Assembly: GCF_900167415.1 (NCBI RefSeq)
Contig: NZ_FUWU01000004.1
Span: forward strand, 1 to 64,000
Source of the DNA: Fibrobacter intestinalis
GTDB taxonomy: Bacteria; Fibrobacterota; Fibrobacteria; Fibrobacterales; Fibrobacteraceae
Direction: 5' to 3'
DNA length: 64,000 nt
Part shown: positions 1-64,000 of the stretch, piece by piece
How positions within the stretch are numbered: position 1 is the first letter of the stretch
Layout: each line of letters begins with the position of its first letter
Position numbers and translations under genes: made by a program
The notes under the pieces: model-generated
Told to the model about the DNA's origin: nothing
Seen by the model: the letters and a program-made list of their open reading frames with translations, nothing else
Database searches by the model: none

Positions 1-26
1 GCGTGGGATTTTGGCGGTCTGTACAT

Positions 27-68
27 AAAAAATGCAAGGTTTTCAATCATATTTTAGAAATCCTTGCA
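27..68 (-). terminator. Terminator of the rpsB-dxr operon
   Basis: An imperfect 12-bp inverted repeat (33-44 with 57-68, one mismatch, 12-nt loop) lies downstream of dxr. Read on the minus strand the stem is followed directly by a run of six T. This is the classic intrinsic terminator layout and fits the end of the long minus-strand operon. Confidence 0.6.
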
Positions 69-215
69 ATATTTTCACAGGGTAGAAATCAATTTTCCCC
101 AATAGTTATGCGGGTTGGACGAGATTTTAAGGGAGGACTAGATAACAATAAACACACCTTTTAGACCAGGCTGTAATTGGATTCCTACAAAAAAATTAAG
201 AGCAAACGTTTATAT

Positions 216-249
216 AAAAACAACCTATGTCCAAAAACAACCTATGTCC
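216..249. repeat. Exact 17-nt tandem duplication
   Basis: Positions 216-232 and 233-249 are identical and abut, just past the dxr stop codon. No gene is visible in 1-255 apart from this repeat and the terminator hairpin. Confidence 0.8.
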
Positions 250-255
250 AAGCCA

Positions 256-1404
256 TCATAATTTGATAAGAGCCATCGCCTGACGGCGCGCTTCCGCATC
301 GGCTTCCAAAATCGTATTCAAGTCCAGCTTGCCCGACACAGACGGAGTCTTTTCGACAATGCGTTCGACTCCGTTCGGAATGTCCATAAAACCGATTTTC
401 TTTTCGAGGAAAGCATTGACCAAAACTTCATTCGCCGCATTCATGACCGCCGTGTAAAGCCCCGCTTTTTTCCCGCATTCCATCGCCAGAGCCAAACAGC
501 GGAATTTTTGCAAATCCGGTTTAAAGAAAGTGAACGTGCCGACTTCGGCGAGATTCAAACGTTCGGTTTGAAGAGGAATTCGTTCCGGCCACGTCAGCGC
601 CACTTGAATGGGGATTTTCATCTCCGGAGCACCGAGTTGCGCCATCAGACTGCCGTCGCGAAATTGCACCAACGAATGCACACGGCTTTGCGGGTGCACG
701 ACAACCTGAATCTGTTCATAAGGAATGTGAAAAAGGAAATGCGCTTCGATGACTTCGAGCCCCTTATTCATCATGCTGGCGGAATCGATGGTAATTTTTT
801 TGCCCATGCTCCACACCGGATGATTCAAGGCGTCTTCCACTCGAATGTCCTTAAATTTTTCCAAAGGCCATTCCCGGAAAGGTCCGCCCGAAGCGGTTAT
901 CTGTAAATTTTCCACTTCCTCTTTTGGCCTATCCGCCAGACACTGGAAAATCGCATTGTGTTCCGAATCGACCGGAGTGAGATACGCTTTGGGATTTGCG
1001 GCAAGCGCATCTTGAATCACTTCGCCTGCCATCACAAGGGTTTCTTTATTTGCCAGCGCGACATGCTTGGAAGAACGAATTGCAGAAAGAGTAGGCAAGC
1101 AACCGACGGATCCCATCAGCGAGTTCAACACGATATCCGTTTTCGGATCGCTCGCCAATTCGCAAAGTCCATCCATTCCAGAAAGAACCGGTTTGCCGAG
1201 TTCTTTGGAAAGTTCCCTGGCGGCAGCCTCGTCAAACATGCACAGACGTTCCACGTTCATTTCGCGGGCAATCTGCGCCATTTTTTTCCAATTTTTGTTG
1301 GCGGCAATCGCATACAGTCGAAATCTTTCTGGATGTTGCTTTAAAACACCTATCGTCGATGAGCCGATCGAACCCGTGGCTCCCAAAAGGCAGACCTGTT
1401 TCAT
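256..1404 (-). CDS. dxr: 1-deoxy-D-xylulose 5-phosphate reductoisomerase
   Basis: This enzyme makes 2-C-methyl-D-erythritol 4-phosphate from DXP with NADPH, the first committed step of the MEP isoprenoid pathway. The 382-aa length is normal for the family. The NADPH-binding loop GATGSIG is at residues 8-14. The metal-binding DSE is in PVDSEHN (about 145-150), and the SASMMNKGLE and HPQS active-site segments follow. It is the last gene of the operon, 3 nt after cdsA. It supplies precursors for the undecaprenyl diphosphate made by UppS two genes upstream. Confidence 0.97.
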   Translation of the reverse strand: MKQVCLLGATGSIGSSTIGVLKQHPERFRLYAIAANKNWKKMAQIAREMNVERLCMFDEAAARELSKELGKPVLSGMDGLCELASDPKTDIVLNSLMGSVGCLPTLSAIRSSKHVALANKETLVMAGEVIQDALAANPKAYLTPVDSEHNAIFQCLADRPKEEVENLQITASGGPFREWPLEKFKDIRVEDALNHPVWSMGKKITIDSASMMNKGLEVIEAHFLFHIPYEQIQVVVHPQSRVHSLVQFRDGSLMAQLGAPEMKIPIQVALTWPERIPLQTERLNLAEVGTFTFFKPDLQKFRCLALAMECGKKAGLYTAVMNAANEVLVNAFLEKKIGFMDIPNGVERIVEKTPSVSGKLDLNTILEADAEARRQAMALIKL

Positions 1405-1407
1405 AAA

Positions 1408-2253
1408 CTAAACCGCTCCGTTGATGAAAAACATCATCAGCACCACAGCCGGTGCCGAAAGAAAGAACGAATCCGCCCGATCGAGAACGCCTCCATGTCC
1501 CGGGAAAATCTGGCTTGCATCCTTCGTGCCCGACCAGCGTTTCAGAGTGGATTCCAGCAAATCGCCCACCTGTCCAGCGACCGCAAGAACCAATCCCAGA
1601 ACGGCGGAAAGGGCATAATTCAATCCAAATACGGACGGCGCAAAAAGCATCACCCAAGCGACGGCAAAGAGCGTCCCGCAAATAGCCCCTTCCCAAGTTT
1701 TTTTAGGACTGATTTCCGTAGCCAGCTTATGCTTTCCCAGAAAGCGACCGCCAAAATAAGCCATCGTATCGCACACCCACATCGCCGACATCACAATGAT
1801 GAACTTGTAGGAATGTTCAATGGAAAAATTGCCCGAACCGAGCAAAAAAACTTCGAGACCGCCCCAAAGCCCCAAATACAGCGGAGCGCCGAGCTGCATA
1901 ACAAGCCACGGGAACAAGTGTTCTATGGAAACTTTCGCAAAAGCGATAATGATGTAAGCCACAAAAACGGCGACAAAAACCAACCCGACCAAATGCGGAA
2001 CAGGAGCCATACCCAAAAAATGCCCAGACTGGAACGCCCAGGCAGCAACCAACACCGCCGAAGCTATCGGAGCCACCACCTGCATCGAAGGCCCCTTATA
2101 CATTTTAGAGGCCATCCGTGCCCATTCCCAGGCACCTGCGCCGCTTAAAAAGCACATGAGTGCCAAACGAGAAATATCGTTCAGCCACAACAATAAAAAA
2201 GTAGCGGGAATTGCGATCAGAGCAAAAAGAACTCGAACTGTTAAATTACTCAT
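1408..2253 (-). CDS. cdsA: Phosphatidate cytidylyltransferase
   Basis: This integral membrane enzyme makes CDP-diacylglycerol from phosphatidate and CTP for phospholipid synthesis. The 281-aa protein is mostly hydrophobic helices. It ends with the CdsA signature: a KR...KD stretch, then FPGHGG and DRADS, near residues 240-265. Its start overlaps the end of uppS by 8 nt (the bases ATGAGTAA serve both), so translation is probably coupled. The uppS-cdsA-dxr order is common in bacteria. Confidence 0.96.
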   Translation of the reverse strand: MSNLTVRVLFALIAIPATFLLLWLNDISRLALMCFLSGAGAWEWARMASKMYKGPSMQVVAPIASAVLVAAWAFQSGHFLGMAPVPHLVGLVFVAVFVAYIIIAFAKVSIEHLFPWLVMQLGAPLYLGLWGGLEVFLLGSGNFSIEHSYKFIIVMSAMWVCDTMAYFGGRFLGKHKLATEISPKKTWEGAICGTLFAVAWVMLFAPSVFGLNYALSAVLGLVLAVAGQVGDLLESTLKRWSGTKDASQIFPGHGGVLDRADSFFLSAPAVVLMMFFINGAV

Positions 2254-2956
2254 CTAGAACCTTTCCAAAACGACGTTCCCGCGAATTAAAAAAATCAATC
2301 GCTTTTTGAAATTCATCGTTCGTAAATTCAGGCCAAAGCGTTGGCGTCACATAAAATTCGCTGTAAGCGGCTTGCCACAGCAGATAATTCGAAAGGCGAA
2401 ATTCACCACCTGTCCGAATCACCAAATCCGGGTCGGGCGCTCCTTTTAAATAAAGGCGTTTCGCAAAAGCCGATTCGTCAATAGCATCCAAAGAAAGCGA
2501 GCCTTCCAAAACCTCTTTGGCAATCGCCTTGCAAGCATCAACAATTTCCAAACGACCGCCATACGAAATCGCAAGATTCAGCTGCATCCCGGTATTGCTC
2601 GCCGTCGTGTCGATCGCATGCTGCAATTGCTTTCGTGGAGCTTCGGGTAAACGGTCGATGTTTCCGATAACCACCAGCTTCACGTTTTTTTCCATCAAAT
2701 CGGGGAGTTCCTTGTGCACCATTTCGACAAGAAGCTTCATCAGATAATCCACTTCTTTAGAAGGGCGCTGCCAATTTTCGGAACTGAAAACGTAAAGAGT
2801 CAAATGTTCCAAGTGCAAATCGCAACCGAATTTGACGGCGTCAATTGTCGCCTGGGTGCCTTTACGGTGCCCCAGAAAACGTTCAAGCCCGCGGCTCTTT
2901 GCCCAGCGGCCATTGCCGTCCATGATGATTGCCACATGTCTCAGCCCATTCGCCAT
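2246..2956 (-). CDS. uppS: Isoprenyl transferase (undecaprenyl diphosphate synthase)
   Basis: This cis-prenyltransferase extends farnesyl diphosphate to the C55 carrier used for peptidoglycan and O-antigen. The 236-aa length is typical. The MDGNGRWAKSRG motif near residues 12-23 contains the catalytic Asp. The downstream RTGGEFRLSN and QAAYSEFY segments are family hallmarks. It lies 5 nt after frr and overlaps cdsA. Confidence 0.97.
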   Translation of the reverse strand: MANGLRHVAIIMDGNGRWAKSRGLERFLGHRKGTQATIDAVKFGCDLHLEHLTLYVFSSENWQRPSKEVDYLMKLLVEMVHKELPDLMEKNVKLVVIGNIDRLPEAPRKQLQHAIDTTASNTGMQLNLAISYGGRLEIVDACKAIAKEVLEGSLSLDAIDESAFAKRLYLKGAPDPDLVIRTGGEFRLSNYLLWQAAYSEFYVTPTLWPEFTNDEFQKAIDFFNSRERRFGKVLDE

Positions 2957-2961
2957 GACGA

Positions 2962-3498
2962 TTAGACCTCGAGCAAATCGGCTTCTTTGACTTTCAGGAT
3001 TTCATCGACTTTGGCGATATAGCCATCGGTCACTTTTTGAATCTGGTCCTGGCGTTTTTTGGATTCGTCCTCGCCGAGTTCTTTATTCTTCTTGATGGCA
3101 TCGTTGGCATCACGGCGGATATTGCGAATGGCGACTTTGCCCTCTTCCGCATGCTTGCGAGCGATTTTCACCAGTTCCGCGCGGCGTTCCGCAGTGAGAA
3201 TGGGAATCGCAACGCGGATTCCGTTTCCATCCATAATCGGCGAGACTCCGATATTCGCCATCTGAATAGCGCGGTTAATCGGTTCCACCATCGTTTTTTC
3301 CCAAGGCGTCACCAAAAGCATCCGAGGTTCCGGCACAGTGACTTTGGCCACCTGCGGAATCGGCGTCGGCGTACCATAGTAGTCCACGCGGATGTTATTC
3401 AAAATTGCAGGAGTCGCAACACTGGTGCGGATTTTCGAAAATTCGCGTTCTGTCGCTTCAATCGCTTTTTGCATTTTCAATTCATATTCTTCGGCCAT
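2962..3498 (-). CDS. frr: Ribosome recycling factor
   Basis: RRF splits post-termination ribosomes together with EF-G. I start it at the methionine of MAEEYELKMQKA (178 aa). The extra upstream residues of the longer frame do not look like RRF. The conserved FSKIRT segment, the NNIRVDYYGTPTP stretch and the charged C-terminal helix with RRDAND are all present. It lies between pyrH and uppS, the standard context. Confidence 0.97.
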   Translation of the reverse strand: MAEEYELKMQKAIEATEREFSKIRTSVATPAILNNIRVDYYGTPTPIPQVAKVTVPEPRMLLVTPWEKTMVEPINRAIQMANIGVSPIMDGNGIRVAIPILTAERRAELVKIARKHAEEGKVAIRNIRRDANDAIKKNKELGEDESKKRQDQIQKVTDGYIAKVDEILKVKEADLLEV

Positions 3499-3535
3499 AA
3501 AATCCTCATTCCATTTAATTGTCCGGCACACGCCA

Positions 3536-4249
3536 TCAGCAATGCACGAGTGTCCCTAAACTACCTTCCACAGTTGCCTTGGTCAAGTTCCCCTGTTCCA
3601 TTTTGAACACCAAAATCGGCATTTTCTGTTCCAAACAAAGGGCGACAGCGGCGGTATCCATTACTTTGAGTCCGCGGCGAATCACCTCGGTATAAGTAAT
3701 ATCGTCAAAACGTTTTGCTGCGGGATTCTTGACGGGGTCGTCATCGTAAATGCCATCGACCTTCGTCGCTTTCATAATCACGTCGCATTCCGATTCTATT
3801 GCCCGGAGCGCAGCAGCACTATCTGTTGTAAAATAAGGGTTTCCGGTTCCCGCGGAAAAAATCACGACGGTTCCAGAAGAAAGAAGGGAAAGAGCCCGCC
3901 GGCGATCAAAAAATTCGCAAACGGGTTCCATCCGAATAGCGGACATCACCACACAAGGAACGCCCTGTTTATCGAGAGCGTCCTGCATGGCAAGTCCATT
4001 CATTACAGTTCCGAGCATTCCCATCGCATCGCCTTGAGCACGATTCATGCCGCCAGCCGATGCAGAAATGCCCCGCACCAAGTTCCCGCCTCCGATAACC
4101 AGCGCCACCTGAACTCCCGACTTCACCACGGAAGCGATTTCAGAAGCCATCGTCGTCAGAATTTCGGAGTCGATGCCGAAACCTTTTTGCCCAGCAAGAG
4201 CCTCGCCGGACAGTTTTAAAAGAATACGGTTGAACTTGGCGTTTGCCAT
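3536..4249 (-). CDS. pyrH: Uridylate kinase
   Basis: UMP kinase phosphorylates UMP to UDP with ATP and is a hexameric member of the amino acid kinase family. The 237-aa length is standard. Visible motifs are KLSGEAL at the N-terminus, the glycine-rich GGGNLVRG (about 52-59), MNGLAMQDAL and the FSAGTGNPYFTTDS substrate loop. It sits between tsf and frr. Confidence 0.98.
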   Translation of the reverse strand: MANAKFNRILLKLSGEALAGQKGFGIDSEILTTMASEIASVVKSGVQVALVIGGGNLVRGISASAGGMNRAQGDAMGMLGTVMNGLAMQDALDKQGVPCVVMSAIRMEPVCEFFDRRRALSLLSSGTVVIFSAGTGNPYFTTDSAAALRAIESECDVIMKATKVDGIYDDDPVKNPAAKRFDDITYTEVIRRGLKVMDTAAVALCLEQKMPILVFKMEQGNLTKATVEGSLGTLVHC

Positions 4250-4258
4250 AAGAACTCC

Positions 4259-5158
4259 TTAATTACCGCGTTCGAAGCGGATGAAGTTTACGACCTTCAA
4301 GGAAGAGAGCCCGAGCTGCTTGGCCACCACCTCTTGGAGGTAGTTCTTGACAGAAAGCTTCTTGGGGTTCTTTTCGGACATGAAGAATTCCTGGTCTTCG
4401 AGAACGAGTTCCTTGAGAACCTTGGCGACGCGACCTTCGAGCTGGCGTTCCACAAATTCCGGCTTTGTCTGCTTGCCGGACTGCTGAGCAGCGAGTTCGA
4501 TCTGGGCGCGAGCGATTTCGCGTTCCTTTTCGATCGTTTCCGCAGGAACGTCGGAATCCTTCAGTGCAACCGGAGCGAAAGCAGCGGCCTGCATCGCAAT
4601 GTCCTTCGCTGCAGCCTTGAGGGCGGCTTCGTCTGCAGAACCTTCGTAAGAAAGTTCCGTAATCACGCCGATTTTGCCCATCATGTGGCTGTACACGCCG
4701 AACACGGAATTCGAAGCCTTCGGGAGAACGCCGAACTTGCGGAAGTCGATATTTTCCTGGATTTTGACCAGCACATCCTGGAGAACGTCGTTCACCTTTT
4801 TGCCGTCCACCACAGCGTTCTTCAAATCTTCCACAGAAGAAATGTTCTGGGTTTCGACAGCCTTCACGGCCAGAGCCGCAAGAGCCTTGAAATCTTCGTT
4901 GTTGGAAACGGGTTCGGTTTCGCAAGAAAGTTCAAAAGCAGCAGCCTTGTCCGCCGTTTCGACCAAATAGATGCGACCTTCCTTCGCGGCCTTGTCAGCA
5001 CGCTTTGCAGCAACAGCGGCTCCCTGCTTACGGAGCAATTCAACCGCTTTTTCCTGATTGCCTTCGGCTTCAATCAAAGCTTTTTTGCACTGCATCATGC
5101 CAACTCCGGTAGCTTTGCGGAGTTCATTGACCATAGCGGCAGTAATTTCAATAGCCAT
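4259..5158 (-). CDS. tsf: Elongation factor Ts
   Basis: EF-Ts is the nucleotide exchange factor of EF-Tu. I use the start at MAIEITAAMVNELR (299 aa). The 42 residues upstream in the open frame come from the rpsB end and intergenic DNA. The N-terminal UBA-like module carries RKATGVGMMQCKKAL, followed by the dimerisation core. Only 1 nt separates it from the rpsB stop codon, so the two are probably co-translated. Confidence 0.97.
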   Translation of the reverse strand: MAIEITAAMVNELRKATGVGMMQCKKALIEAEGNQEKAVELLRKQGAAVAAKRADKAAKEGRIYLVETADKAAAFELSCETEPVSNNEDFKALAALAVKAVETQNISSVEDLKNAVVDGKKVNDVLQDVLVKIQENIDFRKFGVLPKASNSVFGVYSHMMGKIGVITELSYEGSADEAALKAAAKDIAMQAAAFAPVALKDSDVPAETIEKEREIARAQIELAAQQSGKQTKPEFVERQLEGRVAKVLKELVLEDQEFFMSEKNPKKLSVKNYLQEVVAKQLGLSSLKVVNFIRFERGN

Positions 5159-5159
5159 C

Positions 5160-5975
5160 TTACTTTTCCTCTGCGGTTTCAGACTTTTCTTCGGCCTTAG
5201 CAGCGGGTTTACGCGGCTTGTTGAAACGCTTACGCGGAGCCGGAGCGTCGTCATACTTCTTGACAGCAGCTTCCGCATCGGCATTCTTTGCCACTTCGGT
5301 GCGAGCCGTTACGTTGTTAGCAATATAGTCCACAACGAGCTTGATGGACTTCACAGCGTCGTCATTCGCCGGAACCGGATAATCTACGAGGGTCGGATCG
5401 ACGTTCGTATCGCAAATGCCGATAATGGGAATGTGCAGACGGCGAGCTTCCGCCACAGCGATGTGTTCGTGATGAAGATCCGTCACCACAACGAGTCCCG
5501 GAAGAGTGGTCATTTCGCGGATGCCGCCAAAAACGCCGAGCATCTTTTCACGAAGACGAGTCTTGTCCAGAACTTCCTTCTTGGAAAGTTCTTTAAAGAG
5601 GCCGTCGGCTTCCATCTGGTCGATTTTATCAATCTGCTTGATGGACTTGCGGACAGTCTGGAAATTGGTGAGCATGCCGCCGAGCCAGCGGTTGGAGACG
5701 AAGAAGTGATTGGTCTTCTTGGCCGCTTCTTCAACGATCGCGCGAGCTGTGGGCTTGGTACCGACGAAGAGAACGCTCTTGCCTTCGCCCGAAATACGAG
5801 CGGCAACTTTACCGGCTTCTTCGAGCATCTTGATCGTCTTGTCCAGATTGATGACGTAAATGTCATTCTTCTTGGCAAGGATGTACGGTTTCATTTTCGG
5901 ATTCCAGCGCTGAGCCTGGTGTCCAAAGTGAGCGCCTGCGGAAAGCAGTTCTTCAACGGAAGGCAGATTTGCCAT
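5160..5975 (-). CDS. rpsB: 30S ribosomal protein S2
   Basis: S2 binds the 30S neck region. The start at MANLPSVEELL (271 aa) follows the purine stretch AAGGAAAA. The core motifs GAHFGHQ, RWNPKMKPYI and SNRWLGGMLTN are clear. The protein has a basic and acidic C-terminal tail of about 40 residues (rich in K, R, P, A and E) beyond the usual core. It is the first gene of the operon. Confidence 0.97.
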   Translation of the reverse strand: MANLPSVEELLSAGAHFGHQAQRWNPKMKPYILAKKNDIYVINLDKTIKMLEEAGKVAARISGEGKSVLFVGTKPTARAIVEEAAKKTNHFFVSNRWLGGMLTNFQTVRKSIKQIDKIDQMEADGLFKELSKKEVLDKTRLREKMLGVFGGIREMTTLPGLVVVTDLHHEHIAVAEARRLHIPIIGICDTNVDPTLVDYPVPANDDAVKSIKLVVDYIANNVTARTEVAKNADAEAAVKKYDDAPAPRKRFNKPRKPAAKAEEKSETAEEK

Positions 5976-6174
5976 GGTATTTTTCCTTTTTTCGGTTATT
6001 CTTCCCATTCATCAAATCGCAAAGCTTGTAGCCACCGAAAGCGATTCTTTTCCTGAATGGTGCTTGTTATACCCAAGCGCTATTGCTTGAGCGGGGGAAA
6101 ATATAGAAAAAGCGCCGAATTTTTTCTTTTCCCGTAAACCGGCGCGGAACAAAATGGCTTTAGTAAAGAAATTT

Positions 6175-8730
6175 TCAGCTATCAGCCGGTTTCTGCTTTT
6201 CGCCCATCAAACTTCCAAGAGTGCGACACAGAACATTAAAATCTATCGGTTTGGAAATATGGGCGTTCATTCCCGCAGCAAATGTCGCCGCAATATCTTC
6301 TGCAAAAGCGTTCGCCGTCACCGCGATAATCGGGATTTTTTCGGCATCTGGCCTATTCAATGCCCGAATGCGCTGCGAAGCTTCACACCCATCCATAATC
6401 GGCATCTGCATATCCATTAAAATGGCATCGAATTCAAACGGCGAACTCTCTTCAAAAGCCTTCACCGCTTCTTCGCCATTCCACGCCTTCACAATTTTAA
6501 CGCCATTCATCGTCAGAATCTCCGCGGAAATTTCCATATTGATGACGTTATCTTCGGCAAGCAGAATTTTTTGACCTTTTAAAGATACCAGCTGCAAGGA
6601 TTTCTTATTGCGATCCATTTTCGGTTTCTTCTCGTCCGATTCCCCTTCAGCCAATGCAAAAGGAATCGTAAAGGTAAACGTTGTTCCCTTGCCAAGAGTC
6701 GAATCCACATAAATCTGACCGCTCATTTCCGTGACAAGATTTTTTACAATCGCCATTCCCAAACCCGTCCCCGCAATCCGGCGATTCGAAAAACGAGTTT
6801 CTCGAGAATACGGTTCGAACAGCTGCGTCAAGAACTCTTTTGAAATTCCAATACCGGAATCCGAAACTATAAACTGATATTGCGCTCTTCCCACAGCATC
6901 GATTTGGTGAATATGCACCGAAATCGAATCCTTTTCAGAAGTAAATTTAAATGCATTGGACAATAAATTATTTAGCACCTGAACAATTCTCGCCGGGTCG
7001 CCCATGATATTGCGATTGCGAATGTTGAACTTCACCTCGAATTTTTTCTTTTCGACTTCCGCCTGCATATAGAACGGAGCCACGCACTCCGAAATGCAAT
7101 CTTCAAGATCGATGCTTTGATTGTTCAATACAATTTTTCCCTGCTCCATGCGAGACACGTCTAGAATATCGTTTACCAGATTCAAGAGCTGACGTCCCGA
7201 ATAAACAAGTTTTTCCTGATAGCCACGCACTTTTTCCGAAATCGAATCTTCGTTGAGAGTGAGCTCCGAAAGGCTTAAAATCGCATTGAGAGGCGTCCTC
7301 ATGTCATGCGACATATTGCTAAAGAACGCCTGTTTCGACTTTTCACCGCGCTTCGCTATTTCCAGCGCTTCTTTTAACAATTTGCGTTCCTGAAATCGCT
7401 GCCGTTTTTCTTTTTCCACTTCTCGGAAACAGAGCACGGCCTCATGAGTCAGCAAGCGTTTGTCAAACAAAACTCGCACGTTTACCCAGCGGTATTCCTC
7501 TCCAAACCGACGCAAAAAATCCCCGCCAAATTCAGTTATCCCCTTGGCCACAAGATTACCAATGCTTTCCCGTGAAAAATTTTTGGAAAAATCTTCAAAA
7601 GCAGCCGGATCAATAATTTCTTCGCAAAGCCGCATCAGTTCAGCATAAGAACCCCGCCTAGGCAACCGGCTTTTCATATATTCGGAGCCTTTTATCATGA
7701 GGTAAATATCTTTTACGTAATCCACCCGATAAATAGCATAATATTGATTACTCAAACAGGCTAGCGTATCATCGACAATTACCTTGTCCCAACGCAATTT
7801 AATCGTCCGAATGCTCAAAAACACAATTACGCCAAAAATCGGAACAATAAATATAGCGAGCAGAAAATAAAATTCACGCAACGGTTCGGTAATTGTCGTG
7901 TAAGGAATCGTGACATAGACATTCCAACCGATATCATAGGAGCCAACCAAAATCGGAGAAGCGTAAACGCCTCTCTGCGCTCCTGTCGGATCGAAAACAA
8001 AAGCATCATAAGCAACAAGCGAACTATCCTTAAAACCTTTGTCAATTAGCCGTACATAATCAATGATTTTATCCTGCGAGATTTTGAGAATAGAATTGCT
8101 GTAAATAAGATTCCCGGCTATGTCGCAAATGTAAACGGAAGTGCCTTCTGGTAAATTTGGCCTGAATGTATAAATTGTCAAATTTTGCACAAAAACTTTA
8201 AATACGATGACAGCGTTCTTTTTATCGCATTTTCGTGCGATGACCAAGCACAATTTCTGGGAAACAGAATCCATATAAACTTTGGAAAAAAACTTTTTCC
8301 CGTCTGCAGCAAGCACTTTCTTGTACCATTTGTTAGACAATTCGGCCTGAACCTTTTGGATTCCGGCATCGCTAACAACAACAACGCTATCATAAACAAT
8401 AAACGGTTCTAAAATTTCCTCTCCCAGCAGCAACGACATACGTTTGCGGAAAAGCGCAACCCATTCAGACAATTCGTTTTTATCGGCTCCCTTTTCCATT
8501 TCGCTTACCGCCAGATAGGAGCCGTAATCAAGCAGAGTAGAAACGAGTTCCAATTCTCCGGCCATTTCCTGCGAATAGCGCAAAGCAATGCTATTTCCCA
8601 ATTTCAAATATTGGTCTAGAAGAATGCTCCGCATAAAAATAGTAAACAAACTCGCCAGCAGTACTAAAAGAAATAAGATGAAGATATACTGCTTCATCAT
8701 TTTCCTGATAAGTTTCAACCAACCAATCAT
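6175..8730 (-). CDS. Hybrid sensor histidine kinase/response regulator
   Basis: The 851-aa membrane sensor has a TM helix near residues 15-35, an extracellular sensor region of about 240 residues (Cache-like by layout; inferred), and a second TM near 285-308. A PAS-like stretch follows. The HisKA H-box has the phospho-acceptor His at residue 475 (SHDMRTPLN). The HATPase domain has an N-box (NLLSNAFKFT) and G boxes (DSGIGIS, GTGLGM). A receiver domain at the C-terminus has its phospho-Asp at 773 (MDMQMP). Its start overlaps the HPt gene by 4 nt (ATGA). With the HPt and HD-GYP genes it should form a His-Asp-His-Asp relay controlling c-di-GMP breakdown. The signal is unknown. Confidence 0.93.
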   Translation of the reverse strand: MIGWLKLIRKMMKQYIFILFLLVLLASLFTIFMRSILLDQYLKLGNSIALRYSQEMAGELELVSTLLDYGSYLAVSEMEKGADKNELSEWVALFRKRMSLLLGEEILEPFIVYDSVVVVSDAGIQKVQAELSNKWYKKVLAADGKKFFSKVYMDSVSQKLCLVIARKCDKKNAVIVFKVFVQNLTIYTFRPNLPEGTSVYICDIAGNLIYSNSILKISQDKIIDYVRLIDKGFKDSSLVAYDAFVFDPTGAQRGVYASPILVGSYDIGWNVYVTIPYTTITEPLREFYFLLAIFIVPIFGVIVFLSIRTIKLRWDKVIVDDTLACLSNQYYAIYRVDYVKDIYLMIKGSEYMKSRLPRRGSYAELMRLCEEIIDPAAFEDFSKNFSRESIGNLVAKGITEFGGDFLRRFGEEYRWVNVRVLFDKRLLTHEAVLCFREVEKEKRQRFQERKLLKEALEIAKRGEKSKQAFFSNMSHDMRTPLNAILSLSELTLNEDSISEKVRGYQEKLVYSGRQLLNLVNDILDVSRMEQGKIVLNNQSIDLEDCISECVAPFYMQAEVEKKKFEVKFNIRNRNIMGDPARIVQVLNNLLSNAFKFTSEKDSISVHIHQIDAVGRAQYQFIVSDSGIGISKEFLTQLFEPYSRETRFSNRRIAGTGLGMAIVKNLVTEMSGQIYVDSTLGKGTTFTFTIPFALAEGESDEKKPKMDRNKKSLQLVSLKGQKILLAEDNVINMEISAEILTMNGVKIVKAWNGEEAVKAFEESSPFEFDAILMDMQMPIMDGCEASQRIRALNRPDAEKIPIIAVTANAFAEDIAATFAAGMNAHISKPIDFNVLCRTLGSLMGEKQKPADS

Positions 8731-9089
8731 CCCTGTAATTCCTCAATAAGAGTAAGAATCCTGCGGTACTCGGCATCGATTTCCGGCATCATCGCCAAAG
8801 CCTCTTCAAAACGATCCGCCCGAAAAAACGCCACCTGGCGCGCAAAAAGTTCCGAGAGCTTCAGCATCGAGAGATTCGCCGTCATTCCTTTTAAACTGTG
8901 CGACGCGGCAAGAGCTCCCTTGACATCCTTTTCGGCAAGAGATTTTACAAGTTGCTCGTAAATCGAACGGTCGGCAGCGAATTTATTCAAAAAGCGTTCC
9001 AAGAGGGAGCAATTACCCATCAAACGCTCCAAAGCACTTTCCACATCAACGCCCTCGCGAGAGAGCCTATCCCATTTTTCCTGTTCCAT
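8727..9089 (-). CDS. HPt phosphotransfer protein
   Basis: This 120-aa stand-alone histidine phosphotransfer domain carries the motif SHSLKGMTANL, with the phospho-His at residue 64. It is almost entirely helical by composition, as expected for a four-helix HPt bundle. It is sandwiched between the HD-GYP regulator (1 nt upstream) and the hybrid kinase (4-nt overlap). This makes it the likely shuttle between the receiver of the kinase and the receiver of the HD-GYP protein. Confidence 0.88.
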   Translation of the reverse strand: MEQEKWDRLSREGVDVESALERLMGNCSLLERFLNKFAADRSIYEQLVKSLAEKDVKGALAASHSLKGMTANLSMLKLSELFARQVAFFRADRFEEALAMMPEIDAEYRRILTLIEELQG

Positions 9090-9090
9090 T

Positions 9091-10137
9091 TCAGAGTTCT
9101 CCCGCCTTGTAAAGTTTACTCAATTCCGGTTCCACCGCAAAAAAGCATTCGAGCATTTTCGGGTTGAAGATGCCGCATTGTCCCGTCCGAATCATTTCAA
9201 GAACTTTTTCGCGCGGGAACGCATCTTTGTAAACCCGCTTGCAACTCAAGGCATCATAAACATCGGCAAGGGAAACGATTTGCGCCCAAATGGAAATTTC
9301 ATCGCCTTGGAGACCTTCCGGATATCCTCTACCGTCATAGCGTTCATGGTGATGCAGCGCAATATCTCTAGCGTAATGGTATGCGCCATTTTCCCGCAGC
9401 TGCGGAATTTTTTCCAAAAGTTTTGCGCCCTGAACCGTGTGCGATTTCATCACGTCATATTCTTCGGCAGTCAGTTTTCCCGGTTTATTCAAAATGGCAT
9501 CCGGAACGGCAATCTTTCCTATGTCGTGCATAATCGAAGCCAATGCAATCTGTTCGATTTCTTCGGCGGAAAGCCCTGCGCCAAGTTCCGTATGCAAAAG
9601 CAAATACCGAGTAATATCGTGGATGCGCCGAACGTGATTTCCCGATTCCGCGCTGCGAAATTCAATCGCCGTGGAGAGGGCTTCTATCATTCCGTAATTC
9701 AAATCGTCGATTTTTTTCGCCTGGACGTTCACCACATTGCTAAGCCGCTGCCGGGCAAGGAAAAGTTCCACGACCGACTGCACCCGGCGAAGAACCACAT
9801 ACGGAATCACCGGTTTGGTTATCACATCCATCGTGCCGAGGCGATACGCCTCTTTCATCACGTCACCGCTTGCTTCAGCCGTGATCATAAAAACGGGAAT
9901 TTTTTCGGTAAACTTTTCTCGATTCAATTCTCCCAAAACTTCAATGCCATCCATTATGGGCATCATAATATCCAATAGAACCGCACACAGTTTATCGCGA
10001 AGTTTCAGCGCACGTTCCAAGCCCTGTTTGCCATCTTGCGCCACTTCAATTTCAAAATGCGAAGAAAAAATGCCCGACAAAATTTCCCGATTCATTTCGT
10101 CGTCGTCCACAATCAAAATGGTTTTTCTTTCTTCCAT
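9091..10137 (-). CDS. Response regulator with HD-GYP output domain
   Basis: I start it at MEERKTILIVDDDE (348 aa), preceded by AAGGATTTG. The N-terminal receiver has acidic residues in VDDDE and a phospho-Asp at residue 56 (LLDIMMPIMDG). The C-terminal HD-GYP domain carries MHDIGKIAVPD, the HHERYDGRGYP signature and a following SLADVYDAL. HD-GYP proteins of the RpfG type hydrolyse cyclic di-GMP, so phosphorylation probably controls local c-di-GMP levels. It is the first gene of the three-gene phosphorelay operon. Confidence 0.92.
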   Translation of the reverse strand: MEERKTILIVDDDEMNREILSGIFSSHFEIEVAQDGKQGLERALKLRDKLCAVLLDIMMPIMDGIEVLGELNREKFTEKIPVFMITAEASGDVMKEAYRLGTMDVITKPVIPYVVLRRVQSVVELFLARQRLSNVVNVQAKKIDDLNYGMIEALSTAIEFRSAESGNHVRRIHDITRYLLLHTELGAGLSAEEIEQIALASIMHDIGKIAVPDAILNKPGKLTAEEYDVMKSHTVQGAKLLEKIPQLRENGAYHYARDIALHHHERYDGRGYPEGLQGDEISIWAQIVSLADVYDALSCKRVYKDAFPREKVLEMIRTGQCGIFNPKMLECFFAVEPELSKLYKAGEL

Positions 10138-10159
10138 CAAATCCTTCTCCTTGCTCAAA

Positions 10160-10815
10160 GCGACTTCGCAAAGTTACTTTGCGGTGAAATCTCTTCCCTT
10201 ATTTTTTAATGGCTTTTGATAAAAAGCCGAATTCGCCTGAATCGCCTTTGCCTTTTTATAATAAAGGAACAAAACCGCCAGCGAATTTTAACGGGTTAAA
10301 ATATAACTATGCCGATTCCCGCGTCTTTTGAAATAAGCAAAAAAAAACTATATAAAATTATTTCGTAAATTCTAAATTTATCGAAATTGATGTGTATCAC
10401 ATCCGCAATGCCATTTCAGACAAATTCTTTGAAACACTCTCGTTTTTGAAAGAAAATTCATTTTGTACAAAAGAACGTTTTAAAGCAAAATCCACCCTAA
10501 CTATGCCCGATAATCGCCATAGCGAGCGAAGCGAATATTTTTCCACAAGATGATTTTTTCACAGCATGAATTTTCCCGCAGAATGCAAAGTCTCCACTTA
10601 CATATAAAGGCACTTGGTGAGTGCTTCGACAAGCTCAGCAGCCGATTGACGAAACACACTAACCGGCGGTCCCTGAGTTTATCGAAGGGCAGCAGCCGCT
10701 GGTTAGTGATCTTATCGAACTAGCCGAACTAATTGAAGGGAGCCTAGTTCGAAACATCCTTCACCACGACGAATGGCTGCGGCATTCATTTTTCACAGAC
10801 CCTATTTTAAAACAG
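10160..10815. other. Long intergenic region without a recognised gene
   Basis: About 650 bp separate the HD-GYP gene from the rpsI terminator. I see no coding frame with a convincing start, Shine-Dalgarno sequence or family match. The first half is AT-rich and presumably holds the promoter of the minus-strand phosphorelay operon. The second half contains the complex inverted repeats listed separately. Confidence 0.6.
10625..10751. repeat. Interleaved inverted repeats (REP-like element)
   Basis: Two inverted repeats cross each other. 10625-10638 pairs with 10673-10686 (TTCGACAAGCTCAG type, two differences). 10657-10669 pairs with 10696-10708 (CACTAACCGGCGG type, one difference). A third pair, CGAACTA/TAGTTCG, lies at about 10717-10751. 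The arm order A-B-A'-B' would give a pseudoknot in RNA. Motifs resembling CTTCGACAAGCTCAGG occur as dispersed repeats in many bacterial genomes. Confidence 0.65.
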
Positions 10816-10841
10816 AAAGGCTTCCGTTTCCGGAAGCTTTT
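10816..10841 (-). terminator. Terminator of rplM-rpsI
   Basis: The GGCTTCCG/CGGAAGC hairpin is extended by A/T (and G-U) pairs at 10816-10841. It lies 25 nt past the rpsI stop and is followed on the minus strand by a T-rich stretch. Confidence 0.65.
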
Positions 10842-10865
10842 CTTGAACTTTTCGTTCGCAGGCGA

Positions 10866-11270
10866 TTAACGCTTGCTGAACTGGAAGCGCTTACGAGCCT
10901 TCTTGCGACCGAACTTTTTACGTTCCACGGCGCGAGAATCGCGAGTCATCAATCCTTCTTTCTTCAGAGCGGACTTGTCCTCGGCGTTGTTTGCCACGAG
11001 AGCGCGGGCAATGCCCAGACGAACGGCGCCCATCTGGCCGGCGATTCCGCCACCATGAGCGTTCACTTCGACATCCCACTGTTCCGCATTTTCCAGAACG
11101 GCGAACGGAAGATTCGCAATCATATTCTGCACATCGGAGTGGAAATAATCCTTAAAATCGCGACCATTGATGGTGCGCTTGCCGGAACCCGGTTTCAAGA
11201 TAACAGCAGCGATGGCGTTTTTGCGACGACCGGTGCCACGGTAGATCTTTTTAGATTTTGCGGTAGTAAT
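10866..11270 (-). CDS. rpsI: 30S ribosomal protein S9, apparent AUU start
   Basis: S9 is a 30S head protein whose basic C-terminal tail reaches the P site. The frame encodes TTAKSKKIYRGTGRRKNA at the start and ends with KKARKRFQFSKR, both classic S9 segments. No ATG, GTG or TTG exists at the correct N-terminus: an in-frame TGA lies 10 codons upstream. The only sensible initiator is ATT at 11268-11270. It is preceded by a strong GGAGG Shine-Dalgarno (11279-11283) with 8-nt spacing. This gives 134 codons, close to the usual 130. A shorter TTG start at 11198 would remove the conserved N-terminus. It lies 16 nt after rplM. Confidence 0.93.
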   Translation of the reverse strand: MTTAKSKKIYRGTGRRKNAIAAVILKPGSGKRTINGRDFKDYFHSDVQNMIANLPFAVLENAEQWDVEVNAHGGGIAGQMGAVRLGIARALVANNAEDKSALKKEGLMTRDSRAVERKKFGRKKARKRFQFSKR

Positions 11271-11286
11271 AGCGTTATCCTCCGTC

Positions 11287-11721
11287 CTAGAAATCGATTG
11301 TCACGGTTTCGAGGTGTTGGGCCGCGTGCGGCTGTTCCGCACCAGCGTAGATTTTGAGTTTCTTCAGCATCTTCTTACCCAAAGAGCTGTGCGGGAGCAT
11401 TCCCCAAATCGCTTCCATCAGCGGTTCTGTCGGGTGCTTCGCCATCAAAGCTTCGTAAGAAATCCAGCGTTCTCCACCGATGTGACCGGTGTGATGGAAA
11501 TACTGCTTCTGCTGGGCTTTTTTACCTGTAATGCCGACTTTGCCAGCATTGATGATAACCACGAAATCGCCGGTATCGACGTTCGGGGAATAGATAGCCT
11601 TGTGCTTACCCATCAAAAGGCGGGCAGCGGCACTGGCGACGCGACCGAGCGGCTTGCCTTCGGCGTCGATGAGCTTCCACTGACGAGTGACCGTCTTGGG
11701 GTTCACCATAATGGTTTTCAT
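11287..11721 (-). CDS. rplM: 50S ribosomal protein L13
   Basis: L13 is an early-assembling 50S protein. The 144-aa product has the conserved WKLIDAEGKPLGRVAS, GKHKAIYSPNVDTGDFVV, a GMLPHSSLGKKML stretch and a terminal region that begins LKIYAGAEQPH. It is co-transcribed with rpsI, the near-universal pairing. The 280 bp between rplM and the divergent MATE gene should hold the promoters of both. Confidence 0.98.
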   Translation of the reverse strand: MKTIMVNPKTVTRQWKLIDAEGKPLGRVASAAARLLMGKHKAIYSPNVDTGDFVVIINAGKVGITGKKAQQKQYFHHTGHIGGERWISYEALMAKHPTEPLMEAIWGMLPHSSLGKKMLKKLKIYAGAEQPHAAQHLETVTIDF

Positions 11722-12001
11722 GTTATTCCTCTAAAGTTCCTGCGGGCACAGAAACGCGCCGCAGTGCCACCCAAAAGTAGAAATCCAAAAGATAAAAGCA
11801 AGGGCAAAAAGAAGTGATTTTTGCCATTTTTAGCGGAAATATCGCCTTTTTGATTCTACTAATTGATAGAATCAAATCAATTATAATAACGAAACAGGCT
11901 TCAAGACTTCCACAAAACCCGAGCAGCTTGGTACGCCCAAACAAAAACAAATTCACACGAAAAGAAAACGCTTCGCCTTCCCGATTTCTACCTTGCCCCG
12001 T

Positions 12002-13333
12002 ATGCCGCAGAATCTGGCACACGGAAGCATTTTTAAGAACATCGCCATTTTTTCGCTTCCCTATCTTTTGGCCTACTTTTTACAGACCCTTTATGGGCTT
12101 GCCGACTTATTCATCATCGGGCAATTTGAAAGTGCAGAGGCGATTACAGCTGTTGCGGTCGGAAGTCAGGTAATGCACTTTTTAACGGTGATTATTGTGG
12201 GTTTCGCCATGGGGACGACGGTTCTTATCGGCAGAGCTTTTGGAGCAAAAAATTTTTTGAGCATCTCTCGAATCGCCGGAAACAGCATCCTCCTTTTGGG
12301 AACGGCTTCTATACTTTTAACAGCGAGCCTTTTATTTTTCTGTTCGCCAATCGTTTCCCTGTTAAAAACTCCGCCCGAAGCCATCGATAATACCACGCGC
12401 TATTTGCGCATTTGCTTCGCCGGTATTCCGGGCATTATCGCATACAATTTCATGGCGGCCATTTTCCGCGGCATGGGAGAATCCAAACGCCCGATGTACT
12501 TTATTGCGTTCGCTTGCCTATTAAATATCGCGCTCGATTACATCTTTATCGGAGGATTTCACTGGAGCGCCGCAGGAGCAGCGGCAGCGACCATTCTCGC
12601 TCAAACGGCAAGTTTCTTGATGGCTCTTAAATCCGTTCGCAAATCTGTCGGTTTTTCGCTTTCTTTAAAAGATTTTCGCCCGCACAAAACCATTCTTCGC
12701 GGCATCTGTAGCGTTGGATTTCCCATTGCCATCCAAGACGGATTCATCCAGGTTTCGTTTCTTTTCATCACGATGATCGCCAATAGTCGCGGAATGGAAA
12801 TCGCTGCAGCGGTCGGCATTGTTGAAAAAATCATTTCGTTCCTATTCCTCGTTCCGTCGGCAATGCTTTCCACCATTTCGGCCATCGCTTCTCAAAGTTT
12901 CGGCGCAAAAGATTTTCAACGCGCCCAAAAAACACTTTGGACGGGAATGGGCATCACAGCAAGCGTCGCTTTTATTTTTGCCATCGCCTTTCAATTCATT
13001 TCGGAAAATGCCGTCGCCCTTTTTACGGAAGACCCGGCCATTGTACGATTCGGAACGGAGTATCTGCGAATGTACGTTTTTGACTGCATTTTTGCGTCCG
13101 TCCATTTTTGTTTTAGCGGCTATTTTTGCGCCCGCGGACTTTCCATCATTTCGTTTGTCCACAATGCATTTTCCATTGCGCTCGTCCGCATTCCGGGAAC
13201 GGCTCTCGCCGCTAAATTCTTTCCCGATACGCTGCTCCCCATGGGAATGGCCGCGCCAGCGGGGTCGCTTTTTTCTGTCGTCTTTTGCCTTGTGTTTTAC
13301 CGCATTTACAGGCAAAATTTCGCCCAGCCGTAA
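12002..13333 (+). CDS. MATE family efflux transporter
   Basis: This is a cation-coupled multidrug/toxin exporter of the MATE (NorM/DinF) superfamily in the inner membrane. The start is taken as ATG 12002 (MPQNLAHGSIFKN; 443 aa). About 12 hydrophobic helices are visible. The family-typical segments are LLAYFLQTLYGLADLFIIGQ near the N-terminus and FRGMGESKRPMYF about 155 residues in. It is divergent from rplM. The substrate cannot be told from sequence. Confidence 0.92.
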   Translation: MPQNLAHGSIFKNIAIFSLPYLLAYFLQTLYGLADLFIIGQFESAEAITAVAVGSQVMHFLTVIIVGFAMGTTVLIGRAFGAKNFLSISRIAGNSILLLGTASILLTASLLFFCSPIVSLLKTPPEAIDNTTRYLRICFAGIPGIIAYNFMAAIFRGMGESKRPMYFIAFACLLNIALDYIFIGGFHWSAAGAAAATILAQTASFLMALKSVRKSVGFSLSLKDFRPHKTILRGICSVGFPIAIQDGFIQVSFLFITMIANSRGMEIAAAVGIVEKIISFLFLVPSAMLSTISAIASQSFGAKDFQRAQKTLWTGMGITASVAFIFAIAFQFISENAVALFTEDPAIVRFGTEYLRMYVFDCIFASVHFCFSGYFCARGLSIISFVHNAFSIALVRIPGTALAAKFFPDTLLPMGMAAPAGSLFSVVFCLVFYRIYRQNFAQP

Positions 13334-13426
13334 CAAGCTTTTTTCACCGGCGAATCACTAGAAACGAGCACAAAAGCGGAGAAAGCCTTCTGCAATCCAA
13401 CGCTTTGACAATTTCTCTGTTACAAA

Positions 13427-13446
13427 TTTTGGGTCCCCACCCAAAA
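13427..13446. terminator. Hairpin between MATE and the restriction operon
   Basis: A perfect 8-bp stem TTTTGGGT/ACCCAAAA has a CCCC loop. It lies between two convergent genes (MATE, plus; nuclease, minus), so it could end either transcript. The T tract is poor on both strands. Confidence 0.35.
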
Positions 13447-13606
13447 GGATTTACCTGTAGAAGGTATCCGATTTTCTCTTTTTAAGAGAGGTGCTTTTTA
13501 TTACCATCACGTAGCAGCGAAATTGCACTCGCTATAGCGATAGACTGCTGAATCATTCTGTATTAAACTTCAAAGAAAACAGCAGGGTAGGTGGACAAGA
13601 GCAGAT

Positions 13607-14953
13607 TTAGTTCATTGCGAGCGTCCTGCCTATCGGCAGACATAGCGCAACATTGTTGTTTGCAAAAACGTCAAGTCCTTGTTTCTCATTGTAAACTAAA
13701 ACATTTTTCACCAGTTCCGCCAATTTATATTGCGCAATTTCGTCTCGGCGGCAATTTTTCAAAACGGATTTCACGTCCAGCCGGATGCCGACGATTTGGT
13801 GATAGGGTTTTGTTCCGTCCACCCAGTCGGCGACAGCCGTTCCCAAATAATTCATTTCGTAAGGGGCAGAACCTTCGCCCTCGCTGCAAAACGGAAGCAG
13901 GAACACATTGAAAATTTGCTCGCCCTCCGCCAGTTTCTTTTTTTCCGCATATTCGGCATAGACAATCTGCTTGCTGATGGAACTTGACGAGGGAAGATTG
14001 TTCCTCGTATAAAATTTCGCATCCACTATAAAAAGCTCCTCTCCCCGGCGCATGATAGTATCTGGCCGCATAGCGAATTTTTTGTCATCCGCATTTTTGG
14101 TCAAACCGCCTGCAAGACGCCATTCGCAATGGGGGTTGAACAAATCCTTGCTTTCCCCCTCGGAAAGATTTCCGAAAATGCGGTCCAGCATTTTTTCCCA
14201 GACAGGAGCAAAGCTGGATACGCCATAACAACAATCCATAAGAGTCCCGTCAACCAGATTTCCTTGCAAGTATTCTACAATCCCTTTCATGGCACCAAAA
14301 AAGCGGCATTTTCTGTCGTTGAAAGTTCTAGAAAGTTTTTCTTGAAGCACCGACGAAAAAAGTTCGTAATCAAAATCGAGTGAGGATTCCACATCCGTTT
14401 CAACACCATAAAGAGGACCCACAAGCCTTTGTGCCTGGGCCACGCAGAACTCATGAATCAACGTAACCAGCTGATTTTCATTTTGCGCTGGGCAACTGGA
14501 AACCATGTCCAAATAGACAAATTCTGCGCCCCGTCCGCTTTCAAGAACCTGAGGGCGAGTGTGCTTTATGGTTCGGCTCCAATTGATTTTACCATGGACT
14601 CCCTGCTTGTAAATTTTTTCTGTTTCCTTGAACAAACCGAAGTTCAGATAATACTCAAGGACAACGAAAAATTCCTGCAACGGAAAATCCAACTTCGTTT
14701 CAAATTCCAAAGAAGAGGCGTAATGGGAATTTTCCACAGCGTCCATCAAACAATGGTCCGAAAGAACATTCATCAAACATGAAAAAACGCCGCGAAGCTC
14801 TTCGTCGGAAACATTTTCAAAATCCCGAAAACATCCGTAAGGGAAATAGACTTGCGGTTTTCCACCTGAAAATTTTATCCCGACGAATTGTTCACTCGCC
14901 TCTTGCCCTTCATTCTGCGCCATGCAAAATTTTTTGAATTCGCCATCGTCCAT
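13607..14953 (-). CDS. LlaJI-type restriction endonuclease subunit (PD-(D/E)XK)
   Basis: This 448-aa protein resembles the nuclease partner (R2/McrC-like) of LlaJI-type systems. The catalytic PD-(D/E)XK core is visible near the C-terminus: RPDTI (Asp298), then IVDAKFY (Asp311, Lys313), followed by a QIVYAEYAEKK helix typical of McrC/LlaJI nucleases. It starts 10 nt after the AAA+ gene, whose TAG stop is part of a TAGGA ribosome site. Oddly, its last 11 codons (about 13610-13642) lie in a dispersed repeat also found at 23260-23290, so the original 3' end may have been replaced. The family assignment is from motif recognition and context. Confidence 0.82.
   Translation of the reverse strand: MDDGEFKKFCMAQNEGQEASEQFVGIKFSGGKPQVYFPYGCFRDFENVSDEELRGVFSCLMNVLSDHCLMDAVENSHYASSLEFETKLDFPLQEFFVVLEYYLNFGLFKETEKIYKQGVHGKINWSRTIKHTRPQVLESGRGAEFVYLDMVSSCPAQNENQLVTLIHEFCVAQAQRLVGPLYGVETDVESSLDFDYELFSSVLQEKLSRTFNDRKCRFFGAMKGIVEYLQGNLVDGTLMDCCYGVSSFAPVWEKMLDRIFGNLSEGESKDLFNPHCEWRLAGGLTKNADDKKFAMRPDTIMRRGEELFIVDAKFYTRNNLPSSSSISKQIVYAEYAEKKKLAEGEQIFNVFLLPFCSEGEGSAPYEMNYLGTAVADWVDGTKPYHQIVGIRLDVKSVLKNCRRDEIAQYKLAELVKNVLVYNEKQGLDVFANNNVALCLPIGRTLAMN
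13612..13642 (-). repeat. Dispersed 31-nt repeat, left copy (inside nuclease 3' end)
   Basis: On the minus strand this stretch matches 23260-23290 at all but two positions. Both copies contain a short internal palindrome (CTGCC-GA-NAGGCAG type). The two copies are in opposite orientation and lie at the two edges of the accessory island. Confidence 0.8.
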
Positions 14954-14963
14954 TTCAGTTTTC

Positions 14964-16904
14964 CTAGAAATTCAGGTTTTTGAAAACCCCAGAGAAACCA
15001 TCCTTCTCAAACTTTTCAATTAAGGACTCGACGGACTTGCAATCTTCTTGAAAGACCTCCTTTCGCTTATACTTGAAGGCATCGTTCCAAAGATATTCCA
15101 GCACCTTTTCGCCAAAAAGTTTCTTTGGAATTTCGCGACAGGTATTGTCTCCGTCCTTTTTTTCTTCGCCCATGATAAAATAGGCGCCAAGGCGTTTGTC
15201 TTCGGAGCTGGTCATGGAAGAATGTTTTTCTAAAATCAGCTCGTTGATGCGTTTCCAAAAGGTGCCCCAAGTGATATTTGCACCTTCGATTTTTGTTTCC
15301 CGCTGCGCCTTGTGTTCATCGCCATCCAATGAATTTTTAACCAGTTCGGAATCAAAGCGGCGGCGAAAGGCATTGTCCAATGTAAACACGTTCTGGTCGC
15401 TGGCATTCATGGTGGCGTAAATGGAAAGATTGGGCGGAAGGCGAATGCCGGTGGATTCCCTGAATGCCTGCGGATTTGAAAATCCTTGAAGGCTCAATTC
15501 CAAAGAGCTGTAAGAGGTCGCGCTTGCCAAGTCCAAAAATTTTTCACCATTCGGTTCCGCGGAGTCCACAGGATTGCCGTCACCGTCCATCATCTCCTTA
15601 GGATGATTCGCCTTTTGGCAACCGCTATGGGCAAACTTTTGAAAAGCCTCGATGTTACGGATGTAATCATTGACGTCATCGTTTAAAATGGAATAGGAAC
15701 TCCAGCCGGCTGTAAATCCGTTTTGGTCTTTTTCGCCGGGCTTGATGCGATCCAAAAGCTGGAACATTTCGCCGAAAATAGCGGCAGCGTTTCCACGATT
15801 GATTTCTTCGATAACGAGGAAAAATTTTTTGTCTGGATTCAAGTAGGCACGACGCAAAATTTCCGCAAACGGCCCCGCCTTGAATTTGTATTCAACGCCC
15901 TTGCCTTCTTTTGCCACAGGAAAAATCTGCCCCACAAAATCAGCATTGGTGTACTCCGGGTGGAATACGCAACGGATGACCTGCATTTCCTCATCCGCAT
16001 TTTCTTCCGTTAATTTTTCCTTGATTTTACGGCTTTTGCCGCAACCCGGAACTCCGTAGTAGATTTTTTGGATGGGGGAGAAATTGAACTGGCGATAATT
16101 CATTTCTTCCCCCAACTGAAAATCATCTAAATCAGAAAAAAACGGAGTTTGTTCTTGTTTTTCAGAGACACTCGCTTTGCCAATGCAACCTTCATGTAAA
16201 GCATTCTTGAAGATTCTTAAACCATAACGCACATTTTCTATTGCCGATTTATTGATGGACTCATCTAATTTTTGAGCTTCCATTACAATTTTAGAAACAG
16301 CCATGTTCAGTTTGCCTATGATATTTCCATATTTAAAACCGAAAAAAGAAAGCCTTGTATTTTTATAAAGGTCATATTCTTCTTTAAGACATTCGGCAAT
16401 TTTTTGGATAATTTGATCTTCGCTTAAACCTGCTGTAAATTCGTTTTCATCCCTTAAGGGGAAGATTAGGCTTCGCTTTTCGCTTGATTCTAATTCTTTA
16501 TTTTGAGCCACATCTTTATCTTTCAAACTATCAAAAAAACTTTGCAGTGTAATATTATCATAGATTTTTTGAGGATTATTTGGAGAATTTCCTTGATAAA
16601 CTTCCCATAGTTCTTTTTCGGGATTTTGATGTACTAAAACATACTGATCATTATGCAACAAGGACACTCCAGTAAATTGATAGTCGGTCAAAGATTTTCC
16701 ATTTAAGGAATCTAACAATAGGATAAACTGATTTCGCAATATACCACTATTAAGTCTATTACGACCTTTGGGACCATTTGCAACAGTATATTCATTTGAA
16801 TTAAAAGCTTTGGCAGTTCTTTTTATCGTTTCGTCATTTTTAAGGGTTTGATTAAAACCATACATTTCAAAAAGATGTTCAGCATTCTGTTTGTCAAACA
16901 TCAT
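14964..16904 (-). CDS. McrB-like AAA+ NTPase subunit of the restriction system
   Basis: This 646-aa protein has an N-terminal region of about 250 residues of unknown type. It is followed by an AAA+ domain of the McrB/LlaJI-R1 clade: Walker A GVPGCGKS near residue 285, Walker B with the McrB signature IEEINRGNAAAIFGE near 365, and a sensor/arginine region ATMNASDQN...FRRRFD. McrB-type proteins use NTP hydrolysis to translocate DNA and activate the nuclease partner. The start is ATG 16904, overlapping the methyltransferase stop by 4 nt (ATGA). The GTG nine bases upstream is less likely. Confidence 0.85.
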   Translation of the reverse strand: MMFDKQNAEHLFEMYGFNQTLKNDETIKRTAKAFNSNEYTVANGPKGRNRLNSGILRNQFILLLDSLNGKSLTDYQFTGVSLLHNDQYVLVHQNPEKELWEVYQGNSPNNPQKIYDNITLQSFFDSLKDKDVAQNKELESSEKRSLIFPLRDENEFTAGLSEDQIIQKIAECLKEEYDLYKNTRLSFFGFKYGNIIGKLNMAVSKIVMEAQKLDESINKSAIENVRYGLRIFKNALHEGCIGKASVSEKQEQTPFFSDLDDFQLGEEMNYRQFNFSPIQKIYYGVPGCGKSRKIKEKLTEENADEEMQVIRCVFHPEYTNADFVGQIFPVAKEGKGVEYKFKAGPFAEILRRAYLNPDKKFFLVIEEINRGNAAAIFGEMFQLLDRIKPGEKDQNGFTAGWSSYSILNDDVNDYIRNIEAFQKFAHSGCQKANHPKEMMDGDGNPVDSAEPNGEKFLDLASATSYSSLELSLQGFSNPQAFRESTGIRLPPNLSIYATMNASDQNVFTLDNAFRRRFDSELVKNSLDGDEHKAQRETKIEGANITWGTFWKRINELILEKHSSMTSSEDKRLGAYFIMGEEKKDGDNTCREIPKKLFGEKVLEYLWNDAFKYKRKEVFQEDCKSVESLIEKFEKDGFSGVFKNLNF

Positions 16905-17905
16905 ACCCCCCACTTTTTTAAATTATTCTTGCTTTGTGGTTCTGGAGAGCTTGCGCCAAGGGGAAAGCCCATAAGATATTCGGCATTCTTTGGAGACGGC
17001 TTTTCAAACACCTTTTTGAAATTACGGCAGCCCTGATGTTTCATCATGGATGGAGCAGAATAATTCGCCATTGTCGTGGGAGTATGAACCAATCCCATCT
17101 CTTCACCGAAAGTTTTCTTAATCCATGTTTTTTGGATTTCAAAAACCTTGGCAATTTCTTCATTTGACACAACTTCTGTATAATCGCCGTTTTCAATATG
17201 ACGATTCACTAAAATTCTAAACGCAGATGCCGCGACAAAAGGAGATTGCGCGTTTCCTATACCTTTTAATTGTTCTCTGCGGTCAATAACCTCAACTTCT
17301 TGAGCCAAAACATCCGGATTTTTGCTCCAATATCCCCCCTTAAAAACAGGCAATGATAAAATGTGTTTTTTCAAGTGTTCAAAAATACTCTTGTCCTTCA
17401 CCGCTAAAAGCCAAAAACGATTTCTCTGATGATCAGCTCCTAAATCAGAACAACTTAATCGGCAAAATTTTACGTTATAGCCTATAGATTCCAAATCCTG
17501 CTTGGCTTTGCTGATTGCCAGCAAAACAACATTTTCTCCAAAAACAATCGGGGCGTTAGATTCTTTAACGAATCTAAACATTTCATCCCAGAGATTTTTC
17601 TCGGCAATATTCTTTCCGTGTGCCGCAGTGCTAAAAGCTTGACAAGGAAAACCTCCACAAAGGACATCAAATTTCCCCTTATAATCATTACCATTTAAAG
17701 TGCGAAGATCTCCATAAATGGCAAACTCGTTCATCCATCCGTCTTTTTGACGCTGTTTTAGAACTTTCTGACAAAACTCGTTGATTTCAACTCCCGCACA
17801 ACATCTATGACCAAGGAGTATTCCTCCATAGATACCTCCGCCTATACCTGCGAACAAATGAAATTCTTTTATAGAGTTTTCATCGGCATCGTCTTTTCCA
17901 GCCAT
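16901..17905 (-). CDS. DNA (cytosine-5) methyltransferase
   Basis: This m5C methyltransferase of 334 aa modifies cytosine with SAM to protect host DNA. Motif I is FAGIGGG (about 18-24), motif IV GGFPCQAFS holds the catalytic Cys near residue 87, motif VI is ENV, motif VIII is QRNRFW-like, and motif X is GIGNAQSP. After motif X comes a C-terminal block ending EYLMGFPLG, an arrangement seen in phage-like Dcm enzymes. It is the first gene of the RM operon. LlaJI itself carries two methyltransferases; only one is present here. The recognition sequence is unknown. Confidence 0.92.
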   Translation of the reverse strand: MAGKDDADENSIKEFHLFAGIGGGIYGGILLGHRCCAGVEINEFCQKVLKQRQKDGWMNEFAIYGDLRTLNGNDYKGKFDVLCGGFPCQAFSTAAHGKNIAEKNLWDEMFRFVKESNAPIVFGENVVLLAISKAKQDLESIGYNVKFCRLSCSDLGADHQRNRFWLLAVKDKSIFEHLKKHILSLPVFKGGYWSKNPDVLAQEVEVIDRREQLKGIGNAQSPFVAASAFRILVNRHIENGDYTEVVSNEEIAKVFEIQKTWIKKTFGEEMGLVHTPTTMANYSAPSMMKHQGCRNFKKVFEKPSPKNAEYLMGFPLGASSPEPQSKNNLKKWGV

Positions 17906-18113
17906 ATTTCTCGTTCCTCAAGTTGAAAGTGAACGAGTCCACCCTCAGTCGGGAGCAAGAAACCGCGATATCAAAACAAGCCAAGAAAACGCCCGAAAGC
18001 GCGCATGTAGAAACACGCACGAATCCCCAGGAACGGCTGGGTGCAGTTCGCCTAGGGATCAACACGACCTATGCTGTCATAGGCCTGCGAACGTTTGCCT
18101 TATTCTTGTATCT

Positions 18114-18149
18114 GAAAGTGTCGAAGTTTCAAGAGAGAATGAGAGCAAA
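18114..18149 (-). repeat. 36-nt direct repeat, copy 1
   Basis: It is identical to 18390-18425 except for three clustered bases. Similarity continues weakly beyond the repeat on the minus strand (ATAAGGCAA at both). Read on the minus strand both copies encode the same ending, FAL(I/V)LS-stop. Confidence 0.8.
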
Positions 18150-18190
18150 CCCACCAAGAGCTGTTCTTGCCGTCATTCTTCCCATCCAAT

Positions 18191-18382
18191 TCACATAAAA
18201 AAAGGCGTGAGGTTGAATGCATCTACTCTCTTGAGGCCTTCGACTGCCCGATCCAAATAAACGCAAAACAACCCACGCCCCATAAAGGGTCGTTTGCATA
18301 TAGGCAGATCTATTAAATATGCATATAGCAACGATGCCGCCAGAAAAACTCCGGTAGCTAGCGTGAGCGTTGCCTTATCCAT
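18191..18382 (-). CDS. Possible small membrane protein
   Basis: This 63-codon frame has an N-terminal hydrophobic stretch (about residues 4-26), consistent with one TM helix, followed by a Cys- and Arg-containing tail. It begins just downstream, on the minus strand, of repeat copy 2 and of a promoter-like site. No clear Shine-Dalgarno sequence and no family are recognised. It could be a small leader or membrane protein of the RM island, or chance. Confidence 0.25.
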   Translation of the reverse strand: MDKATLTLATGVFLAASLLYAYLIDLPICKRPFMGRGLFCVYLDRAVEGLKRVDAFNLTPFFM

Positions 18383-18389
18383 GAATCAA

Positions 18390-18425
18390 GAAAGTGTCGA
18401 AGTTTCAAGAGAGGACAAGAGCAAA
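18390..18425 (-). repeat. 36-nt direct repeat, copy 2
   Basis: Partner of 18114-18149 in the same orientation, with 240 nt between the copies. On the minus strand it holds the end of an 11-codon frame beginning ATG at about 18437 (MYIKRFALVLS-stop). Confidence 0.8.
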
Positions 18426-18448
18426 TCTCTTTATGTACATAGTAAATA

Positions 18449-18478
18449 TAAATAATCCCAAATGTCAGCAGGTGTCAA
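18449..18478 (-). promoter_or_regulatory. Sigma70-like promoter toward the RM operon
   Basis: On the minus strand a consensus TTGACA (18473-18478) is followed, with 17-18 nt spacing, by TTATTT/TATTTA (18449-18455). It points toward the small ORFs and the methyltransferase gene. The leader to the methyltransferase would be about 540 nt long. Confidence 0.45.
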
Positions 18479-18689
18479 TGAAAAATTTTTTGCCCTATCG
18501 CCTCTTTTAATCTGCTCGTCTATTTCGCGTCGGCACATTTGAGCATTGGCTGTAAGAGCCCTCAAAATCTCAAGAATTTTCCGAGAATCTTGTTTTTAAA
18601 ACAATCTAATCCGCACCCGAACCCCGCAGAATGTCCATGTTGCGGTTGCAATCATCATTCATAGTTTTTTCATTTTCTTCAAAAAGCTC

Positions 18690-18717
18690 TTGCTTTTCAA
18701 GCGAAAAAAAATATACA
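18690..18717 (+). promoter_or_regulatory. Promoter-like site upstream of xre
   Basis: TTGCTT (18690-18695), a 16-nt spacer and TATACA (18712-18717) lie 42 bp before the xre start. Just downstream a loose TGTT...AACA inverted pair (about 18719-18737) could be an operator bound by the Xre protein itself. Confidence 0.4.
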
Positions 18718-18759
18718 TTGTTAGAAATCAGCGAACATAATACCATTAGTGAGGACTCG

Positions 18760-19131
18760 ATGACTTTTGGAGATTTTGTAAGGGAAAAGCGCCTCAATGT
18801 CGGCGTAAACCTTAGGGCTTTAGCCAAGGAATTGGGCATAGTCCCTGCCTATATGAGTGATATCGAAAAAAATCATCGTTATCCGCCTGAAAAGGAAAAA
18901 ATCTTTAAGATTGCCGAAGTTTTGAAATTGACGGAAGAAGAAAGAAACCAAATGTTCGATTTGGCAGGCGAGGCCAGAGTGGGTACTATTGCCCCGGATA
19001 TTTCTGATTATGTAACCAGTCAAAGTGCTGCTCGTGTAGCACTTCGTAAAGCGAGGGACTTAAATCTTGGCGAAAAGGAATGGATGCTGATTTTAAGGGA
19101 TATAGAAAAACAAGGGCAAAATAATAAATGA
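18760..19131 (+). CDS. Xre-family HTH regulator (ImmR/RosR-like)
   Basis: This 123-aa protein starts at ATG 18760 (MTFGDFVREKRL), after a GAGGA ribosome site. The N-terminal helix-turn-helix runs over about residues 5-60 (LRALAKELGIVPAYMSDIEKNHRYPP). It is followed by a region like the C-terminal part of ImmR-type regulators (EERNQMFDLAG). It overlaps the next gene by 4 nt (ATGA). Pairs of this kind occur in mobile elements and toxin-antitoxin-like modules: the Xre protein represses the pair and the ImmA peptidase cleaves it under stress. That role is family knowledge, not shown here. Confidence 0.85.
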   Translation: MTFGDFVREKRLNVGVNLRALAKELGIVPAYMSDIEKNHRYPPEKEKIFKIAEVLKLTEEERNQMFDLAGEARVGTIAPDISDYVTSQSAARVALRKARDLNLGEKEWMLILRDIEKQGQNNK

Positions 19132-19811
19132 ATGTAAAAATCTATGCATCGGTTCAATTGGAAGAATTTGCGAATATAAAGCGCAAAGCGTTTCTTCTTT
19201 GGAGGCCACACAAAAATTCTGCGGTCGATGTTTATGATTTTGTTGATTTTGTGGGTTGCGAACCCGATTGGAAATATATAACACCCGATCAAAGTATTTT
19301 GGGGTGTGTATGTTTTGGCAACACCACATTGCCAACTTGGGAAGATTACGTTAATAAACAATCAAAGATTCCAGAATTTAATTATTTTCCCCGTGGTACA
19401 ATTGTCATTGACCAAGCCTTGAACGAAGGTAATGATCGAGGAAAAGAGAATTATACCGTGGTACATGAATGTTTTCATTGGTTACTTCATCAATATTATT
19501 TTTCTAGCGATGATTCTGATGTTGTCCATACTTGTGGTCATAATGCATTTTCAATTTTTGGTTGTTGCGAGAACGATTCTGCGGCAAACATTATTGAATG
19601 GCAGGCAAACTATGCCGCAGCCTGTTTCTTGATGCCGCAAGAAGAGGTAACGCGAGCTTTTATAAAACGCCTGCGATTAAAGAATTTTCCACATAAACCG
19701 CTGGAAATGAAACGTTGGATAAATGCTCATATTGCATTGCTGGCAAAACAGTTTGGCGTGAACTTTAATCCGATGAAATATCGGTTACGGGAACTAAAGC
19801 TTATTCAGTAG
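19128..19811 (+). CDS. ImmA/IrrE-family zinc metallopeptidase
   Basis: This 227-aa protein carries the gluzincin motif HECFH (His113, Glu114, His117), with a downstream EWQANYAAACFLMP segment that supplies the third ligand in ImmA/IrrE proteins. The N-terminal 60 residues are less conserved. It is translationally coupled to xre (ATGA overlap). ImmA-type peptidases cleave their cognate Xre repressor; here that repressor should be the product of the gene just upstream. A 9-nt gap separates it from the next gene, so the operon probably continues. Confidence 0.87.
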   Translation: MNVKIYASVQLEEFANIKRKAFLLWRPHKNSAVDVYDFVDFVGCEPDWKYITPDQSILGCVCFGNTTLPTWEDYVNKQSKIPEFNYFPRGTIVIDQALNEGNDRGKENYTVVHECFHWLLHQYYFSSDDSDVVHTCGHNAFSIFGCCENDSAANIIEWQANYAAACFLMPQEEVTRAFIKRLRLKNFPHKPLEMKRWINAHIALLAKQFGVNFNPMKYRLRELKLIQ

Positions 19812-19820
19812 GAGAAAGAC

Positions 19821-20183
19821 ATGGAATACAAAGAAGACGAAACGCCTTTGTTTGTTGATGTGGCACTAGATGAAAAGGGGCGAGAAGCTCTTGAATACGG
19901 CTATTATCAAGTCGAAGAATACAAATCGCATTTCAAAAGCCTGGTGTTGACTCATCAGGAATTTGATTTAATCAATGCATTTCTTTTAACCTTTGTGGAA
20001 GAATTCAACGTCTTTGTCGATAGGGGTGAATTTTCGACACTACCTAATAAAAATGTTCCGAAAGCAAAGGCATTGACCAAAGCCTACGCACAACAACATC
20101 CCGAAGCAAAAGCTGTCTGTGACAAGCTGATTATGCAGTTTGATGTAGCGATAGAAAGCGGCAATGATGTGGAATTTACGTAA
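19821..20183 (+). CDS. Hypothetical protein of the Xre-ImmA operon
   Basis: I do not recognise this 120-aa acidic protein. It has a good AGGAG ribosome site (about 19811-19815) and lies 9 nt after immA, so it probably belongs to the same transcript. Composition suggests mixed alpha/beta with a helical C-terminal half. Its last 31 codons are duplicated at 21693-21788 (84 of 94 bases identical by hand). This shows that the C-terminal part existed as a paralog or was copied. Confidence 0.7.
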   Translation: MEYKEDETPLFVDVALDEKGREALEYGYYQVEEYKSHFKSLVLTHQEFDLINAFLLTFVEEFNVFVDRGEFSTLPNKNVPKAKALTKAYAQQHPEAKAVCDKLIMQFDVAIESGNDVEFT

Positions 20184-20240
20184 GAAGAAAAATTTTTTAT
20201 TGAAATTGTCAGAAAAAAGCGAACAACAAACAGTATAAAG

Positions 20241-20897
20241 ATGAAGATTGACAAATACACCATAGCGGCCGAGTTAGAGAAATTCGTAAAGGAGAAAGGA
20301 GTCTCCTTTATAGAAGATTTTCCAGCCATTCCCCAAGATATGCTCATTCGGGAAATCCCCAATGAAATACTCCCATTTCCGAATCATCTTAAAGCAAAAA
20401 ATCCAGCAAAGACGTTGCTTTGTAATTTTTCAAACGATGAAATCTTATACGAATCTTTGGCCCGTCTTGAGGATCGTGTAAGCATAGCAAAAGGTTTCAT
20501 AGGAATATGCGGTTTTGATTTTAGCGCCAGAGAAGGCGATGACGAGACAAATCAGGACTTTTATCTCTACTTGAACAAATTGTTAGATGCCTATTTTGCT
20601 CTGAACGGCATAAAAGTCCTTCCAAATTTTAGAATTTCTGGGAAATTGTCATCTTTACAGGTGTTTCACATTTATCCCCCTAAAACCTGGTACGCTGTCG
20701 GAACCTTAGGATGTGCGAAAGGTCATATAGCAGAAAATGAAACTCTGCTCCGTTATAAGTTAATCTTCGCACGGCCAAGTCATTTGCTTGTTTATGGTGT
20801 AATAAAAGAAGAATACAAAAAAATTCTAGAATCAAACGGAATTCCATATACTGTTTTTGAGGACTACGCTAGACGTTCTAGAGGAGGAAAAATATAA
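20241..20897 (+). CDS. DUF4417-like protein
   Basis: This 218-aa soluble protein resembles DUF4417, a family of unknown function found in phage and mobile-element contexts. The resemblance is in layout: a central ICGFDFS block, a GIKVLPNFRIS strand-like segment, a TLGCAKG turn and a RPSHLLVYG strand near the C-terminus. The assignment is by recognition and is moderate. The stop codon shares one base with the next start (TAATG), and no strong ribosome site precedes its own start. It is the first gene of a three-gene cassette lying between the full and partial copies of the preceding gene. Confidence 0.62.
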   Translation: MKIDKYTIAAELEKFVKEKGVSFIEDFPAIPQDMLIREIPNEILPFPNHLKAKNPAKTLLCNFSNDEILYESLARLEDRVSIAKGFIGICGFDFSAREGDDETNQDFYLYLNKLLDAYFALNGIKVLPNFRISGKLSSLQVFHIYPPKTWYAVGTLGCAKGHIAENETLLRYKLIFARPSHLLVYGVIKEEYKKILESNGIPYTVFEDYARRSRGGKI

Positions 20898-21328
20898 TGG
20901 ATGCAAAGGGAAAATACACAAGATTAGTTCAAACCGTCAAGGAGAACATTGACAAAGACAAAGTTCTAAAAAAATGCCTCGAAAATCGTAATCGACATCA
21001 GGCAAAAAATAAACAACTTTGGCAAAAGGTGAATTTGGATAAACTTGTTGAAAGATTTGCACCAGGCTCTGTTCCAGAAATCAATAACAATGGGAAAATC
21101 ATTTTCCATACACCAGGTAGCGATGTGCAATTGGTTGCAGAAGCGACAATTGGAAGCGTCCGAATAGAAAGTTTAAAAATCTCTAGTCACAGAAAATACC
21201 TAGATCTGGATGGAACTCTTCGAAATAATATTACCGTTAACGGAAAAACAAGAGGCAGAACAAAAGAGGAATACGAATTGGCGACTCACTTCAGAATTAT
21301 GAAACTAGAAGAAATGGGAAAAGAATGA
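20897..21328 (+). CDS. Hypothetical protein, possible nuclease-toxin-like C-terminus
   Basis: This 143-aa protein is of unknown function. The N-terminal half is basic and helical (KYTRLVQTVKENIDKDK). The C-terminal half has a compact block with SSHRKYLDLDG, a basic GKTRGRTKEEY and THFRIMK, reminiscent of small nuclease domains at the ends of polymorphic toxins. That resemblance is impressionistic. It is coupled to the upstream gene (TAATG) and the downstream gene (ATGA). If it is a toxin, the next gene is the obvious immunity candidate. Confidence 0.55.
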   Translation: MDAKGKYTRLVQTVKENIDKDKVLKKCLENRNRHQAKNKQLWQKVNLDKLVERFAPGSVPEINNNGKIIFHTPGSDVQLVAEATIGSVRIESLKISSHRKYLDLDGTLRNNITVNGKTRGRTKEEYELATHFRIMKLEEMGKE

Positions 21329-21681
21329 AGCAATACCAACATCAAAAATTTCTTCTTCAATGCGACTATGAAAAACTGGAGATGGGACGATTTTTTCAGA
21401 AAATGCCCATCGATACACCGTTATATTTGCAGGATTACAATTTATTCGACTATCCTGTGTATAGAAGAAAAATTCCGTTGTCAGTATTGGATAGGCAAAT
21501 TGATACGCAGCGAGATTTTGATGCCATTGCCGAGAAATTAAAATACGTAGATAAACTCTATCTCGTTGATGATAGGAAAAAAATAGAAAGTCCTTTTGTT
21601 CAAAGACATGCTTTGGCAACAAAGAAAGCCTTTCTTTGGCATTTCTTAAACGCTGGGATTAAGTGTTATATTGCACAATGA
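21325..21681 (+). CDS. Hypothetical protein, last gene of cassette
   Basis: This 118-aa basic and aromatic-rich protein is not recognised. Its ATG overlaps the previous stop by 4 nt, a strong sign that the two act together. No signal peptide or TM segment is seen. An immunity or partner protein for the preceding gene is a reasonable inference, but unproven. Confidence 0.55.
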   Translation: MKQYQHQKFLLQCDYEKLEMGRFFQKMPIDTPLYLQDYNLFDYPVYRRKIPLSVLDRQIDTQRDFDAIAEKLKYVDKLYLVDDRKKIESPFVQRHALATKKAFLWHFLNAGIKCYIAQ

Positions 21682-21692
21682 TTTTTTTGTAA

Positions 21693-21788
21693 ATGCAACA
21701 ACACCCCGAAGCAAAAGCAGTCTGTGACAAGCTGATTATACAGTTTGAAGCGGCGATAGAAAGCGGCTACGATGTGGAGTTTTCGTAA
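21693..21788 (+). pseudogene. Duplicated 3' end of the 19821 gene
   Basis: This 31-codon frame begins ATGCAACAACACCCCG. It matches the C-terminus of the gene at 19821-20183 (QQHPEAKAVCDKLI, then a DVEF ending). The aligned bases 20091-20184 and 21696-21789 are 84/94 identical. The reading frame is intact and changes are mostly conservative, so the piece derives from a once functional paralog rather than a fresh copy. It marks the right end of the 1.5-kb cassette. Confidence 0.75.
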
Positions 21789-21898
21789 GGCCTGAATTTT
21801 TTACCAAATGCGTTAATTTTTGTCAAAATCTGTCATCATCCGAATCCATCTTTAGAAAGATCCCAAACCAAAGAAGCCAAAACTTCAAAGGAGATCTT

Positions 21899-22903
21899 AT
21901 GGGAAATATTCTGATTCGCATCCACACTCCGCAGGATGCCCTCTATTATTCCTTCACCCAAAGTGTTACCGGAACTTTGGACTATAACGGAAAAGAGAAT
22001 GCTCCGGACATTTCCGATTACCAGGAAATCGAGAGCAGCCATTATTTTTCGCCGAGCTGGTACGCTTTTTTGCCGAAGGAGTTCCAGGGCGAAATCCATA
22101 TTTTGTTTCAGAATTCCGTCGATTTGCAAAACGCCGACCTGTGTGCTTTCCTGACGCATGTCGGAGCCCTTCTTCTCGCTGTAGAAAACAAAGACAATCT
22201 TCTGGTCGCCGAATTGCTGGAACGCCGGACAGAAATCTTTTTTAAATTTTTGCCGCTGACCCTCTACATCATCAAGCCGGTAGCGCCTCTGGCCCTTTTC
22301 GCCTGGCTGTATGGGCGATTCTCGGATGCGGAGGGATTTTTGAAAATGTACAAGGAGAATTTGAAATTCCCCACCAAAGCCGATGCCGCGGAAATTCTCT
22401 TTGCAGCCGCCTTTGATGAATTGGATCCTCATCCAGAAAAAGAAAACGATACAGAAATGTTCGTCCGCTATTCGCAAAAACAAGAACAGGGCTCCTTTAC
22501 CATTGGCACCGTAGGTTCCCAACATCATTCCTGGAATAGTGACATTACCGAATTGGACTATTTTCTGAAAGATGCTTTTGTCAGGGATTTTGAAAATGAC
22601 CTATCCCGAATTCGCGAGAAAAAAGCGAAATTCATTTCGGAGCTTCAGGTTTCCATGCAAGCAGAGCCCTACAATCCCCACGACCCAAACGCCATAGGTG
22701 TTTCTATTGAAGACGTCATGGAAAAATTGCGCGGGAACAGCGGAAAATCCAAAGCGGGATATATACGCGCCTCTGGGGCAGCTATTCTTCGCAAGGCATT
22801 CCCCAGAAAACTTGCTTACAAGGCTTCTTTGATGCGGCTAGGCACCAATCTGTACAAAGGCGGTTTCGACAAAGAAGGCGTCGTCCTGCGTGTCAGATTC
22901 TAA
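21899..22903 (+). CDS. HIRAN-domain protein
   Basis: This 334-aa protein starts after a strong AAAGGAG ribosome site. Residues 1-200 are unrecognised, with a hydrophobic patch near 120-140. The C-terminal about 85 residues look like a HIRAN domain: EPYNPHDPNAIGV, then KAGYIRASGAAILRKAF and a terminal VVLRVRF strand. HIRAN domains bind DNA ends or 3'-OH ends and accompany helicases and nucleases. A stand-alone version in an accessory island suggests a DNA-sensing or defence role (inference). It is followed by a hairpin terminator. Confidence 0.7.
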   Translation: MGNILIRIHTPQDALYYSFTQSVTGTLDYNGKENAPDISDYQEIESSHYFSPSWYAFLPKEFQGEIHILFQNSVDLQNADLCAFLTHVGALLLAVENKDNLLVAELLERRTEIFFKFLPLTLYIIKPVAPLALFAWLYGRFSDAEGFLKMYKENLKFPTKADAAEILFAAAFDELDPHPEKENDTEMFVRYSQKQEQGSFTIGTVGSQHHSWNSDITELDYFLKDAFVRDFENDLSRIREKKAKFISELQVSMQAEPYNPHDPNAIGVSIEDVMEKLRGNSGKSKAGYIRASGAAILRKAFPRKLAYKASLMRLGTNLYKGGFDKEGVVLRVRF

Positions 22904-22923
22904 TTTTTATACCGAACCGGATT

Positions 22924-22952
22924 GGCAAGGCGTTGAAACGAAACGCCTTGCC
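22924..22952 (+). terminator. Hairpin after the HIRAN gene
   Basis: A perfect 11-bp stem (22924-22934 with 22942-22952, GGCAAGGCGTT arms) and a 7-nt loop lie 20 nt after the stop codon. The following T tract is weak, so it may act as a terminator or simply as a REP-like hairpin. Confidence 0.5.
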
Positions 22953-23567
22953 CGTTTGATTCAGGAGAAGCGGCTTTTAGTCACTTTTAATTTTGCCGTG
23001 TGAAATTCAAGGAAGGAAGGCTTCCCGACAGGACAAAAATCTGGAGGAGTGCGCAAAAATTATCTGTTCAAAAAAATCCGACAGTCCGTTCCCCCCTCGG
23101 GAAAGTAATGCCCCGTTCATCATGCTGAGGAATGGATGGCGGATTCATCATTGCGAGGAGTGAAACGACGGAACAATCTCTGTGCGCATCAAGATTGCTC
23201 GTCCACATAGTGGATTACTCAACTAGGGCAATAAATTGCTATGTTTCATAAGAGCCTCCTGTCTGCCGACAGGCAGGACGTTCGCAATGACGCTGTGCAG
23301 TCACTCACAGAGACGCTCGCTGCCAAAGAAAAAAATTAAAATTCCATTTCCCTATTTTATGAAACTTTGCCCTTGATTGTAAGAAATTCTTTTTCGAAGA
23401 AAAACTCCATTCCCGCCTAGAAATATGCAGCCACCCTTATGACAATAGGCGATTCTTGTAGAACATCCCCAAAATTTTGCCGAGTATCAAACGACAAGCA
23501 AATAATCCCTAAATGGGAAAAATAGTCCGTTCAAGATATTTTCAAGAAGGGCGTTCTAAAAAAATTT
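22953..23567. other. Intergenic region at the right edge of the island
   Basis: About 615 bp carry no convincing gene. The middle (about 23130-23300) holds nested short inverted repeats of the TCATTGCGA/TCGCAATGA and ACAATCT/AGATTGC type, plus the right copy of the 31-nt dispersed repeat. Confidence 0.6.
23260..23290 (+). repeat. Dispersed 31-nt repeat, right copy
   Basis: Inverted counterpart of 13612-13642, differing at two positions. It lies inside a larger nested inverted-repeat element that spans about 23150-23295. Confidence 0.8.
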
Positions 23568-24482
23568 TCAGACCCAAACAAAATTCTGGGAATCGAGAAC
23601 CGCTTCCCCATCAAAGCGGTAAGCGGTCAAAATTCCCGTGCCCTTGTACGAAGCGACGCTGTAATCCAAGCAGCAAATGTTGGAACGAAATAAAGTCGGA
23701 GTTCCCTCCAGCCAGTAGTGTCCAAAAAAATCGGGACGCTCGTTTTCGCCATAAAACAGGCGATTCCGAATTTCTGCAGCAAGCGGCTCCGGCGGAATTT
23801 TTACCCCCGGCTGAAACGCCAAATCCCGAAGCGTTTTTCCTTGCGGATCCAGCCACCACTTGATTCTCGCCCGAGTTCTTAAAACGTCTTCGCTGTCGTA
23901 ATAAAAATTTCCGTGAGAAAGTTCCATTTCCGGGCCTTGGACAGTATCCAATACCGCACGACGAATTTCGGCGTCATTCAAAATGCGGAAAAGATTTTCC
24001 CGATTCTGAAGGGTTGTCAAATTTTCCCGCCGGAGAATACGGACGTTTTCCAAATCGAAACAAGCGTGTTGAGCGCGAAATGCAGGCGTTTCCAAAAAGA
24101 GCGGAAGAGTTAAAAACCAATTCAAAGCCTCTTGAAATTCTTCTTGGCAACCGCGATACGACTCCATCGTTTTTGTGTGAATTAAAATTTTATTGACGCT
24201 GTGCTCCCGCAGGTAACCGCCCTGCGGATTTTTTTCCCAAAAACAAAGAGCATTCCATTCGTGGTTTCCTAAAATCGCTTGAGCGGAGCCCGCTTCAACC
24301 ATTCGCCGAACGATATTCACCACACCCCGCGCATCCGGTCCACGGTCAATGTAATCGCCTAAAAAAACGGCTTGCCGACAAGGATGCCGATACGCTCCGC
24401 CCACAAGAGAATACCCCATCTTTTGGAGAAGAAATTCCAGCCGTTCACGATGCCCATGAATGTCCCCGATAAAATCCATCAA
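23568..24482 (-). CDS. Metallophosphoesterase (PPP-type)
   Basis: This 304-aa calcineurin-like phosphoesterase shows the ordered metal-binding motifs GDIHGH (6-11), GDYIDRGPDARG (about 42-53) and GNHEWNAL (about 71-78). The GDxHG/GDxVDRG/GNHE pattern is that of the PPP family, which includes Ser/Thr phosphatases and diadenosine tetraphosphatases (ApaH/PrpE). The substrate cannot be fixed from sequence. Its start overlaps the end of nudC by 4 nt. A pairing with a nudix hydrolase hints at a nucleotide or RNA-cap substrate. Confidence 0.85.
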   Translation of the reverse strand: MMDFIGDIHGHRERLEFLLQKMGYSLVGGAYRHPCRQAVFLGDYIDRGPDARGVVNIVRRMVEAGSAQAILGNHEWNALCFWEKNPQGGYLREHSVNKILIHTKTMESYRGCQEEFQEALNWFLTLPLFLETPAFRAQHACFDLENVRILRRENLTTLQNRENLFRILNDAEIRRAVLDTVQGPEMELSHGNFYYDSEDVLRTRARIKWWLDPQGKTLRDLAFQPGVKIPPEPLAAEIRNRLFYGENERPDFFGHYWLEGTPTLFRSNICCLDYSVASYKGTGILTAYRFDGEAVLDSQNFVWV

Positions 24483-25309
24483 AGAACGCCTTCCTTAAAT
24501 CGTTTGATCATCGTGCCAGAAATGCTGAGCCGTCCGGTATATTCTCCAATGTCCTTTCGCGCGATCCACTTGGCAAAAGAAAGTTCCGAGCGCTGTACGG
24601 TAATTTTTGGGGAGCCTTCCAGCTCCGCAGTAAAACCGGCGATAAGTGAATTGGAAAACGGCCAGGGTTCACTGCCGATGTAGCGAAGGTTTTTAATCGA
24701 AACGCCGGTTTCTTCTTTCACTTCTCGAACGGCGGCCTGTTCCAACGACTCGCCCATTTCCACAAAGCCCGAAATCAAATAGGGTTTAGGATCAGGATTG
24801 TTCAAATTGTGCGCCATCAAAAGTTTATCACCCCACGTTACCGAAACGATGACGACTGGGCAGATTTTTCCATAGACAAGATTGCCGCATTCTTTACACA
24901 CAAACGCTCTTTCATCCGATTTGCGAGACATCGGTTTTCCGCAATGCCCACAGAAACGATTGGACTGTTCCCAACGAGAAATGTGCGCTGCGACAGCACC
25001 CCCAAAAGCGATTGCCATATCCGGCATCTCTCGAAAAATCCGGTCTTTGACAAATTCAAACGGATCCAGAGAAAGCTCTTCATCGCAAGAAAAAAATGCT
25101 ATTTCATCGATAGAAAAAAGATAATGCAAATGAGATGAGATTTCTGGATTTGCGCTTTCCATATCGGCGACCCGGGGAATTTCAAAAGAGTCGGCGTTCC
25201 TTTTCACGAGAACCAAATTCCGTTTTGTACAAACAACATAATCCGATGGTTTCGGTTTCTGCACACGAAATTCATTATGCAAAATTCGAGGCGCGATTTC
25301 AAACATCAT
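24479..25309 (-). CDS. nudC: NAD+ diphosphatase / RNA decapping NudC
   Basis: NudC hydrolyses NAD(H) to NMN and AMP and removes NAD caps from RNA. The 276-aa protein has a zinc ribbon (CGHC and CKEC pairs, about 119-140). The nudix box begins GESLEQAAVREV (about 185) and is followed by SEPWPFSNSL, the NudC-specific SQPWPF signature. It overlaps the upstream CNNM gene and the downstream phosphoesterase by 4 nt each. Confidence 0.93.
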   Translation of the reverse strand: MMFEIAPRILHNEFRVQKPKPSDYVVCTKRNLVLVKRNADSFEIPRVADMESANPEISSHLHYLFSIDEIAFFSCDEELSLDPFEFVKDRIFREMPDMAIAFGGAVAAHISRWEQSNRFCGHCGKPMSRKSDERAFVCKECGNLVYGKICPVVIVSVTWGDKLLMAHNLNNPDPKPYLISGFVEMGESLEQAAVREVKEETGVSIKNLRYIGSEPWPFSNSLIAGFTAELEGSPKITVQRSELSFAKWIARKDIGEYTGRLSISGTMIKRFKEGVL

Positions 25310-26373
25310 ACGCGATTATCCCTTCTATGTTCTTTCAAAAAAGAAAGTGCGCGACTTTTTCGGCGAGCGTGTTCCTGCAAATCAACAGCAACATCAAATT
25401 CATCGACGATTTCTCGACCTAAAATTTCTTCAAGCACGTCTTCCAATGAAGCTAGTCCCGCAATGGAACCATATTCATCGACGACAGCAACAATATGTCC
25501 GCGCTGTTTCAAAAAACGAATCAGCAATTTATCCAAGCTCAAACTATCCGGAACAAACTGGATCGGGCGCATCAATTTTTTGATGGGAACATCCCGCTTT
25601 CCTTCCGCAAACAAATTGTAGGCATCCCGGCGCATAATCAGCCCGACCCATTTTTCTTTATCCTCTGCATCATAAACGGGTATTCGGGAAAAAGGCCAAT
25701 TGGAATGCTTATCCAATTCTTTGCCAATCGTGCTGTTTAAAGGAAGGGTGAATGCGACCTGATGCGGGGTCATCACCTTGCGAACAGGAATCGATTTTAA
25801 TGCCAAAATATTCTTGATAACCGAAGCCTGCTGGCGATCCAAAATTTCATCTTTTAAACCTAAATTCACCAAACTATTGATGTCTTCTACACTGACTTCG
25901 GGCTCTTCTTTTTTGCTTTTCGTCCAATGCTGCGTGATGGCTAAACAAAGTTTAATAAGACCCGTATAGGTAAAAAATATCGTCACGTAATACATGGGAA
26001 CTGCGCAAATCGGCGCAACCCGTTTTGCCTGTTTTACACCAATGGTTTTCGGCGTTATTTCCCCAAACAAAAGAATGAGAATCGAAAGGACGATGGGCAG
26101 CACAACTTGAATCGTTACGCCAAAATGTTCCAAAGCTACAGAGGTCGCCAGATACACGCCCAACGTATTCGCCAAAGTATTGAATATCAAAACCGATGCG
26201 ATATAACGGTCGATATTATTTTTGACATGGGCGATATATTTTCCTGTAAACGAACCTTTTTTGACAAGAACTTCTACGGCAGATGTCGGAAAACTGTAAA
26301 ATGCCGCTTCGGCAAAAGAACAAAAAGCGGAACAACCGAGAAAAAAAGCGATTGCAATAAAAACAAGAGCCAT
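25306..26373 (-). CDS. CNNM/CorB-type transporter (DUF21 and CBS domains)
   Basis: This 355-aa membrane protein belongs to the hemolysin-C/CorB family, linked to Mg2+ or Co2+ transport. The N-terminal DUF21 membrane domain has four hydrophobic segments within about residues 1-160. A CBS pair follows (about 195-325, with VRKVMTP and HIVAVVDEYGSIAGLASLEDV). The C-terminal CorC_HlyC domain is missing or cut short to a basic tail. It is first of the three-gene operon with nudC and the phosphoesterase. Confidence 0.9.
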   Translation of the reverse strand: MALVFIAIAFFLGCSAFCSFAEAAFYSFPTSAVEVLVKKGSFTGKYIAHVKNNIDRYIASVLIFNTLANTLGVYLATSVALEHFGVTIQVVLPIVLSILILLFGEITPKTIGVKQAKRVAPICAVPMYYVTIFFTYTGLIKLCLAITQHWTKSKKEEPEVSVEDINSLVNLGLKDEILDRQQASVIKNILALKSIPVRKVMTPHQVAFTLPLNSTIGKELDKHSNWPFSRIPVYDAEDKEKWVGLIMRRDAYNLFAEGKRDVPIKKLMRPIQFVPDSLSLDKLLIRFLKQRGHIVAVVDEYGSIAGLASLEDVLEEILGREIVDEFDVAVDLQEHARRKSRALSFLKEHRRDNRV

Positions 26374-26434
26374 AGCAATAAAATAGATATTTCATCTGTG
26401 AAAATACGCAACGGCGTTTTTTCAAAAGGCATCT

Positions 26435-27454
26435 TCAACGAGATTCAATCGCCTGAAAAATTTTTTGTGCCTGAACACTTTCGTTAGAAAGGACGCTCTG
26501 CACAAACTCCGGAAAAGGCGGTTTTTCGCCAGCGGAATCCGCTTCGATGTTGGGCATGGCAATGTGCCTTGTGCGAAGAAAAAGTTTTCCCATCAGAAAT
26601 GTCCAAAGTTCGATTCGAGATGCGACGACGCAAAAAGTCCCCGCCCATTTCGCTTCGGACGCAGCACTTCCTGGTCCGCAAACCACCGCCTTCGCCGACA
26701 TCATCTGCAGGAAACGTTCTTCTGTAGAAACCGGCGAGAGAACCACCGGAAACTCCCCGATATTTTCCTCCAAAAATTTTTGCACTTCTTTTCGAGAAGC
26801 TACAAAGCGTACAGCGATTTTCTTCTCCCGAAATTTTTGCGCCACTTTGCGATAAAGCGACAGATTTCGCTTGGCTTGCGAAACGCGACTTCCCGGCAAA
26901 AGCAAAATCTCTTTAGGCGAAAAAGCCTCCGTTTTTTTTAAATCCGAAAACGCAGCAAACGGATGTTCTATCTGCCGAATCGGCAATCCATATTTTTGAT
27001 AGGCGAGGACATTCATTCGATAGCACGAACGAAGTTCTACCCGCTTTTTTGCTTCGGGCGAAAGGAAAAATCGAACTCGCCGAGGATTCCACGCCCAAAT
27101 CTGCGGAGGTTCCACATAAATAATCCGCTTGCCTAATCGGAGCGCAAGCTGCATCAATTTCAAGTTAAATCCGGGATAATCCATGGCGACAAGCCCTTGG
27201 CATTTTTCGTTTAGCAAAAGCTTCTGAAGTTTGCACAAATGTTGCTTTAGTTTTTTCGCATGAAATATCACATCGGCAAAACCGTTTACAGGCAATTCGT
27301 CAAAAGGAACGACAGCTTTCAAACCGGCATGCTGCATTCTTGCGCCACCAGCACCAACCGCGGAAAATCCCTTTTCCCGAATTTCGCAAACGACGCTTTC
27401 TCCGAGAATATCTCCCGAATCTTCTCCTGCACAAAAAAGCCAGAACAAATCCAT
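26435..27454 (-). CDS. lpxB: Lipid-A-disaccharide synthase
   Basis: LpxB condenses UDP-diacylglucosamine with lipid X to make lipid A disaccharide at the inner membrane. The 339-aa product shows GEDSGD at the N-terminus, VGAGGARMQHAGL, a conserved DYPGFNLKL segment and IYVEPPQIWAW. It is slightly shorter than the roughly 380 aa of E. coli LpxB. It indicates an LPS-containing outer membrane, in line with the lptE gene further on. Confidence 0.92.
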   Translation of the reverse strand: MDLFWLFCAGEDSGDILGESVVCEIREKGFSAVGAGGARMQHAGLKAVVPFDELPVNGFADVIFHAKKLKQHLCKLQKLLLNEKCQGLVAMDYPGFNLKLMQLALRLGKRIIYVEPPQIWAWNPRRVRFFLSPEAKKRVELRSCYRMNVLAYQKYGLPIRQIEHPFAAFSDLKKTEAFSPKEILLLPGSRVSQAKRNLSLYRKVAQKFREKKIAVRFVASRKEVQKFLEENIGEFPVVLSPVSTEERFLQMMSAKAVVCGPGSAASEAKWAGTFCVVASRIELWTFLMGKLFLRTRHIAMPNIEADSAGEKPPFPEFVQSVLSNESVQAQKIFQAIESR

Positions 27455-27504
27455 CGATTATGCAACCTCTAAAAATGGCTTTGGTGAACTTTTAGAGGAG
27501 GCCA

Positions 27505-30500
27505 TTACTTGACTTTTGCAGAAACCCACACATGATCCGCGCCGAATTCTTTTTGCAGCCATTCGAAAAAATCGGAAGTATAGAGGACTTTAAATACCTG
27601 CGATTTTAAAATATGAACATATCCGGAATTGGTTTCAACATGAAAAACAACATTCACGGCATGCTCTCCGGGAAAAGCCTGCGCCTGCTCCATTCTATCC
27701 AAAATGAGGCTCATTTTACTTTCCGTCAATTCCATAGAAGAAACAGAGACGTGAATGTAATTGATCAGCTTGTCACGCACATCGTCCATCGAAAAAGTTT
27801 TTTCTACGACAATTTGCAATGCGGCTTTATCCTGATATTGCGACATCAATTTTCCGCGGATAAGCACCCGGTCGTCTTCACCGACATAATTCCGACAGCG
27901 TTCCCACGCATCCGGCGGGAAGAATATGGAAATTTCTCCATGGAAATCCTGTAAAATTCCCGATCCCATTGTTTTGGTTTCATCTTTTTTGCCTTGAAAC
28001 GAACGCAAGCGAGTGATAATTCCGCCAACACAAACTTCCGATTTTGGATTCTGGCTCATAATGTCGTTCAATTCGCTTTCCGCCAGCGTGTTCGTTGTAA
28101 ATCCCATCAGTTCCGGGCGACATTCGTCAAGCGGATGCGCCGAAAGGTAAAGTCCCAGAACATCGCGTTCCTTGTTCAGGACTTCCATCAACCCCCACGG
28201 CTGCGCGTCTTCGTAGGTTTCATCCATTTGCGATTCCGCATCCGACTCGCCGAACATATCAAAAAGCGAAGTTTGCCCCGCATCTTGTTCCTTGCGATGC
28301 CGATTCGCCACTTCGATCGCTTTTTCCACGCTCGCCATCAAAGTCGGACGATTAGGCGTCGTCTCGGACATTTTGTCAAGCGCACCGGCCAAAACCAAAC
28401 TTTCCAAAGTTTTACGGCTGAGCGGAGGACGCTTTTCCGGTTGAAGCGCCTGATAATCCAAGACCCGCTTGCAAAGATCAAAAAGCGTTTTATAAGGACC
28501 GTGCAAATTCCGTTCCGCCACCACATCTTCAATCACAGGAAGCCCGACGTTGCGAATTCCCGCCAGCCCATAAACGACCTGCCCTTTTTCATTTGCAGAA
28601 AAAACGCCGAGCGACGTATTGATATCTGGCGGAAGCACTTCGATTCCCATCCGTTTGCACTCCTGCACAATCGTCACGATATCTTCCGTTTTGCCCATTT
28701 TGGATGTCATCGAAGCCGCCATATATTCCGGGCCAAAATGCGTTTTCAGATAGGCCGTTTGGTAAGCGACATAAGCATACGCCGCTGCGTGACTCTTGTT
28801 GAACGCATATCCGCAAAAAGGAAGAACAGCATCCCAAACTTTTTGAACCATTTTGGGATCATAGCCCCTATTAACGCATCGGGATTTAAATTCCGGTTCC
28901 AGCTTCGCCATTTTGTCCGGCATTTTTTTAGCCATGATTCGACGGATATTGTCAGCGCCGCCCAGCGTGTAACCGCCCAGAATCTGCGCCAGCTGCATCA
29001 CCTGTTCCTGATAAACAATCACGCCGTAAGTTTCCGCCAAAACCGGTTCCAAATCCTTATGATAGCAGTCGATAGATTCTTTGCCCAATTTGCGGGCGAT
29101 AAAATGCGGAATCTGATCAATCGGTCCTGGGCGATAGAGCGCATTCATAGCAATCAAATCGCTAATCCGAGATGGCTTCAATTCGCGAAGATACTTTTGC
29201 ATTCCCGGCGATTCAAATTGGAAAACCGCCGTCGTCATGCCTTTGCTCAACAATTCAAAAGTTTCCTTGTCATCGGTCGGAATCTTGTCAATGTCCACTT
29301 CCAGATGGCGAATTTTCTGGACCATATTCACCGTATCCAAAATGATGGAAAGGTTGATAAGACCAAGAAAGTCCATTTTCAAAAGGCCGATGTCTTCCGC
29401 GTAATGTTTATCATACATGACAACGGGAGTATCGGCAGGAGCTGCCCGATACAGCGGAGCGAGTTCGTAAATCGGACTTGGCGTAATCACGACGCCGCAA
29501 GCGTGAACTCCCGTTTGCCTTGGAAGATCTTCGAGCTTCAATGCGATATCCCAAAGTTCCCGATAGCTTTCGCGACTGTTGACAAGTGCTTGAAGAGGCG
29601 CATTATCGTAATCCGGAGCGACCGGAGCGTCTTTTTTCGTTTTACCCGTCCACGCTTCATTCAAGCTGAAATTCAAGACTTTTTGCGGGAACAATTTGAT
29701 AATGGATTCGGCTTCGCGGTGATCAATGCCAAGAACTCGAGCGACATCTTTAATGACCGCCTTTGACTTGAGCATTCCATAAGTAATGATTTGCCCGACG
29801 CAATCCGAACCGTATTTTTGCGTCACATAGTCGATGACTCGCCCACGATCCCTATCCGCAATGTCCGTATCGATATCCGGCATCGAAACGCGTTCCGGAT
29901 TTAAAAAACGTTCAAAAAGGAGCCCGAATTTCAGCGGGTCGATATTCGTAATGCCAATGATATAAGTGACGATGGAGCCCGCAGCAGAACCGCGCCCCGG
30001 TCCAACAGGAATTCCGTGTTCTCGCGACCAGTTGATAAAATCCCAAACGATAAGCAAGTAACCCGCCACATTCATGTTGCGAATACAATTCAATTCCTTA
30101 TAGACGCGATCGCTGACTTCCGTCCCGTGATTCGGATACAGAATTTCCTCATCCGGATACCTTCTGCGCAGACGCTGGTTCGTCAAATAAATCAAGTAGG
30201 CATCCGCATCGCCGCCATGCCGACTCGTCTTCGTTTTTTCCATGATTCTTTCGATAGCCGCCTTGTCTTCGTCCGTCAAAGCGTCCATGGATTTCCCTTC
30301 ATTCTTTGCGCAGTATTCCTTTGCCGCATTTTCAAAAGCTGCCGGGAAAGCTTTATTGTATTCGTCCTCCATCGCCTTGTAAATTTCTTTGCATTCTTCG
30401 GATTCCAAAAAATCCTTGGGAATCGCAAATCGGGGCCAGAAATCATCACCGATACCTGTTTTCACCACGAAATTGCAGCGTTCGGCGATTTTAACCGTAT

Positions 30501-31314
30501 TTTCAAGAGCCGTGGGACAATCCGAAAACAACTGCCGCATTTCTTCTTCGCTGCGGTAATAAAACTGATCCGTCGGGAATCGCTTATCCTTAAATTCCTT
30601 GAATTTTTCGACCAGCGAAATACAGCGAAGCGCTTTGTGCGCATCCGAATCCGCCTTGTTTATATAATGCACATCCCCGACAGCAACCAATTCCCTATCC
30701 AGTTCTTTGGCGAGGGCCATCGTAAAAAGATTCAACGTTTTCTGCGCGGCAATGCCATTATCGCAAAGCGACAAATAAAGATGCTCTTTGTCAAAAATTT
30801 CACAAAGAGATTCCATATAAGCTTTGGCCAAAGATTCTCGACCGGCGGACACATTCATTCCATAACGGCTAAAATAATCGCCAGCGATGGCAATCAGACC
30901 TTCTTTGTGCGCTTCAATGACGCTTAACGGCACCGACGGAATTTCCTCCCATCGTTTGGATTCCTCATACCGATAACTGACAATGCGCAATAGATTATAA
31001 TAGCCCTTTTCGCTTTCCACCAAAAGAGTCAATCGTTCGTAAGTGGCGGGTTCCTTAGCGTTTGCCCCCGAAGTATCTACATAAATATGGCAACCGTAAA
31101 TCGTTTTAATCGGAGGCAAGCCTTTTTCTTTGCGATCTTTATTCAGAGCCATTCCCCGGGTCTGGAATTCCAAAATGCCGAACATGGCACCATGATCCGT
31201 GAGAGCGACGGCAGGCGCATTATCTTTTGCGGCAGCGGCCAAAATATCGTCCAATCGAGCCGAAGACTGGAGAATGGAAAATTCGGAATGAACCTGCAAA
31301 TGTACAAAACTCAT
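27505..31314 (-). CDS. dnaE: DNA polymerase III subunit alpha
   Basis: This is the replicative polymerase catalytic subunit, 1269 aa, somewhat larger than E. coli DnaE. It begins with a PHP domain (VHLQVHSEFSILQS, LTDHGAMFG). The catalytic acidic motif PDIDTDIADRDRG lies near residue 480, and the palm/fingers follow with QEQVMQLAQ and GYAFNKSHAAAYA. The C-terminus has an OB fold (VCVGGIITRLR) and a tau-binding tail. The start is fixed by the conserved MSFVHL and an SD placed inside a small hairpin. Confidence 0.97.
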   Translation of the reverse strand: MSFVHLQVHSEFSILQSSARLDDILAAAAKDNAPAVALTDHGAMFGILEFQTRGMALNKDRKEKGLPPIKTIYGCHIYVDTSGANAKEPATYERLTLLVESEKGYYNLLRIVSYRYEESKRWEEIPSVPLSVIEAHKEGLIAIAGDYFSRYGMNVSAGRESLAKAYMESLCEIFDKEHLYLSLCDNGIAAQKTLNLFTMALAKELDRELVAVGDVHYINKADSDAHKALRCISLVEKFKEFKDKRFPTDQFYYRSEEEMRQLFSDCPTALENTVKIAERCNFVVKTGIGDDFWPRFAIPKDFLESEECKEIYKAMEDEYNKAFPAAFENAAKEYCAKNEGKSMDALTDEDKAAIERIMEKTKTSRHGGDADAYLIYLTNQRLRRRYPDEEILYPNHGTEVSDRVYKELNCIRNMNVAGYLLIVWDFINWSREHGIPVGPGRGSAAGSIVTYIIGITNIDPLKFGLLFERFLNPERVSMPDIDTDIADRDRGRVIDYVTQKYGSDCVGQIITYGMLKSKAVIKDVARVLGIDHREAESIIKLFPQKVLNFSLNEAWTGKTKKDAPVAPDYDNAPLQALVNSRESYRELWDIALKLEDLPRQTGVHACGVVITPSPIYELAPLYRAAPADTPVVMYDKHYAEDIGLLKMDFLGLINLSIILDTVNMVQKIRHLEVDIDKIPTDDKETFELLSKGMTTAVFQFESPGMQKYLRELKPSRISDLIAMNALYRPGPIDQIPHFIARKLGKESIDCYHKDLEPVLAETYGVIVYQEQVMQLAQILGGYTLGGADNIRRIMAKKMPDKMAKLEPEFKSRCVNRGYDPKMVQKVWDAVLPFCGYAFNKSHAAAYAYVAYQTAYLKTHFGPEYMAASMTSKMGKTEDIVTIVQECKRMGIEVLPPDINTSLGVFSANEKGQVVYGLAGIRNVGLPVIEDVVAERNLHGPYKTLFDLCKRVLDYQALQPEKRPPLSRKTLESLVLAGALDKMSETTPNRPTLMASVEKAIEVANRHRKEQDAGQTSLFDMFGESDAESQMDETYEDAQPWGLMEVLNKERDVLGLYLSAHPLDECRPELMGFTTNTLAESELNDIMSQNPKSEVCVGGIITRLRSFQGKKDETKTMGSGILQDFHGEISIFFPPDAWERCRNYVGEDDRVLIRGKLMSQYQDKAALQIVVEKTFSMDDVRDKLINYIHVSVSSMELTESKMSLILDRMEQAQAFPGEHAVNVVFHVETNSGYVHILKSQVFKVLYTSDFFEWLQKEFGADHVWVSAKVK

Positions 31315-31320
31315 ATAAAA

Positions 31321-31357
31321 CCTCTCTTTTTGAGAGCGGGTTCCTTAAAATGAACCC
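31321..31357 (-). promoter_or_regulatory. Two hairpins in the dnaE 5' leader
   Basis: The dnaE Shine-Dalgarno GAGAGG (minus strand, 31321-31326) forms one arm of a CTCTC-loop-GAGAG hairpin (31322-31326 with 31332-31336). Immediately upstream is a second hairpin, GGGTTC/GAACCC (31338-31343 with 31352-31357). They may end the preceding transcript or tune dnaE translation. Confidence 0.4.
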
Positions 31358-31419
31358 CCTCCCTCTCCTTGTTTTTTATCGCGAATCCAAAATGTAGCAA
31401 AAATCTTCTTCGCCAAAAA

Positions 31420-33321
31420 TCAGACGGGGGTTTCGCGAGCAATGCGAAGCGCCGAAATGGATTCCAAAGGCAAATTCAGCGATTTCCCTTCGGGCGCCAC
31501 TGTGATTTTCGCAATGAACGGCACCTTGGAAAAATGCAGTTCTTCGACTTTAAAGCGAATTTCTGACGGCAACTTGGGCAATTTCATATTCTTGTCCGTA
31601 TTTTTCGAAGAAATTTTCGCTTCCAAAAAACTGTTTGTGGATCGGGCGTAACGGAGCATTTTAAACAAATCCACCATTGCAAATTTCTGATAATCGCCAC
31701 CATACTTCGTCGCGCCTAAAGCGACCGAAACCGAAGAACCATCCGTTTCCGGTTTAAACGCCGCATCCGGAGTTCCTTCCGGCGTCCAACGAAGCCAAAA
31801 TTCCTTGCTCCAATCCGTATTGCGGAAGGGTTCCACAGGATTTTCATTGACCGGATTTGCCGGTTCCAATCCATAATTTTTCAACAATTCCCGAATGTTC
31901 GATTCAAACGCCGGCTTGATAATAAATCCGTAATTCGGAATCGCTTCATAAACCATCTGCATAAATTCCGGAAAATTTGCCAACGCTTCCCGAGATTCCG
32001 CATTGTTGATTTTCAAAAGACGTACCGAGCTGAACTCCGAATCATAATAACAAGCAGACCATTCGCTCATCGCATCCCGAACATTTTCCGGCGCATTGAT
32101 CCAGCCTTCAAAACTTTCCGTGATCTCTTTGGAAAATCCTGTTTTAAGGCCATTCAAAAAAGAATCGCGAGAAATGGAAAAACGCAGATACGGTTCGTCG
32201 TTTTGCACATCCGCAAGGCATGCCGCCATAAACAAAACACGCGGAGCGCTCTTGACAGAAATAATCATTTCAAAATTCGGAAGGGTCGAAATTTGAGCAC
32301 CGAGCATTGGGGACGCCGAAGCGGAAAGCCACGTTTTTGCCCAATCGCTCAAACGCACCGCCGAAATTTTCCCAGCCGAAACGGCAAATTCCACCATTCC
32401 CAAAAGCCAAAGCTCCGCCAGCGGTTTAGGAAGCGAAGACCAGAACACATCCGTTTCCGAAAGGGAAAGGCGACTCGACGGATCGAGAGTCCACAAAATC
32501 CGCTGCGCTTTGATAATCGACGAATCCCGCTTGATAGAAAATAAGACGTGCCTGAAAAAATCTTCCTGTCCATGGAAACGCCGCTGGATCCACCATTCCA
32601 GAATTTCATTCTTGAGCCGGAAACCATTGTGTTTCAAAAAGTCAAAAGTTTTTTCCGTGACGAGCAAATCCATGCCGCGCTGTTCTATCCAATTATGCGA
32701 AGAGAGAAATTCCAACAGCAACGTACATTCTTCACGAATCGCATCGGGTGAAACCTGTTTAGAAAATGAAAACGCTTCTTCGCAGAACTGGAGCGAACGA
32801 CGATGCAAATTTCCGGCACCGTTCATTTTCATTTTTCCGAGGCGAGCAAATGCGAGCATCTGACAAAGATGCCAGACCAGCATATCTTCATAACTCAAAA
32901 AACGCGTTTTTTCATCGGCAGGGTTTTCTGGAGTCAAAAGAATCCCCTTCAAAAAATCTTCAAATCCGAAATAGACGTACGTTCCCTTTTCGGAACGAGA
33001 ACGCCAAATATAAAGATTCTTTGCCGATTCCAACAGGAAAACCTCGACTTCATCCCGTTTGTCCGCCGGCGCGGCCAACCGGAGTTCGTTCATTTCCAGT
33101 CCGCGCATTTCGCTATGATAAATCAAAAATATGCAAAACCGTTTCCAGGGTTCCAACGACGCATAAAAGCTTTCAAAGCGAGCAACATCCGTAAAAAAAG
33201 AACTCGTTTCCGAAAGGATTTTTGCGTTGTTCAGCAAACCCTGCGCACCAAACGCCTTGGTATGCAAATCCTTCAACTGCGGTTTCGTAAGACCATTTAA
33301 AAACTCTCTCACAGCGAGCAT
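31420..33321 (-). CDS. XPB/Ssl2 N-terminal-domain-like protein
   Basis: This 633-aa protein is not a known enzyme. The start is ATG 33321 (MLAVREFLNGL), preceded by GGAG. A TTG eight codons upstream is open but lacks support. The central part resembles the helicase-associated XPB/Ssl2 N-terminal module (Helicase_C_3 type): TLPNFEMIIS near residue 310, then LRFSISRDSFLNGLKTGFS, with an N-terminal winged-helix-like region. There is no Walker motif. Bacterial proteins of this kind often sit beside helicases; here dinG is next upstream. A DNA-repair role is inferred. Confidence 0.65.
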   Translation of the reverse strand: MLAVREFLNGLTKPQLKDLHTKAFGAQGLLNNAKILSETSSFFTDVARFESFYASLEPWKRFCIFLIYHSEMRGLEMNELRLAAPADKRDEVEVFLLESAKNLYIWRSRSEKGTYVYFGFEDFLKGILLTPENPADEKTRFLSYEDMLVWHLCQMLAFARLGKMKMNGAGNLHRRSLQFCEEAFSFSKQVSPDAIREECTLLLEFLSSHNWIEQRGMDLLVTEKTFDFLKHNGFRLKNEILEWWIQRRFHGQEDFFRHVLFSIKRDSSIIKAQRILWTLDPSSRLSLSETDVFWSSLPKPLAELWLLGMVEFAVSAGKISAVRLSDWAKTWLSASASPMLGAQISTLPNFEMIISVKSAPRVLFMAACLADVQNDEPYLRFSISRDSFLNGLKTGFSKEITESFEGWINAPENVRDAMSEWSACYYDSEFSSVRLLKINNAESREALANFPEFMQMVYEAIPNYGFIIKPAFESNIRELLKNYGLEPANPVNENPVEPFRNTDWSKEFWLRWTPEGTPDAAFKPETDGSSVSVALGATKYGGDYQKFAMVDLFKMLRYARSTNSFLEAKISSKNTDKNMKLPKLPSEIRFKVEELHFSKVPFIAKITVAPEGKSLNLPLESISALRIARETPV

Positions 33322-33363
33322 AGATTCTCCACAAACAAATGCCAAAACTAGAAAATTAAAGGC

Positions 33364-36084
33364 CTACAATCCGAGCAAATTTTTCAATTCCTCGATGTTA
33401 TGAGCAACCTCATGTTTAAAGCCCCACAAGCGGGTAAAGCTTTTTCCGTAAGCTTCCGTAACAAGACGGTTATCCAAGAACAAGACTGTTCCCGAATCGG
33501 ATTCACTGCGAATCAAGCGTCCCAGGCCCTGACGCAATTCCTGCAAAGCTTCTGGAATATACAGGTTCTTAAACGCATTTTCATTCTGCTCTTTCATTTT
33601 GTCGGCAAGAGCCGCAATCAAAGGATTCGAAGGATTGGGGAACGGCAATTTGGGAATCACCAAAAGTTCCAGCGCATTTTCCGGAAGGTCGATTCCTTCC
33701 CAGAATATCTGGCATCCCAAAAGGCACGCTTCCCGCTTTTTGCGGAACATTTCCACTAAGCTGTCCATGCCGCCATCTACCTGCTGGCAAAGAAGCAGCT
33801 TGTCGTTCTTGGCAAAGTGCGGAACAAGAGCGTCGTGCGTTTTGGTCATGCTGAGAATGCTCGTAAAAAGGACCAAAGCATTTTTCTTGTTCTCGGGCAA
33901 AATGGCGGACAGCGTTTCCTCCAAAGCTTTTTGATATTCCGGCGCATTGGGTTTCGGCAAAAAGTCCGCAATAATAACGCGCCTTTTAGAATTGACATCA
34001 AACGCCGGCGGATAAGAACGCACAAACGGACGTTTCGATTTGTTCAAACGGGGAGAAAGCAGCCCCATCCGTTTTTCAAAATATTCAAAGGAATTTTGGA
34101 GCGAAAGCGTCGCCGATGTAAAAGTCGCACTGCGAATCCACGGATAAAATTTTTCCGTCCAATTATCTCCCGGGAAAAGCGGAATCGCACGCAAAATCGC
34201 CGTATGCGGATTGCCGGGTTCTTCCATGTAGAACACCCAATCTTCCTTCCCTGCCGAAACGATAAATCCAAAATCTTCGGCAAAGCGGCTCATTTCCATG
34301 GCGATTCCTTCCAAATTTCGAGCCAGCAATTCAAATGCGGGAACACGGCGCAACTGCGAACAAATGTCTTCCGAAATCGCTTTCACCGCATTGCAAGATT
34401 CCAAAACCGGCTTCGGGTCTGTATCATATTCCGCAAGAATTCCCCGAGAAAAACGGAAGCCCTCCGATTTATTTTTGAATACTTTTTTCCCGAGTTTCAT
34501 GAAAAAGCGATGTAACGACTTTTCGCATTCCATCGCCGCTTCGCGCAATCTGACACAGGCATCAAGGATGGACGAATCCATATTCGCCTTACCTAGCTGA
34601 GCTTCCATTTCGGCAACAAGACCCTTGTCCGGAGCTTTCGGATGCACCAAAACTTTGGTGATGTTTCTCAACCGGAAAAAGCGCACCATTTTTCCAAAGC
34701 TTGCATGGCTCATTGCGGGCAGTCGATGTGCTTCGTCAAAAACAATGTGTTCATAAGCGGGAAGGAGCGCAAAATCCAACGCCAAATCCGAAAGGAACAA
34801 AGAATGGTTGATAAACAGCAAATTCGCTTTTGCCGCCTGCCGCCGGGCATTCAAGCCGTAACACTTTTCGTAAAAGCGGCATTTTTCACCAAGACAAGTC
34901 GAAGCGTCACTCGCAAATTTATTCCAGAGCAATCGATTGCGGGACAAATTGAATCCGGTATTTTCCGAACCATCGCCGGTCTTCGTCTGTTCAATCCAAG
35001 GAAGCAAAGTCATGAAGGTTTCCCGCTCGTCCAAGGTCAAAAGCACATCCGGAGAGTTCAAATGTTCTTCAAATTTGCGCAGACAGATATAATTTCCCCG
35101 ACCTTTGAGTACAAGCGGAGATACCGAATTTCCAAAAAGAGAAGCTATCATCGGGAAATCGTGTTTAGACAACTGCTCTTCCAAAGTACGAGTCGCTGTA
35201 CTAACAACAACTCGCTCGCCCGAAGCGGCTTTGATTGCCGCCGGGATCAAATACGCCAACGTTTTCCCCATTCCCGTTCCGGCTTCCAAAATCGAAATGC
35301 CGCCCTTATACATATTACGCTCCACCACTTCCGCAAAATCAAACTGCGACTGGCGGGCAGTAAAATTTGGACTTTCTTTGGCAAGTCTTCCATTTTCGCC
35401 AAAAAATTCCCGCACGCGCAATGTATTGGCAGAGCTTGTTTTCGGTGGCAAAACGGCCTCCGGCGAGAGCGGGGAGAGTTCTTCATGCGAAGGAATGCAG
35501 TCTTCAAATACCTGTTCCCAAGCGGTTCCTTTGGCTATTCGGGCAAGATGATGCCGTACAAAAGAATCCAATTTTTCAATTTCCGAAAGTGCCTGCCAAA
35601 AAAGTTTTCCGCAGGCATCGGCATCAGGAAGCGCACGATGGGCCCGTTCACGCTTGATATTCAAATGCGCAACCAGCGTTTCCAATTTGTGGTTTGGAAC
35701 ATCGCGATAAGCGATACGGGAAAGCACAAGAGTGTCCAGCACCGGATTGCCTTCAATCGAAATGCCAACTTTGGCAAAGGAATCGCGCAAAAATTTGGAA
35801 TCGAATTGCGCATTGTGAGCGACTATTGGATAGTCTCCAAGAAACTGTCGAATTTCCCCAGCTACCGTAGCAAAGTCTGGAGCGTCCGCCAAATCCGTTT
35901 CTGAAATGCCCGTCAAAGAAGAAATAAAAGGGCGAATATTTCGATTCGGCTTTATCAGAAAGTCCCGGCTTTCTACAGGCGAGCCGTTTTCAAATCGTTC
36001 CAGCGCGACTTCGATGATTTCATCATGTTCGAAATCCAGTCCCGTCGTTTCCAAGTCCAAAGCTACATATACATTCGGTTTCAT
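33364..36084 (-). CDS. dinG: DinG-family helicase with N-terminal DEDDh exonuclease
   Basis: This 906-aa fusion carries a DEDDh 3'-5' exonuclease of the DnaQ type at the N-terminus: ALDLETTGLD with the first Asp/Glu, VAHNAQFDSKF, and HRALPDADA. It is followed by an XPD/DinG-type SF2 helicase: Walker A GTGMGKTLAYLIP near 268, DEAHRLP, and a late FWEGIDLP motif. Cys residues in CLGEKCRFYEKCY are consistent with the Fe-S cluster domain. This exo-helicase fusion is known from Firmicutes and others. It probably resolves R-loops or damaged DNA. Confidence 0.93.
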   Translation of the reverse strand: MKPNVYVALDLETTGLDFEHDEIIEVALERFENGSPVESRDFLIKPNRNIRPFISSLTGISETDLADAPDFATVAGEIRQFLGDYPIVAHNAQFDSKFLRDSFAKVGISIEGNPVLDTLVLSRIAYRDVPNHKLETLVAHLNIKRERAHRALPDADACGKLFWQALSEIEKLDSFVRHHLARIAKGTAWEQVFEDCIPSHEELSPLSPEAVLPPKTSSANTLRVREFFGENGRLAKESPNFTARQSQFDFAEVVERNMYKGGISILEAGTGMGKTLAYLIPAAIKAASGERVVVSTATRTLEEQLSKHDFPMIASLFGNSVSPLVLKGRGNYICLRKFEEHLNSPDVLLTLDERETFMTLLPWIEQTKTGDGSENTGFNLSRNRLLWNKFASDASTCLGEKCRFYEKCYGLNARRQAAKANLLFINHSLFLSDLALDFALLPAYEHIVFDEAHRLPAMSHASFGKMVRFFRLRNITKVLVHPKAPDKGLVAEMEAQLGKANMDSSILDACVRLREAAMECEKSLHRFFMKLGKKVFKNKSEGFRFSRGILAEYDTDPKPVLESCNAVKAISEDICSQLRRVPAFELLARNLEGIAMEMSRFAEDFGFIVSAGKEDWVFYMEEPGNPHTAILRAIPLFPGDNWTEKFYPWIRSATFTSATLSLQNSFEYFEKRMGLLSPRLNKSKRPFVRSYPPAFDVNSKRRVIIADFLPKPNAPEYQKALEETLSAILPENKKNALVLFTSILSMTKTHDALVPHFAKNDKLLLCQQVDGGMDSLVEMFRKKREACLLGCQIFWEGIDLPENALELLVIPKLPFPNPSNPLIAALADKMKEQNENAFKNLYIPEALQELRQGLGRLIRSESDSGTVLFLDNRLVTEAYGKSFTRLWGFKHEVAHNIEELKNLLGL

Positions 36085-36093
36085 TTTATTCCT

Positions 36094-37893
36094 TTATTTT
36101 TCCGGCAATGCCGGCATCCGAGAAATGACACTTTCGTCCAAAACATTCGCCCCGCGTTCCAACACAAGCGTATCCGCAAGCATTCGCCAGGGCATTCCAA
36201 ATTCCAAGCTCTGCAATCTTCCCGCAAAAGGAACGTCCAAAGAATCCTTTGTGCGGAAGTATTCCATCAGGTATTTTCCTTCTATCAAATCATCCATTTT
36301 AAAACTGCCATCGGGGGCGCAGCGCGAAGTATTGAAATTTTCCGTTCCCGCCAAGCGAATACGCACACGAGTGTCCGCCTTGCCTCCCGGAATTTTCCCC
36401 GCAAGAGTCGAGAGCTGCAATTTGGGAACCGTTTCAAATTTCACCCATTGTCTGGTCTTCATCGTCACAATCGTATCTCGCAATCCCGTCACACTGTCCG
36501 GCGACGACAATGTGGAATCCGCATAGCGTTCCAAAAGTTCCTCTTTCGCATCGGTCAAAAACTTTTCGTTTCCCTGCACGGCAAAACGTACAGGATCCAG
36601 CCGCCAAATTTTTACCGGAAGCGTGTCCTGATTCTGCACCAAAATCAGCGTGTTCAAAAACGCATTCAAAAGCGAATCGGAAATCGGTTTATCGTAAACA
36701 ACGACTATCGAATCGTCCGGAAAAACATTTTTTGCGCCACTCGACGGATTTATCGTCACTCGTTTAGGCGGAAGCGTATCGTCCTTTTGCTCCGTCCATT
36801 CAATGCTCAAGCTCGCCAGCCGATTATTCAACATTCGCCCCAGCGAATCACGCGCCGTTTTGCAAACGAACGTATAAGAAGAATCTCGATTTGCCAGCGA
36901 GTCAAAATAAAACTGCATATCTTGTCCGTTCGGCGTCCGATAAATTGCCGAAGGATATATTTGTACAGAATCCAGCGTCCGCAATGCACAATTCTTTAAA
37001 TTCAAAAAAGCGCTGTCCACAAAAATGCTTCTGGAAAATTTAGCGATTAGGGATGCTCTGCCCGACTGCGTCACCGACTCCAAAGAAATCGAAGTCGTGT
37101 CCTGGTCCGCAAGGGGAATCCACAACGTATCTTGAAATTCCGGGGTTAAAAGCAAATCCCCATTGTTTACACCGGCCAACTCAGCAGAAGGTTCAATTTT
37201 CTGATTTCCATTCCTATCCCAAAAAGCGACAACCCGATAATGCCCCGCTTTTAATCCTGCTAAATGAAAGCGTCCCAAGCTATCGGTCTGCGTGGCAAAA
37301 AGCGGCTGTTCCTTGATCAAATTCGGGATCGAATCCGCTTCGATTGCTAGCGTAGAATCCCGGTATTTTTCCAAATAATGGTGCGTCGCCCGTTCCGAAG
37401 CTCCCAACAAAAAAAGTCCCACCGTCGGATATTGTTTGTCTTTAATCATCGAAGGCGTAATCATGACTCGTCCCGCAACCGAAAGGGAATCGATGACAGG
37501 TCCTGTCGAAAAGGTCAAACGGAACGGATCGGCAACGGAATTTCCTCGCAAATCTTTCAATCCGCTAGCCACTGTTACCGTATAAGTCGTATTTGAATCC
37601 AAGCGCGCTTTTGAAGTAATGAAAAGTTCGTCCCCGTCCACTTCAAACTTGAGTTTCTTTTCCAAAGGCGGAGAAATCATGATTGCACTACGCGGAACCG
37701 ACGCCGCTATCCATTCGTCAAATTGCAAATGGATATTCAATTTCGGCGGGACATTCACCGCATTCGGCGCTGGATAAACCCCAGCAACACGAGGAGGATA
37801 CTTGTCTTCCGGGCCACCGCTCGGAGCGATGGAAGTAGCGCATTCATTCAAAAAAAGCACCAGAAAAACAAGAATCAGAATGCGGGACTTCAT
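36094..37893 (-). CDS. Lipoprotein with Ig-like (Big_5) domain
   Basis: This 599-aa predicted lipoprotein has a hydrophobic signal (residues 1-16) with Cys at about 18 (LNEC). The next segment, PSGGPEDKYPPRV and YPAPNAVNVPP, is the hallmark of the Ig-like domain-containing (Big_5/SbsA-like) lipoproteins of Bacteroidota and Fibrobacterota. A second Big_5-like block begins at VTINPSSGAKNVFPDDSIVV. A central GRFHLAGLKAGHYRVVAFWD looks like a carboxypeptidase-regulatory type beta sandwich. It probably faces the periplasm or is surface-exposed. Its function is unknown. It follows lepB by 6 nt. Confidence 0.82.
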   Translation of the reverse strand: MKSRILILVFLVLFLNECATSIAPSGGPEDKYPPRVAGVYPAPNAVNVPPKLNIHLQFDEWIAASVPRSAIMISPPLEKKLKFEVDGDELFITSKARLDSNTTYTVTVASGLKDLRGNSVADPFRLTFSTGPVIDSLSVAGRVMITPSMIKDKQYPTVGLFLLGASERATHHYLEKYRDSTLAIEADSIPNLIKEQPLFATQTDSLGRFHLAGLKAGHYRVVAFWDRNGNQKIEPSAELAGVNNGDLLLTPEFQDTLWIPLADQDTTSISLESVTQSGRASLIAKFSRSIFVDSAFLNLKNCALRTLDSVQIYPSAIYRTPNGQDMQFYFDSLANRDSSYTFVCKTARDSLGRMLNNRLASLSIEWTEQKDDTLPPKRVTINPSSGAKNVFPDDSIVVVYDKPISDSLLNAFLNTLILVQNQDTLPVKIWRLDPVRFAVQGNEKFLTDAKEELLERYADSTLSSPDSVTGLRDTIVTMKTRQWVKFETVPKLQLSTLAGKIPGGKADTRVRIRLAGTENFNTSRCAPDGSFKMDDLIEGKYLMEYFRTKDSLDVPFAGRLQSLEFGMPWRMLADTLVLERGANVLDESVISRMPALPEK

Positions 37894-37899
37894 CCGAAG

Positions 37900-39183
37900 C
37901 TATTCCCCAATCAGATGAATAATTTTTCCGATGCGAGTCCACCGGATTTTAAATGGGATTTTAAACCAGGAAAACGGATTTGTAAACGAAAAACCGTCAT
38001 CGGAATTATCGAACGAGAAATAGACAATAAACGCTTTCGCCTTGACATTCCTCTTGGAAACAAATCCCCAATAACGGCTATCTGCCGAATTGTCCCGATT
38101 ATCGCCCATCATAAAATAGACGGGATATTGAATTTCATAACTATCGATCGGTTTTCCATCCACAAGGATTCGCGCCTGCAATTCCAGCGAAGAATCCCGC
38201 GAAACATTGTACGCTAAATCGCCGAGCTGATGACCTTCAAAATAATCATAGCTCACGGGGCGCATCAAACCCGCATACAGTTCATTTGGATCGAAGCGGG
38301 GCAGAAATCCCGTCCGAGCCAAGTATTTAAACATCGAGAATTTTGCAGGCCCTTCCACCGTATCGCCCTGCCGCAAATTCAACCCGACGATTTGCCCTTG
38401 CGCAAGAACGGCATTCAACAAAAGCCCCCGATCGTTTTCTACAGGAACTCGAAAATTTTCAAACAAATAATCCTGCACTTCAACGGAATCGCGGAACAAA
38501 GAAAGATCCAGTTCTATTTTCTTTTCTGGATTTTCCTGCGCAATCAACGATTTCATCCACCAGAGCCTCGGCAACGAGAGATTCGACAAATCCACCGATT
38601 CTCCCGGAGAGGGAACCCGCAGAGGTTCCAAGGAATCCCGAGCGACTCCCGAACGATAATACGCCGTATATTTTCCTTTTCCCGGCAAAATTTTCTGTTC
38701 CACGCCGTTTTGATACAGCACGCCGCGCCGCACTTCAATGGAATCGCCAGAAACCGCAACGCAACGTTTGATAAAATCCTTCGGGCCGTCCGCATAATGC
38801 ACCAGATGCGGATTTCCGGGCAACGGCTTTGAATCCCAAAAGAAATTGCCAAACATCAAAGCATCCGCCAAATGCGTATAGCGTTGATAATCGTAATCGG
38901 GATAAGGCGGTTCTCCGGGATAGCGAAAAATCACCACGTCTCCCGCTTTCGGGTCGGCAAGCCCCGGCAGTTTGGAATGGGAAAAAGGAATCGGTGATCC
39001 ATAGGTAAACTTGAGCCCCAAAATAAAGTCGCCAGTCAAAAGCGAATCTTCCATCGATCCGCTCGGAATCTGAAACGCCTGCACCACATACTGAATGACA
39101 ATCAGCGCGCAGGCGATGGGGATAACAAGTTCCCGCAGCAAAACTTTAATCCCCGACGGGATCGAAAATTTCTTCATAGTCAT
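37900..39183 (-). CDS. lepB: Signal peptidase I
   Basis: LepB cleaves Sec and Tat signal peptides at the membrane. The N-terminal TM segment (about 15-33) precedes the catalytic Ser in [13 protein letters not shown]. The general-base Lys lies in [12 protein letters not shown], and the [14 protein letters not shown] box near the C-terminus is clear. At about 427 aa it is longer than usual, with an insertion of over 100 residues between the Lys region and the GDNRDNS box, as seen in FCB-group LepB. The start is chosen at ATG 39183 (MTMKKFS); ATG 39177 is possible. Confidence 0.94.
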
Positions 39184-39266
39184 AGCGTTTCGCAAGATAG
39201 AAACTTTTCAAACTCCCCACACCACAGTCCAGAATCTTTGCACTCGGTATTTTCTATTTTAGCAGC

Positions 39267-40388
39267 ATGAGAGATATTTTTGGAATCTATCGCGGACTCG
39301 CCGTTCTTATAGCCCTGTCCGCTCTGGCTTTAATCGTTGCGCGGCACCTCCTATTTCCATTTTTCAAAAAAATTGCACAGAAAAGCAAAAATAAATTCGA
39401 CGATTTGCTTTTGAAATATCGAACCGTTGAACGTGCCGTCCACCTCGTTCCCGCCATTATTTTTTACGTTCTTCTTCCTCATGTCCTACCCAAAGAATCC
39501 ATCCTTTTTCAGCTACTGTTCACTTTCAACAACATTTATTTTATCGTCATCAGTTTTTTAATTTTTGATTCGTTCCTGCACGCTTGCGCTAGCCACATTT
39601 TATCCAAATCCCACAAGCAAGGGCTTCCCATCCAAGGCGTTCGCCAAGCGCTATTTCTTGTAGGACTTCTTTTTTGCACTATCCTTGTCATTTCCCAATT
39701 AACGGGGAAAAGTCCCGTCATTCTCCTTTCCGGATTAGGCGCGCTCGCCACCGTTTTCATGCTGATTTTCCGAGATTCCATCTTAGGATTCACCGCCGGA
39801 GTTCAAATCGCCTCCCTCGACCTGGTTCGCACAGGCGATTGGATTGAAATTCCCAAAGAAGGAATCAACGGCACAGTCCAATCCGTAACCCTCACCAGCA
39901 TTCGCATCATCAACTGGGACAACACCATCAGTATTCTCCCCGCCTATAGCCTCGTTTCCACGCCCTTCAAAAACTGGAGGCTCATGGAGGAATCCGGTCG
40001 GCGCCGAATCCAAAGATCCCTCCTTATCGATGCGCGGTCCCTCGCTCCGCTTTCCGAAGAACAAATCAAACATTTAAATAACAATCCCCTTTATCGTCCG
40101 GTTCTGGAAAATCTGGCATCGACATTTCCCAAAGACGAAAAGCCGCTCAATCTAACCGTTTTCCGCCTTTGCGTTGACGCCTTTTTGAGAACCATTCCCG
40201 AAATCGATACCTCCCGAACACTTATCGTCCGCGAACTGGAATCTAAAAGCTATGGTATTCCTCTTGAAATCTACTTGTTCACGACAACATCCAAGTGGAT
40301 CCCCTATGAAAATTTTTCATCTACCCTCATCGACAGATTAATGGCACGTCTCCCCGAATTTGGATTAACCCTTTATCAAAGGCCCTAA
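39267..40388 (+). CDS. Mechanosensitive ion channel family protein (MscS/YbdG-like)
   Basis: This 373-aa inner-membrane channel protein has several TM helices in the first 150 residues. The MscS pore and beta domain follow: a GLGALATVFMLIFRDSILGFTAG pore helix region (about 150-175) and a GDWIEIPKEGINGTVQSV beta segment. The arrangement resembles YbdG/MscM. It is divergent from lepB. No strong ribosome site is visible. Confidence 0.88.
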   Translation: MRDIFGIYRGLAVLIALSALALIVARHLLFPFFKKIAQKSKNKFDDLLLKYRTVERAVHLVPAIIFYVLLPHVLPKESILFQLLFTFNNIYFIVISFLIFDSFLHACASHILSKSHKQGLPIQGVRQALFLVGLLFCTILVISQLTGKSPVILLSGLGALATVFMLIFRDSILGFTAGVQIASLDLVRTGDWIEIPKEGINGTVQSVTLTSIRIINWDNTISILPAYSLVSTPFKNWRLMEESGRRRIQRSLLIDARSLAPLSEEQIKHLNNNPLYRPVLENLASTFPKDEKPLNLTVFRLCVDAFLRTIPEIDTSRTLIVRELESKSYGIPLEIYLFTTTSKWIPYENFSSTLIDRLMARLPEFGLTLYQRP

Positions 40389-40521
40389 ATCAGTAGGCAA
40401 AATACAGTTGAGGATTAGTGGGTTCCTCTAAAAATTCATTTTCACATAGCGAATTTTTCTCGCGGGCCGCGAGATGTTTTGCATTCTAGCAAGCCGCTTC
40501 TCCTACATTCCCAACTTCCCT

Positions 40522-40556
40522 CTAATCACTAGTCGCTAACCGCTAATCCCTAATCC
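40522..40556 (-). repeat. Degenerate 7-nt tandem array (5 units)
   Basis: The units CTAATCA, CTAGTCG, CTAACCG, CTAATCC and CTAATCC are arranged head to tail. Read on the minus strand (GGATTAG) the first unit supplies the last codon bases and TAG stop of the adjacent tRNA-thiolation gene. Confidence 0.7.
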
Positions 40557-41419
40557 CCTTCTAATTCAAAACGCTCCAAAAAAGAATGTCTAATCCCATC
40601 CGCTTTAAAACCGGGAAACGTTTCTATACAGACCGCATGGATGCTGTTAAAAATACTCTGTTCTATATTGGGATTCGTGCGTTTTAAATTTCGGATAATT
40701 TCCTTGACTTCCTGTCGCTTACTTTCACCGATTCCATTTTCACTGTAAGCGATTGACTCCGTAAAATGACAAGCGCATTGGATAAATTCCAAACGATTCC
40801 ACTTCGCCCAAGCCACAATATCATCTTCGTGAATGCAATACATCGGGCGAATCAAGGTCATCTCCGCAAAATTTTGGCTGTGCAATTTCGGAATCATCGC
40901 CTGTAGCTGGGAACCGTAAAACATACTCATCACCGTCGTCTCTATCACATCAGAAAAATGATGCCCCAGAGCGATTTTATTGCAGCCCAACTCCGCCGCT
41001 TTTGCATACAAATGACCACGACGCATTCTGGCACAAAGATAGCACGGCGAATGTTCGGTCTTTTGTGCAACGTCGAAAATGCGAGTTTCAAAAATCGTAA
41101 TTGGAATATCGAGCAACGCTGCATTGCTTTCTATTTTTTGGCGGTTGATTTGACTATAGCCCGGATCCATCACCAAAAAAACAAGTTCAAACGGAATTTC
41201 CGTGTAACGGTGAAGCATCTGCATCAACTTTGCCAGCAGCATCGAATCTTTACCGCCAGAAATGCAAACTGCAATTTTATCTCCCGGTTGAATCATCCGA
41301 TACATCTTCAAGGCCGAAACAAAAGGACTCCACAATTTGCTGCGGAACTTTTTTGAAATGCTTCTTTCCGTTTGTTGCGCCGGAGTCAAATGCAGTTCGC
41401 GTTTTTTCTTTTCTGCCAT
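40550..41419 (-). CDS. tRNA 2-thiolation protein (TtcA/TtuA family)
   Basis: This 289-aa PP-loop ATPase of the TtcA/TtuA group adenylates and thiolates tRNA. The SGGKDS P-loop is near residue 55. The paired Cys motif CYLCARMRRG and a later CAC could bind the Fe-S cluster and sulfur. ALGHHFSDVIETTVM is the conserved second motif of the group. TtcA (C32 thiolation) is more likely than TilS given the cysteines, but the exact target is inferred. It is last in the operon with the M32 peptidase (3-nt gap). Confidence 0.85.
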   Translation of the reverse strand: MAEKKKRELHLTPAQQTERSISKKFRSKLWSPFVSALKMYRMIQPGDKIAVCISGGKDSMLLAKLMQMLHRYTEIPFELVFLVMDPGYSQINRQKIESNAALLDIPITIFETRIFDVAQKTEHSPCYLCARMRRGHLYAKAAELGCNKIALGHHFSDVIETTVMSMFYGSQLQAMIPKLHSQNFAEMTLIRPMYCIHEDDIVAWAKWNRLEFIQCACHFTESIAYSENGIGESKRQEVKEIIRNLKRTNPNIEQSIFNSIHAVCIETFPGFKADGIRHSFLERFELEGD

Positions 41420-41422
41420 CTT

Positions 41423-42931
41423 TTAAATGCCGTAAATTTTGGAATACTTATTTTCCAAATAATCCAAAAAATCCTTCGGCGTAAACGCACGTCCAGTAAT
41501 TTTTAAAATCCAAGTTTTCGCATCCCGACGGTTAGCCGATTTCCAGACATAATCCCGCATCCAATTGTTAATTTGTGCAAAATCTCCACTAGAAACCAGA
41601 GCATCTACATCTAACGATTCACGCATTTTATTGTAATACATCGCCCCGTACATATTACCCAAAGCGTATGTCGGAAAACAGCCGAATCCGTCGGTCCAGT
41701 GGACATCCTGCAAAATCCCTTCCCGATCGTTCGAGGGGCAAATTCCAAGATATTCCTCATATTTTTCATTCCAAATCTGAGGCAAATCCTTAATTTGTAC
41801 CGATTTATTCACCAGCATCTGTTCTATTTCGTACCGAATAATAATGTGGAACGTGTATGTAAATTCATCGGCTTCAGTGCGAATGAGGCTGGGTTGTACC
41901 AGATTCATCGCTTCGTAGAATTGCTGTTCCGAAACACCGTCAAATACTTTCGGGAAAAGTTCCCTGCATTTCGGATAGACCAGTCGGATAAACGCTTCGG
42001 AACGCCCGATCAGATTTTCATAAAACCGGGCAACCGATTCGTGCTGGCCCAACGTTTTATAGGACGATATGTGATAAAAAAAATCCTCCACCGGCTGATT
42101 CTGTTCAAACAAGGCGTGGCCACATTCGTGGATAATCGAGAACATATTCGAATAGAACATGTTTTCGTGAAAATGCGTTGTCACGCGCACATCGTCTTTG
42201 GCAAGGCATTCAGTAAAAGGGTGTTCGCTTGTTGTCCATGTTCCCCGCTCAAAATTGAACCCGAGCAGTTCCAACAAGTATTCCGTCATTTCCCTCTGGG
42301 ATTCTTTAGGCGCCGGGCGCGAAAGGAAATCCGTGCGAATTTCTTTAGGGCTTTGCAAAATACGTTTGAGCATGGGAACCAGACGTTCCTTGCATTCGTC
42401 AAAGCAGCGATTCAAATCCCGAGTCGTCATTCCCCGTTCGTAAACGTCCAGCAAATTGTCATAGGGCACTCGCTTTGCATTTTCAGCGAGCGCAATTTGT
42501 TTTAAATTCACCTCTTGCACAGCAGCCAATGAATCTTCAAAAAGCAAAAAGTCGGCCTCTTCTTTCGCATCCAGCCAATCCACAAAAGCCTTGTTAAAAA
42601 CCAACGAAAACTCTTTGTCCATTTCCGGCGTGATATTTTTTGTTCGCAAATAATCCCAATAAAGTCTCTCGACAAGAATACGAGTATCCCTGGAAAGAAT
42701 CTTCCGATGTTCATAGAGAAGTTCCAGCGACGAAATGAATTCCTTAGAATGGGAAATCTGGAACGCCTTATTGGAAAGGAACGCTGAAGTATTCCCCTGT
42801 TCCAACATTCCTCTTTCCGGGCAAATTGTCTGACTGTCAAATTCTAGGACGCAACAGGCGTGTCGTAAAACCTGCTTTTCCTCCAAAGCTTCGCGAATGA
42901 TCTGTAGTGCTTTTTGGATATCTTCATGCAT
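41423..42931 (-). CDS. M32 family carboxypeptidase (Taq type)
   Basis: This 502-aa cytoplasmic zinc carboxypeptidase has the catalytic HECGHALFEQ motif (HExxH variant of the M32 family) near residue 270. HESVARFYENLIGRS follows, with EADEFTYTFHIIIRYE further on. The helical fold and length match the family. It probably trims peptides from the C-terminus for amino acid recycling. It lies between rlmH and the thiolation gene. Confidence 0.93.
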   Translation of the reverse strand: MHEDIQKALQIIREALEEKQVLRHACCVLEFDSQTICPERGMLEQGNTSAFLSNKAFQISHSKEFISSLELLYEHRKILSRDTRILVERLYWDYLRTKNITPEMDKEFSLVFNKAFVDWLDAKEEADFLLFEDSLAAVQEVNLKQIALAENAKRVPYDNLLDVYERGMTTRDLNRCFDECKERLVPMLKRILQSPKEIRTDFLSRPAPKESQREMTEYLLELLGFNFERGTWTTSEHPFTECLAKDDVRVTTHFHENMFYSNMFSIIHECGHALFEQNQPVEDFFYHISSYKTLGQHESVARFYENLIGRSEAFIRLVYPKCRELFPKVFDGVSEQQFYEAMNLVQPSLIRTEADEFTYTFHIIIRYEIEQMLVNKSVQIKDLPQIWNEKYEEYLGICPSNDREGILQDVHWTDGFGCFPTYALGNMYGAMYYNKMRESLDVDALVSSGDFAQINNWMRDYVWKSANRRDAKTWILKITGRAFTPKDFLDYLENKYSKIYGI

Positions 42932-42961
42932 AAGTGAACCCTCAAAAAAAAGACAATGTTT

Positions 42962-43423
42962 TTAGACATGATGATAGGGGTGCCCTGCCATCACCATCAG
43001 ACATCGATAAAGCTGTTCCGTTAAAATCACACGGGCGTGGTCGTGCGTAAAAGTCAAAGGAGAAAGAGAGAGCAAAAGGCTCGCCTGCTTTTTGATTTCC
43101 AGAGCAATGCCGTAAGCAGAACCGATCAGAAAAACGCAATTCGCCGTTATCCGAGGCTTTATCCAGTCGGCAAGCTGAACCGTATTCAGCAGCTTTCCCT
43201 CTTCTGCCAGAACAATCCATTGATAATTTTCCCGTGGAAAACGCTTGGAAAATTCCGCGGCTTCTTCCGAAAGCCCCTTCGCCTGATCATCGCGCTTGCT
43301 CTGCTTCAATTCCACTATTTCGATTTGCACATTCGAGGCTCGCAACCGCTTGACATATTTTTCCACTTCGTCTTTGACAAAAGAAGAGCCAGGTTTGCCA
43401 AACACCGCAATCGTCAGTTTCAT
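42962..43423 (-). CDS. rlmH: 23S rRNA (pseudouridine1915-N3)-methyltransferase
   Basis: RlmH methylates pseudouridine 1915 in helix 69 of 23S rRNA. The 153-aa SPOUT protein has FLIGSAYGIA (the knot region) and the strongly conserved C-terminal block LSLSPLTFTHDHARVILTEQ followed by AGHPYHH. Its start overlaps the stop of the upstream phosphoesterase by 4 nt. Confidence 0.96.
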   Translation of the reverse strand: MKLTIAVFGKPGSSFVKDEVEKYVKRLRASNVQIEIVELKQSKRDDQAKGLSEEAAEFSKRFPRENYQWIVLAEEGKLLNTVQLADWIKPRITANCVFLIGSAYGIALEIKKQASLLLSLSPLTFTHDHARVILTEQLYRCLMVMAGHPYHHV

Positions 43424-44148
43424 CGTCCCAATTCCAAGCGTTCTATTAAAAACATAGGCAATCCGGCATCGCGCATCACTCTTTGCGTTTCCCCAATATC
43501 ATAATCCAAGCGCACCAACTGTACGCTGTGCTTTTCGGAATCAAACAGGCAATAACTCGCCCGGGAATCCCTGTCGCGAGGCTGCCCGACGCTGCCGACA
43601 TTCATCAGCAAGCGCTCGCTCGGTTCCAAAACATAGGAACCCGTTTCAATCACTTTCGGAATTTCTTCTTCTTTCATCGCCACAATCACCGGGCTGTGCG
43701 TATGCCCGACAAAGCAATGCGTTTCGCCAAAATGATCAAAGGCATCCAGCGCGTCTTCCAAATCCGTGACATAAATCCAGTCCGCAGGCGACATCGGCGA
43801 AGCGTGTACAAAGCAGATATCGTTTTCTTCATACATATAGGGCAGCGAACGCAGATACTGTTTGGATTCTTCTGAAAGAGCTTTTTGCGTCCATTCAATC
43901 GCCGTCTTCGCATACGGGTTAAATCCCACATCGGAATCCCACTTGATAGCAACGCTGTCGTGATTTCCCAAAATGCAAACATCCGCATTTTCCTTGACCA
44001 AAGCGACGCATTCGTTGGGACTTGCCCCATAACCAACAATGTCTCCCAGGCAAACACGACGCTCCACGCCATGTTCCCGCATCGATTCCAAAACCACTTC
44101 AAGCGCAGGCAAATTGGCGTGAATGTCCGAATAGATCCCGTATAGCAT
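43420..44148 (-). CDS. Metallophosphoesterase (YfcE/MPP-like)
   Basis: This 242-aa phosphoesterase starts at MLYGIYSDIHANLPAL. The upstream extension of the frame crosses the divergent promoter and is not real. The calcineurin-like motifs are in order: SDIHAN, GDIVGYG, GNHDSVA and GHTHSP, with a GSVGQPRD. Members act on phosphodiesters; this subgroup (ICC/DUF2436-like) is broadly distributed and of unclear substrate. It is first of the rlmH operon and divergent from slyD. Confidence 0.88.
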   Translation of the reverse strand: MLYGIYSDIHANLPALEVVLESMREHGVERRVCLGDIVGYGASPNECVALVKENADVCILGNHDSVAIKWDSDVGFNPYAKTAIEWTQKALSEESKQYLRSLPYMYEENDICFVHASPMSPADWIYVTDLEDALDAFDHFGETHCFVGHTHSPVIVAMKEEEIPKVIETGSYVLEPSERLLMNVGSVGQPRDRDSRASYCLFDSEKHSVQLVRLDYDIGETQRVMRDAGLPMFLIERLELGR

Positions 44149-44156
44149 AAAAATCA

Positions 44157-44173
44157 ATATAGCTTTTCTATAT
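44157..44173. promoter_or_regulatory. Inverted repeat between divergent genes
   Basis: ATATAG-CTTTT-CTATAT is a perfect 6-bp inverted repeat. It sits in the 31-bp gap between the starts of the phosphoesterase (minus) and slyD-like (plus) genes. It may be an operator, or back-to-back -10 elements. Confidence 0.35.
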
Positions 44174-44179
44174 TTAATC

Positions 44180-44797
44180 ATGATGGAAACGATCAAGAAA
44201 AACAAAAAGGTCAGCATCAGCTACTACCTAAAAGACGAAAACGGCGCCATTATCGAAGAAGTACCCGAAAATTTTCCTTTTGTTTATATGCACGGTTGCG
44301 ACAGCGTTATCGAAGGACTTGAAGAAGCGCTGGACGGACATTCCGTCGGCGACCACATCATTGCCCACGTCCCCTACACCAAGGGTTATGGCGCTTACCG
44401 CAAAGAACTGATCATCAAAGTCCCCAAAGAAGAACTCAAAAACATCGGAGAACTCTGGCTGGGCATGGAATTGGAAATGGTCCGCGACACCGACTCCACC
44501 GAATTTTCCATTCCCGAGGATCCCCGCGAAATTTACAACAAAAACGACAACTTCGACGAACCGGATATTTTTGTCATACGAGAGATTCAAAAAAATACAG
44601 TCACCCTCGATGGCAACCATCCCTTTGCAGGAAAAGATTTGACATTTGAAGTGGACATCATTGACATTGCCGAACCGTCCATCACCGAACTGGAAACGGG
44701 CATTCCCGACGAATACGAAGAAGATGATGACGATTTCGACAGCGACGAGGATTTTCCAGAAGACGAACAAAACAACTTTGGGAGGCATTGGCGCTAA
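44180..44797 (+). CDS. slyD: FKBP-type peptidyl-prolyl isomerase (SlyD-like)
   Basis: This 205-aa protein has the FKBP fold split by an insert-in-flap domain, as in SlyD: VSISYYLKDENGAIIEE, GCDSVIEGLEEALDGHSVGD, then the flap and NHPFAGKDLTFEV. The conserved NHPLAG motif has Phe for Leu. Instead of the His-rich metal-binding tail of E. coli SlyD it ends in a very acidic stretch of about 25 residues (EEDDDDFDSDEDFPED). It is a prolyl isomerase and chaperone. It overlaps rpiA by one base (TAATG). Confidence 0.87.
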   Translation: MMETIKKNKKVSISYYLKDENGAIIEEVPENFPFVYMHGCDSVIEGLEEALDGHSVGDHIIAHVPYTKGYGAYRKELIIKVPKEELKNIGELWLGMELEMVRDTDSTEFSIPEDPREIYNKNDNFDEPDIFVIREIQKNTVTLDGNHPFAGKDLTFEVDIIDIAEPSITELETGIPDEYEEDDDDFDSDEDFPEDEQNNFGRHWR

Positions 44798-45483
44798 TGG
44801 CGGACCTGAACGAACTCAAAAAAAACGCGGGAATTCTTGCGGCAAACAAAATTGAATCCGGCATGACCGTCGGACTTGGAACCGGCAGCACCGCAGCCTA
44901 CATGGTCGCCCGATTGGGAGAGCGCATCCAGACGGAAGGATTAAAAATCCAGGCTGTCAGCACCAGTTGGAGTACAACCATTCAATGTCGCCAGTTGGGC
45001 ATTCCCCTTATGGATTTGGGAGACGCGGAACATCTGGACATCGCTATCGACGGTGCCGACGAAATCGACCCTCAAAAGAATTTGATTAAAGGCCGTGGAG
45101 CGGCGCATCTACTTGAAAAAATCGTCGCTTCCATGGCGGACAATTATATCATCATCGCCGACGATGGGAAAAAAGTCAAGCAACTGGGCGAAAAATTTGC
45201 CGTTCCTCTGGAAATTCTGCCCAACGCCATCGCTTCCGTTACATACAAAGTCCACAAATTAGGAGCCGATCTCCAGATTCGGATGGGAGCCCCCGGCAAA
45301 GACGGGCCCGTCATCAGCGATTCGGGCAATCTCATCGCCGACGCCAGATTCGGAACCATCAACGACCCGGAAAAACTCGACTCGGAATTAAACAAAATAC
45401 CCGGGCTGCTTGGCCACGGGCTGTTTATCGGCATGGCGAACAAAGTTATCCTTGCTACGCCAAACGGTATTGAAGAATTTTAG
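44797..45483 (+). CDS. rpiA: Ribose-5-phosphate isomerase A
   Basis: RpiA interconverts ribose 5-phosphate and ribulose 5-phosphate in the pentose phosphate pathway. I start at MADLNELKKNAG (228 aa), with a GGAGG 11 nt upstream inside slyD. A TTG nine bases earlier is less likely. Signature blocks are GLGTGSTAAYM, DIAIDGADEIDPQKNLIKGRGAAHLLEK and the HGLFIGMA end. Confidence 0.96.
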   Translation: MADLNELKKNAGILAANKIESGMTVGLGTGSTAAYMVARLGERIQTEGLKIQAVSTSWSTTIQCRQLGIPLMDLGDAEHLDIAIDGADEIDPQKNLIKGRGAAHLLEKIVASMADNYIIIADDGKKVKQLGEKFAVPLEILPNAIASVTYKVHKLGADLQIRMGAPGKDGPVISDSGNLIADARFGTINDPEKLDSELNKIPGLLGHGLFIGMANKVILATPNGIEEF

Positions 45484-45551
45484 TATGCAGATTTTAACTT
45501 TACATCAATTGCATTGGCGATGAAAACTCGCGCCATAATTAGGAGAATACA

Positions 45552-47293
45552 ATGATCAAAAAGATCTATTTGATTCTAAGTCTTATCGGAGCGACAATGT
45601 CATACGCATTGTCTCCAGCAGCCGCAGAGAAGAAATGTTTTGCAACAGGAGCTGTCAATTTTGCTCAAAAAACGAAAGACAAAGTTGTTTTATACGGCAA
45701 TGCAAAAAATCCCAAAATTGCTTTTGTGAAATATAAGGTCAAAAATAATCCGGGCATAAAAATTGCGGGGGGGGATATCCTGACGATTCTTTTTATCTGA
45801 TCGACCTGCCCAAAGAACTTTTAGACCTATTTTCTATACGTTCTTGGAACGATTTCCTTTGCGGAGACTTTTTTCCATTTGCATTTCCCAACGTAAACGA
45901 TCTAACTTCAATAGAAACAAAAGACGGAATTACATCCGTTACGTACAATGAAAAATTTTATGCGTTCACGGCAATACCCGACGATGCATTCATAGTTCAA
46001 ACCGCCATCGATTCTTTTTCTATTTCTATTCCTGGAAATCTCAATTACAACAACGAGTATCCGATCAGCAAAATTTATCCCAACAGCTATGTTGATAGCT
46101 TTGAACTTTCTCTTGTTCAAAACAATGAAGTGTTAACGGGTTGGATTGACGCAATTCTTCAATTGTCCAAAATAAAAGATTTTGAAAAAAGGAGAGAAAT
46201 TTTAAATGAACTCAAATCACAAGACTTAGCTTCTTTAATCGACGACGTTGAAGAATTTAACAAGGCTTTAGAAGAATTCGATTATTCTAAAGAGACTTCA
46301 CAAAACAACGACATTTATAAAACCATCCACGAATACTTGGAAACGATGGATGAAAAATTCAGTCATACCAAAGCATTCATGACTCCAACTTCACAAACAT
46401 TCGCAGAAGCGATACACATTCTTTATCGAGATTTTGAAAAAGAAACAAGACTCTATTTGAAAAAACTCAAGACAACCAAAAATAAAAAAACCGAAGAGAA
46501 TTTGGCGGAATATTCAAAGCAAACATTAGAAAAAGCAATTCTAACGATCCAAAGAGGAATTGACCAGTTAGGACAATCCCCAAACCGTTCCGATCGACAA
46601 ATCGGCTTTTTACTAAACGATTATGAAACGAAATTCAGCGAATATCTTGAGAAGATCAATTCAGGAAACCACGGTCCCTTAAAACTCATCAATACAGCTT
46701 TAGCTAAAATCCTAGCAACAGAATCTTACGTACTAGACCTCAGCGGAACAGGAATTACGTTCAAAAGAAATAAAATTGCAAAAGAGAACGGAAATGAACA
46801 AATTGATCTCGACGATTTAACTTCGATAATTTTATACGGAGGTATTAATCTTAAAGATGGAAAAGATTACAGTCTTTTAGTCAGGGCACAAACTGAATAC
46901 GCAGAAAGACTTAACAGAATAATTTTCGATAAAGATTCAAAAGTACTTCTATGGAGTTTGGTCGGTACAGGATATTTCCGCAGCAATTACCTGCCTCCTA
47001 TCCAAGTCATCTACAGCGGAGATGCAAATCAATTCCATCTTTTTGGCGAAAATTCCGACTTGCTTAATGAAACTCAGTTTCCGGCTTCTAAACAATTATC
47101 ATCCTCCGAGGGACTTATTCTCCGAGAAAAGCTCAAGTGCGTTTTTCAAGCTCTAAATGGAGATATGGCTCAATTTAAAAAACTCGCCGCAGCACGGAAA
47201 TCATCTATAGGGTCAGGAACTCTTATAGAAAAGAATAAATCATTTGAATCTCTTTCTTGCTCCGATGGGAAAATCACTAATCCTCAGCAATGA
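45552..47293 (+). pseudogene. Secreted protein frameshifted at a G8 tract (possible phase-variable gene)
   Basis: A good ribosome site (AGGAG) and a signal peptide (MIKKIYLILSLIGATMSYA, cleavage near ALS-PAAA) begin a frame that hits eight G at 45767-45774 and stops at 45800. From 45782 another frame is open without a stop or a normal start codon up to 47293. One extra G would join them into a single protein of about 580 aa. The mature part is unrecognised: an N-terminal beta-rich region, a Lys/Glu-rich helical middle (about 200-400) and a C-terminal region ending in a Cys/Ser-rich stretch. As written it is off. Whether this is phase variation, decay or a sequencing error cannot be decided here. 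Confidence 0.75.
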
Positions 47294-47544
47294 ACCAGAA
47301 AGCAACTCAATTTTCAGAAATAAACAATCGTATGCCAAAGATAAACGTCCGATTTCTGATCCTTCAAATTGTAGGAAACGCATAAAACCCACGCATTTTT
47401 TCTGCCGAATGTTTGTCTGAAACAAATTCACAAGAAATCGTCTGCCTCAAAATTCCGAGATCAGACTAATTTCATCTATGAACCTTTAAACGGCAAAGCA
47501 ATCGACAGATGCTGCTGGTTGCTCCATTCAAAACAAAAATTTAA

Positions 47545-48015
47545 TCAGGCAAGTGCTTCTTTGACGAGTTCGCTCAAACGGCGACCGTCAAAACGGCCTT
47601 TCGCCTTGGGAGAAAGCTCCTTCATCACCTTGCCCATATCTTTAGGACCTTGCGCTCCGACCTGCGCTTTAATTTCTGCAATCAAGGTTTTGACTTCTTC
47701 TTCCGTCAGCTGCTGCGGCAGATATTTCTGATAAACGGCAAGAGTCTTTTCCTCTTCCTGCGCATTTTGTTCGCGCCCGCCTTTACGGAGCATTTCAATG
47801 GATTCGTTTCTCTGTTTGATGCTCTTGGAGAGCACATCCAGAACCGTTTCATCCGTGATTTCTTTTTGCGCGTTGATCGCTACATTCTTAATGTCGGAAT
47901 GCAGAGTGCGCAAAACCTCCAAAGTCATCGTGTCGTGCGCTTTCATCGCAGCTTTGATGTCAGCGAGAATTTGCTGAAGGAGCGGACTTTCCGCTTTAAC
48001 CAACGAATCGGCCAT
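47545..48015 (-). CDS. yqeY: GatB/YqeY domain protein
   Basis: This 156-aa helical protein of the YqeY family (the tail domain of GatB) shows LEVLRTLHSDIKN, a SIKQRNESIEMLRKGGRE helix and GKVMKELSPKAKGRFDG near the end. It is commonly next to rpsU, as here, and is thought to bind tRNA. Its exact role is not known. Confidence 0.93.
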   Translation of the reverse strand: MADSLVKAESPLLQQILADIKAAMKAHDTMTLEVLRTLHSDIKNVAINAQKEITDETVLDVLSKSIKQRNESIEMLRKGGREQNAQEEEKTLAVYQKYLPQQLTEEEVKTLIAEIKAQVGAQGPKDMGKVMKELSPKAKGRFDGRRLSELVKEALA

Positions 48016-48100
48016 AATTATTCCTTTTTCCCAAACGGGATGTTGTTGTCACAAAATGAAAGAGTTTATGAAAAAAATCAAATTTTCACCGGAAACGCCA

Positions 48101-48125
48101 AAAAGGAAAGCGGCAACCGCTTTCC
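48101..48125 (-). terminator. Terminator of rpsU
   Basis: A perfect 9-bp stem GGAAAGCGG/CCGCTTTCC with a 3-nt loop is followed by TTTTT on the minus strand, 20 nt after the rpsU stop. Confidence 0.75.
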
Positions 48126-48146
48126 CAAAATCTTTATATTAAAGAA

Positions 48147-48356
48147 TTAGTACAGACGCTTGCGGTTCGCTTCAGCAAGTTCTTTGAGGCGCTTGCGACG
48201 AGCGGAAGTTTCAATGCGCTTTCTTTCTTCAGACGGCTTTTCGTAGCGCTGGCGCTTCTTGACATCGGAAATAATTCCGTTCTTTTCGCAAGACTTGGTA
48301 AAACGCTTGAGAGCGCGTTCAAAAGGTTCATTGGGCTTTACTACAACACCGATCAT
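48147..48356 (-). CDS. rpsU: 30S ribosomal protein S21
   Basis: S21 is a small basic 30S protein near the anti-Shine-Dalgarno end of 16S rRNA. I start at MIGVVVKPNEPFERAL (69 aa). The upstream part of the open frame has no S21 character. The RFTKSCEKNGI and RRKRLKELAEANRKR segments are typical. It has its own terminator and lies upstream of yqeY. Confidence 0.96.
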   Translation of the reverse strand: MIGVVVKPNEPFERALKRFTKSCEKNGIISDVKKRQRYEKPSEERKRIETSARRKRLKELAEANRKRLY

Positions 48357-48561
48357 TCGATTCCTCGAGTTGAAAAAATTAAAATTCACCCCAAATATAT
48401 TTAAAAGGCCTTGCCCCGTCAAGGGGAAGAGGTCTTTCCGCGCCACATCCTCGGCGTTTCCCATTTTTTTCGCGGTTAAACAAGCTCACAACTTGCGCCA
48501 TTACAAAGACTTATGTATATTTTGTTCAACAGGATCTTGGGATCTTGTTATAGGAGAGAGA

Positions 48562-49380
48562 ATGGCAAATCTTCATAAAATTTCCTCTTTTGCTTGTTCC
48601 GCTATCATGGGACTGATGCTCATCGCTTGTGGCAACGAAGAGGACGAAATCGTTCCCGAAATCAAAATGCCCCCAAAAGCAGAAGCGCCCGCTCCTGCAA
48701 CGGATTCCGCGCAAAAATCCGAGATGCCCGTTTTGCAATCCATTGAATCTCTTTCCGCGAACTCCTCTACCGAAGGCAATTCTTCCATCGCCAAAAGCGA
48801 CATCCAGCCGGGAACCGAAGGGGCGGTCGTCATCCAGGTGAGCATTCAGCCGTCGAAAAGCGCCGCCAAAAACGTCTTAAAAAAATTGGAAGAAAAAGGA
48901 ATTAAAGGCTATCTCGCGCAAGTCGAAAATCCGGGGGAACTCGAAGGTTCCTATTTCCGGGTTCGCATCGGCTATTTCAAAAAAATCGAAGAGGCCAAGG
49001 CCTATGGAAAATCGGCGTTAGAACCTCTGGGCTTTGCCTGGTGGGTGGACAATAAAGCCAACGACACGGTCGGCTCGCCAGAGTCCGGAGAATCCACGGG
49101 TTCTTACAGCAACTCGGATTCCTACAACACCTCCGGCTCCTACACCAGCTCGACCCCGATGGAACCAGAACCTCCCGCCGCCAGCGAAAGCGTTTCCACA
49201 ACACCAGAACCGGAACCGACCGTTTCGGAACCTGCACCGGTTGTCCAGGAAAGCGAAGCACCCGCCGAAGTCTCTCAACCGGCGGAACAACCGGAATCCG
49301 CACCAGCTGTCCCCGAAGAACCGGCCCCCGCCCCGGCGGCTCCTGCGACCTCTGAAGACGTTTACGACGACTGGGAATAG
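48562..49380 (+). CDS. SPOR-domain lipoprotein
   Basis: This 272-aa lipoprotein starts at ATG 48562, after TAGGAGAG. The signal ends in a lipobox (MLIAC, Cys near residue 22). After a linker, a SPOR domain (about 90-160: VVIQVSIQPSKSAAKNVL, SYFRVRIGYFKKIEEAKAY) should bind denuded glycan strands at the division septum. The last about 100 residues are a Ser/Thr/Pro/Glu-rich, low-complexity tail with repeated PEPE and PAP units, likely unstructured. rimO follows 3 nt later. Confidence 0.87.
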   Translation: MANLHKISSFACSAIMGLMLIACGNEEDEIVPEIKMPPKAEAPAPATDSAQKSEMPVLQSIESLSANSSTEGNSSIAKSDIQPGTEGAVVIQVSIQPSKSAAKNVLKKLEEKGIKGYLAQVENPGELEGSYFRVRIGYFKKIEEAKAYGKSALEPLGFAWWVDNKANDTVGSPESGESTGSYSNSDSYNTSGSYTSSTPMEPEPPAASESVSTTPEPEPTVSEPAPVVQESEAPAEVSQPAEQPESAPAVPEEPAPAPAAPATSEDVYDDWE

Positions 49381-49383
49381 CCC

Positions 49384-50697
49384 TTGAAACACCCTCGAAT
49401 TTTTACCGCCCAACTTGGATGCGCCAAAAATCAAGTCGATGCGGAACATCTTTTGACCGAACTTTACTCTGCCGGATTCGCATCGGTCTCTTCCCCCGAA
49501 AAGGCGGACTACATTCTCATCAATACCTGCGGATTCATCGAAGCGGCCAAAGAAGAATCCATCAATGCGATTCTCTCCTTTATCCAAATCAAAAAAACTT
49601 CGCAAAAACTGATTGTCTCCGGTTGCCTTTCTGGACGCTATAAAGAAGAACTGCCCAAAGAAATGCCCGAAGTCGATTACTGGCTCGGCACTTATGAACC
49701 GGGAAAAATTTTACAGGTTTTAGGCTTGGGCGAAAAATCCAGTGGCACAGAAAACATCCGTCGCTTGAATCTGGGCGAATTTCCGCATCACGCCTATCTG
49801 AAAATCGCCGAAGGCTGCGATCGCCGTTGCGCATTTTGCGCGATTCCCAACATCCGCGGCAAACAGATTTCCTTTTCCATCGAAAGCATCGTCGAAGAAG
49901 CCAAGCAGCTCGAAGAACAAGGAGTCAAAGAGCTGACCCTTATCGCCCAGGACACCACTTTCTACGGGCACGAACAGGGAAACAAAGGTCCCAATCTCGT
50001 CAAGCTTTTGAAAGCGATTCTGCGGGAAACGAACATTCCCTGGATTCGGACGCTTTACTGGTATCCGCAATTTATCGATGACGAGCTGCTCGATCTGATG
50101 GCCAAAGAACCGCGGCTTTGCAAATACATCGATATGCCGATTCAGCATGCGAACGACAATGTTTTAAAGCGGATGCGACGCCACTATACGCAAAAAACGT
50201 TGCGGGAAATGCTGCAAAAAATGCGGGATAAAATTCCGGGTGTCACATTACGCACAACAGTGCTTGTCGGATTTCCCGGAGAGACTCAAGAAGATTTTGA
50301 AGAGCTGATGGATTTAATCCAGAACGTGCGCTTTGAACATCTGGGCGGTTTTGTTTTCAGCCCCGAAGAAGGAACGCCCGCGATGAAACTGGAAGACGCT
50401 CTCGTTCCCGAAGATCTGGCAAGAGCGCGCCTGGACGCCATCAACGACATTCAGGAAGAAATCTCCCTTGAAGCAAACGAAGCTCTCATCGGCACGGAAG
50501 TTCCCGTCCTTATCGATGAAGTCGCCGAAGAAAGCGACTACCATTTTATCGGACGCACCGAAGGCAATTCCTTGGATGCCGACGACATTGTAAAAATCGT
50601 GGAAGGCGACGCAACTCCCGGCGAATTTTATCTGGTGAAAATCGTGGACGCGGAACCGCATGAACTCATTGGAAAAATCGTAGCGAAAATAGAATAA
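49384..50697 (+). CDS. rimO: Ribosomal protein S12 methylthiotransferase
   Basis: RimO adds a methylthio group to Asp88 of ribosomal protein S12. The 437-aa radical-SAM protein has an MTTase domain with conserved Cys (LGCAKNQVDAE, NTCGFIEAAKEE, SGCLSGRY), the SAM Cys motif CDRRCAFCAIP near residue 142-152, and a C-terminal TRAM domain. The start is TTG 49384, 3 nt after the SPOR gene stop; the MKHPRIFTAQLGC beginning matches the family. Confidence 0.96.
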   Translation: MKHPRIFTAQLGCAKNQVDAEHLLTELYSAGFASVSSPEKADYILINTCGFIEAAKEESINAILSFIQIKKTSQKLIVSGCLSGRYKEELPKEMPEVDYWLGTYEPGKILQVLGLGEKSSGTENIRRLNLGEFPHHAYLKIAEGCDRRCAFCAIPNIRGKQISFSIESIVEEAKQLEEQGVKELTLIAQDTTFYGHEQGNKGPNLVKLLKAILRETNIPWIRTLYWYPQFIDDELLDLMAKEPRLCKYIDMPIQHANDNVLKRMRRHYTQKTLREMLQKMRDKIPGVTLRTTVLVGFPGETQEDFEELMDLIQNVRFEHLGGFVFSPEEGTPAMKLEDALVPEDLARARLDAINDIQEEISLEANEALIGTEVPVLIDEVAEESDYHFIGRTEGNSLDADDIVKIVEGDATPGEFYLVKIVDAEPHELIGKIVAKIE

Positions 50698-50786
50698 GGA
50701 TTCTGTTTGAACATTCCTTGCGACTTAATGGACTGTGCGAGCAACTTTTCAAGGCCGCAGTTCAAGATAAAATCTTTTTGAAACAG

Positions 50787-50812
50787 AAAACGCACCGAAA
50801 ACGGTGCGTTTT
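50787..50812. terminator. Bidirectional terminator between rimO and tRNA-Arg
   Basis: The palindrome AAAACGCACCG-AAAA-CGGTGCGTTTT has A/T flanks on both sides, so it can end both the plus-strand rimO transcript and the minus-strand tRNA. Confidence 0.85.
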
Positions 50813-50816
50813 TCAG

Positions 50817-50890
50817 TGCCCACGACGAGAGTCGAACTCGTGACCTTCAGTTTCGGAAACTGACACTCTATCCAATTGAGCTACGCGGAC
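50817..50890 (-). tRNA. tRNA-Arg (anticodon CCG)
   Basis: This 74-nt cloverleaf is on the minus strand. The acceptor stem GTCCGCG pairs with CGTGGGC (with G-U pairs), and the D-arm holds AGCTCAATTGGATAGAG. The anticodon stem TCAGT/ACTGA encloses the loop TTCCGAA (anticodon CCG). The T-arm has GTTCGAC, and the discriminator base is A. CCA is not encoded; the next bases are CTG. It reads CGG arginine codons. Confidence 0.93.
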
Positions 50891-50985
50891 AGGATGAGAA
50901 GAATATAGTCTTTTTTTTGATTTTTGTCTTTGGATTTTTTCAAAACGGCAAAAGAAGAACTCGATTCACGCCCATCAAACACTTC

Positions 50986-52299
50986 CTAAAGAAAAGACGG
51001 ATCGATGGTCGGCTCGTAACCCGTAACGATTTCGCTTTTAGGAACGTACGTTTCACCGCGTTTTTCCGCATCCCGGCGTTCTTTCTTTTCCCGCTTTTCC
51101 GCTTCAATCGCTTTGCGCTTTTTACGGCGTTCCTTTTTGATTTCCAGACGTTCCGCCCGTGTCAAACGCTCCTTAACGGGTTCTTCCTCGTAAGGATATT
51201 CTTCCTCGTCTTCAACAATCTCTTCTTCCAAATACGGATTATTGATTTCCGTTTCGGCAAAATCACGGAAGCTCGTATCTTCGTCAAAAGTCGGCGCCGA
51301 CTGCAAGCACTCTTTTTCCAAAAATTGGACAGCCTCTGCAAAAGGCTTTTCCAAAGGAACCGAAAAGGTCATCTTCTTTCGCGTGCGCGGATGCGAAAAT
51401 GTGATTTCAACGGCTTGCAACAACTGGGCTGGAGCCATTTTCAATAAGATCTCCGCGGTGCTGTGATAAAGCGGCGGCACTCGGGAAAGAGAACTTTCCC
51501 GACCATCATAGACCGGATCGCCAACAATCGGATGTCCCGTATAGCGGGAATGCACGCGAATCTGGTGTGTGCGCCCCGTATCGAGTTCGTATTCCATTAA
51601 CGTTGCAATAGCAAAAAACGTCTTCGCTTTATAACGGGTTTTAGCGAACTTTCCATTTTTAACGACAGCCATCCGAATTCTCGACTTGGGATCCCGACCA
51701 ACCGGCAATTCTATTTCCCCCGATAAATCCCGAGGATGCCCCCAAATCAGAGCTTCGTATTTCCGGTGCAGAGTTCGTGTTTCCAGCTGATGCGCCAAGC
51801 TGCGATGCGCCTTGTCATTTTTGGCAACTACCATCAAGCCCGGAGTATCCTTGTCCAGACGATGCACGATGCCTGGACGCAAAGGCCCGTTTACCGAAGA
51901 CAATTTGTCCTTGAAATAATGCAAGAGTCCTGCCGCCAAAGTTCCCGTGGCAGCACCATTTCCCGGATGCACGACAATGCCCCGCGGCTTGAAAATCACG
52001 GCGACATCGTCGTCTTCGTAAACAATATGCAGCGGCATCTTTTCGGGTTTGAGCTCCGACGCTTCTTTCTGCGGCAAAGCGGAAAGGGCGACATGCATTC
52101 CTTCTGTCAGGCGCAAATTCTTTTTGGCCACAGAACCCGCGGCAATGACCTTCCCATCGACAATCAGTTTTTGAATGTCCGTCCTAGAAAAATCTTTGAG
52201 CTTCACCTGCAAAAATTTATCGAGGCGTTCTCCTGCTTCCTTTTCAGCAACTACAAATTTGGGGAATTCAGTTTGGGGATTTTCCGTTTTTTTCGTCAT
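50986..52299 (-). CDS. rluD: Pseudouridine synthase RluD family
   Basis: This protein makes pseudouridines in 23S rRNA helix 69 (family knowledge). I start at MTKKTENPQTEF (437 aa). This start lies within the last codons of lspA, so the genes overlap. An N-terminal S4 domain (ERLDKFLQVKL...DIQKLI) is followed by the catalytic domain with HRLDKDTPGLMVVAK (catalytic Asp) and GRTHQIRVH. An unusual C-terminal extension of about 110 residues is first acidic (EEEIVEDEEEY) and then strongly basic (KKERRKKRKAIEAEKREKK). It looks disordered or RNA-binding. Confidence 0.92.
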   Translation of the reverse strand: MTKKTENPQTEFPKFVVAEKEAGERLDKFLQVKLKDFSRTDIQKLIVDGKVIAAGSVAKKNLRLTEGMHVALSALPQKEASELKPEKMPLHIVYEDDDVAVIFKPRGIVVHPGNGAATGTLAAGLLHYFKDKLSSVNGPLRPGIVHRLDKDTPGLMVVAKNDKAHRSLAHQLETRTLHRKYEALIWGHPRDLSGEIELPVGRDPKSRIRMAVVKNGKFAKTRYKAKTFFAIATLMEYELDTGRTHQIRVHSRYTGHPIVGDPVYDGRESSLSRVPPLYHSTAEILLKMAPAQLLQAVEITFSHPRTRKKMTFSVPLEKPFAEAVQFLEKECLQSAPTFDEDTSFRDFAETEINNPYLEEEIVEDEEEYPYEEEPVKERLTRAERLEIKKERRKKRKAIEAEKREKKERRDAEKRGETYVPKSEIVTGYEPTIDPSFL

Positions 52300-52849
52300 G
52301 GGAACCTTCGGGAACATATCGGATGAATTTATACAAAATCGGAGCAAGAATAATGATTGCCACGCCCACCGTTACACAGCAATCGGCAAAATTAAATGTG
52401 GGCCAGCGCGGCATGATAAAATCGGGGAAATCGCAATCGATAAAATCGACCACTTTTCCGAGTCGCATTCTGTCCGCAAAATTTCCCAAAGCGCCAGACA
52501 TAATCATAGCGATTCCCGTGCGCACCAAAAAATCGCCGGATTTGGCGGAACGGTAAAAATAGACGAGGACAAAAACCGCCACAAGGGAAATGAGCAAAAA
52601 GAAAACCGTCGGCGGAAGAAACGGCAAAATATCCTGCGGCCTGCTGCTGAACGCCGCCCCATAATTATAAGCCAAACGAAATTGCAAAAGATCGCCGATG
52701 ATATGGACCGTGCGACCCAGCGGATTTTCATAAGTCGGAGATAGATAGGCAACCGCCCAAATCTTGGTTGCCTGATCCACAAAAAGCGAAACGAAAATAA
52801 AAGCCAAATGGAATTTCCACGACTGAAGCCATCGAAATTTTTCGTTCAT
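52268..52849 (-). CDS. lspA: Lipoprotein signal peptidase
   Basis: LspA (signal peptidase II) removes signal peptides of prolipoproteins in the inner membrane. I start at MNEKFRWLQSW (193 aa), with a GGAGG nine bases upstream and a TAATG overlap with the previous gene. Four TM helices are visible. The catalytic aspartates are in GNFADRM...GKVVDFID and WPTFNFADCCV. It serves the lipoproteins of this window (SPOR, LptE, Big_5). Confidence 0.95.
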   Translation of the reverse strand: MNEKFRWLQSWKFHLAFIFVSLFVDQATKIWAVAYLSPTYENPLGRTVHIIGDLLQFRLAYNYGAAFSSRPQDILPFLPPTVFFLLISLVAVFVLVYFYRSAKSGDFLVRTGIAMIMSGALGNFADRMRLGKVVDFIDCDFPDFIMPRWPTFNFADCCVTVGVAIIILAPILYKFIRYVPEGSHDEKNGKSPN

Positions 52850-53904
52850 TATGCGTCCCTCCATTTTTCAAATTCTTTTCGAATCCAGGAATTGGAATAA
52901 AAATGAAGCGTCGTCGATTTCACAATCTGCTTCACATCATCACGGGAAATTTTCACTTTATGGTCTTTATCAAAAAGATGCGAGCAGTCGCCCATGATGG
53001 AAAGATTCTTGGCGGCCATAAAAAGCGGCCACAGGCAGAACAACCGAATCTGCGGATTTCTGCGGGGAATCGTCACCGTATATTCAATCGCATCGGCCAG
53101 ATGTTTCCAAGCTTCAGCGACCAGTTCCTTCATCACGGACGCCCGCGCTTTTTTGTCGGCTTCGGGCAAAAACATAGACGGCGCATCTTCAAAACCATGA
53201 CAATGACAAATCATTTCGGGAACAAAGCAGACCCGGCGTTCCGAATCTTCCCGCACATCCTTGATGATATTCACCAGTTGCAGCGCCAGCCCAAAACTGA
53301 CATCCAGCGTTTTCATTTTTTGCAACCGTTTTTCATCGATCGCCGAATTGTTCGCCGAAAACAAACGGGTTAAAAGTTTGCCGACGATTCCCGCCACATA
53401 GTAGCAGTAACGGGACAAATCCGACATCGTTTCCAAAACAAACCAGCCTTTTTCAAACGAAGCGTCCATCTGCCGAATGGAGTCCGCCATGCCTTGAGTC
53501 ATTTCCACAACCGTGTCGGCGATGGGTTCCGAATAGGAACGGTCAAAAGTCCACAGCAAAGGAACAACAGTTTTCGCATGACAACACAAATCGTAATTCG
53601 GATCATCCGAATGCAGAAAATGAGCCGGAAGCGACTTCACAAAGATGTCCGTCTTTTCTTCTACATCAGCGTCTTTCTGAAAAATGTCCGAAAAAAGGCC
53701 GAGCAAGTGAATTTTTTCTTTTGCGGGCAATACCGAATCGTCTTCCAAGGTGTCGGCAATCCGCAAATAAAGATACGAGAGCAGAACCGATTTGCGCAGA
53801 TTTCCCGAAAGGCGGTTGATATTCAAAGCAAATGTCCGCGATACGAGCTGCAGCATTTTGTCTGCATACTCAAAGCGACTTTTGGCATCCTGTAACTTCA
53901 ACAT
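52849..53904 (-). CDS. Squalene/phytoene synthase family protein
   Basis: This 351-aa head-to-head prenyl synthase homolog has the two Asp-rich motifs: LRIADTLEDD (about 47-56) and QLVNIIKDVREDSERRVCF (about 210-228), plus FALNINRLSG. Either squalene or phytoene could be the product. The family is usually linked to hopanoid or carotenoid pathways, of which no other genes are in view. The stop shares a base with the lspA start. It overlaps the upstream membrane gene by 7 nt. Confidence 0.9.
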   Translation of the reverse strand: MLKLQDAKSRFEYADKMLQLVSRTFALNINRLSGNLRKSVLLSYLYLRIADTLEDDSVLPAKEKIHLLGLFSDIFQKDADVEEKTDIFVKSLPAHFLHSDDPNYDLCCHAKTVVPLLWTFDRSYSEPIADTVVEMTQGMADSIRQMDASFEKGWFVLETMSDLSRYCYYVAGIVGKLLTRLFSANNSAIDEKRLQKMKTLDVSFGLALQLVNIIKDVREDSERRVCFVPEMICHCHGFEDAPSMFLPEADKKARASVMKELVAEAWKHLADAIEYTVTIPRRNPQIRLFCLWPLFMAAKNLSIMGDCSHLFDKDHKVKISRDDVKQIVKSTTLHFYSNSWIRKEFEKWRDA

Positions 53905-54461
53905 GGAAGAGATCCTTTTTCCGAGGCGAAGGCCTGGTTCGACATTTCTTTCAAATATTTAAAAAAACGTTTTTCCGCATCGGCTTTATGCATCGCATCC
54001 CGAAAAGCCCAAGCAGCATGCCCAGCCAAATCATAATCCGACAGCGGATGCCCCGCCTTATCATAAAATTCGCTCTGCTTCCGATATTCCAAAAAATACG
54101 CATCCAATTCCAAGCGATAGACAAAACGCATCGAAAAATTCACGACCGGCCTTGCTAAAATCAGAACGCCTAGAAATAAAAACACAAACCAATACGCCGA
54201 TACCGGATAAAGCCAATAAAGAGTCGACGACGACGACAATGCGGCCAAAACGCAAAGAAGCAACAGGACAAACCGCACCATTATCCGCAATGCGGCGTTT
54301 TTCAACCACCATCCGGGGATGTAACACCACGTTTTTCCCCGCCGAATCTGGTATTTCAGAAACAAAGGGTATGCCAAAAAGCGAGCCCACAAAAATAAAG
54401 CGAGCCACAAAAATAGGGGCAACCAAAAGAATGCCCCAATCCAGTAAACACAATCCATCAT
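53898..54461 (-). CDS. Hypothetical membrane protein
   Basis: This 187-aa protein has an N-terminal hydrophobic helix (about 8-32) and two further TM segments (about 58-77 and 83-105). A soluble C-terminal region of about 80 residues follows, rich in aromatic and charged residues. It has no recognised family. It is first in the operon with the squalene/phytoene synthase, lspA and rluD. It is divergent from dnaA with only 28 bp between the starts. Confidence 0.75.
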   Translation of the reverse strand: MMDCVYWIGAFFWLPLFLWLALFLWARFLAYPLFLKYQIRRGKTWCYIPGWWLKNAALRIMVRFVLLLLCVLAALSSSSTLYWLYPVSAYWFVFLFLGVLILARPVVNFSMRFVYRLELDAYFLEYRKQSEFYDKAGHPLSDYDLAGHAAWAFRDAMHKADAEKRFFKYLKEMSNQAFASEKGSLPC

Positions 54462-54489
54462 ACCCTCAATAATAATTAAATTATACCCT

Positions 54490-55791
54490 ATGAACCCCCT
54501 GCTAGAAAATTGTTTGAATCATTTGCACAGTTTGATTTCGGACTCCGTATTCAACGACTTGTTCGCTCATCTGGAATTGCTTCGAGTAACAGATCGCCGA
54601 GTCTCGGTCCTATTTCCCGCCAACAAGGACATCAAAGCCTACCAGCCATACAAAGCCCTGTTGGAAATGAGCTGGAAAGAAGTCAACGGCCAGCAATTGG
54701 ATTTCGACTTTCAGCACCCTGGGACAACCCCATCCGTTTCCGTCGCATCAAACGAGTTTTGTCAGCCCATTAAACTGGGGGAAGAATTCTGCTTTGAAAA
54801 TTTTGTCGTCGGCGAAAAATCCAAGCTCGCTTTCAACGCGGCCTTTGCCGTTGCCGAAAATCCGGAACACAGCAAATACAACCCCCTTTTTATTTACGGC
54901 GTTTCCGGTCTGGGAAAAACGCATCTGCTCCAAGCAATCGGCATTTATATTTTGGGAAACGCCACGGGGAAAAAAGTACGCTACATTCCCGCGCACGACT
55001 TCCAGCGCGAATACACGGAAAGCATCCGCAACGGCTACACGAACGAGTGGTCATCCTTTTATCGCAATGAAGTCGATGTCCTTTTGATTGACGACATCCA
55101 GAACTGGAGCGGTTCAACGGAAACGCAAAACGAGTTTTTCCATATTTTCAACACGCTGCACCAAGCGGGAAAGCTCATCGTCTTGACCTCCGATGCTCCA
55201 GCAGCCGAAGTGAAAAGCCTTTCCGACCGTCTGGTAAGCCGTTTTTCTTCGGGACTTACGGTCGATATTCAGCCGCCCGCATTTGAAACCCGCGAAGCGA
55301 TTCTCCGCAAGAAAGCGCAGAACAGCCATTTGGATATTCCCGACGACGTATTCGCCTATCTCGCAGAAAATATCGAAGGCAGCGTTCGTCCTCTGGAATC
55401 CGCTATCGTTCGGTTAGCCATGCAGTCCAGCCTTTCCAAGCAGGACATCAACATTTCCATGGCGCGGCAGGTCGTTTCCGAAATCATTCCCAACATCAAA
55501 CGGCGAGTCGGCATCGAATCCGTCATCCATGCGATTTCACAATATTTTGAAGTGCCCGAAGATAAACTTTTAGAAGCGGGGCGGGGAACAAAAGAAGTCG
55601 CCCGCGCGCGGCAAGTCGCCATGTTCCTGATGAAATCTCTGACTACGCTCAGTCTAAAAAGCATTGGAATGCGATTTGGAAACCGCGACCATTCCACGGT
55701 ATTGCACGCCATCAATTCCGTTAAAGAAGAAATGCAAAAGGATGCGGCTTTTGCCCGCACGGTAGAAACGATTAAATCGAACATCCACTGA
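54490..55791 (+). CDS. dnaA: Chromosomal replication initiator protein DnaA
   Basis: This 433-aa AAA+ initiator has Walker A as YGVSGLGKTHLLQ (about 135-147, where most DnaA have GGVG), Walker B LLIDDIQ, the sensor RFSSGLTVDIQPP, and domain IV with the DnaA signature SLKSIGMRFGNRDHSTVLHA binding the DnaA box. Domain I/II is short. The usual neighbour dnaN is absent. The flanks (54462-54489 and 55792-56067) show no cluster of TTATCCACA boxes; there is only one imperfect match near 55805. Confidence 0.95.
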   Translation: MNPLLENCLNHLHSLISDSVFNDLFAHLELLRVTDRRVSVLFPANKDIKAYQPYKALLEMSWKEVNGQQLDFDFQHPGTTPSVSVASNEFCQPIKLGEEFCFENFVVGEKSKLAFNAAFAVAENPEHSKYNPLFIYGVSGLGKTHLLQAIGIYILGNATGKKVRYIPAHDFQREYTESIRNGYTNEWSSFYRNEVDVLLIDDIQNWSGSTETQNEFFHIFNTLHQAGKLIVLTSDAPAAEVKSLSDRLVSRFSSGLTVDIQPPAFETREAILRKKAQNSHLDIPDDVFAYLAENIEGSVRPLESAIVRLAMQSSLSKQDINISMARQVVSEIIPNIKRRVGIESVIHAISQYFEVPEDKLLEAGRGTKEVARARQVAMFLMKSLTTLSLKSIGMRFGNRDHSTVLHAINSVKEEMQKDAAFARTVETIKSNIH

Positions 55792-55932
55792 TTTTCCTTT
55801 CGCTTTCCACAAGACGCGATTCATTTTCGTCACCCGTAAAAATTTTGGACTTATAGGCAAAGCGTCCATCGATTAGTCCGGCAAGCGGTTACCGAGCTTG
55901 CCGAGGTGCACTAACCAAAACTCAGGGTCCGG

Positions 55933-55992
55933 TTGGGAGTTGGAAGTTGGAAGTTGGGAGTTAAAACTGAGAACTGAGAATTGAGAGCTGAG
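55933..55992. repeat. Two adjacent 4x7-nt tandem arrays
   Basis: 55933-55960 is four units of TTGGGAG/TTGGAAG. 55965-55992 is four units of AACTGAG/AATTGAG/AGCTGAG. Both have exactly 7-nt periodicity and sit between dnaA and the next gene. A GGCAAGC/GCTTGCC hairpin (55880-55902) precedes them. Confidence 0.8.
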
Positions 55993-56067
55993 AACTAATT
56001 TAATTGCGAGTATTTGGTGGCGAATCCTCCATAATTCCCAAATTTTAAATGCTATTATTTTTGCTAT

Positions 56068-57198
56068 ATGCTTTTTGAAGAAATCATCCAAAGTCACTAC
56101 AGACCCAGCGAATATCCCGCTTTGGCAAGCCTTGCCGAAGAATGGCAGGACTCACGTCCTTTTGAAGGCCTGAAAATTTTGGTTGCTACTCCTATTTTTC
56201 GCAACACCCTTTTGCAATACGAAGCCCTTTTAGCTGGCGGCGCAGAACTTTATGTCGGACGCGCGGTGGAAAACGCTGCCATTCCCTGCGATTTCGAAAT
56301 CGTCGAACTTCTTCAAGAAAGCGAAATCCCTGTCGTATCGCCAGAAATGGTCTTGGACATGGAACAGGAAGATGAATTTTTCGATTTGATTTTAGATTGC
56401 GCCGGGCAATTTGCGTCCTGCCACCCGAAAATCGGTTTTGTGGAATTGACTCGCGCCGGCATATCCTACTACAACGATTCAGAGTTTCCGGTATTTAATG
56501 CGGACGGAGGCATCATCAAGCGGATCGAAACTTCGCTTGGCACAGGAAACGGCTTTTTTCGTGCGCTCGTTCAGGCGGGATGGACAGAATTCAAAGGGAA
56601 AAAACTACTGGTTTTCGGCAGCGGAAAAGTGGGCTGCGGAATCGCCCTGCAAGGAATTGAAAACGGCTGTGAAGTTTGCACGATAACCGATTTGAATAAA
56701 CGGAACTCCCCCACGGATTTCATCCGGACATTGGAACAGAACGGCGTCCCCCTTGTCAGTAAAGACGACATTCCTTCCGTGCTTCAGGAAATTTCCCAAG
56801 CGGATTTTGTCGTATCGGCAACAGGAAAGAAAAACGCCCTGTCCGGCGAAGAGATTTTTCAAGCGCTTCTACAAACCAAAGCCGTCCTCGCCAATATGGG
56901 CGTCGAAGACGAATTTCCCGAAGATTTTCCGGACGAGCGGGTTTTAAACAATAAAATTGCCATCAACTTTAGCTTAAAAGAGCCGACCCTTTTAAAATAC
57001 CTGGACGCGTCCCTCGCCCTGCATGCCGCCTTGGGAGAACGACTTGTCCTGGAACACAACGAAGCTTTTGAATCGGAATACCTGAACAATCAAGGCCCCC
57101 AAAACCCGCCCGAAGATATTGAACAGAAATTGTTGGGCGTCACCCTTCAAAATGGTGAAATCAGTTCCGAAATTTCCCGGCTGCTGGGACTTTCGTAA
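56068..57198 (+). CDS. S-adenosylhomocysteine hydrolase-like NAD-binding protein
   Basis: This 376-aa protein is similar in layout to adenosylhomocysteinase but shorter than the usual 430-490 aa. An N-terminal segment LKILVATPIFRNTLLQYEALL aligns with the substrate domain. A SLGTGNGFFRAL block stands where SAHH has its DNLYGCR motif, and a Rossmann loop LVFGSGKVGCGIA (about 180-192) binds NAD. The C-terminal Lys/Tyr motif of true SAHH is not clear. It may act on another nucleoside substrate, or be a degenerate SAHH. It stands alone. Confidence 0.7.
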   Translation: MLFEEIIQSHYRPSEYPALASLAEEWQDSRPFEGLKILVATPIFRNTLLQYEALLAGGAELYVGRAVENAAIPCDFEIVELLQESEIPVVSPEMVLDMEQEDEFFDLILDCAGQFASCHPKIGFVELTRAGISYYNDSEFPVFNADGGIIKRIETSLGTGNGFFRALVQAGWTEFKGKKLLVFGSGKVGCGIALQGIENGCEVCTITDLNKRNSPTDFIRTLEQNGVPLVSKDDIPSVLQEISQADFVVSATGKKNALSGEEIFQALLQTKAVLANMGVEDEFPEDFPDERVLNNKIAINFSLKEPTLLKYLDASLALHAALGERLVLEHNEAFESEYLNNQGPQNPPEDIEQKLLGVTLQNGEISSEISRLLGLS

Positions 57199-57213
57199 AA
57201 CCGCCCAAACGGC

Positions 57214-57723
57214 TTACCATTTCGCCAAAGCGTTCGCGATGATTAAATCCTGCAATTTGGCAATCGCCCGGGATTGCCCGTGCCGGTCTTCGGTTTCATT
57301 CTGCAAGACATCATAAGTGCCATCAGCAGAAAGGTTCTCGCCCTTGTAAATCATCTTTTCTTTCACATTGTCATAAAAGCGCACATTGACTTTCATGGTC
57401 ACACGGTAAGTTTCCACTTCCGAAGAACTCGTATAATTTTCGGGTTTGTTCGTGTAGCTCAATAGCGTCAATTCAAAATCGGCATCCGCATCGGAATTCA
57501 CCAGGCGCACACCGCCAGCGTTTTTACGGAACATTTTTTCCACGCTGTCCTTGAGCGTATTTCCCAGAACCGGATCCAACGTTTTATTGTCCACTTCGTG
57601 AATCTGTACCGTTTTAATGTGGCTAGGAAGAGTACTCGCCGTAAAACTATAACAGCCGAAAAGGCCCCCCAAAGAGGCCATCAAAAAAAGAATCAAAATA
57701 CTTTTAACGCGGAGTTTCTTCAT
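57214..57723 (-). CDS. lptE: LptE-family LPS assembly lipoprotein
   Basis: This 169-aa outer-membrane lipoprotein has a hydrophobic signal (residues 9-23), a lipobox at GLFGC (Cys24) and a YSFTASTLPSHIKTVQI block typical of the FCB-group LptE family. LptE plugs LptD in the LPS translocon. It is convergent with the SAHH-like gene and monocistronic. Confidence 0.82.
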   Translation of the reverse strand: MKKLRVKSILILFLMASLGGLFGCYSFTASTLPSHIKTVQIHEVDNKTLDPVLGNTLKDSVEKMFRKNAGGVRLVNSDADADFELTLLSYTNKPENYTSSSEVETYRVTMKVNVRFYDNVKEKMIYKGENLSADGTYDVLQNETEDRHGQSRAIAKLQDLIIANALAKW

Positions 57724-57858
57724 ACTTCAAAAGATAGCTATTCTAAAATCCATCCCAAGAAATTCCAAGAATCAAAGGCGTTCACCGTTTATAAAGGCAA
57801 CAACGACCGCGCGAGATTCTTGAAGCAACCCATGAAATTTTTAGAAGCGGCCCTGACG

Positions 57859-59544
57859 TTATTTTTCTTCGGGAATGATTTCTGCACAAAGAGCCTGCGT
57901 CGCCGTAACCAAGTGCTCCTTGATTTTGCGATAAGAACCCAAAACGTCGGTAAACGTTGTAGTGAGCAGAGGGTCTTCGTTGATTTCAGCGACATGACGC
58001 CAATGCTTGGCACGGCATTCCCGAACCTGCTCCGTAATTTCGCGTCCCTCTCGACGGATTTCGGAAAGCTTTTGCACATTGTGCTGATTGTTCAGAACTG
58101 CGGCGACATCGGCAGCCAACTTGGTCACGCCGTCATGAAGTGCCAAAATATCGTCCTGGTGCGACTTGTCAAACACCACGTTGTGATCCCGCATCCGAAG
58201 CCATAACTTCAGAACCTGCGTCACATAATCCGAAGCCGTTTCCAAATCGTCGCTCATCCGCAACTGACGCTCCGCATCGTTCGCAATGCTTTTGGAAACG
58301 CTCGTTGAAAGAAGGCCGGTCAAAAATTCAATCACCTCGGTTTGCGCCGTGTCCAATTTGTTCTCGTTTTCAAAAATGCGTTCCACAATGCTTTTGTCCG
58401 CTTTGCCGTCGATAACTTGTCGCAAGTCGGTGAGCATATCGCGAACCGTCTGGTTCATCATTTCCATTTCCCGCGCGGATTGCGTGATCGCCGCAAACGG
58501 CGACTTGATAAGCGCCGGATCGAGCTTGGTGACGACAGCGTGCTTCGGCTGCACCTTGTTCGGGAACAACTTGTCTAAAAGGGCAGGAATTTTTCCCGTA
58601 AACGGCAAAAGCACAAGGGTGTTCGCCACGTTAAAAGTCGTGTGATAAAGAGCGATAGCGAGAGTGACATTTTTCGGATCATCCGGATTGGCAATGCCCA
58701 CCGCCGATTCCAAGAACCAGCGCATAAAATGAATTGTCGGATCAAACAAAAGAGTCACCCAGACGGCGCCAAAGATATTGAAAAGCAGATGGAACATCGC
58801 CGCCCGACGAGCATGTCGAGAAGTGTTCACGGCAATCATCAAAGCGGAGATGGTGCAACCGATATTCTGCCCGAGCACCAAGGCCGCCGCCGTATTGAAT
58901 CCGATAAGCCCTTGAGAAGCCAGCACGATGGTAACTCCCAAAGATGCAGAACTCGACTGCATGATTGTCGCCATCAAAAAGCCGACCAGAATGCAAGCGC
59001 AGATACTCGGCAAACTTTCCGCATTGAAAACCGCCAGCGCATTCAAAAAATCCTGATTATTCGAAACCGGAGCAAGCGACACCTTCATCGCGGCAAGCCC
59101 CACAAAAACAAGGCCCACGCCGAGAAGGGCGAGGGCGGAATACTTGAGGCGTTCTTTTTTTGCAAAACAATAGACCAATGCGCAAGCTCCCGCAATCGGC
59201 ATCCCATACTGGTCGATATTCAAAACCAGAACCCAACCGGTAATGGTCGTACCGATATTCGCCCCCATGATGACACCCAAGGTTTGCGACAGCTGCATGA
59301 TTCCCGCATTTACAAATCCGATAACCATCGCCATGGTCACAGCGCTGGACTGAACAAGGCAGGTCACGCCCATGCCGACTAGAACTCCTAGAATGCGGTG
59401 GTTCGTGACCTTGCTGATCAATTTTTGAAGAGTGGGCCCCGCTATCGTTTGAAGTCCCATCGAAAGAAAGCGTAAACCGAGAAGGAAAATGCCAGCACCG
59501 CCAATAAGAAAGACGATGGACTGGGCTATCTGCGAGAATAACAT
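57859..59544 (-). CDS. Na/Pi cotransporter family protein
   Basis: This 561-aa inner-membrane transporter of the NptA/YjbB type has two inverted PNaS repeats with the QSSS signatures: CLVQSSAVTMAMVIGF near 62-77 and IMQSSSASLGVTIVLA near 200. GIMLGANIGTT-like glycine motifs are also present (VIMGANIGTTITGW). The C-terminal about 200 residues form a PhoU-like helical domain. It probably imports or exports phosphate with sodium. There is no pho operon nearby. Confidence 0.92.
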   Translation of the reverse strand: MLFSQIAQSIVFLIGGAGIFLLGLRFLSMGLQTIAGPTLQKLISKVTNHRILGVLVGMGVTCLVQSSAVTMAMVIGFVNAGIMQLSQTLGVIMGANIGTTITGWVLVLNIDQYGMPIAGACALVYCFAKKERLKYSALALLGVGLVFVGLAAMKVSLAPVSNNQDFLNALAVFNAESLPSICACILVGFLMATIMQSSSASLGVTIVLASQGLIGFNTAAALVLGQNIGCTISALMIAVNTSRHARRAAMFHLLFNIFGAVWVTLLFDPTIHFMRWFLESAVGIANPDDPKNVTLAIALYHTTFNVANTLVLLPFTGKIPALLDKLFPNKVQPKHAVVTKLDPALIKSPFAAITQSAREMEMMNQTVRDMLTDLRQVIDGKADKSIVERIFENENKLDTAQTEVIEFLTGLLSTSVSKSIANDAERQLRMSDDLETASDYVTQVLKLWLRMRDHNVVFDKSHQDDILALHDGVTKLAADVAAVLNNQHNVQKLSEIRREGREITEQVRECRAKHWRHVAEINEDPLLTTTFTDVLGSYRKIKEHLVTATQALCAEIIPEEK

Positions 59545-59656
59545 ATTGAGTTCATCCTTATCGTGAACATCTGGTGTAGCTGTTTTCTGCCAAGCGTAAC
59601 ATCGGTTGGATAATTTAGAATTTCAACGGCACCTATCCGAGATATGTTTCCATTTT

Positions 59657-60253
59657 TTACGGCTTTAATTTTTCGGCAAGCTCCAGCACCCGCTTCTGAA
59701 GGTCGGAAATCGTTCCGGAATTTTCAACAAAGCGATAGACGGCGTTGCGAGGCAGAGGATCTTTAGCTTGAACTTGCATCCGGCGTTCCGCATCTTCTTT
59801 TGATAAACCGCGTTTCAACAATCGTTCCAGCCGCACAGCATCCGGAGCTTCCACCACCCAGATTTCGGAAAGGCTTTCGGCAAAATCCGGCCATTTGAAC
59901 AAAAGAGCCCCCTCGACCGCCGCCATCCGGAGCAAATGGGCGTGGTCTTTGGCAATTTCCAGTTTTTCCTCGACTCGGCGACGCAAAAGCGGGTAAACGA
60001 GGGATTCCAAATCCTGAAGGGCAGCGGGTTCCCGAAACACCAGCGAAGCCAAAGCAACCCGGTTCACCATTCCATTTTGAATACAACCGCTTCCAAAACG
60101 CGCCTCGATCCTATTTCGCAATTCCCGAGATTCCGCATAGAGGGCGTGCATTTCCATGTCCAAATCCAGCACTAGGGCGCCCTGCTGTTCCAAAATGACT
60201 CCAACAGCACTTTTACCCGAGCCGATTTTACCGCAAATACCCACTGTCTTCAT
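59657..60253 (-). CDS. coaE: Dephospho-CoA kinase
   Basis: CoaE phosphorylates dephospho-CoA, the last step of CoA synthesis. I start at MKTVGICGKIGSGKSAV (198 aa). The P-loop GKIGSGKS is at 8-15, and the LDLDMEMHAL and YPLLRRRVEE blocks follow. It is a plain minus-strand gene of about normal length. A 76-aa frame just upstream overlaps it by 4 nt but has no coding features I trust. Confidence 0.93.
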   Translation of the reverse strand: MKTVGICGKIGSGKSAVGVILEQQGALVLDLDMEMHALYAESRELRNRIEARFGSGCIQNGMVNRVALASLVFREPAALQDLESLVYPLLRRRVEEKLEIAKDHAHLLRMAAVEGALLFKWPDFAESLSEIWVVEAPDAVRLERLLKRGLSKEDAERRMQVQAKDPLPRNAVYRFVENSGTISDLQKRVLELAEKLKP

Positions 60254-60509
60254 AAGGCAATTTTCCAAAAAGCTTTAACAAAGAAAAATCCAGAGCAACC
60301 GAACAATACAGAATCAAAAAGAACCTCAGCTCCGCCATCCCGGTGAGCGAAGCGGGCAAATTCGTTTGGCCATTTCCGAGTTCCTTGAAAAAACGGCAGC
60401 CACCATCTCCACTTTAAAAAACGAAAAAGCGCGATATGTCGTGGCGGAATTTTTGAAAATGCTTTTTTAGAGGTTGCCATAGCCGGAATTTAACTAAATT
60501 TTGGGCACT

Positions 60510-61394
60510 ATGAGCTTAAAATTTGAAACCCCCATTACCGATGTCCCGCTGTTCCACCAAGGCAAAGTACGCGATATGTACGACCTGGGCGACAGCTTCC
60601 TCATGGTCGCAAGCGACCGTCTTTCCGCATTTGATGTGGTTCTCCCCACCCCGATTCCCGGCAAGGGAAAAATTCTCAACCAGCTTTCCCTCTTCTGGTT
60701 CGAACATCTCGGTATGCCCAACCACCTGATCACCGCCAACGTGGACGAATATCCCGAAGTTCTCCAGAAATACAAGGACTATCTTCGCGGGCGTTCCATG
60801 ATTGTCAAAAAAGCCAAGCGCCATAGCGTCGAATGCATTGTTCGCGGCTACATTGTCGGCTCCGGCTGGAAGGATTACCAGAAAACCGGAAAAATCTGCG
60901 GACACGTTTTGCCGCAGGGATTCGAGCTCTGCCAAAAACTGGAAAAACCGCTCTACACGCCCAGCACCAAGCCGGATGTCGGCCACGATGAAAATATCTC
61001 CTTTGAACAGACTTTTGAAATCGTCGGCGAAAAAGTGGCAACCGATCTCAAGAACATGTCGCTTGACATTTATACGAAAGCGCGCGATTATGCCGCGACC
61101 AAAGGAATCATCCTTGCGGACACCAAATTTGAATTCGGCGAAATCGACGGCAAAACCATCTTGATTGACGAAGTTCTGACTCCGGACTCCAGCCGTTACT
61201 GGCCCGCCGACAAATACCAGGTCGGCAAAAATCAGGAAAGCTTCGATAAGCAGTACGTGCGCGACTGGCTCGAAACTCTCGATTGGGGCAAAACCTATCC
61301 GGGTCCAGAAATTCCGCCCGAAGTCGTGAAAAACACGCTAGCTAAATACGTGGAAATTTTCGTGAAGTTGACAGGCAAACAACCGGAGCTTTAA
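60510..61394 (+). CDS. purC: Phosphoribosylaminoimidazole-succinocarboxamide synthase
   Basis: PurC (SAICAR synthetase) joins CAIR and aspartate using ATP in purine synthesis. The 294-aa product is of the longer, eukaryote-like type. Conserved blocks are GKVRDMYDLGD, VASDRLSAFDVV, CIVRGYIVGSGWKDY and the ILIDEVLTPDSSRYW active-site segment. The start is ATG 60510. No clear Shine-Dalgarno sequence is visible. Confidence 0.95.
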   Translation: MSLKFETPITDVPLFHQGKVRDMYDLGDSFLMVASDRLSAFDVVLPTPIPGKGKILNQLSLFWFEHLGMPNHLITANVDEYPEVLQKYKDYLRGRSMIVKKAKRHSVECIVRGYIVGSGWKDYQKTGKICGHVLPQGFELCQKLEKPLYTPSTKPDVGHDENISFEQTFEIVGEKVATDLKNMSLDIYTKARDYAATKGIILADTKFEFGEIDGKTILIDEVLTPDSSRYWPADKYQVGKNQESFDKQYVRDWLETLDWGKTYPGPEIPPEVVKNTLAKYVEIFVKLTGKQPEL

Positions 61395-61413
61395 GGAATC
61401 CTTTTCAAGGAAG

Positions 61414-61444
61414 GCAGCACTCACAACGAGGGCTGCTTTTTTTG
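61414..61444 (+). terminator. Terminator of purC
   Basis: A GCAGCACTC/GAGGGCTGC stem (one mismatch) has a loop of about 5 nt and is followed by seven T, 20 nt after the purC stop. Confidence 0.75.
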
Positions 61445-61518
61445 TAAGGGCCTTTTCTAAAAAGGATTTTGGAGCATCAGCAGAGTCAGTTACCAGTGCA
61501 AAACATTCGCCGCCAACA

Positions 61519-61548
61519 AAAATCCCCCGGAACTTTGGCTCCGAGGGA
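61519..61548 (-). terminator. Terminator of the feoB operon
   Basis: On the minus strand a CCCTCGGA/TCCGGGGG stem (one G-U pair) with a loop of about 8 nt is followed by ATTTTTG. Confidence 0.7.
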
Positions 61549-61569
61549 TTCTCTATGGCAATGCACTCG

Positions 61570-61728
61570 TCAGTGTTTACACCGGCAACATTTGGAACAT
61601 TTTTGGCTGCAACCGATACAAGCGGGAGCTTGATTCGCTGCGGCATCCCGCATTCTCCGCACCACATACAAAGCCGCACCCACAGCCCAAGCCAAAATAA
61701 ACAGGGTTATCGCTACATTCGCAAGCAT
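61570..61728 (-). CDS. FeoB-associated Cys-rich membrane protein
   Basis: This 52-aa frame overlaps the feoB stop by one base (TGATG). It begins MLANVAITLFILAWAVGAAL, one TM helix, followed by RRMRDAAAN and a compact Cys-rich tail with CIGC, KCSKCC and RCKH (six Cys). Small proteins of exactly this layout (FeoB_associated family) follow feoB in many bacteria. They probably dock with FeoB at the membrane to bind or hand over ferrous iron. A GGAGG ribosome site precedes it. It is short enough to be missed by gene callers. Confidence 0.88.
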   Translation of the reverse strand: MLANVAITLFILAWAVGAALYVVRRMRDAAANQAPACIGCSQKCSKCCRCKH

Positions 61729-64000
61729 CAAGCCCTCCTTTCATTTTCCAAAGCCGACTGCGCATCGACAGAGCGGACCGTTTTGAAATTCTTTTCTTTA
61801 TAGGGATTCGGGCGGAACAACAGGAACAGCATGACCGCCAGGAGACAACAAGCGACCCCTGTTCCTATTGTAAATCCGCGTCCATCCGTGACAAATCGGC
61901 CAATCTGGTAAACGATAAAGGTGAAAGTCCACGCCCAGATATTCTGAAAAGTAAAGGCAAACCAGAACCATTTGCGATGATTCAATTCATGTGCCATCGT
62001 CGCAATCGCCGCAAGGCAAGGCGAATTGAGCAAATTAAAAAGAAGGAAGCAGAAAGCGGCCAAAGCGCTCGGAAACCACCTTTTCAACGCTTGCCCAAAA
62101 ACATTCAAGCCTTCATCTTCAGCATCAAACGATTCGGCACCCTCTGCGGATTCTACCAAGGCATCGTTTCCGCCGGCAAGAACCGCCATCGTTCCGACAA
62201 TTCCCTCTTTTGCAGAAAATCCCGCAATGGTCGAAGCCGCAGCCTGCCAACCGCCTTCTTTGCCGCCAAATCCCAACGGCACAAAGATATAGCGTATTTT
62301 GTCGCCTACGCGTGCCAAAATCGAATTTGCCGAATTTTCAACCAGCCCGAATTCCAAATTGTCCGAATCCGCTTCTAGAGTTTCCCCTACAGCCGCAGCT
62401 TCTTCGTTTTCCACTTCACTAGCTGCGTCCGAGTCTTCAGTGGATTCCTCTACCAGCGTTTCCTGCGCGACTTCTACACTTGGCGATTCCCAACCGTAAC
62501 TCGACAAAAACCACATGGCAAGACAAGCGAGAAAAAGAATCGTTCCCGCTTTAATCAGAAATCCACGGGTGCGTTCCCAAGCATGCAAAAGCACCGTTTT
62601 CGCCTGCGGTAAATGGTACTGCGGAAGTTCCAAAACAAAAGGAGCCGATTCTCCATAAAAATATTTTGTCTTCTTGAGCATGATCGCTGCCAAAAGAACG
62701 CTCCCGATACAGATAAAATAGACGGACGGAGCAACCCAAGAACCAAATCCGCATGAAGCCGCAATAACGCTCGTCATACACGCCATTACCGGAAGTTTTG
62801 CACCGCACGGCACCCAAGTCGTCGTCATGATTGTCAAACGGCGATCGTTTTCGTTTTCAATGGTTTTCGACGCCATAATACCAGGAATGCCACAGCCCGA
62901 AGAAACCAAAAGCGGGATAAAACTTTTTCCCGAAAGTCCAAAGCGACGGAACACGCGATCCATCACAAAGGCGATACGCGCCATATAGCCGCAATCTTCG
63001 ATGAAAGAGAGCAAAATAAAAAGGATGAACATCTGCGGAGCAAAGCCCACGACCGCGCCAACGCCGCCGATGACCCCATTCACCAAAGCGTCCAGCAGAA
63101 TCGGGCTTGCCCCCGCATTGGAAAGCCAGCCCGCAACGCCATCTTGAATGCCGGGAATCAAAGAATCGTTCACCCAGTCGGTTCCCATGGATCCAATCGT
63201 CGAAACCGCAATGTAATATACCGCCCACATGGTCAGCAAAAAAATGGGAATCCCCAGAATCCGGTTGGTCACAATGCGATCGACTTTATCAGAAAAGGTC
63301 CATCGGCAATTGGATTTCTGAAAAACGCCGCGCAAAATTTCTGCGATGAAATGATAGCGTTCGTTGGTAATAATCGATTCGCTGTCGTCACTGCGATTTT
63401 TTTCCAAAGCCTGAACGCTCGCTTCGATTTTCGCCTTGTCGCTGTCGGCAAGCGCCAAGCGAGATTGCACATTCTTATCGCGCTCAATGAACTTGATAGC
63501 GAACCAGCGTTGCAAATGAGCATCCACCTTTCCCAAAAGAATGCGCTCGACTTCGGCAATTACTCCCTCTACGTCGTCAGCAAATCGAGGTGCCGTCGGG
63601 ATTTTCGCGTCCAATGTCGCCGCCTTTTCAGCCGCTTCCAGCACGCCCTTGCCATAAAGCGCGGACGTTTCCACAATGGCGACTCCCAATTTTTCCGAAA
63701 GCTTTTTCACATCTATGCAATCGCCGGATTTTTGAAAAGCGTCCATTAAATTCAAAGCGATGACCGTCGGCTTTCCCAGCTCCAAAAGCTGCGTCGTCAA
63801 ATAGAGGTTGCGTTCGATATTGGTCGCATCCACAATGTTCAAAATCGCATCAGGAGCAGCACTCGCCAGATAATCGCGCGAAACGACTTCTTCCGGCGTA
63901 TAAGGCGAAAGGGAATAAATTCCCGGAAGGTCCACGACCCGAATTTCCTTGTTCTTTTTCAGGCGGCCTTCCTTGCGTTCCACCGTCACGCCAGGCCAGT
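61728..64000 (-). CDS. feoB: Ferrous iron transport protein B (5' end outside window)
   Basis: FeoB imports Fe2+ through the inner membrane. The visible 757 codons start inside the G domain at the WPGVTVE (G2) motif. DLPGIYSLSPYT (G3) and NLMD (G4) follow; the Walker A part lies beyond position 64000. The core has two Gate segments (GCGIPGIMASKT and SAKEGIVGTM) and a FeoB_C region with PCGAKLPVM. An unusual acidic insert of about 60 residues (ESTEDSDAASEVENEEAAAV) lies between two TM segments. A second acidic patch, around ESFDAEDEGLNVFG, follows SAKEGIVG. Confidence 0.95.
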   Translation of the reverse strand, partial: WPGVTVERKEGRLKKNKEIRVVDLPGIYSLSPYTPEEVVSRDYLASAAPDAILNIVDATNIERNLYLTTQLLELGKPTVIALNLMDAFQKSGDCIDVKKLSEKLGVAIVETSALYGKGVLEAAEKAATLDAKIPTAPRFADDVEGVIAEVERILLGKVDAHLQRWFAIKFIERDKNVQSRLALADSDKAKIEASVQALEKNRSDDSESIITNERYHFIAEILRGVFQKSNCRWTFSDKVDRIVTNRILGIPIFLLTMWAVYYIAVSTIGSMGTDWVNDSLIPGIQDGVAGWLSNAGASPILLDALVNGVIGGVGAVVGFAPQMFILFILLSFIEDCGYMARIAFVMDRVFRRFGLSGKSFIPLLVSSGCGIPGIMASKTIENENDRRLTIMTTTWVPCGAKLPVMACMTSVIAASCGFGSWVAPSVYFICIGSVLLAAIMLKKTKYFYGESAPFVLELPQYHLPQAKTVLLHAWERTRGFLIKAGTILFLACLAMWFLSSYGWESPSVEVAQETLVEESTEDSDAASEVENEEAAAVGETLEADSDNLEFGLVENSANSILARVGDKIRYIFVPLGFGGKEGGWQAAASTIAGFSAKEGIVGTMAVLAGGNDALVESAEGAESFDAEDEGLNVFGQALKRWFPSALAAFCFLLFNLLNSPCLAAIATMAHELNHRKWFWFAFTFQNIWAWTFTFIVYQIGRFVTDGRGFTIGTGVACCLLAVMLFLLFRPNPYKEKNFKTVRSVDAQSALENERRA

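What the first reader, a model, noticed from the sequence alone, without database searches (positions are those of the whole stretch)
20241..21788. Uncharacterised three-gene cassette between a gene and its duplicated tail
A DUF4417-like protein and two unknown proteins are stitched together by TAATG and ATGA overlaps, so they almost surely work as a unit. The unit lies exactly between a full gene (19821-20183) and a diverged copy of its last 31 codons. It sits next to an RM system, an Xre/ImmA pair and a HIRAN protein. The middle protein has a toxin-nuclease-like look. This is the best candidate here for an undescribed defence or toxin-immunity system.
Basis: inference. Interest (0 to 1): 0.72.

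Follow-up and report, generated by a model that had tools for sequence, protein, structure and literature searches.

The report
DUF4417-linked CdiA-type toxin–immunity cassette
A gut-type Fibrobacter carries, beside a restriction-modification system, a cassette holding a toxin related to the killing tip of contact-dependent toxins, its immunity gene, a DNA-damage-style repressor/protease switch, and an uncharacterised partner protein (DUF4417) that phages and bacteria repeatedly place next to many different toxins; this gives DUF4417 its first likely context and makes its role testable.

Summary
The upstream "full gene" (here X120, 19821-20183) belongs to it and, by homology, is the immunity gene. 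The middle protein (TOX, 20897-21328) is a toxin domain: relatives match the extreme C-terminus of a Moraxella CdiA-like protein (tblastn 2e-10; 84 bits with the family profile), and the ORF in that system's immunity position matches the X120 profile (19.6 bits, first of 887; next 9.0). TOX occurs at 28 places in 22 Fibrobacter genomes; every intact copy is with X120 and DUF4417, and three broken copies keep an intact X120. An Xre plus ImmA/IrrE-type protease pair completes the block; a 19-bp palindrome-like operator lies before Xre and again before DUF4417. Modules sit next to restriction-modification genes of many types (17/27 loci versus 0/20 random regions). More generally, DUF4417 precedes EndoU, Ntox50, PBECR1 and deaminase-like toxins in Fibrobacter, and hypervariable MGGRG proteins in phages (58/74 versus 27/571 other ORFs). 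Best reading: a stress-switched polymorphic-toxin/immunity cassette living in defence islands. Antiphage function and the role of DUF4417 are inferred. The duplicated tail is the remnant of a second immunity gene.

The parts
18719..18737 (+). Operator-like near-palindrome TGTTAGAAATCAGCGAACA upstream of Xre
   Evidence: 0 mismatches to a pattern conserved upstream of Xre in L004, L012, L159; expected 0.07 per window with up to 3 mismatches
18763..19131 (+). Xre/HTH_3 repressor (start by homology to L012; the longer ORF from 18631 would run over the operator)
   Evidence: HTH_3 1.1e-7; homology to L012/L159
19128..19811 (+). ImmA/IrrE-type (M78) metallopeptidase, HECFH motif, CapP-like
   Evidence: PF06114 26.0 bits over cut-off 22; PADLOC capP 9.2e-10
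19821..20183 (+). X120: immunity protein (CdiI-like)
   Evidence: present at every intact TOX locus; profile matches the ORF after the Moraxella CdiA-like gene, 19.6 bits, rank 1 of 887; kept intact where TOX is broken
20207..20225 (+). Second operator-like site (3 mismatches) just before DUF4417
   Evidence: same position in L012 (0 mismatches) and L159 (1 mismatch)
20241..20897 (+). DUF4417 protein, constant partner of diverse toxins; predicted TIM-barrel-like
   Evidence: PF14386 38.6 bits; AlphaFold2 pLDDT 83, pTM 0.84; Foldseek
20897..21328 (+). TOX: CdiA-CT-type toxin domain with helical N-terminus
   Evidence: homology of family members to the C-terminus of a Moraxella CdiA-like protein; invariant W42, N46, K67, G106, H131 across 13 members
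21325..21681 (+). P118: accessory protein of unknown role, present in 13 of 23 analysed modules
   Evidence: not related to the CdiI candidate
21696..21788 (+). Remnant of a second X120 (last ~31 codons)
   Evidence: 89% DNA identity, E 4e-33; tandem X120 copies in L180 (3) and L179 (2)
13607..17905 (-). Neighbouring LlaJI-type 5mC restriction-modification system (context)
   Evidence: RE_LlaJI 6.1e-24, AAA_5, C5 methylase 5.7e-28; PADLOC REase_II/MTase_II

Best explanation
This is a chromosomal polymorphic-toxin/immunity cassette that has been put under an intracellular stress switch. TOX is a CdiA-C-terminal-type toxin without any delivery part. X120 is its CdiI-like immunity protein, made from the regulator transcript (Xre-M78-X120). 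Xre binds two operators and keeps the DUF4417-TOX-P118 transcript low. When the ImmA/IrrE-like protease is activated (DNA damage, phage infection), it cleaves Xre, and the toxin transcript rises above what X120 can neutralise. The cell then stops growing, as a second line behind the adjacent restriction-modification system. DUF4417 is a constant helper of such toxins (binding, maturing or aiming them). Shown: homology of TOX and X120 to a CdiA-CT/CdiI-like pair, co-conservation, operator placement, RM neighbourhood, DUF4417-toxin coupling. Inferred: toxicity, neutralisation, protease trigger, antiphage role, the function of DUF4417 and P118.
For: TOX relatives match the last ~104-122 residues of a Moraxella bovis plasmid hemagglutinin-repeat (CdiA-like) protein: tblastn 2e-5 (L051) and 2e-10 (L037, a paralogue in this genome), family profile 84 bits. 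The ORF in the immunity position there scores 19.6 bits with the X120 profile, first of 887, next 9.0. All TOX loci outside the broken ones have X120 and DUF4417; X120 directly follows TOX in 20 of 26 rows and is fused to it in L170. TOX/X120/DUF4417 co-diverge (Spearman 0.81-0.86, Mantel 0.0005). Three broken TOX copies keep an intact X120. DUF4417 partners in Fibrobacteraceae include EndoU (84 bits), Ntox50 (72 bits) and PBECR1 (28.9 bits). Operator before Xre and before DUF4417. M78 is CapP-like; published CapH/CapP pairs control neighbouring immune operons (PMC13373217). RM genes near 17/27 TOX loci versus 0/20 random regions, Fisher 5e-6, of types I, II, IIG, ISP and III.
Against: No experiment. 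The window TOX versus Moraxella comparison rests on family members (31% identity in the alignment). No solved structure or Pfam toxin family matches TOX, and its model is poor (pLDDT 54.5), so the catalytic activity is unknown. RM neighbourhood can reflect a shared insertion hotspot rather than shared function, the loci are not all independent, the RM references partly come from the TOX loci, and the random regions were not matched for mobile content. Xre-M78 is not recognised near some modules (L051, L161-L163, L167-L169). M78 is broken in the second copy of this genome (L004), and L004 lacks the second operator.
Confidence: 0.62

Rival explanations
1. An orphan reservoir cassette of a secreted polymorphic-toxin (CdiA/Rhs-like) system: the toxin-immunity pair is stored and occasionally recombined onto a delivery protein, with no intracellular role of its own.
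For: TOX is a CdiA-CT-type domain; standalone cassettes are a known feature of polymorphic toxins (PMC3482391, abstract); the duplicated immunity tail fits recombination.
Against: TOX has its own conserved start, helical N-terminus and operon with DUF4417 in all groups; an Xre-M78 switch and operators are not needed for a silent store; RM neighbours instead of CdiA/Rhs genes.
Confidence: 0.17
2. A phage-derived effector cassette: DUF4417 plus a variable effector come from phage late regions, where the effector is packaged and injected; the bacterial copies are domesticated or remnant prophage cargo used against other phages or bacteria.
For: In phages DUF4417 lies close before terminase and its next gene carries GGRG in most cases (58/74 versus 27/571), including ART, glutamine-deamidase, CdiA_C and metallopeptidase hits.
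Against: The DUF4417, TOX and P118 subfamilies of the window were not found in IMG/VR by pattern scan, nor TOX and window DUF4417 in INPHARED by tblastn; no phage genes recognised around the modules; window TOX lacks the GGRG motif.
Confidence: 0.12
3. A plain selfish toxin-antitoxin addiction module that stabilises the neighbouring RM systems or islands, without antiphage activity.
For: Xre-M78, PIN-like and toxin genes are typical of TA islands; RM neighbours.
Against: Immunity is of CdiI type rather than a labile DNA-binding antitoxin; many RM types, no fixed partner; does not explain DUF4417.
Confidence: 0.09

Closest known systems
CdiA-CT/CdiI contact-dependent inhibition toxin-immunity pairs
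   Same: Homologous toxin domain and, weakly but rank-first, homologous immunity protein next to it
   Different: No TpsA/CdiA delivery region, no CdiB; TOX is a 143-aa standalone protein behind DUF4417
MuF / polyvalent phage effectors (PMC5576092, PMC5512222)
   Same: Variable toxin domains of the same kinds (EndoU, PBECR, ART, metallopeptidase) in phage late regions, here found next to DUF4417
   Different: The window set is chromosomal, has no MuF or head domain and no GGRG motif in TOX; neither paper holds the word DUF4417
CapH-CapP (ImmR-ImmA, DdrO-IrrE) switches of immune operons
   Same: Xre repressor plus M78 protease upstream of the operon; PADLOC capP 9.2e-10; operator-like sites before both transcripts
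   Different: Here they precede a polymorphic toxin cassette, not CBASS/BREX/DISARM; cleavage untested
ParB-CTPase-DUF4417 fusions (PMC12704722)
   Same: DUF4417 domain; phage members with an N-terminal extension annotated ParB-like seen here too (L053)
   Different: Window protein is DUF4417 alone; that paper did not link DUF4417 with toxins (0 occurrences of 'toxin' in its text)

Membership tests
DUF4417 (PF14386) | Score above the family cut-off over the domain | tested here: met
   38.6 bits versus 28.9, residues 29-192
CdiA-CT/CdiI polymorphic toxin pair | Toxin domain homologous to a CdiA C-terminal domain | tested here: met
   tblastn 2e-10 and 84-bit profile hit at the C-terminus of a hemagglutinin-repeat protein
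CdiA-CT/CdiI polymorphic toxin pair | Cognate immunity gene next to the toxin | tested here: met
   X120 next to TOX or one gene away at all intact loci; weak homology to the CdiI candidate
CdiA-CT/CdiI polymorphic toxin pair | CdiA delivery region and CdiB partner | tested here: not met
   TOX is 143 aa and no CdiA/CdiB-type ORF lies in the operon; therefore not filed as a CDI system
CapH-CapP regulated immune operon | HTH repressor plus M78 peptidase upstream of the operon | tested here: met
CapH-CapP regulated immune operon | Protease cleaves the repressor on ssDNA or damage and derepresses the operon | not testable with these tools
   needs an in vivo reporter
Known antiphage defence system (PADLOC) | Match of a core protein to a PADLOC model | tested here: not met
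   0 families for X120, DUF4417, TOX, P118
TGT/DpdA superfamily (for DUF4417) | TGT-like TIM-barrel fold | tested here: inconclusive
   most of the Foldseek top 50 in the PDB are TGT (prob 0.87-0.99) but E 0.01-0.06, TM 0.41-0.51; phage queuine tRNA-ribosyltransferases come next after the best hits in BFVD
TGT/DpdA superfamily (for DUF4417) | Profile homology to TGT | tested here: not met
   hhalign with 30 Fibrobacteraceae TGTs: probability 0.1-0.4 per cent scale as printed

The most novel reading that the evidence does not exclude
DUF4417 is the constant component of an undescribed class of conflict systems, shared by phages (variable MGGRG effectors near terminase) and by bacterial defence islands (variable polymorphic toxin plus immunity plus CapH/CapP-like switch beside RM), in which DUF4417 binds or enzymatically modifies the variable effector; its predicted TGT-like barrel suggests a nucleobase- or nucleic-acid-directed activity.
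Probability: 0.35. Interest if true: 0.85.

Novelty: new variant of a known kind. Interest (0 to 1): 0.63.

Why it matters
DUF4417 is widespread in phages (474 matching INPHARED records with one query) and had no functional context in the open literature searched. Showing that it is coupled to interchangeable toxins in bacteria and to hypervariable GGRG proteins in phages turns it into a marker for finding new effectors and immunity genes. It also shows a contact-toxin domain apparently moved under a DNA-damage-type switch next to restriction systems, a route by which weapons between bacteria could become internal defence.

Tried and rejected
Metabolic family: rejected, no such Pfam/NCBIfam/PHROGs match. 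TOX as HEPN/AbiV (E 0.0097) rejected: only one of 8 members matches. P118 as ParBc_2 or Mur ligase: sub-threshold single hits. TOX fold from AlphaFold2: two-sequence alignment, pLDDT 54.5, Foldseek hits at probability about 0.5 or lower; not used. PDB sequence-profile searches of TOX, DUF4417, P118 and X120 gave nothing usable. A phmmer 'hit' of the Moraxella stretch to tau chains is an artefact of the linker before the toxin domain. TGT homology of DUF4417 by profile comparison failed. Viral scans for TOX, window-type DUF4417 and P118 found no relatives. TOX was found in only two genera among 168 genomes of the phylum. A caveat on MGGRG: some phage loci carry further MGGRG genes in arrays, so the motif is not exclusive to the adjacent gene.

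Full report
Observation. The three ORFs, their overlaps and the duplicated tail are as described. The tail is 83/93 identical (E 4e-33) to the end of the gene at 19821-20183, so it is not chance.

The unit is larger. The same block Xre - M78 - X120 - DUF4417 - TOX - P118 occurs in this genome on another contig (L004), in G001 (L159) and in Fibrobacter UBA4375 (L012; L160 looks like the same place in G104). Deeper relatives keep DUF4417 - TOX - X120, with P118 in 13 of the 23 loci analysed. In 111 genomes of the family and 168 of the phylum the TOX profile finds the same 28 places in 22 genomes of two genera. DUF4417 is directly before TOX in 21 of 26 rows, 16 with a 1-base overlap; X120 is directly behind TOX in 20; in L170 TOX and X120 are one reading frame; in the window group X120 lies before DUF4417.

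What TOX and X120 are. No library names TOX. But two family members, L051 and L037 (the latter in this genome), match the extreme C-terminus of a hemagglutinin-repeat (CdiA-like) protein of about 3,300 residues on a Moraxella bovis plasmid (tblastn 2e-5 and 2e-10), and the family profile gives that domain 84 bits. The alignment keeps W, N, K, G and a C-terminal invariant H, mostly in a THF motif. A weaker relative ends a 261-aa ORF in Neisseria. The small ORF right behind the Moraxella gene, the immunity position, is the best of 887 small ORFs for the X120 profile (19.6 bits; next 9.0), while P118 shows no relation. With X120 retained intact where TOX is broken (L045, L175, L178), X120 is most simply the immunity protein.

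Switch. Xre and an ImmA/IrrE-type protease with HECFH precede the cassette; PADLOC's capP model matches the protease at 9.2e-10. A 19-bp near-palindrome, TGTTAGAAATYAGCKAACA, lies before Xre in all four copies of this block and again between X120 and DUF4417 in L012 (0 mismatches), L159 (1) and the window (3), but not in L004. This suggests two repressed transcripts: Xre-M78-X120 and DUF4417-TOX-P118 (inference). [quoted passage not shown] Other TOX modules have separate or fused Xre-M78 proteins, some with a PIN-like gene; several have none recognised.

Neighbourhood. With thirteen RM proteins as BLAST references, 17 of 27 TOX loci have an RM relative within the fetched stretch, against 0 of 20 random stretches of the same genomes (Fisher 5e-6). 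The references include proteins taken from the TOX loci themselves, which favours the TOX set; the independent motif test [NDS]PP[YFW] gives 16/27 against 3/20. Pfam confirms types I, IIG, ISP, III, D12, EcoRI-like and LlaJI. The RM types differ even next to closely related modules, so there is no fixed partner. 7 of 13 other DUF4417 loci also have RM relatives.

DUF4417 in general. This genome has 11 DUF4417 matches. In other Fibrobacteraceae loci an adjacent gene encodes EndoU (84 bits), Ntox50 (72 bits), PBECR1 (28.9 bits, just over cut-off) or a deaminase-like domain (23.7 bits, just under), usually with a further small gene behind, sometimes duplicated. In 80 IMG/VR loci the gene behind DUF4417 contains GGRG in 58 of 74 cases, against 27 of 571 other ORFs; 53 of these neighbours share almost nothing but GGRG (mean column identity 11%), and a few match ART, glutamine deamidase, CdiA_C or metallopeptidase models. 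Phage examples lie close before terminase. The AlphaFold2 model of the window protein is good (pLDDT 83); Foldseek finds mostly tRNA-guanine transglycosylases in the PDB at probability up to 0.99 but E 0.01-0.06, and phage queuine tRNA-ribosyltransferases just behind the best viral hits. A profile comparison with bacterial TGTs gives no support, so only a TIM-barrel-like fold is claimed.

Mechanism and status. Most likely a stress-switched CdiA-type toxin with CdiI-type immunity and a DUF4417 helper, acting inside the cell as a back-up to RM. The toxin-immunity part is well supported (about 0.85); intracellular defence about 0.5; the role of DUF4417 is open. It is not a CDI system, because the delivery part is absent, and not any system in PADLOC. 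The open-access library holds three papers that mention DUF4417, none of them on toxins as far as read (one, PMC5478533, was seen only in the list), so the coupling appears undescribed there; subscription papers and preprints were not searched.

Noticed in passing
L170:4760-5536 (-): Natural in-frame fusion of TOX and X120 in one 258-aa ORF, with the conserved TOX end (EM) lost at the join.
   Followed up: partly
L234:2411-2429 (G003:C1:298910): A perfect copy of the operator stands alone some 350 bases behind a LlaJI-type restriction gene with no module beside it, as in L012 where the module follows such a gene: probably the relic of a lost module.
   Followed up: partly
phage loci, for example L103:4071-5349: Arrays of several consecutive MGGRG-starting genes behind DUF4417, each with a different body.
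   Followed up: no
L033:1706-2956: Two tandem copies of a 175-178 aa immunity-like protein behind a deaminase-like toxin and DUF4417.
   Followed up: no
L045:4500-6358: Broken TOX plus intact X120 directly before a Cas1-like gene (recognised by eye, not searched).
   Followed up: no
window 21899-22903: 334-aa protein with only a sub-threshold HIRAN match (E 0.033); not part of the conserved module.
   Followed up: no

Follow-up and report, generated by a model that had tools for sequence, protein, structure and literature searches.

A candidate phase-variable gene, split at a poly-G tract, in a mobile accessory block of a Fibrobacter-family bacterium

Introduction

Most work on phase variation at homopolymer tracts has concerned pathogens (PMC3711429). 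G/C tracts of the size considered here drive phase variation in Campylobacter, where tracts of eight G residues are biased towards insertions and where C. jejuni is without functional mismatch repair (PMC8355987). The Neisseria genes lgtA and lgtC, which act in lipooligosaccharide synthesis, also undergo poly-G phase variation (PMC3526765). No paper on homopolymer phase variation in Fibrobacter was found in the open-access literature searched.

In this study, we describe a gene that is interrupted at a run of eight G residues in a 64-kb stretch of DNA (the window) from a Fibrobacter-family genome (G000). The locus is of a kind already known, a homopolymer-tract gene, here in a mobile accessory block. 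As in the Campylobacter G-tract genes, the tracts concerned (G8-14) lie within the open reading frame near its 5' end, expression would be ON or OFF according to frame, and several envelope or secreted genes of one genome are affected. Unlike the situation in Campylobacter, MutS is present, far fewer genes are split by tracts and the host is a Fibrobacter-family bacterium; the locus is described from its sequence, from which we infer switching. In a comparison with lgtA and lgtC that uses the genome sequence alone, a second split gene of G000, encoding an EptC-like protein, is likewise envelope-modifying and contains an intragenic G14, whereas the window gene encodes a predicted exported protein of no known family. 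If phase variation is the correct reading, the envelope and exported proteins of a gut lineage related to the fibre-degrading Fibrobacter are subject to variation that may be directed against phage or host, and three loci can be named (the window gene and genes on contigs C28 and C60). If the gene is instead decaying, it shows clearly how a gene acquired by transfer can break at its homopolymer before anywhere else.

Results and discussion

Two reading frames meet at a G8 tract

The 5' frame (45552..45800, plus strand) starts at an ATG at 45552 that is closely preceded by AGGAG, encodes a signal peptide and the first ~70 residues, runs out of frame past the tract and ends at the stop codon 45798-45800. 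The 3' frame (45776..47293, plus strand) encodes the body of the protein, with 505 open codons past the tract and a TGA at 47291-47293; its nearest upstream stop lies seven codons before the tract. Both frames are open together over only ~55 nt, and this zone contains the G8 tract (45767..45774, plus strand). Shuffled sequences predict 1.73 such tracts in the window and one is observed, so that the occurrence of a G8 per se is unremarkable. What stands out is its placement: the sole G8 in 64 kb lies inside the 55-nt zone in which both frames are open.

A search of 111 genomes of the family returned an intact homologue from another genus (G114; L156:1285-3000), a protein of 571 amino acids with a signal peptide. 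Its residues 1-70 align with the 5' frame (46% identity over 70 amino acids) and residues 73-564 with the 3' frame (38% identity over 504 amino acids), leaving two residues between the aligned parts. The two proteins are homologous over their full length and share the same signal-peptide layout, whereas the G114 gene is intact, has no G run in the DNA at the junction and occupies a different genomic site. The alignment narrows the frame change to ~45762-45775, about 14 nt, of which the tract makes up eight. The initial annotation had proposed that a signal-peptide frame and a long open frame meet at the G8, and this is borne out both by the coordinates and by the homologue; because the latter spans the junction, it is a stronger argument than the frames themselves that they encode one protein. 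The two frames are thus parts of one secreted-protein gene split at a homopolymer. As the intact G114 homologue is without the tract, the tract is not a conserved feature of the family.

The split-gene protein had no significant match in Pfam, NCBIfam, PHROGs or the PDB, and searches of genome contigs, viral contigs (two queries) and plasmids returned no more distant homologues. A single-sequence structure model of the 505-residue frame alone reached a pLDDT of 37 and was unusable. The Sec signal peptide suggests that the product is exported, and it may be exposed at the surface. In G114, the homologous gene adjoins a partial duplicate of the 3' end of a gene that we take to be carB-like, with a longer copy downstream (L157:7637-8608, 12178-13497); the arrangement suggests a site at which accessory genes insert.

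An accessory block shared with a sister species

Upstream of the split gene lies rpiA (44788..45483, plus strand; Pfam PF06026, E = 4e-60) and downstream, in convergent orientation, a gene that is presumably of the yqeY type (47545..48015, minus strand). In L038, L039 and L040, which were taken as belonging to the same genus and in which the flanking genes are 86-88% identical to those of the window, the stop codons of these two genes abut with nothing between them. In G001, which belongs to the same genus but to another species, the gene is present on two contigs. Windowed alignment delimits a common block (45448..47568) of ~99.7% identity, with six substitutions, a change in the tract and an insertion element in G001, while outside the block the identity to the window is only 71-91%. 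Because the block is near-identical in G001 between divergent flanks and absent from three same-genus genomes, it is a mobile accessory insertion, an insert of ~2.06 kb between two convergent housekeeping genes that was exchanged recently between species. The exchange probably proceeded by recombination in the flanks, and no terminal repeats were found around the block. The GC content is 36% in the gene, 46% in the window and ~50% in the flanking genes. The accessory gene, acquired by horizontal exchange, would encode a protein of ~575 amino acids that is predicted to be exported.

Comparison of the tract length gives G10 in G001 and G8 in G000. This is the only small indel in ~2.1 kb of a young block, which makes the tract its fastest-changing site and a genuine hot spot for changes in length; since the two copies are otherwise nearly identical, the difference also argues against an artefact of a single assembly. 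G8 and G10 represent the two different out-of-frame classes, so that both tract-bearing copies found are OFF, two being too few to argue that ON variants do not exist. The earlier description of the locus as a slipped-strand contingency locus in a surface-protein gene is sustained as far as the variation in tract length is concerned, while the product is taken here as predicted to be exported rather than as a surface protein.

The G001 copy is damaged in two further ways. One of the six substitutions (at 45553) removes the start codon, and the TA at 46134..46135 carries an insertion element that is not in the window. Both G001 contig ends match the ends of this one element, which encodes a 348-residue transposase and is flanked by a TA duplication; the contig break is therefore the insertion itself. 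The element, which we take to be IS630-like, is present seven times in G003, a complete genome from the same genus. These lesions bear on two points of the initial annotation. Its argument that a stop-free 3' frame makes the gene probably functional loses its footing, because with six substitutions in 2.1 kb stops are not yet expected and the G001 copy is doubly damaged besides the tract. It had also named further disabling mutations in all relatives as evidence against switching, and these are present in part, in the loss of the ATG and the insertion in the only close copy.

Long G tracts elsewhere in the genome

G000 contains 38 G/C tracts of at least eight bases, 13 of at least ten and four of at least 12, the longest being G14, compared with 71, 4.8 and 0.3 (0.33) expected under a first-order model. 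Because this model predicts too many runs of 4-7, the excess in the long tail is even larger than counted. By the criterion used, a gene is split at three of the 38 tracts. Counting split frames mechanically gives 3/76 tract-strands versus 0.5% at random positions; most of the control matches resemble ordinary frames, adjacent or antisense, which makes the count no clean test, and homology was therefore preferred.

The G14 tract on contig C28 (G000:C28:11292-11305; L087:3193-3206) lies between a start region of 46 codons, which includes a membrane segment, and a 554-residue EptC-like phosphoethanolamine transferase (Pfam Sulfatase, E = 7.7e-31; EptC in the PDB, E = 6.8e-43). Start and body are a candidate N-terminal join, that is, one gene split at the G14, and no close relative of it was found in the same genus. 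On contig C60, a G8 (G000:C60:50499-50506; L100:3100-3107) stands between a signal-peptide start and a body of ~960 residues, together a secreted protein of ~1,000 residues, and both frames match consecutive parts of homologues that are intact across the junction in other genomes. All three tract-split products are thus predicted to be exported or envelope-related. No G tract of the complete genome G003 cleanly splits a gene, and the tracts of G001 and G003, read in context, mostly do not lie within long frames. MutS, which would normally slow homopolymer slippage, is present in the four genomes tested (4/4).

Phase variation and its alternatives

Phase variation is in our estimate the single most likely reading, with a probability of roughly 0.5. 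The G homopolymer near codon 72 would gain and lose Gs by slipped-strand mispairing at replication; a tract length that is a multiple of three would join the frames (ON), and any other length would lead to a translation stop within about ten codons (OFF). Length changes would be frequent and reversible within the population, and switching would be retained for a benefit to the cell, as the other envelope and secreted genes of G000 split at G tracts may indicate. The intact homologue across the junction, the G8 versus G10 difference, the excess of long tracts and the two additional split genes all favour this reading. Against it stand the OFF state of both copies, the lost ATG and the insertion in G001, the tract-free homologue, the presence of MutS, the small share of tracts that split genes and the lack of a clean case in G003. 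It is also possible, though we propose it only tentatively, that members of this Fibrobacter-related genus have a small poly-G phasome through which the exported protein of the accessory block, the EptC-like modifier of the envelope and the large secreted protein are switched, and that the switchable accessory gene is in addition passed from species to species within a 2-kb block lodged between housekeeping genes.

The foremost rival, close behind phase variation in our estimate, is that the gene is a pseudogene at an early stage. An accessory gene acquired not long ago would be on its way to being lost, its mutable homopolymer having broken first through ordinary slippage without adaptive switching. 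In favour of this, the G001 copy carries three lesions (start codon, tract and insertion) after very few substitutions, three of the four coding substitutions between the copies change the meaning of a codon, the start codon among them, and the gene is rare, being found in three of 168 genomes of the phylum. Decay accounts less readily for G000, in which the tract is the only visible lesion, long tracts are in excess and G tracts, in one case a G14, interrupt two other genes for envelope or secreted proteins. Expression despite the frameshift, with RNA polymerase or the ribosome slipping on the G run to give a low and constant level of full-length protein, is very unlikely. Transcriptional slippage can occur at homopolymers (PMC3711429), and the run, read in the upstream frame as G GGG GGG, matches the pattern of a -1 slippery heptamer, but the G10 copy would require another frame change and the RNA folding downstream is unremarkable by eye. 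A programmed -1 ribosomal frameshift was rejected as a conserved mechanism, because the required offset differs between the copies and G114 has no tract. The least probable explanation is an erroneous tract length in the assembly or the reads. G000 is a draft of 116 contigs, poly-G calling is a known problem of some sequencing instruments, and long poly-G runs are implausibly numerous in one genus of the family; yet at the same position another species, assembled independently, has a tract of a different length that is likewise out of frame, and coding sequence elsewhere in the window is intact.

Other G-tract arrangements

In genus g6 (for example G026, G028 and G064) overlapping matches to G10 number in the hundreds, some of them close to the ends of contigs, and probably represent a sequencing artefact rather than biology. 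Five composite tracts consist of nine T directly followed by 8-13 G, or the complement (L085:1041, L092:3113, L103:1889, L109:3097 and L110:3153); one lies just 5' of a ribosome-binding site and another codes for Pro-Lys repeats close to the N-terminus of a protein. These could be natural or an instrument artefact. In G001 (contig C42; L138:893-1016), a G9 and a G11 lie close together in a 257-codon frame that stops just past the second. At L096:3115 and 3288, a G8 and a G11 tract 173 bp apart are each followed by an identical 20-nt sequence, which suggests duplication of a segment carrying the tract.
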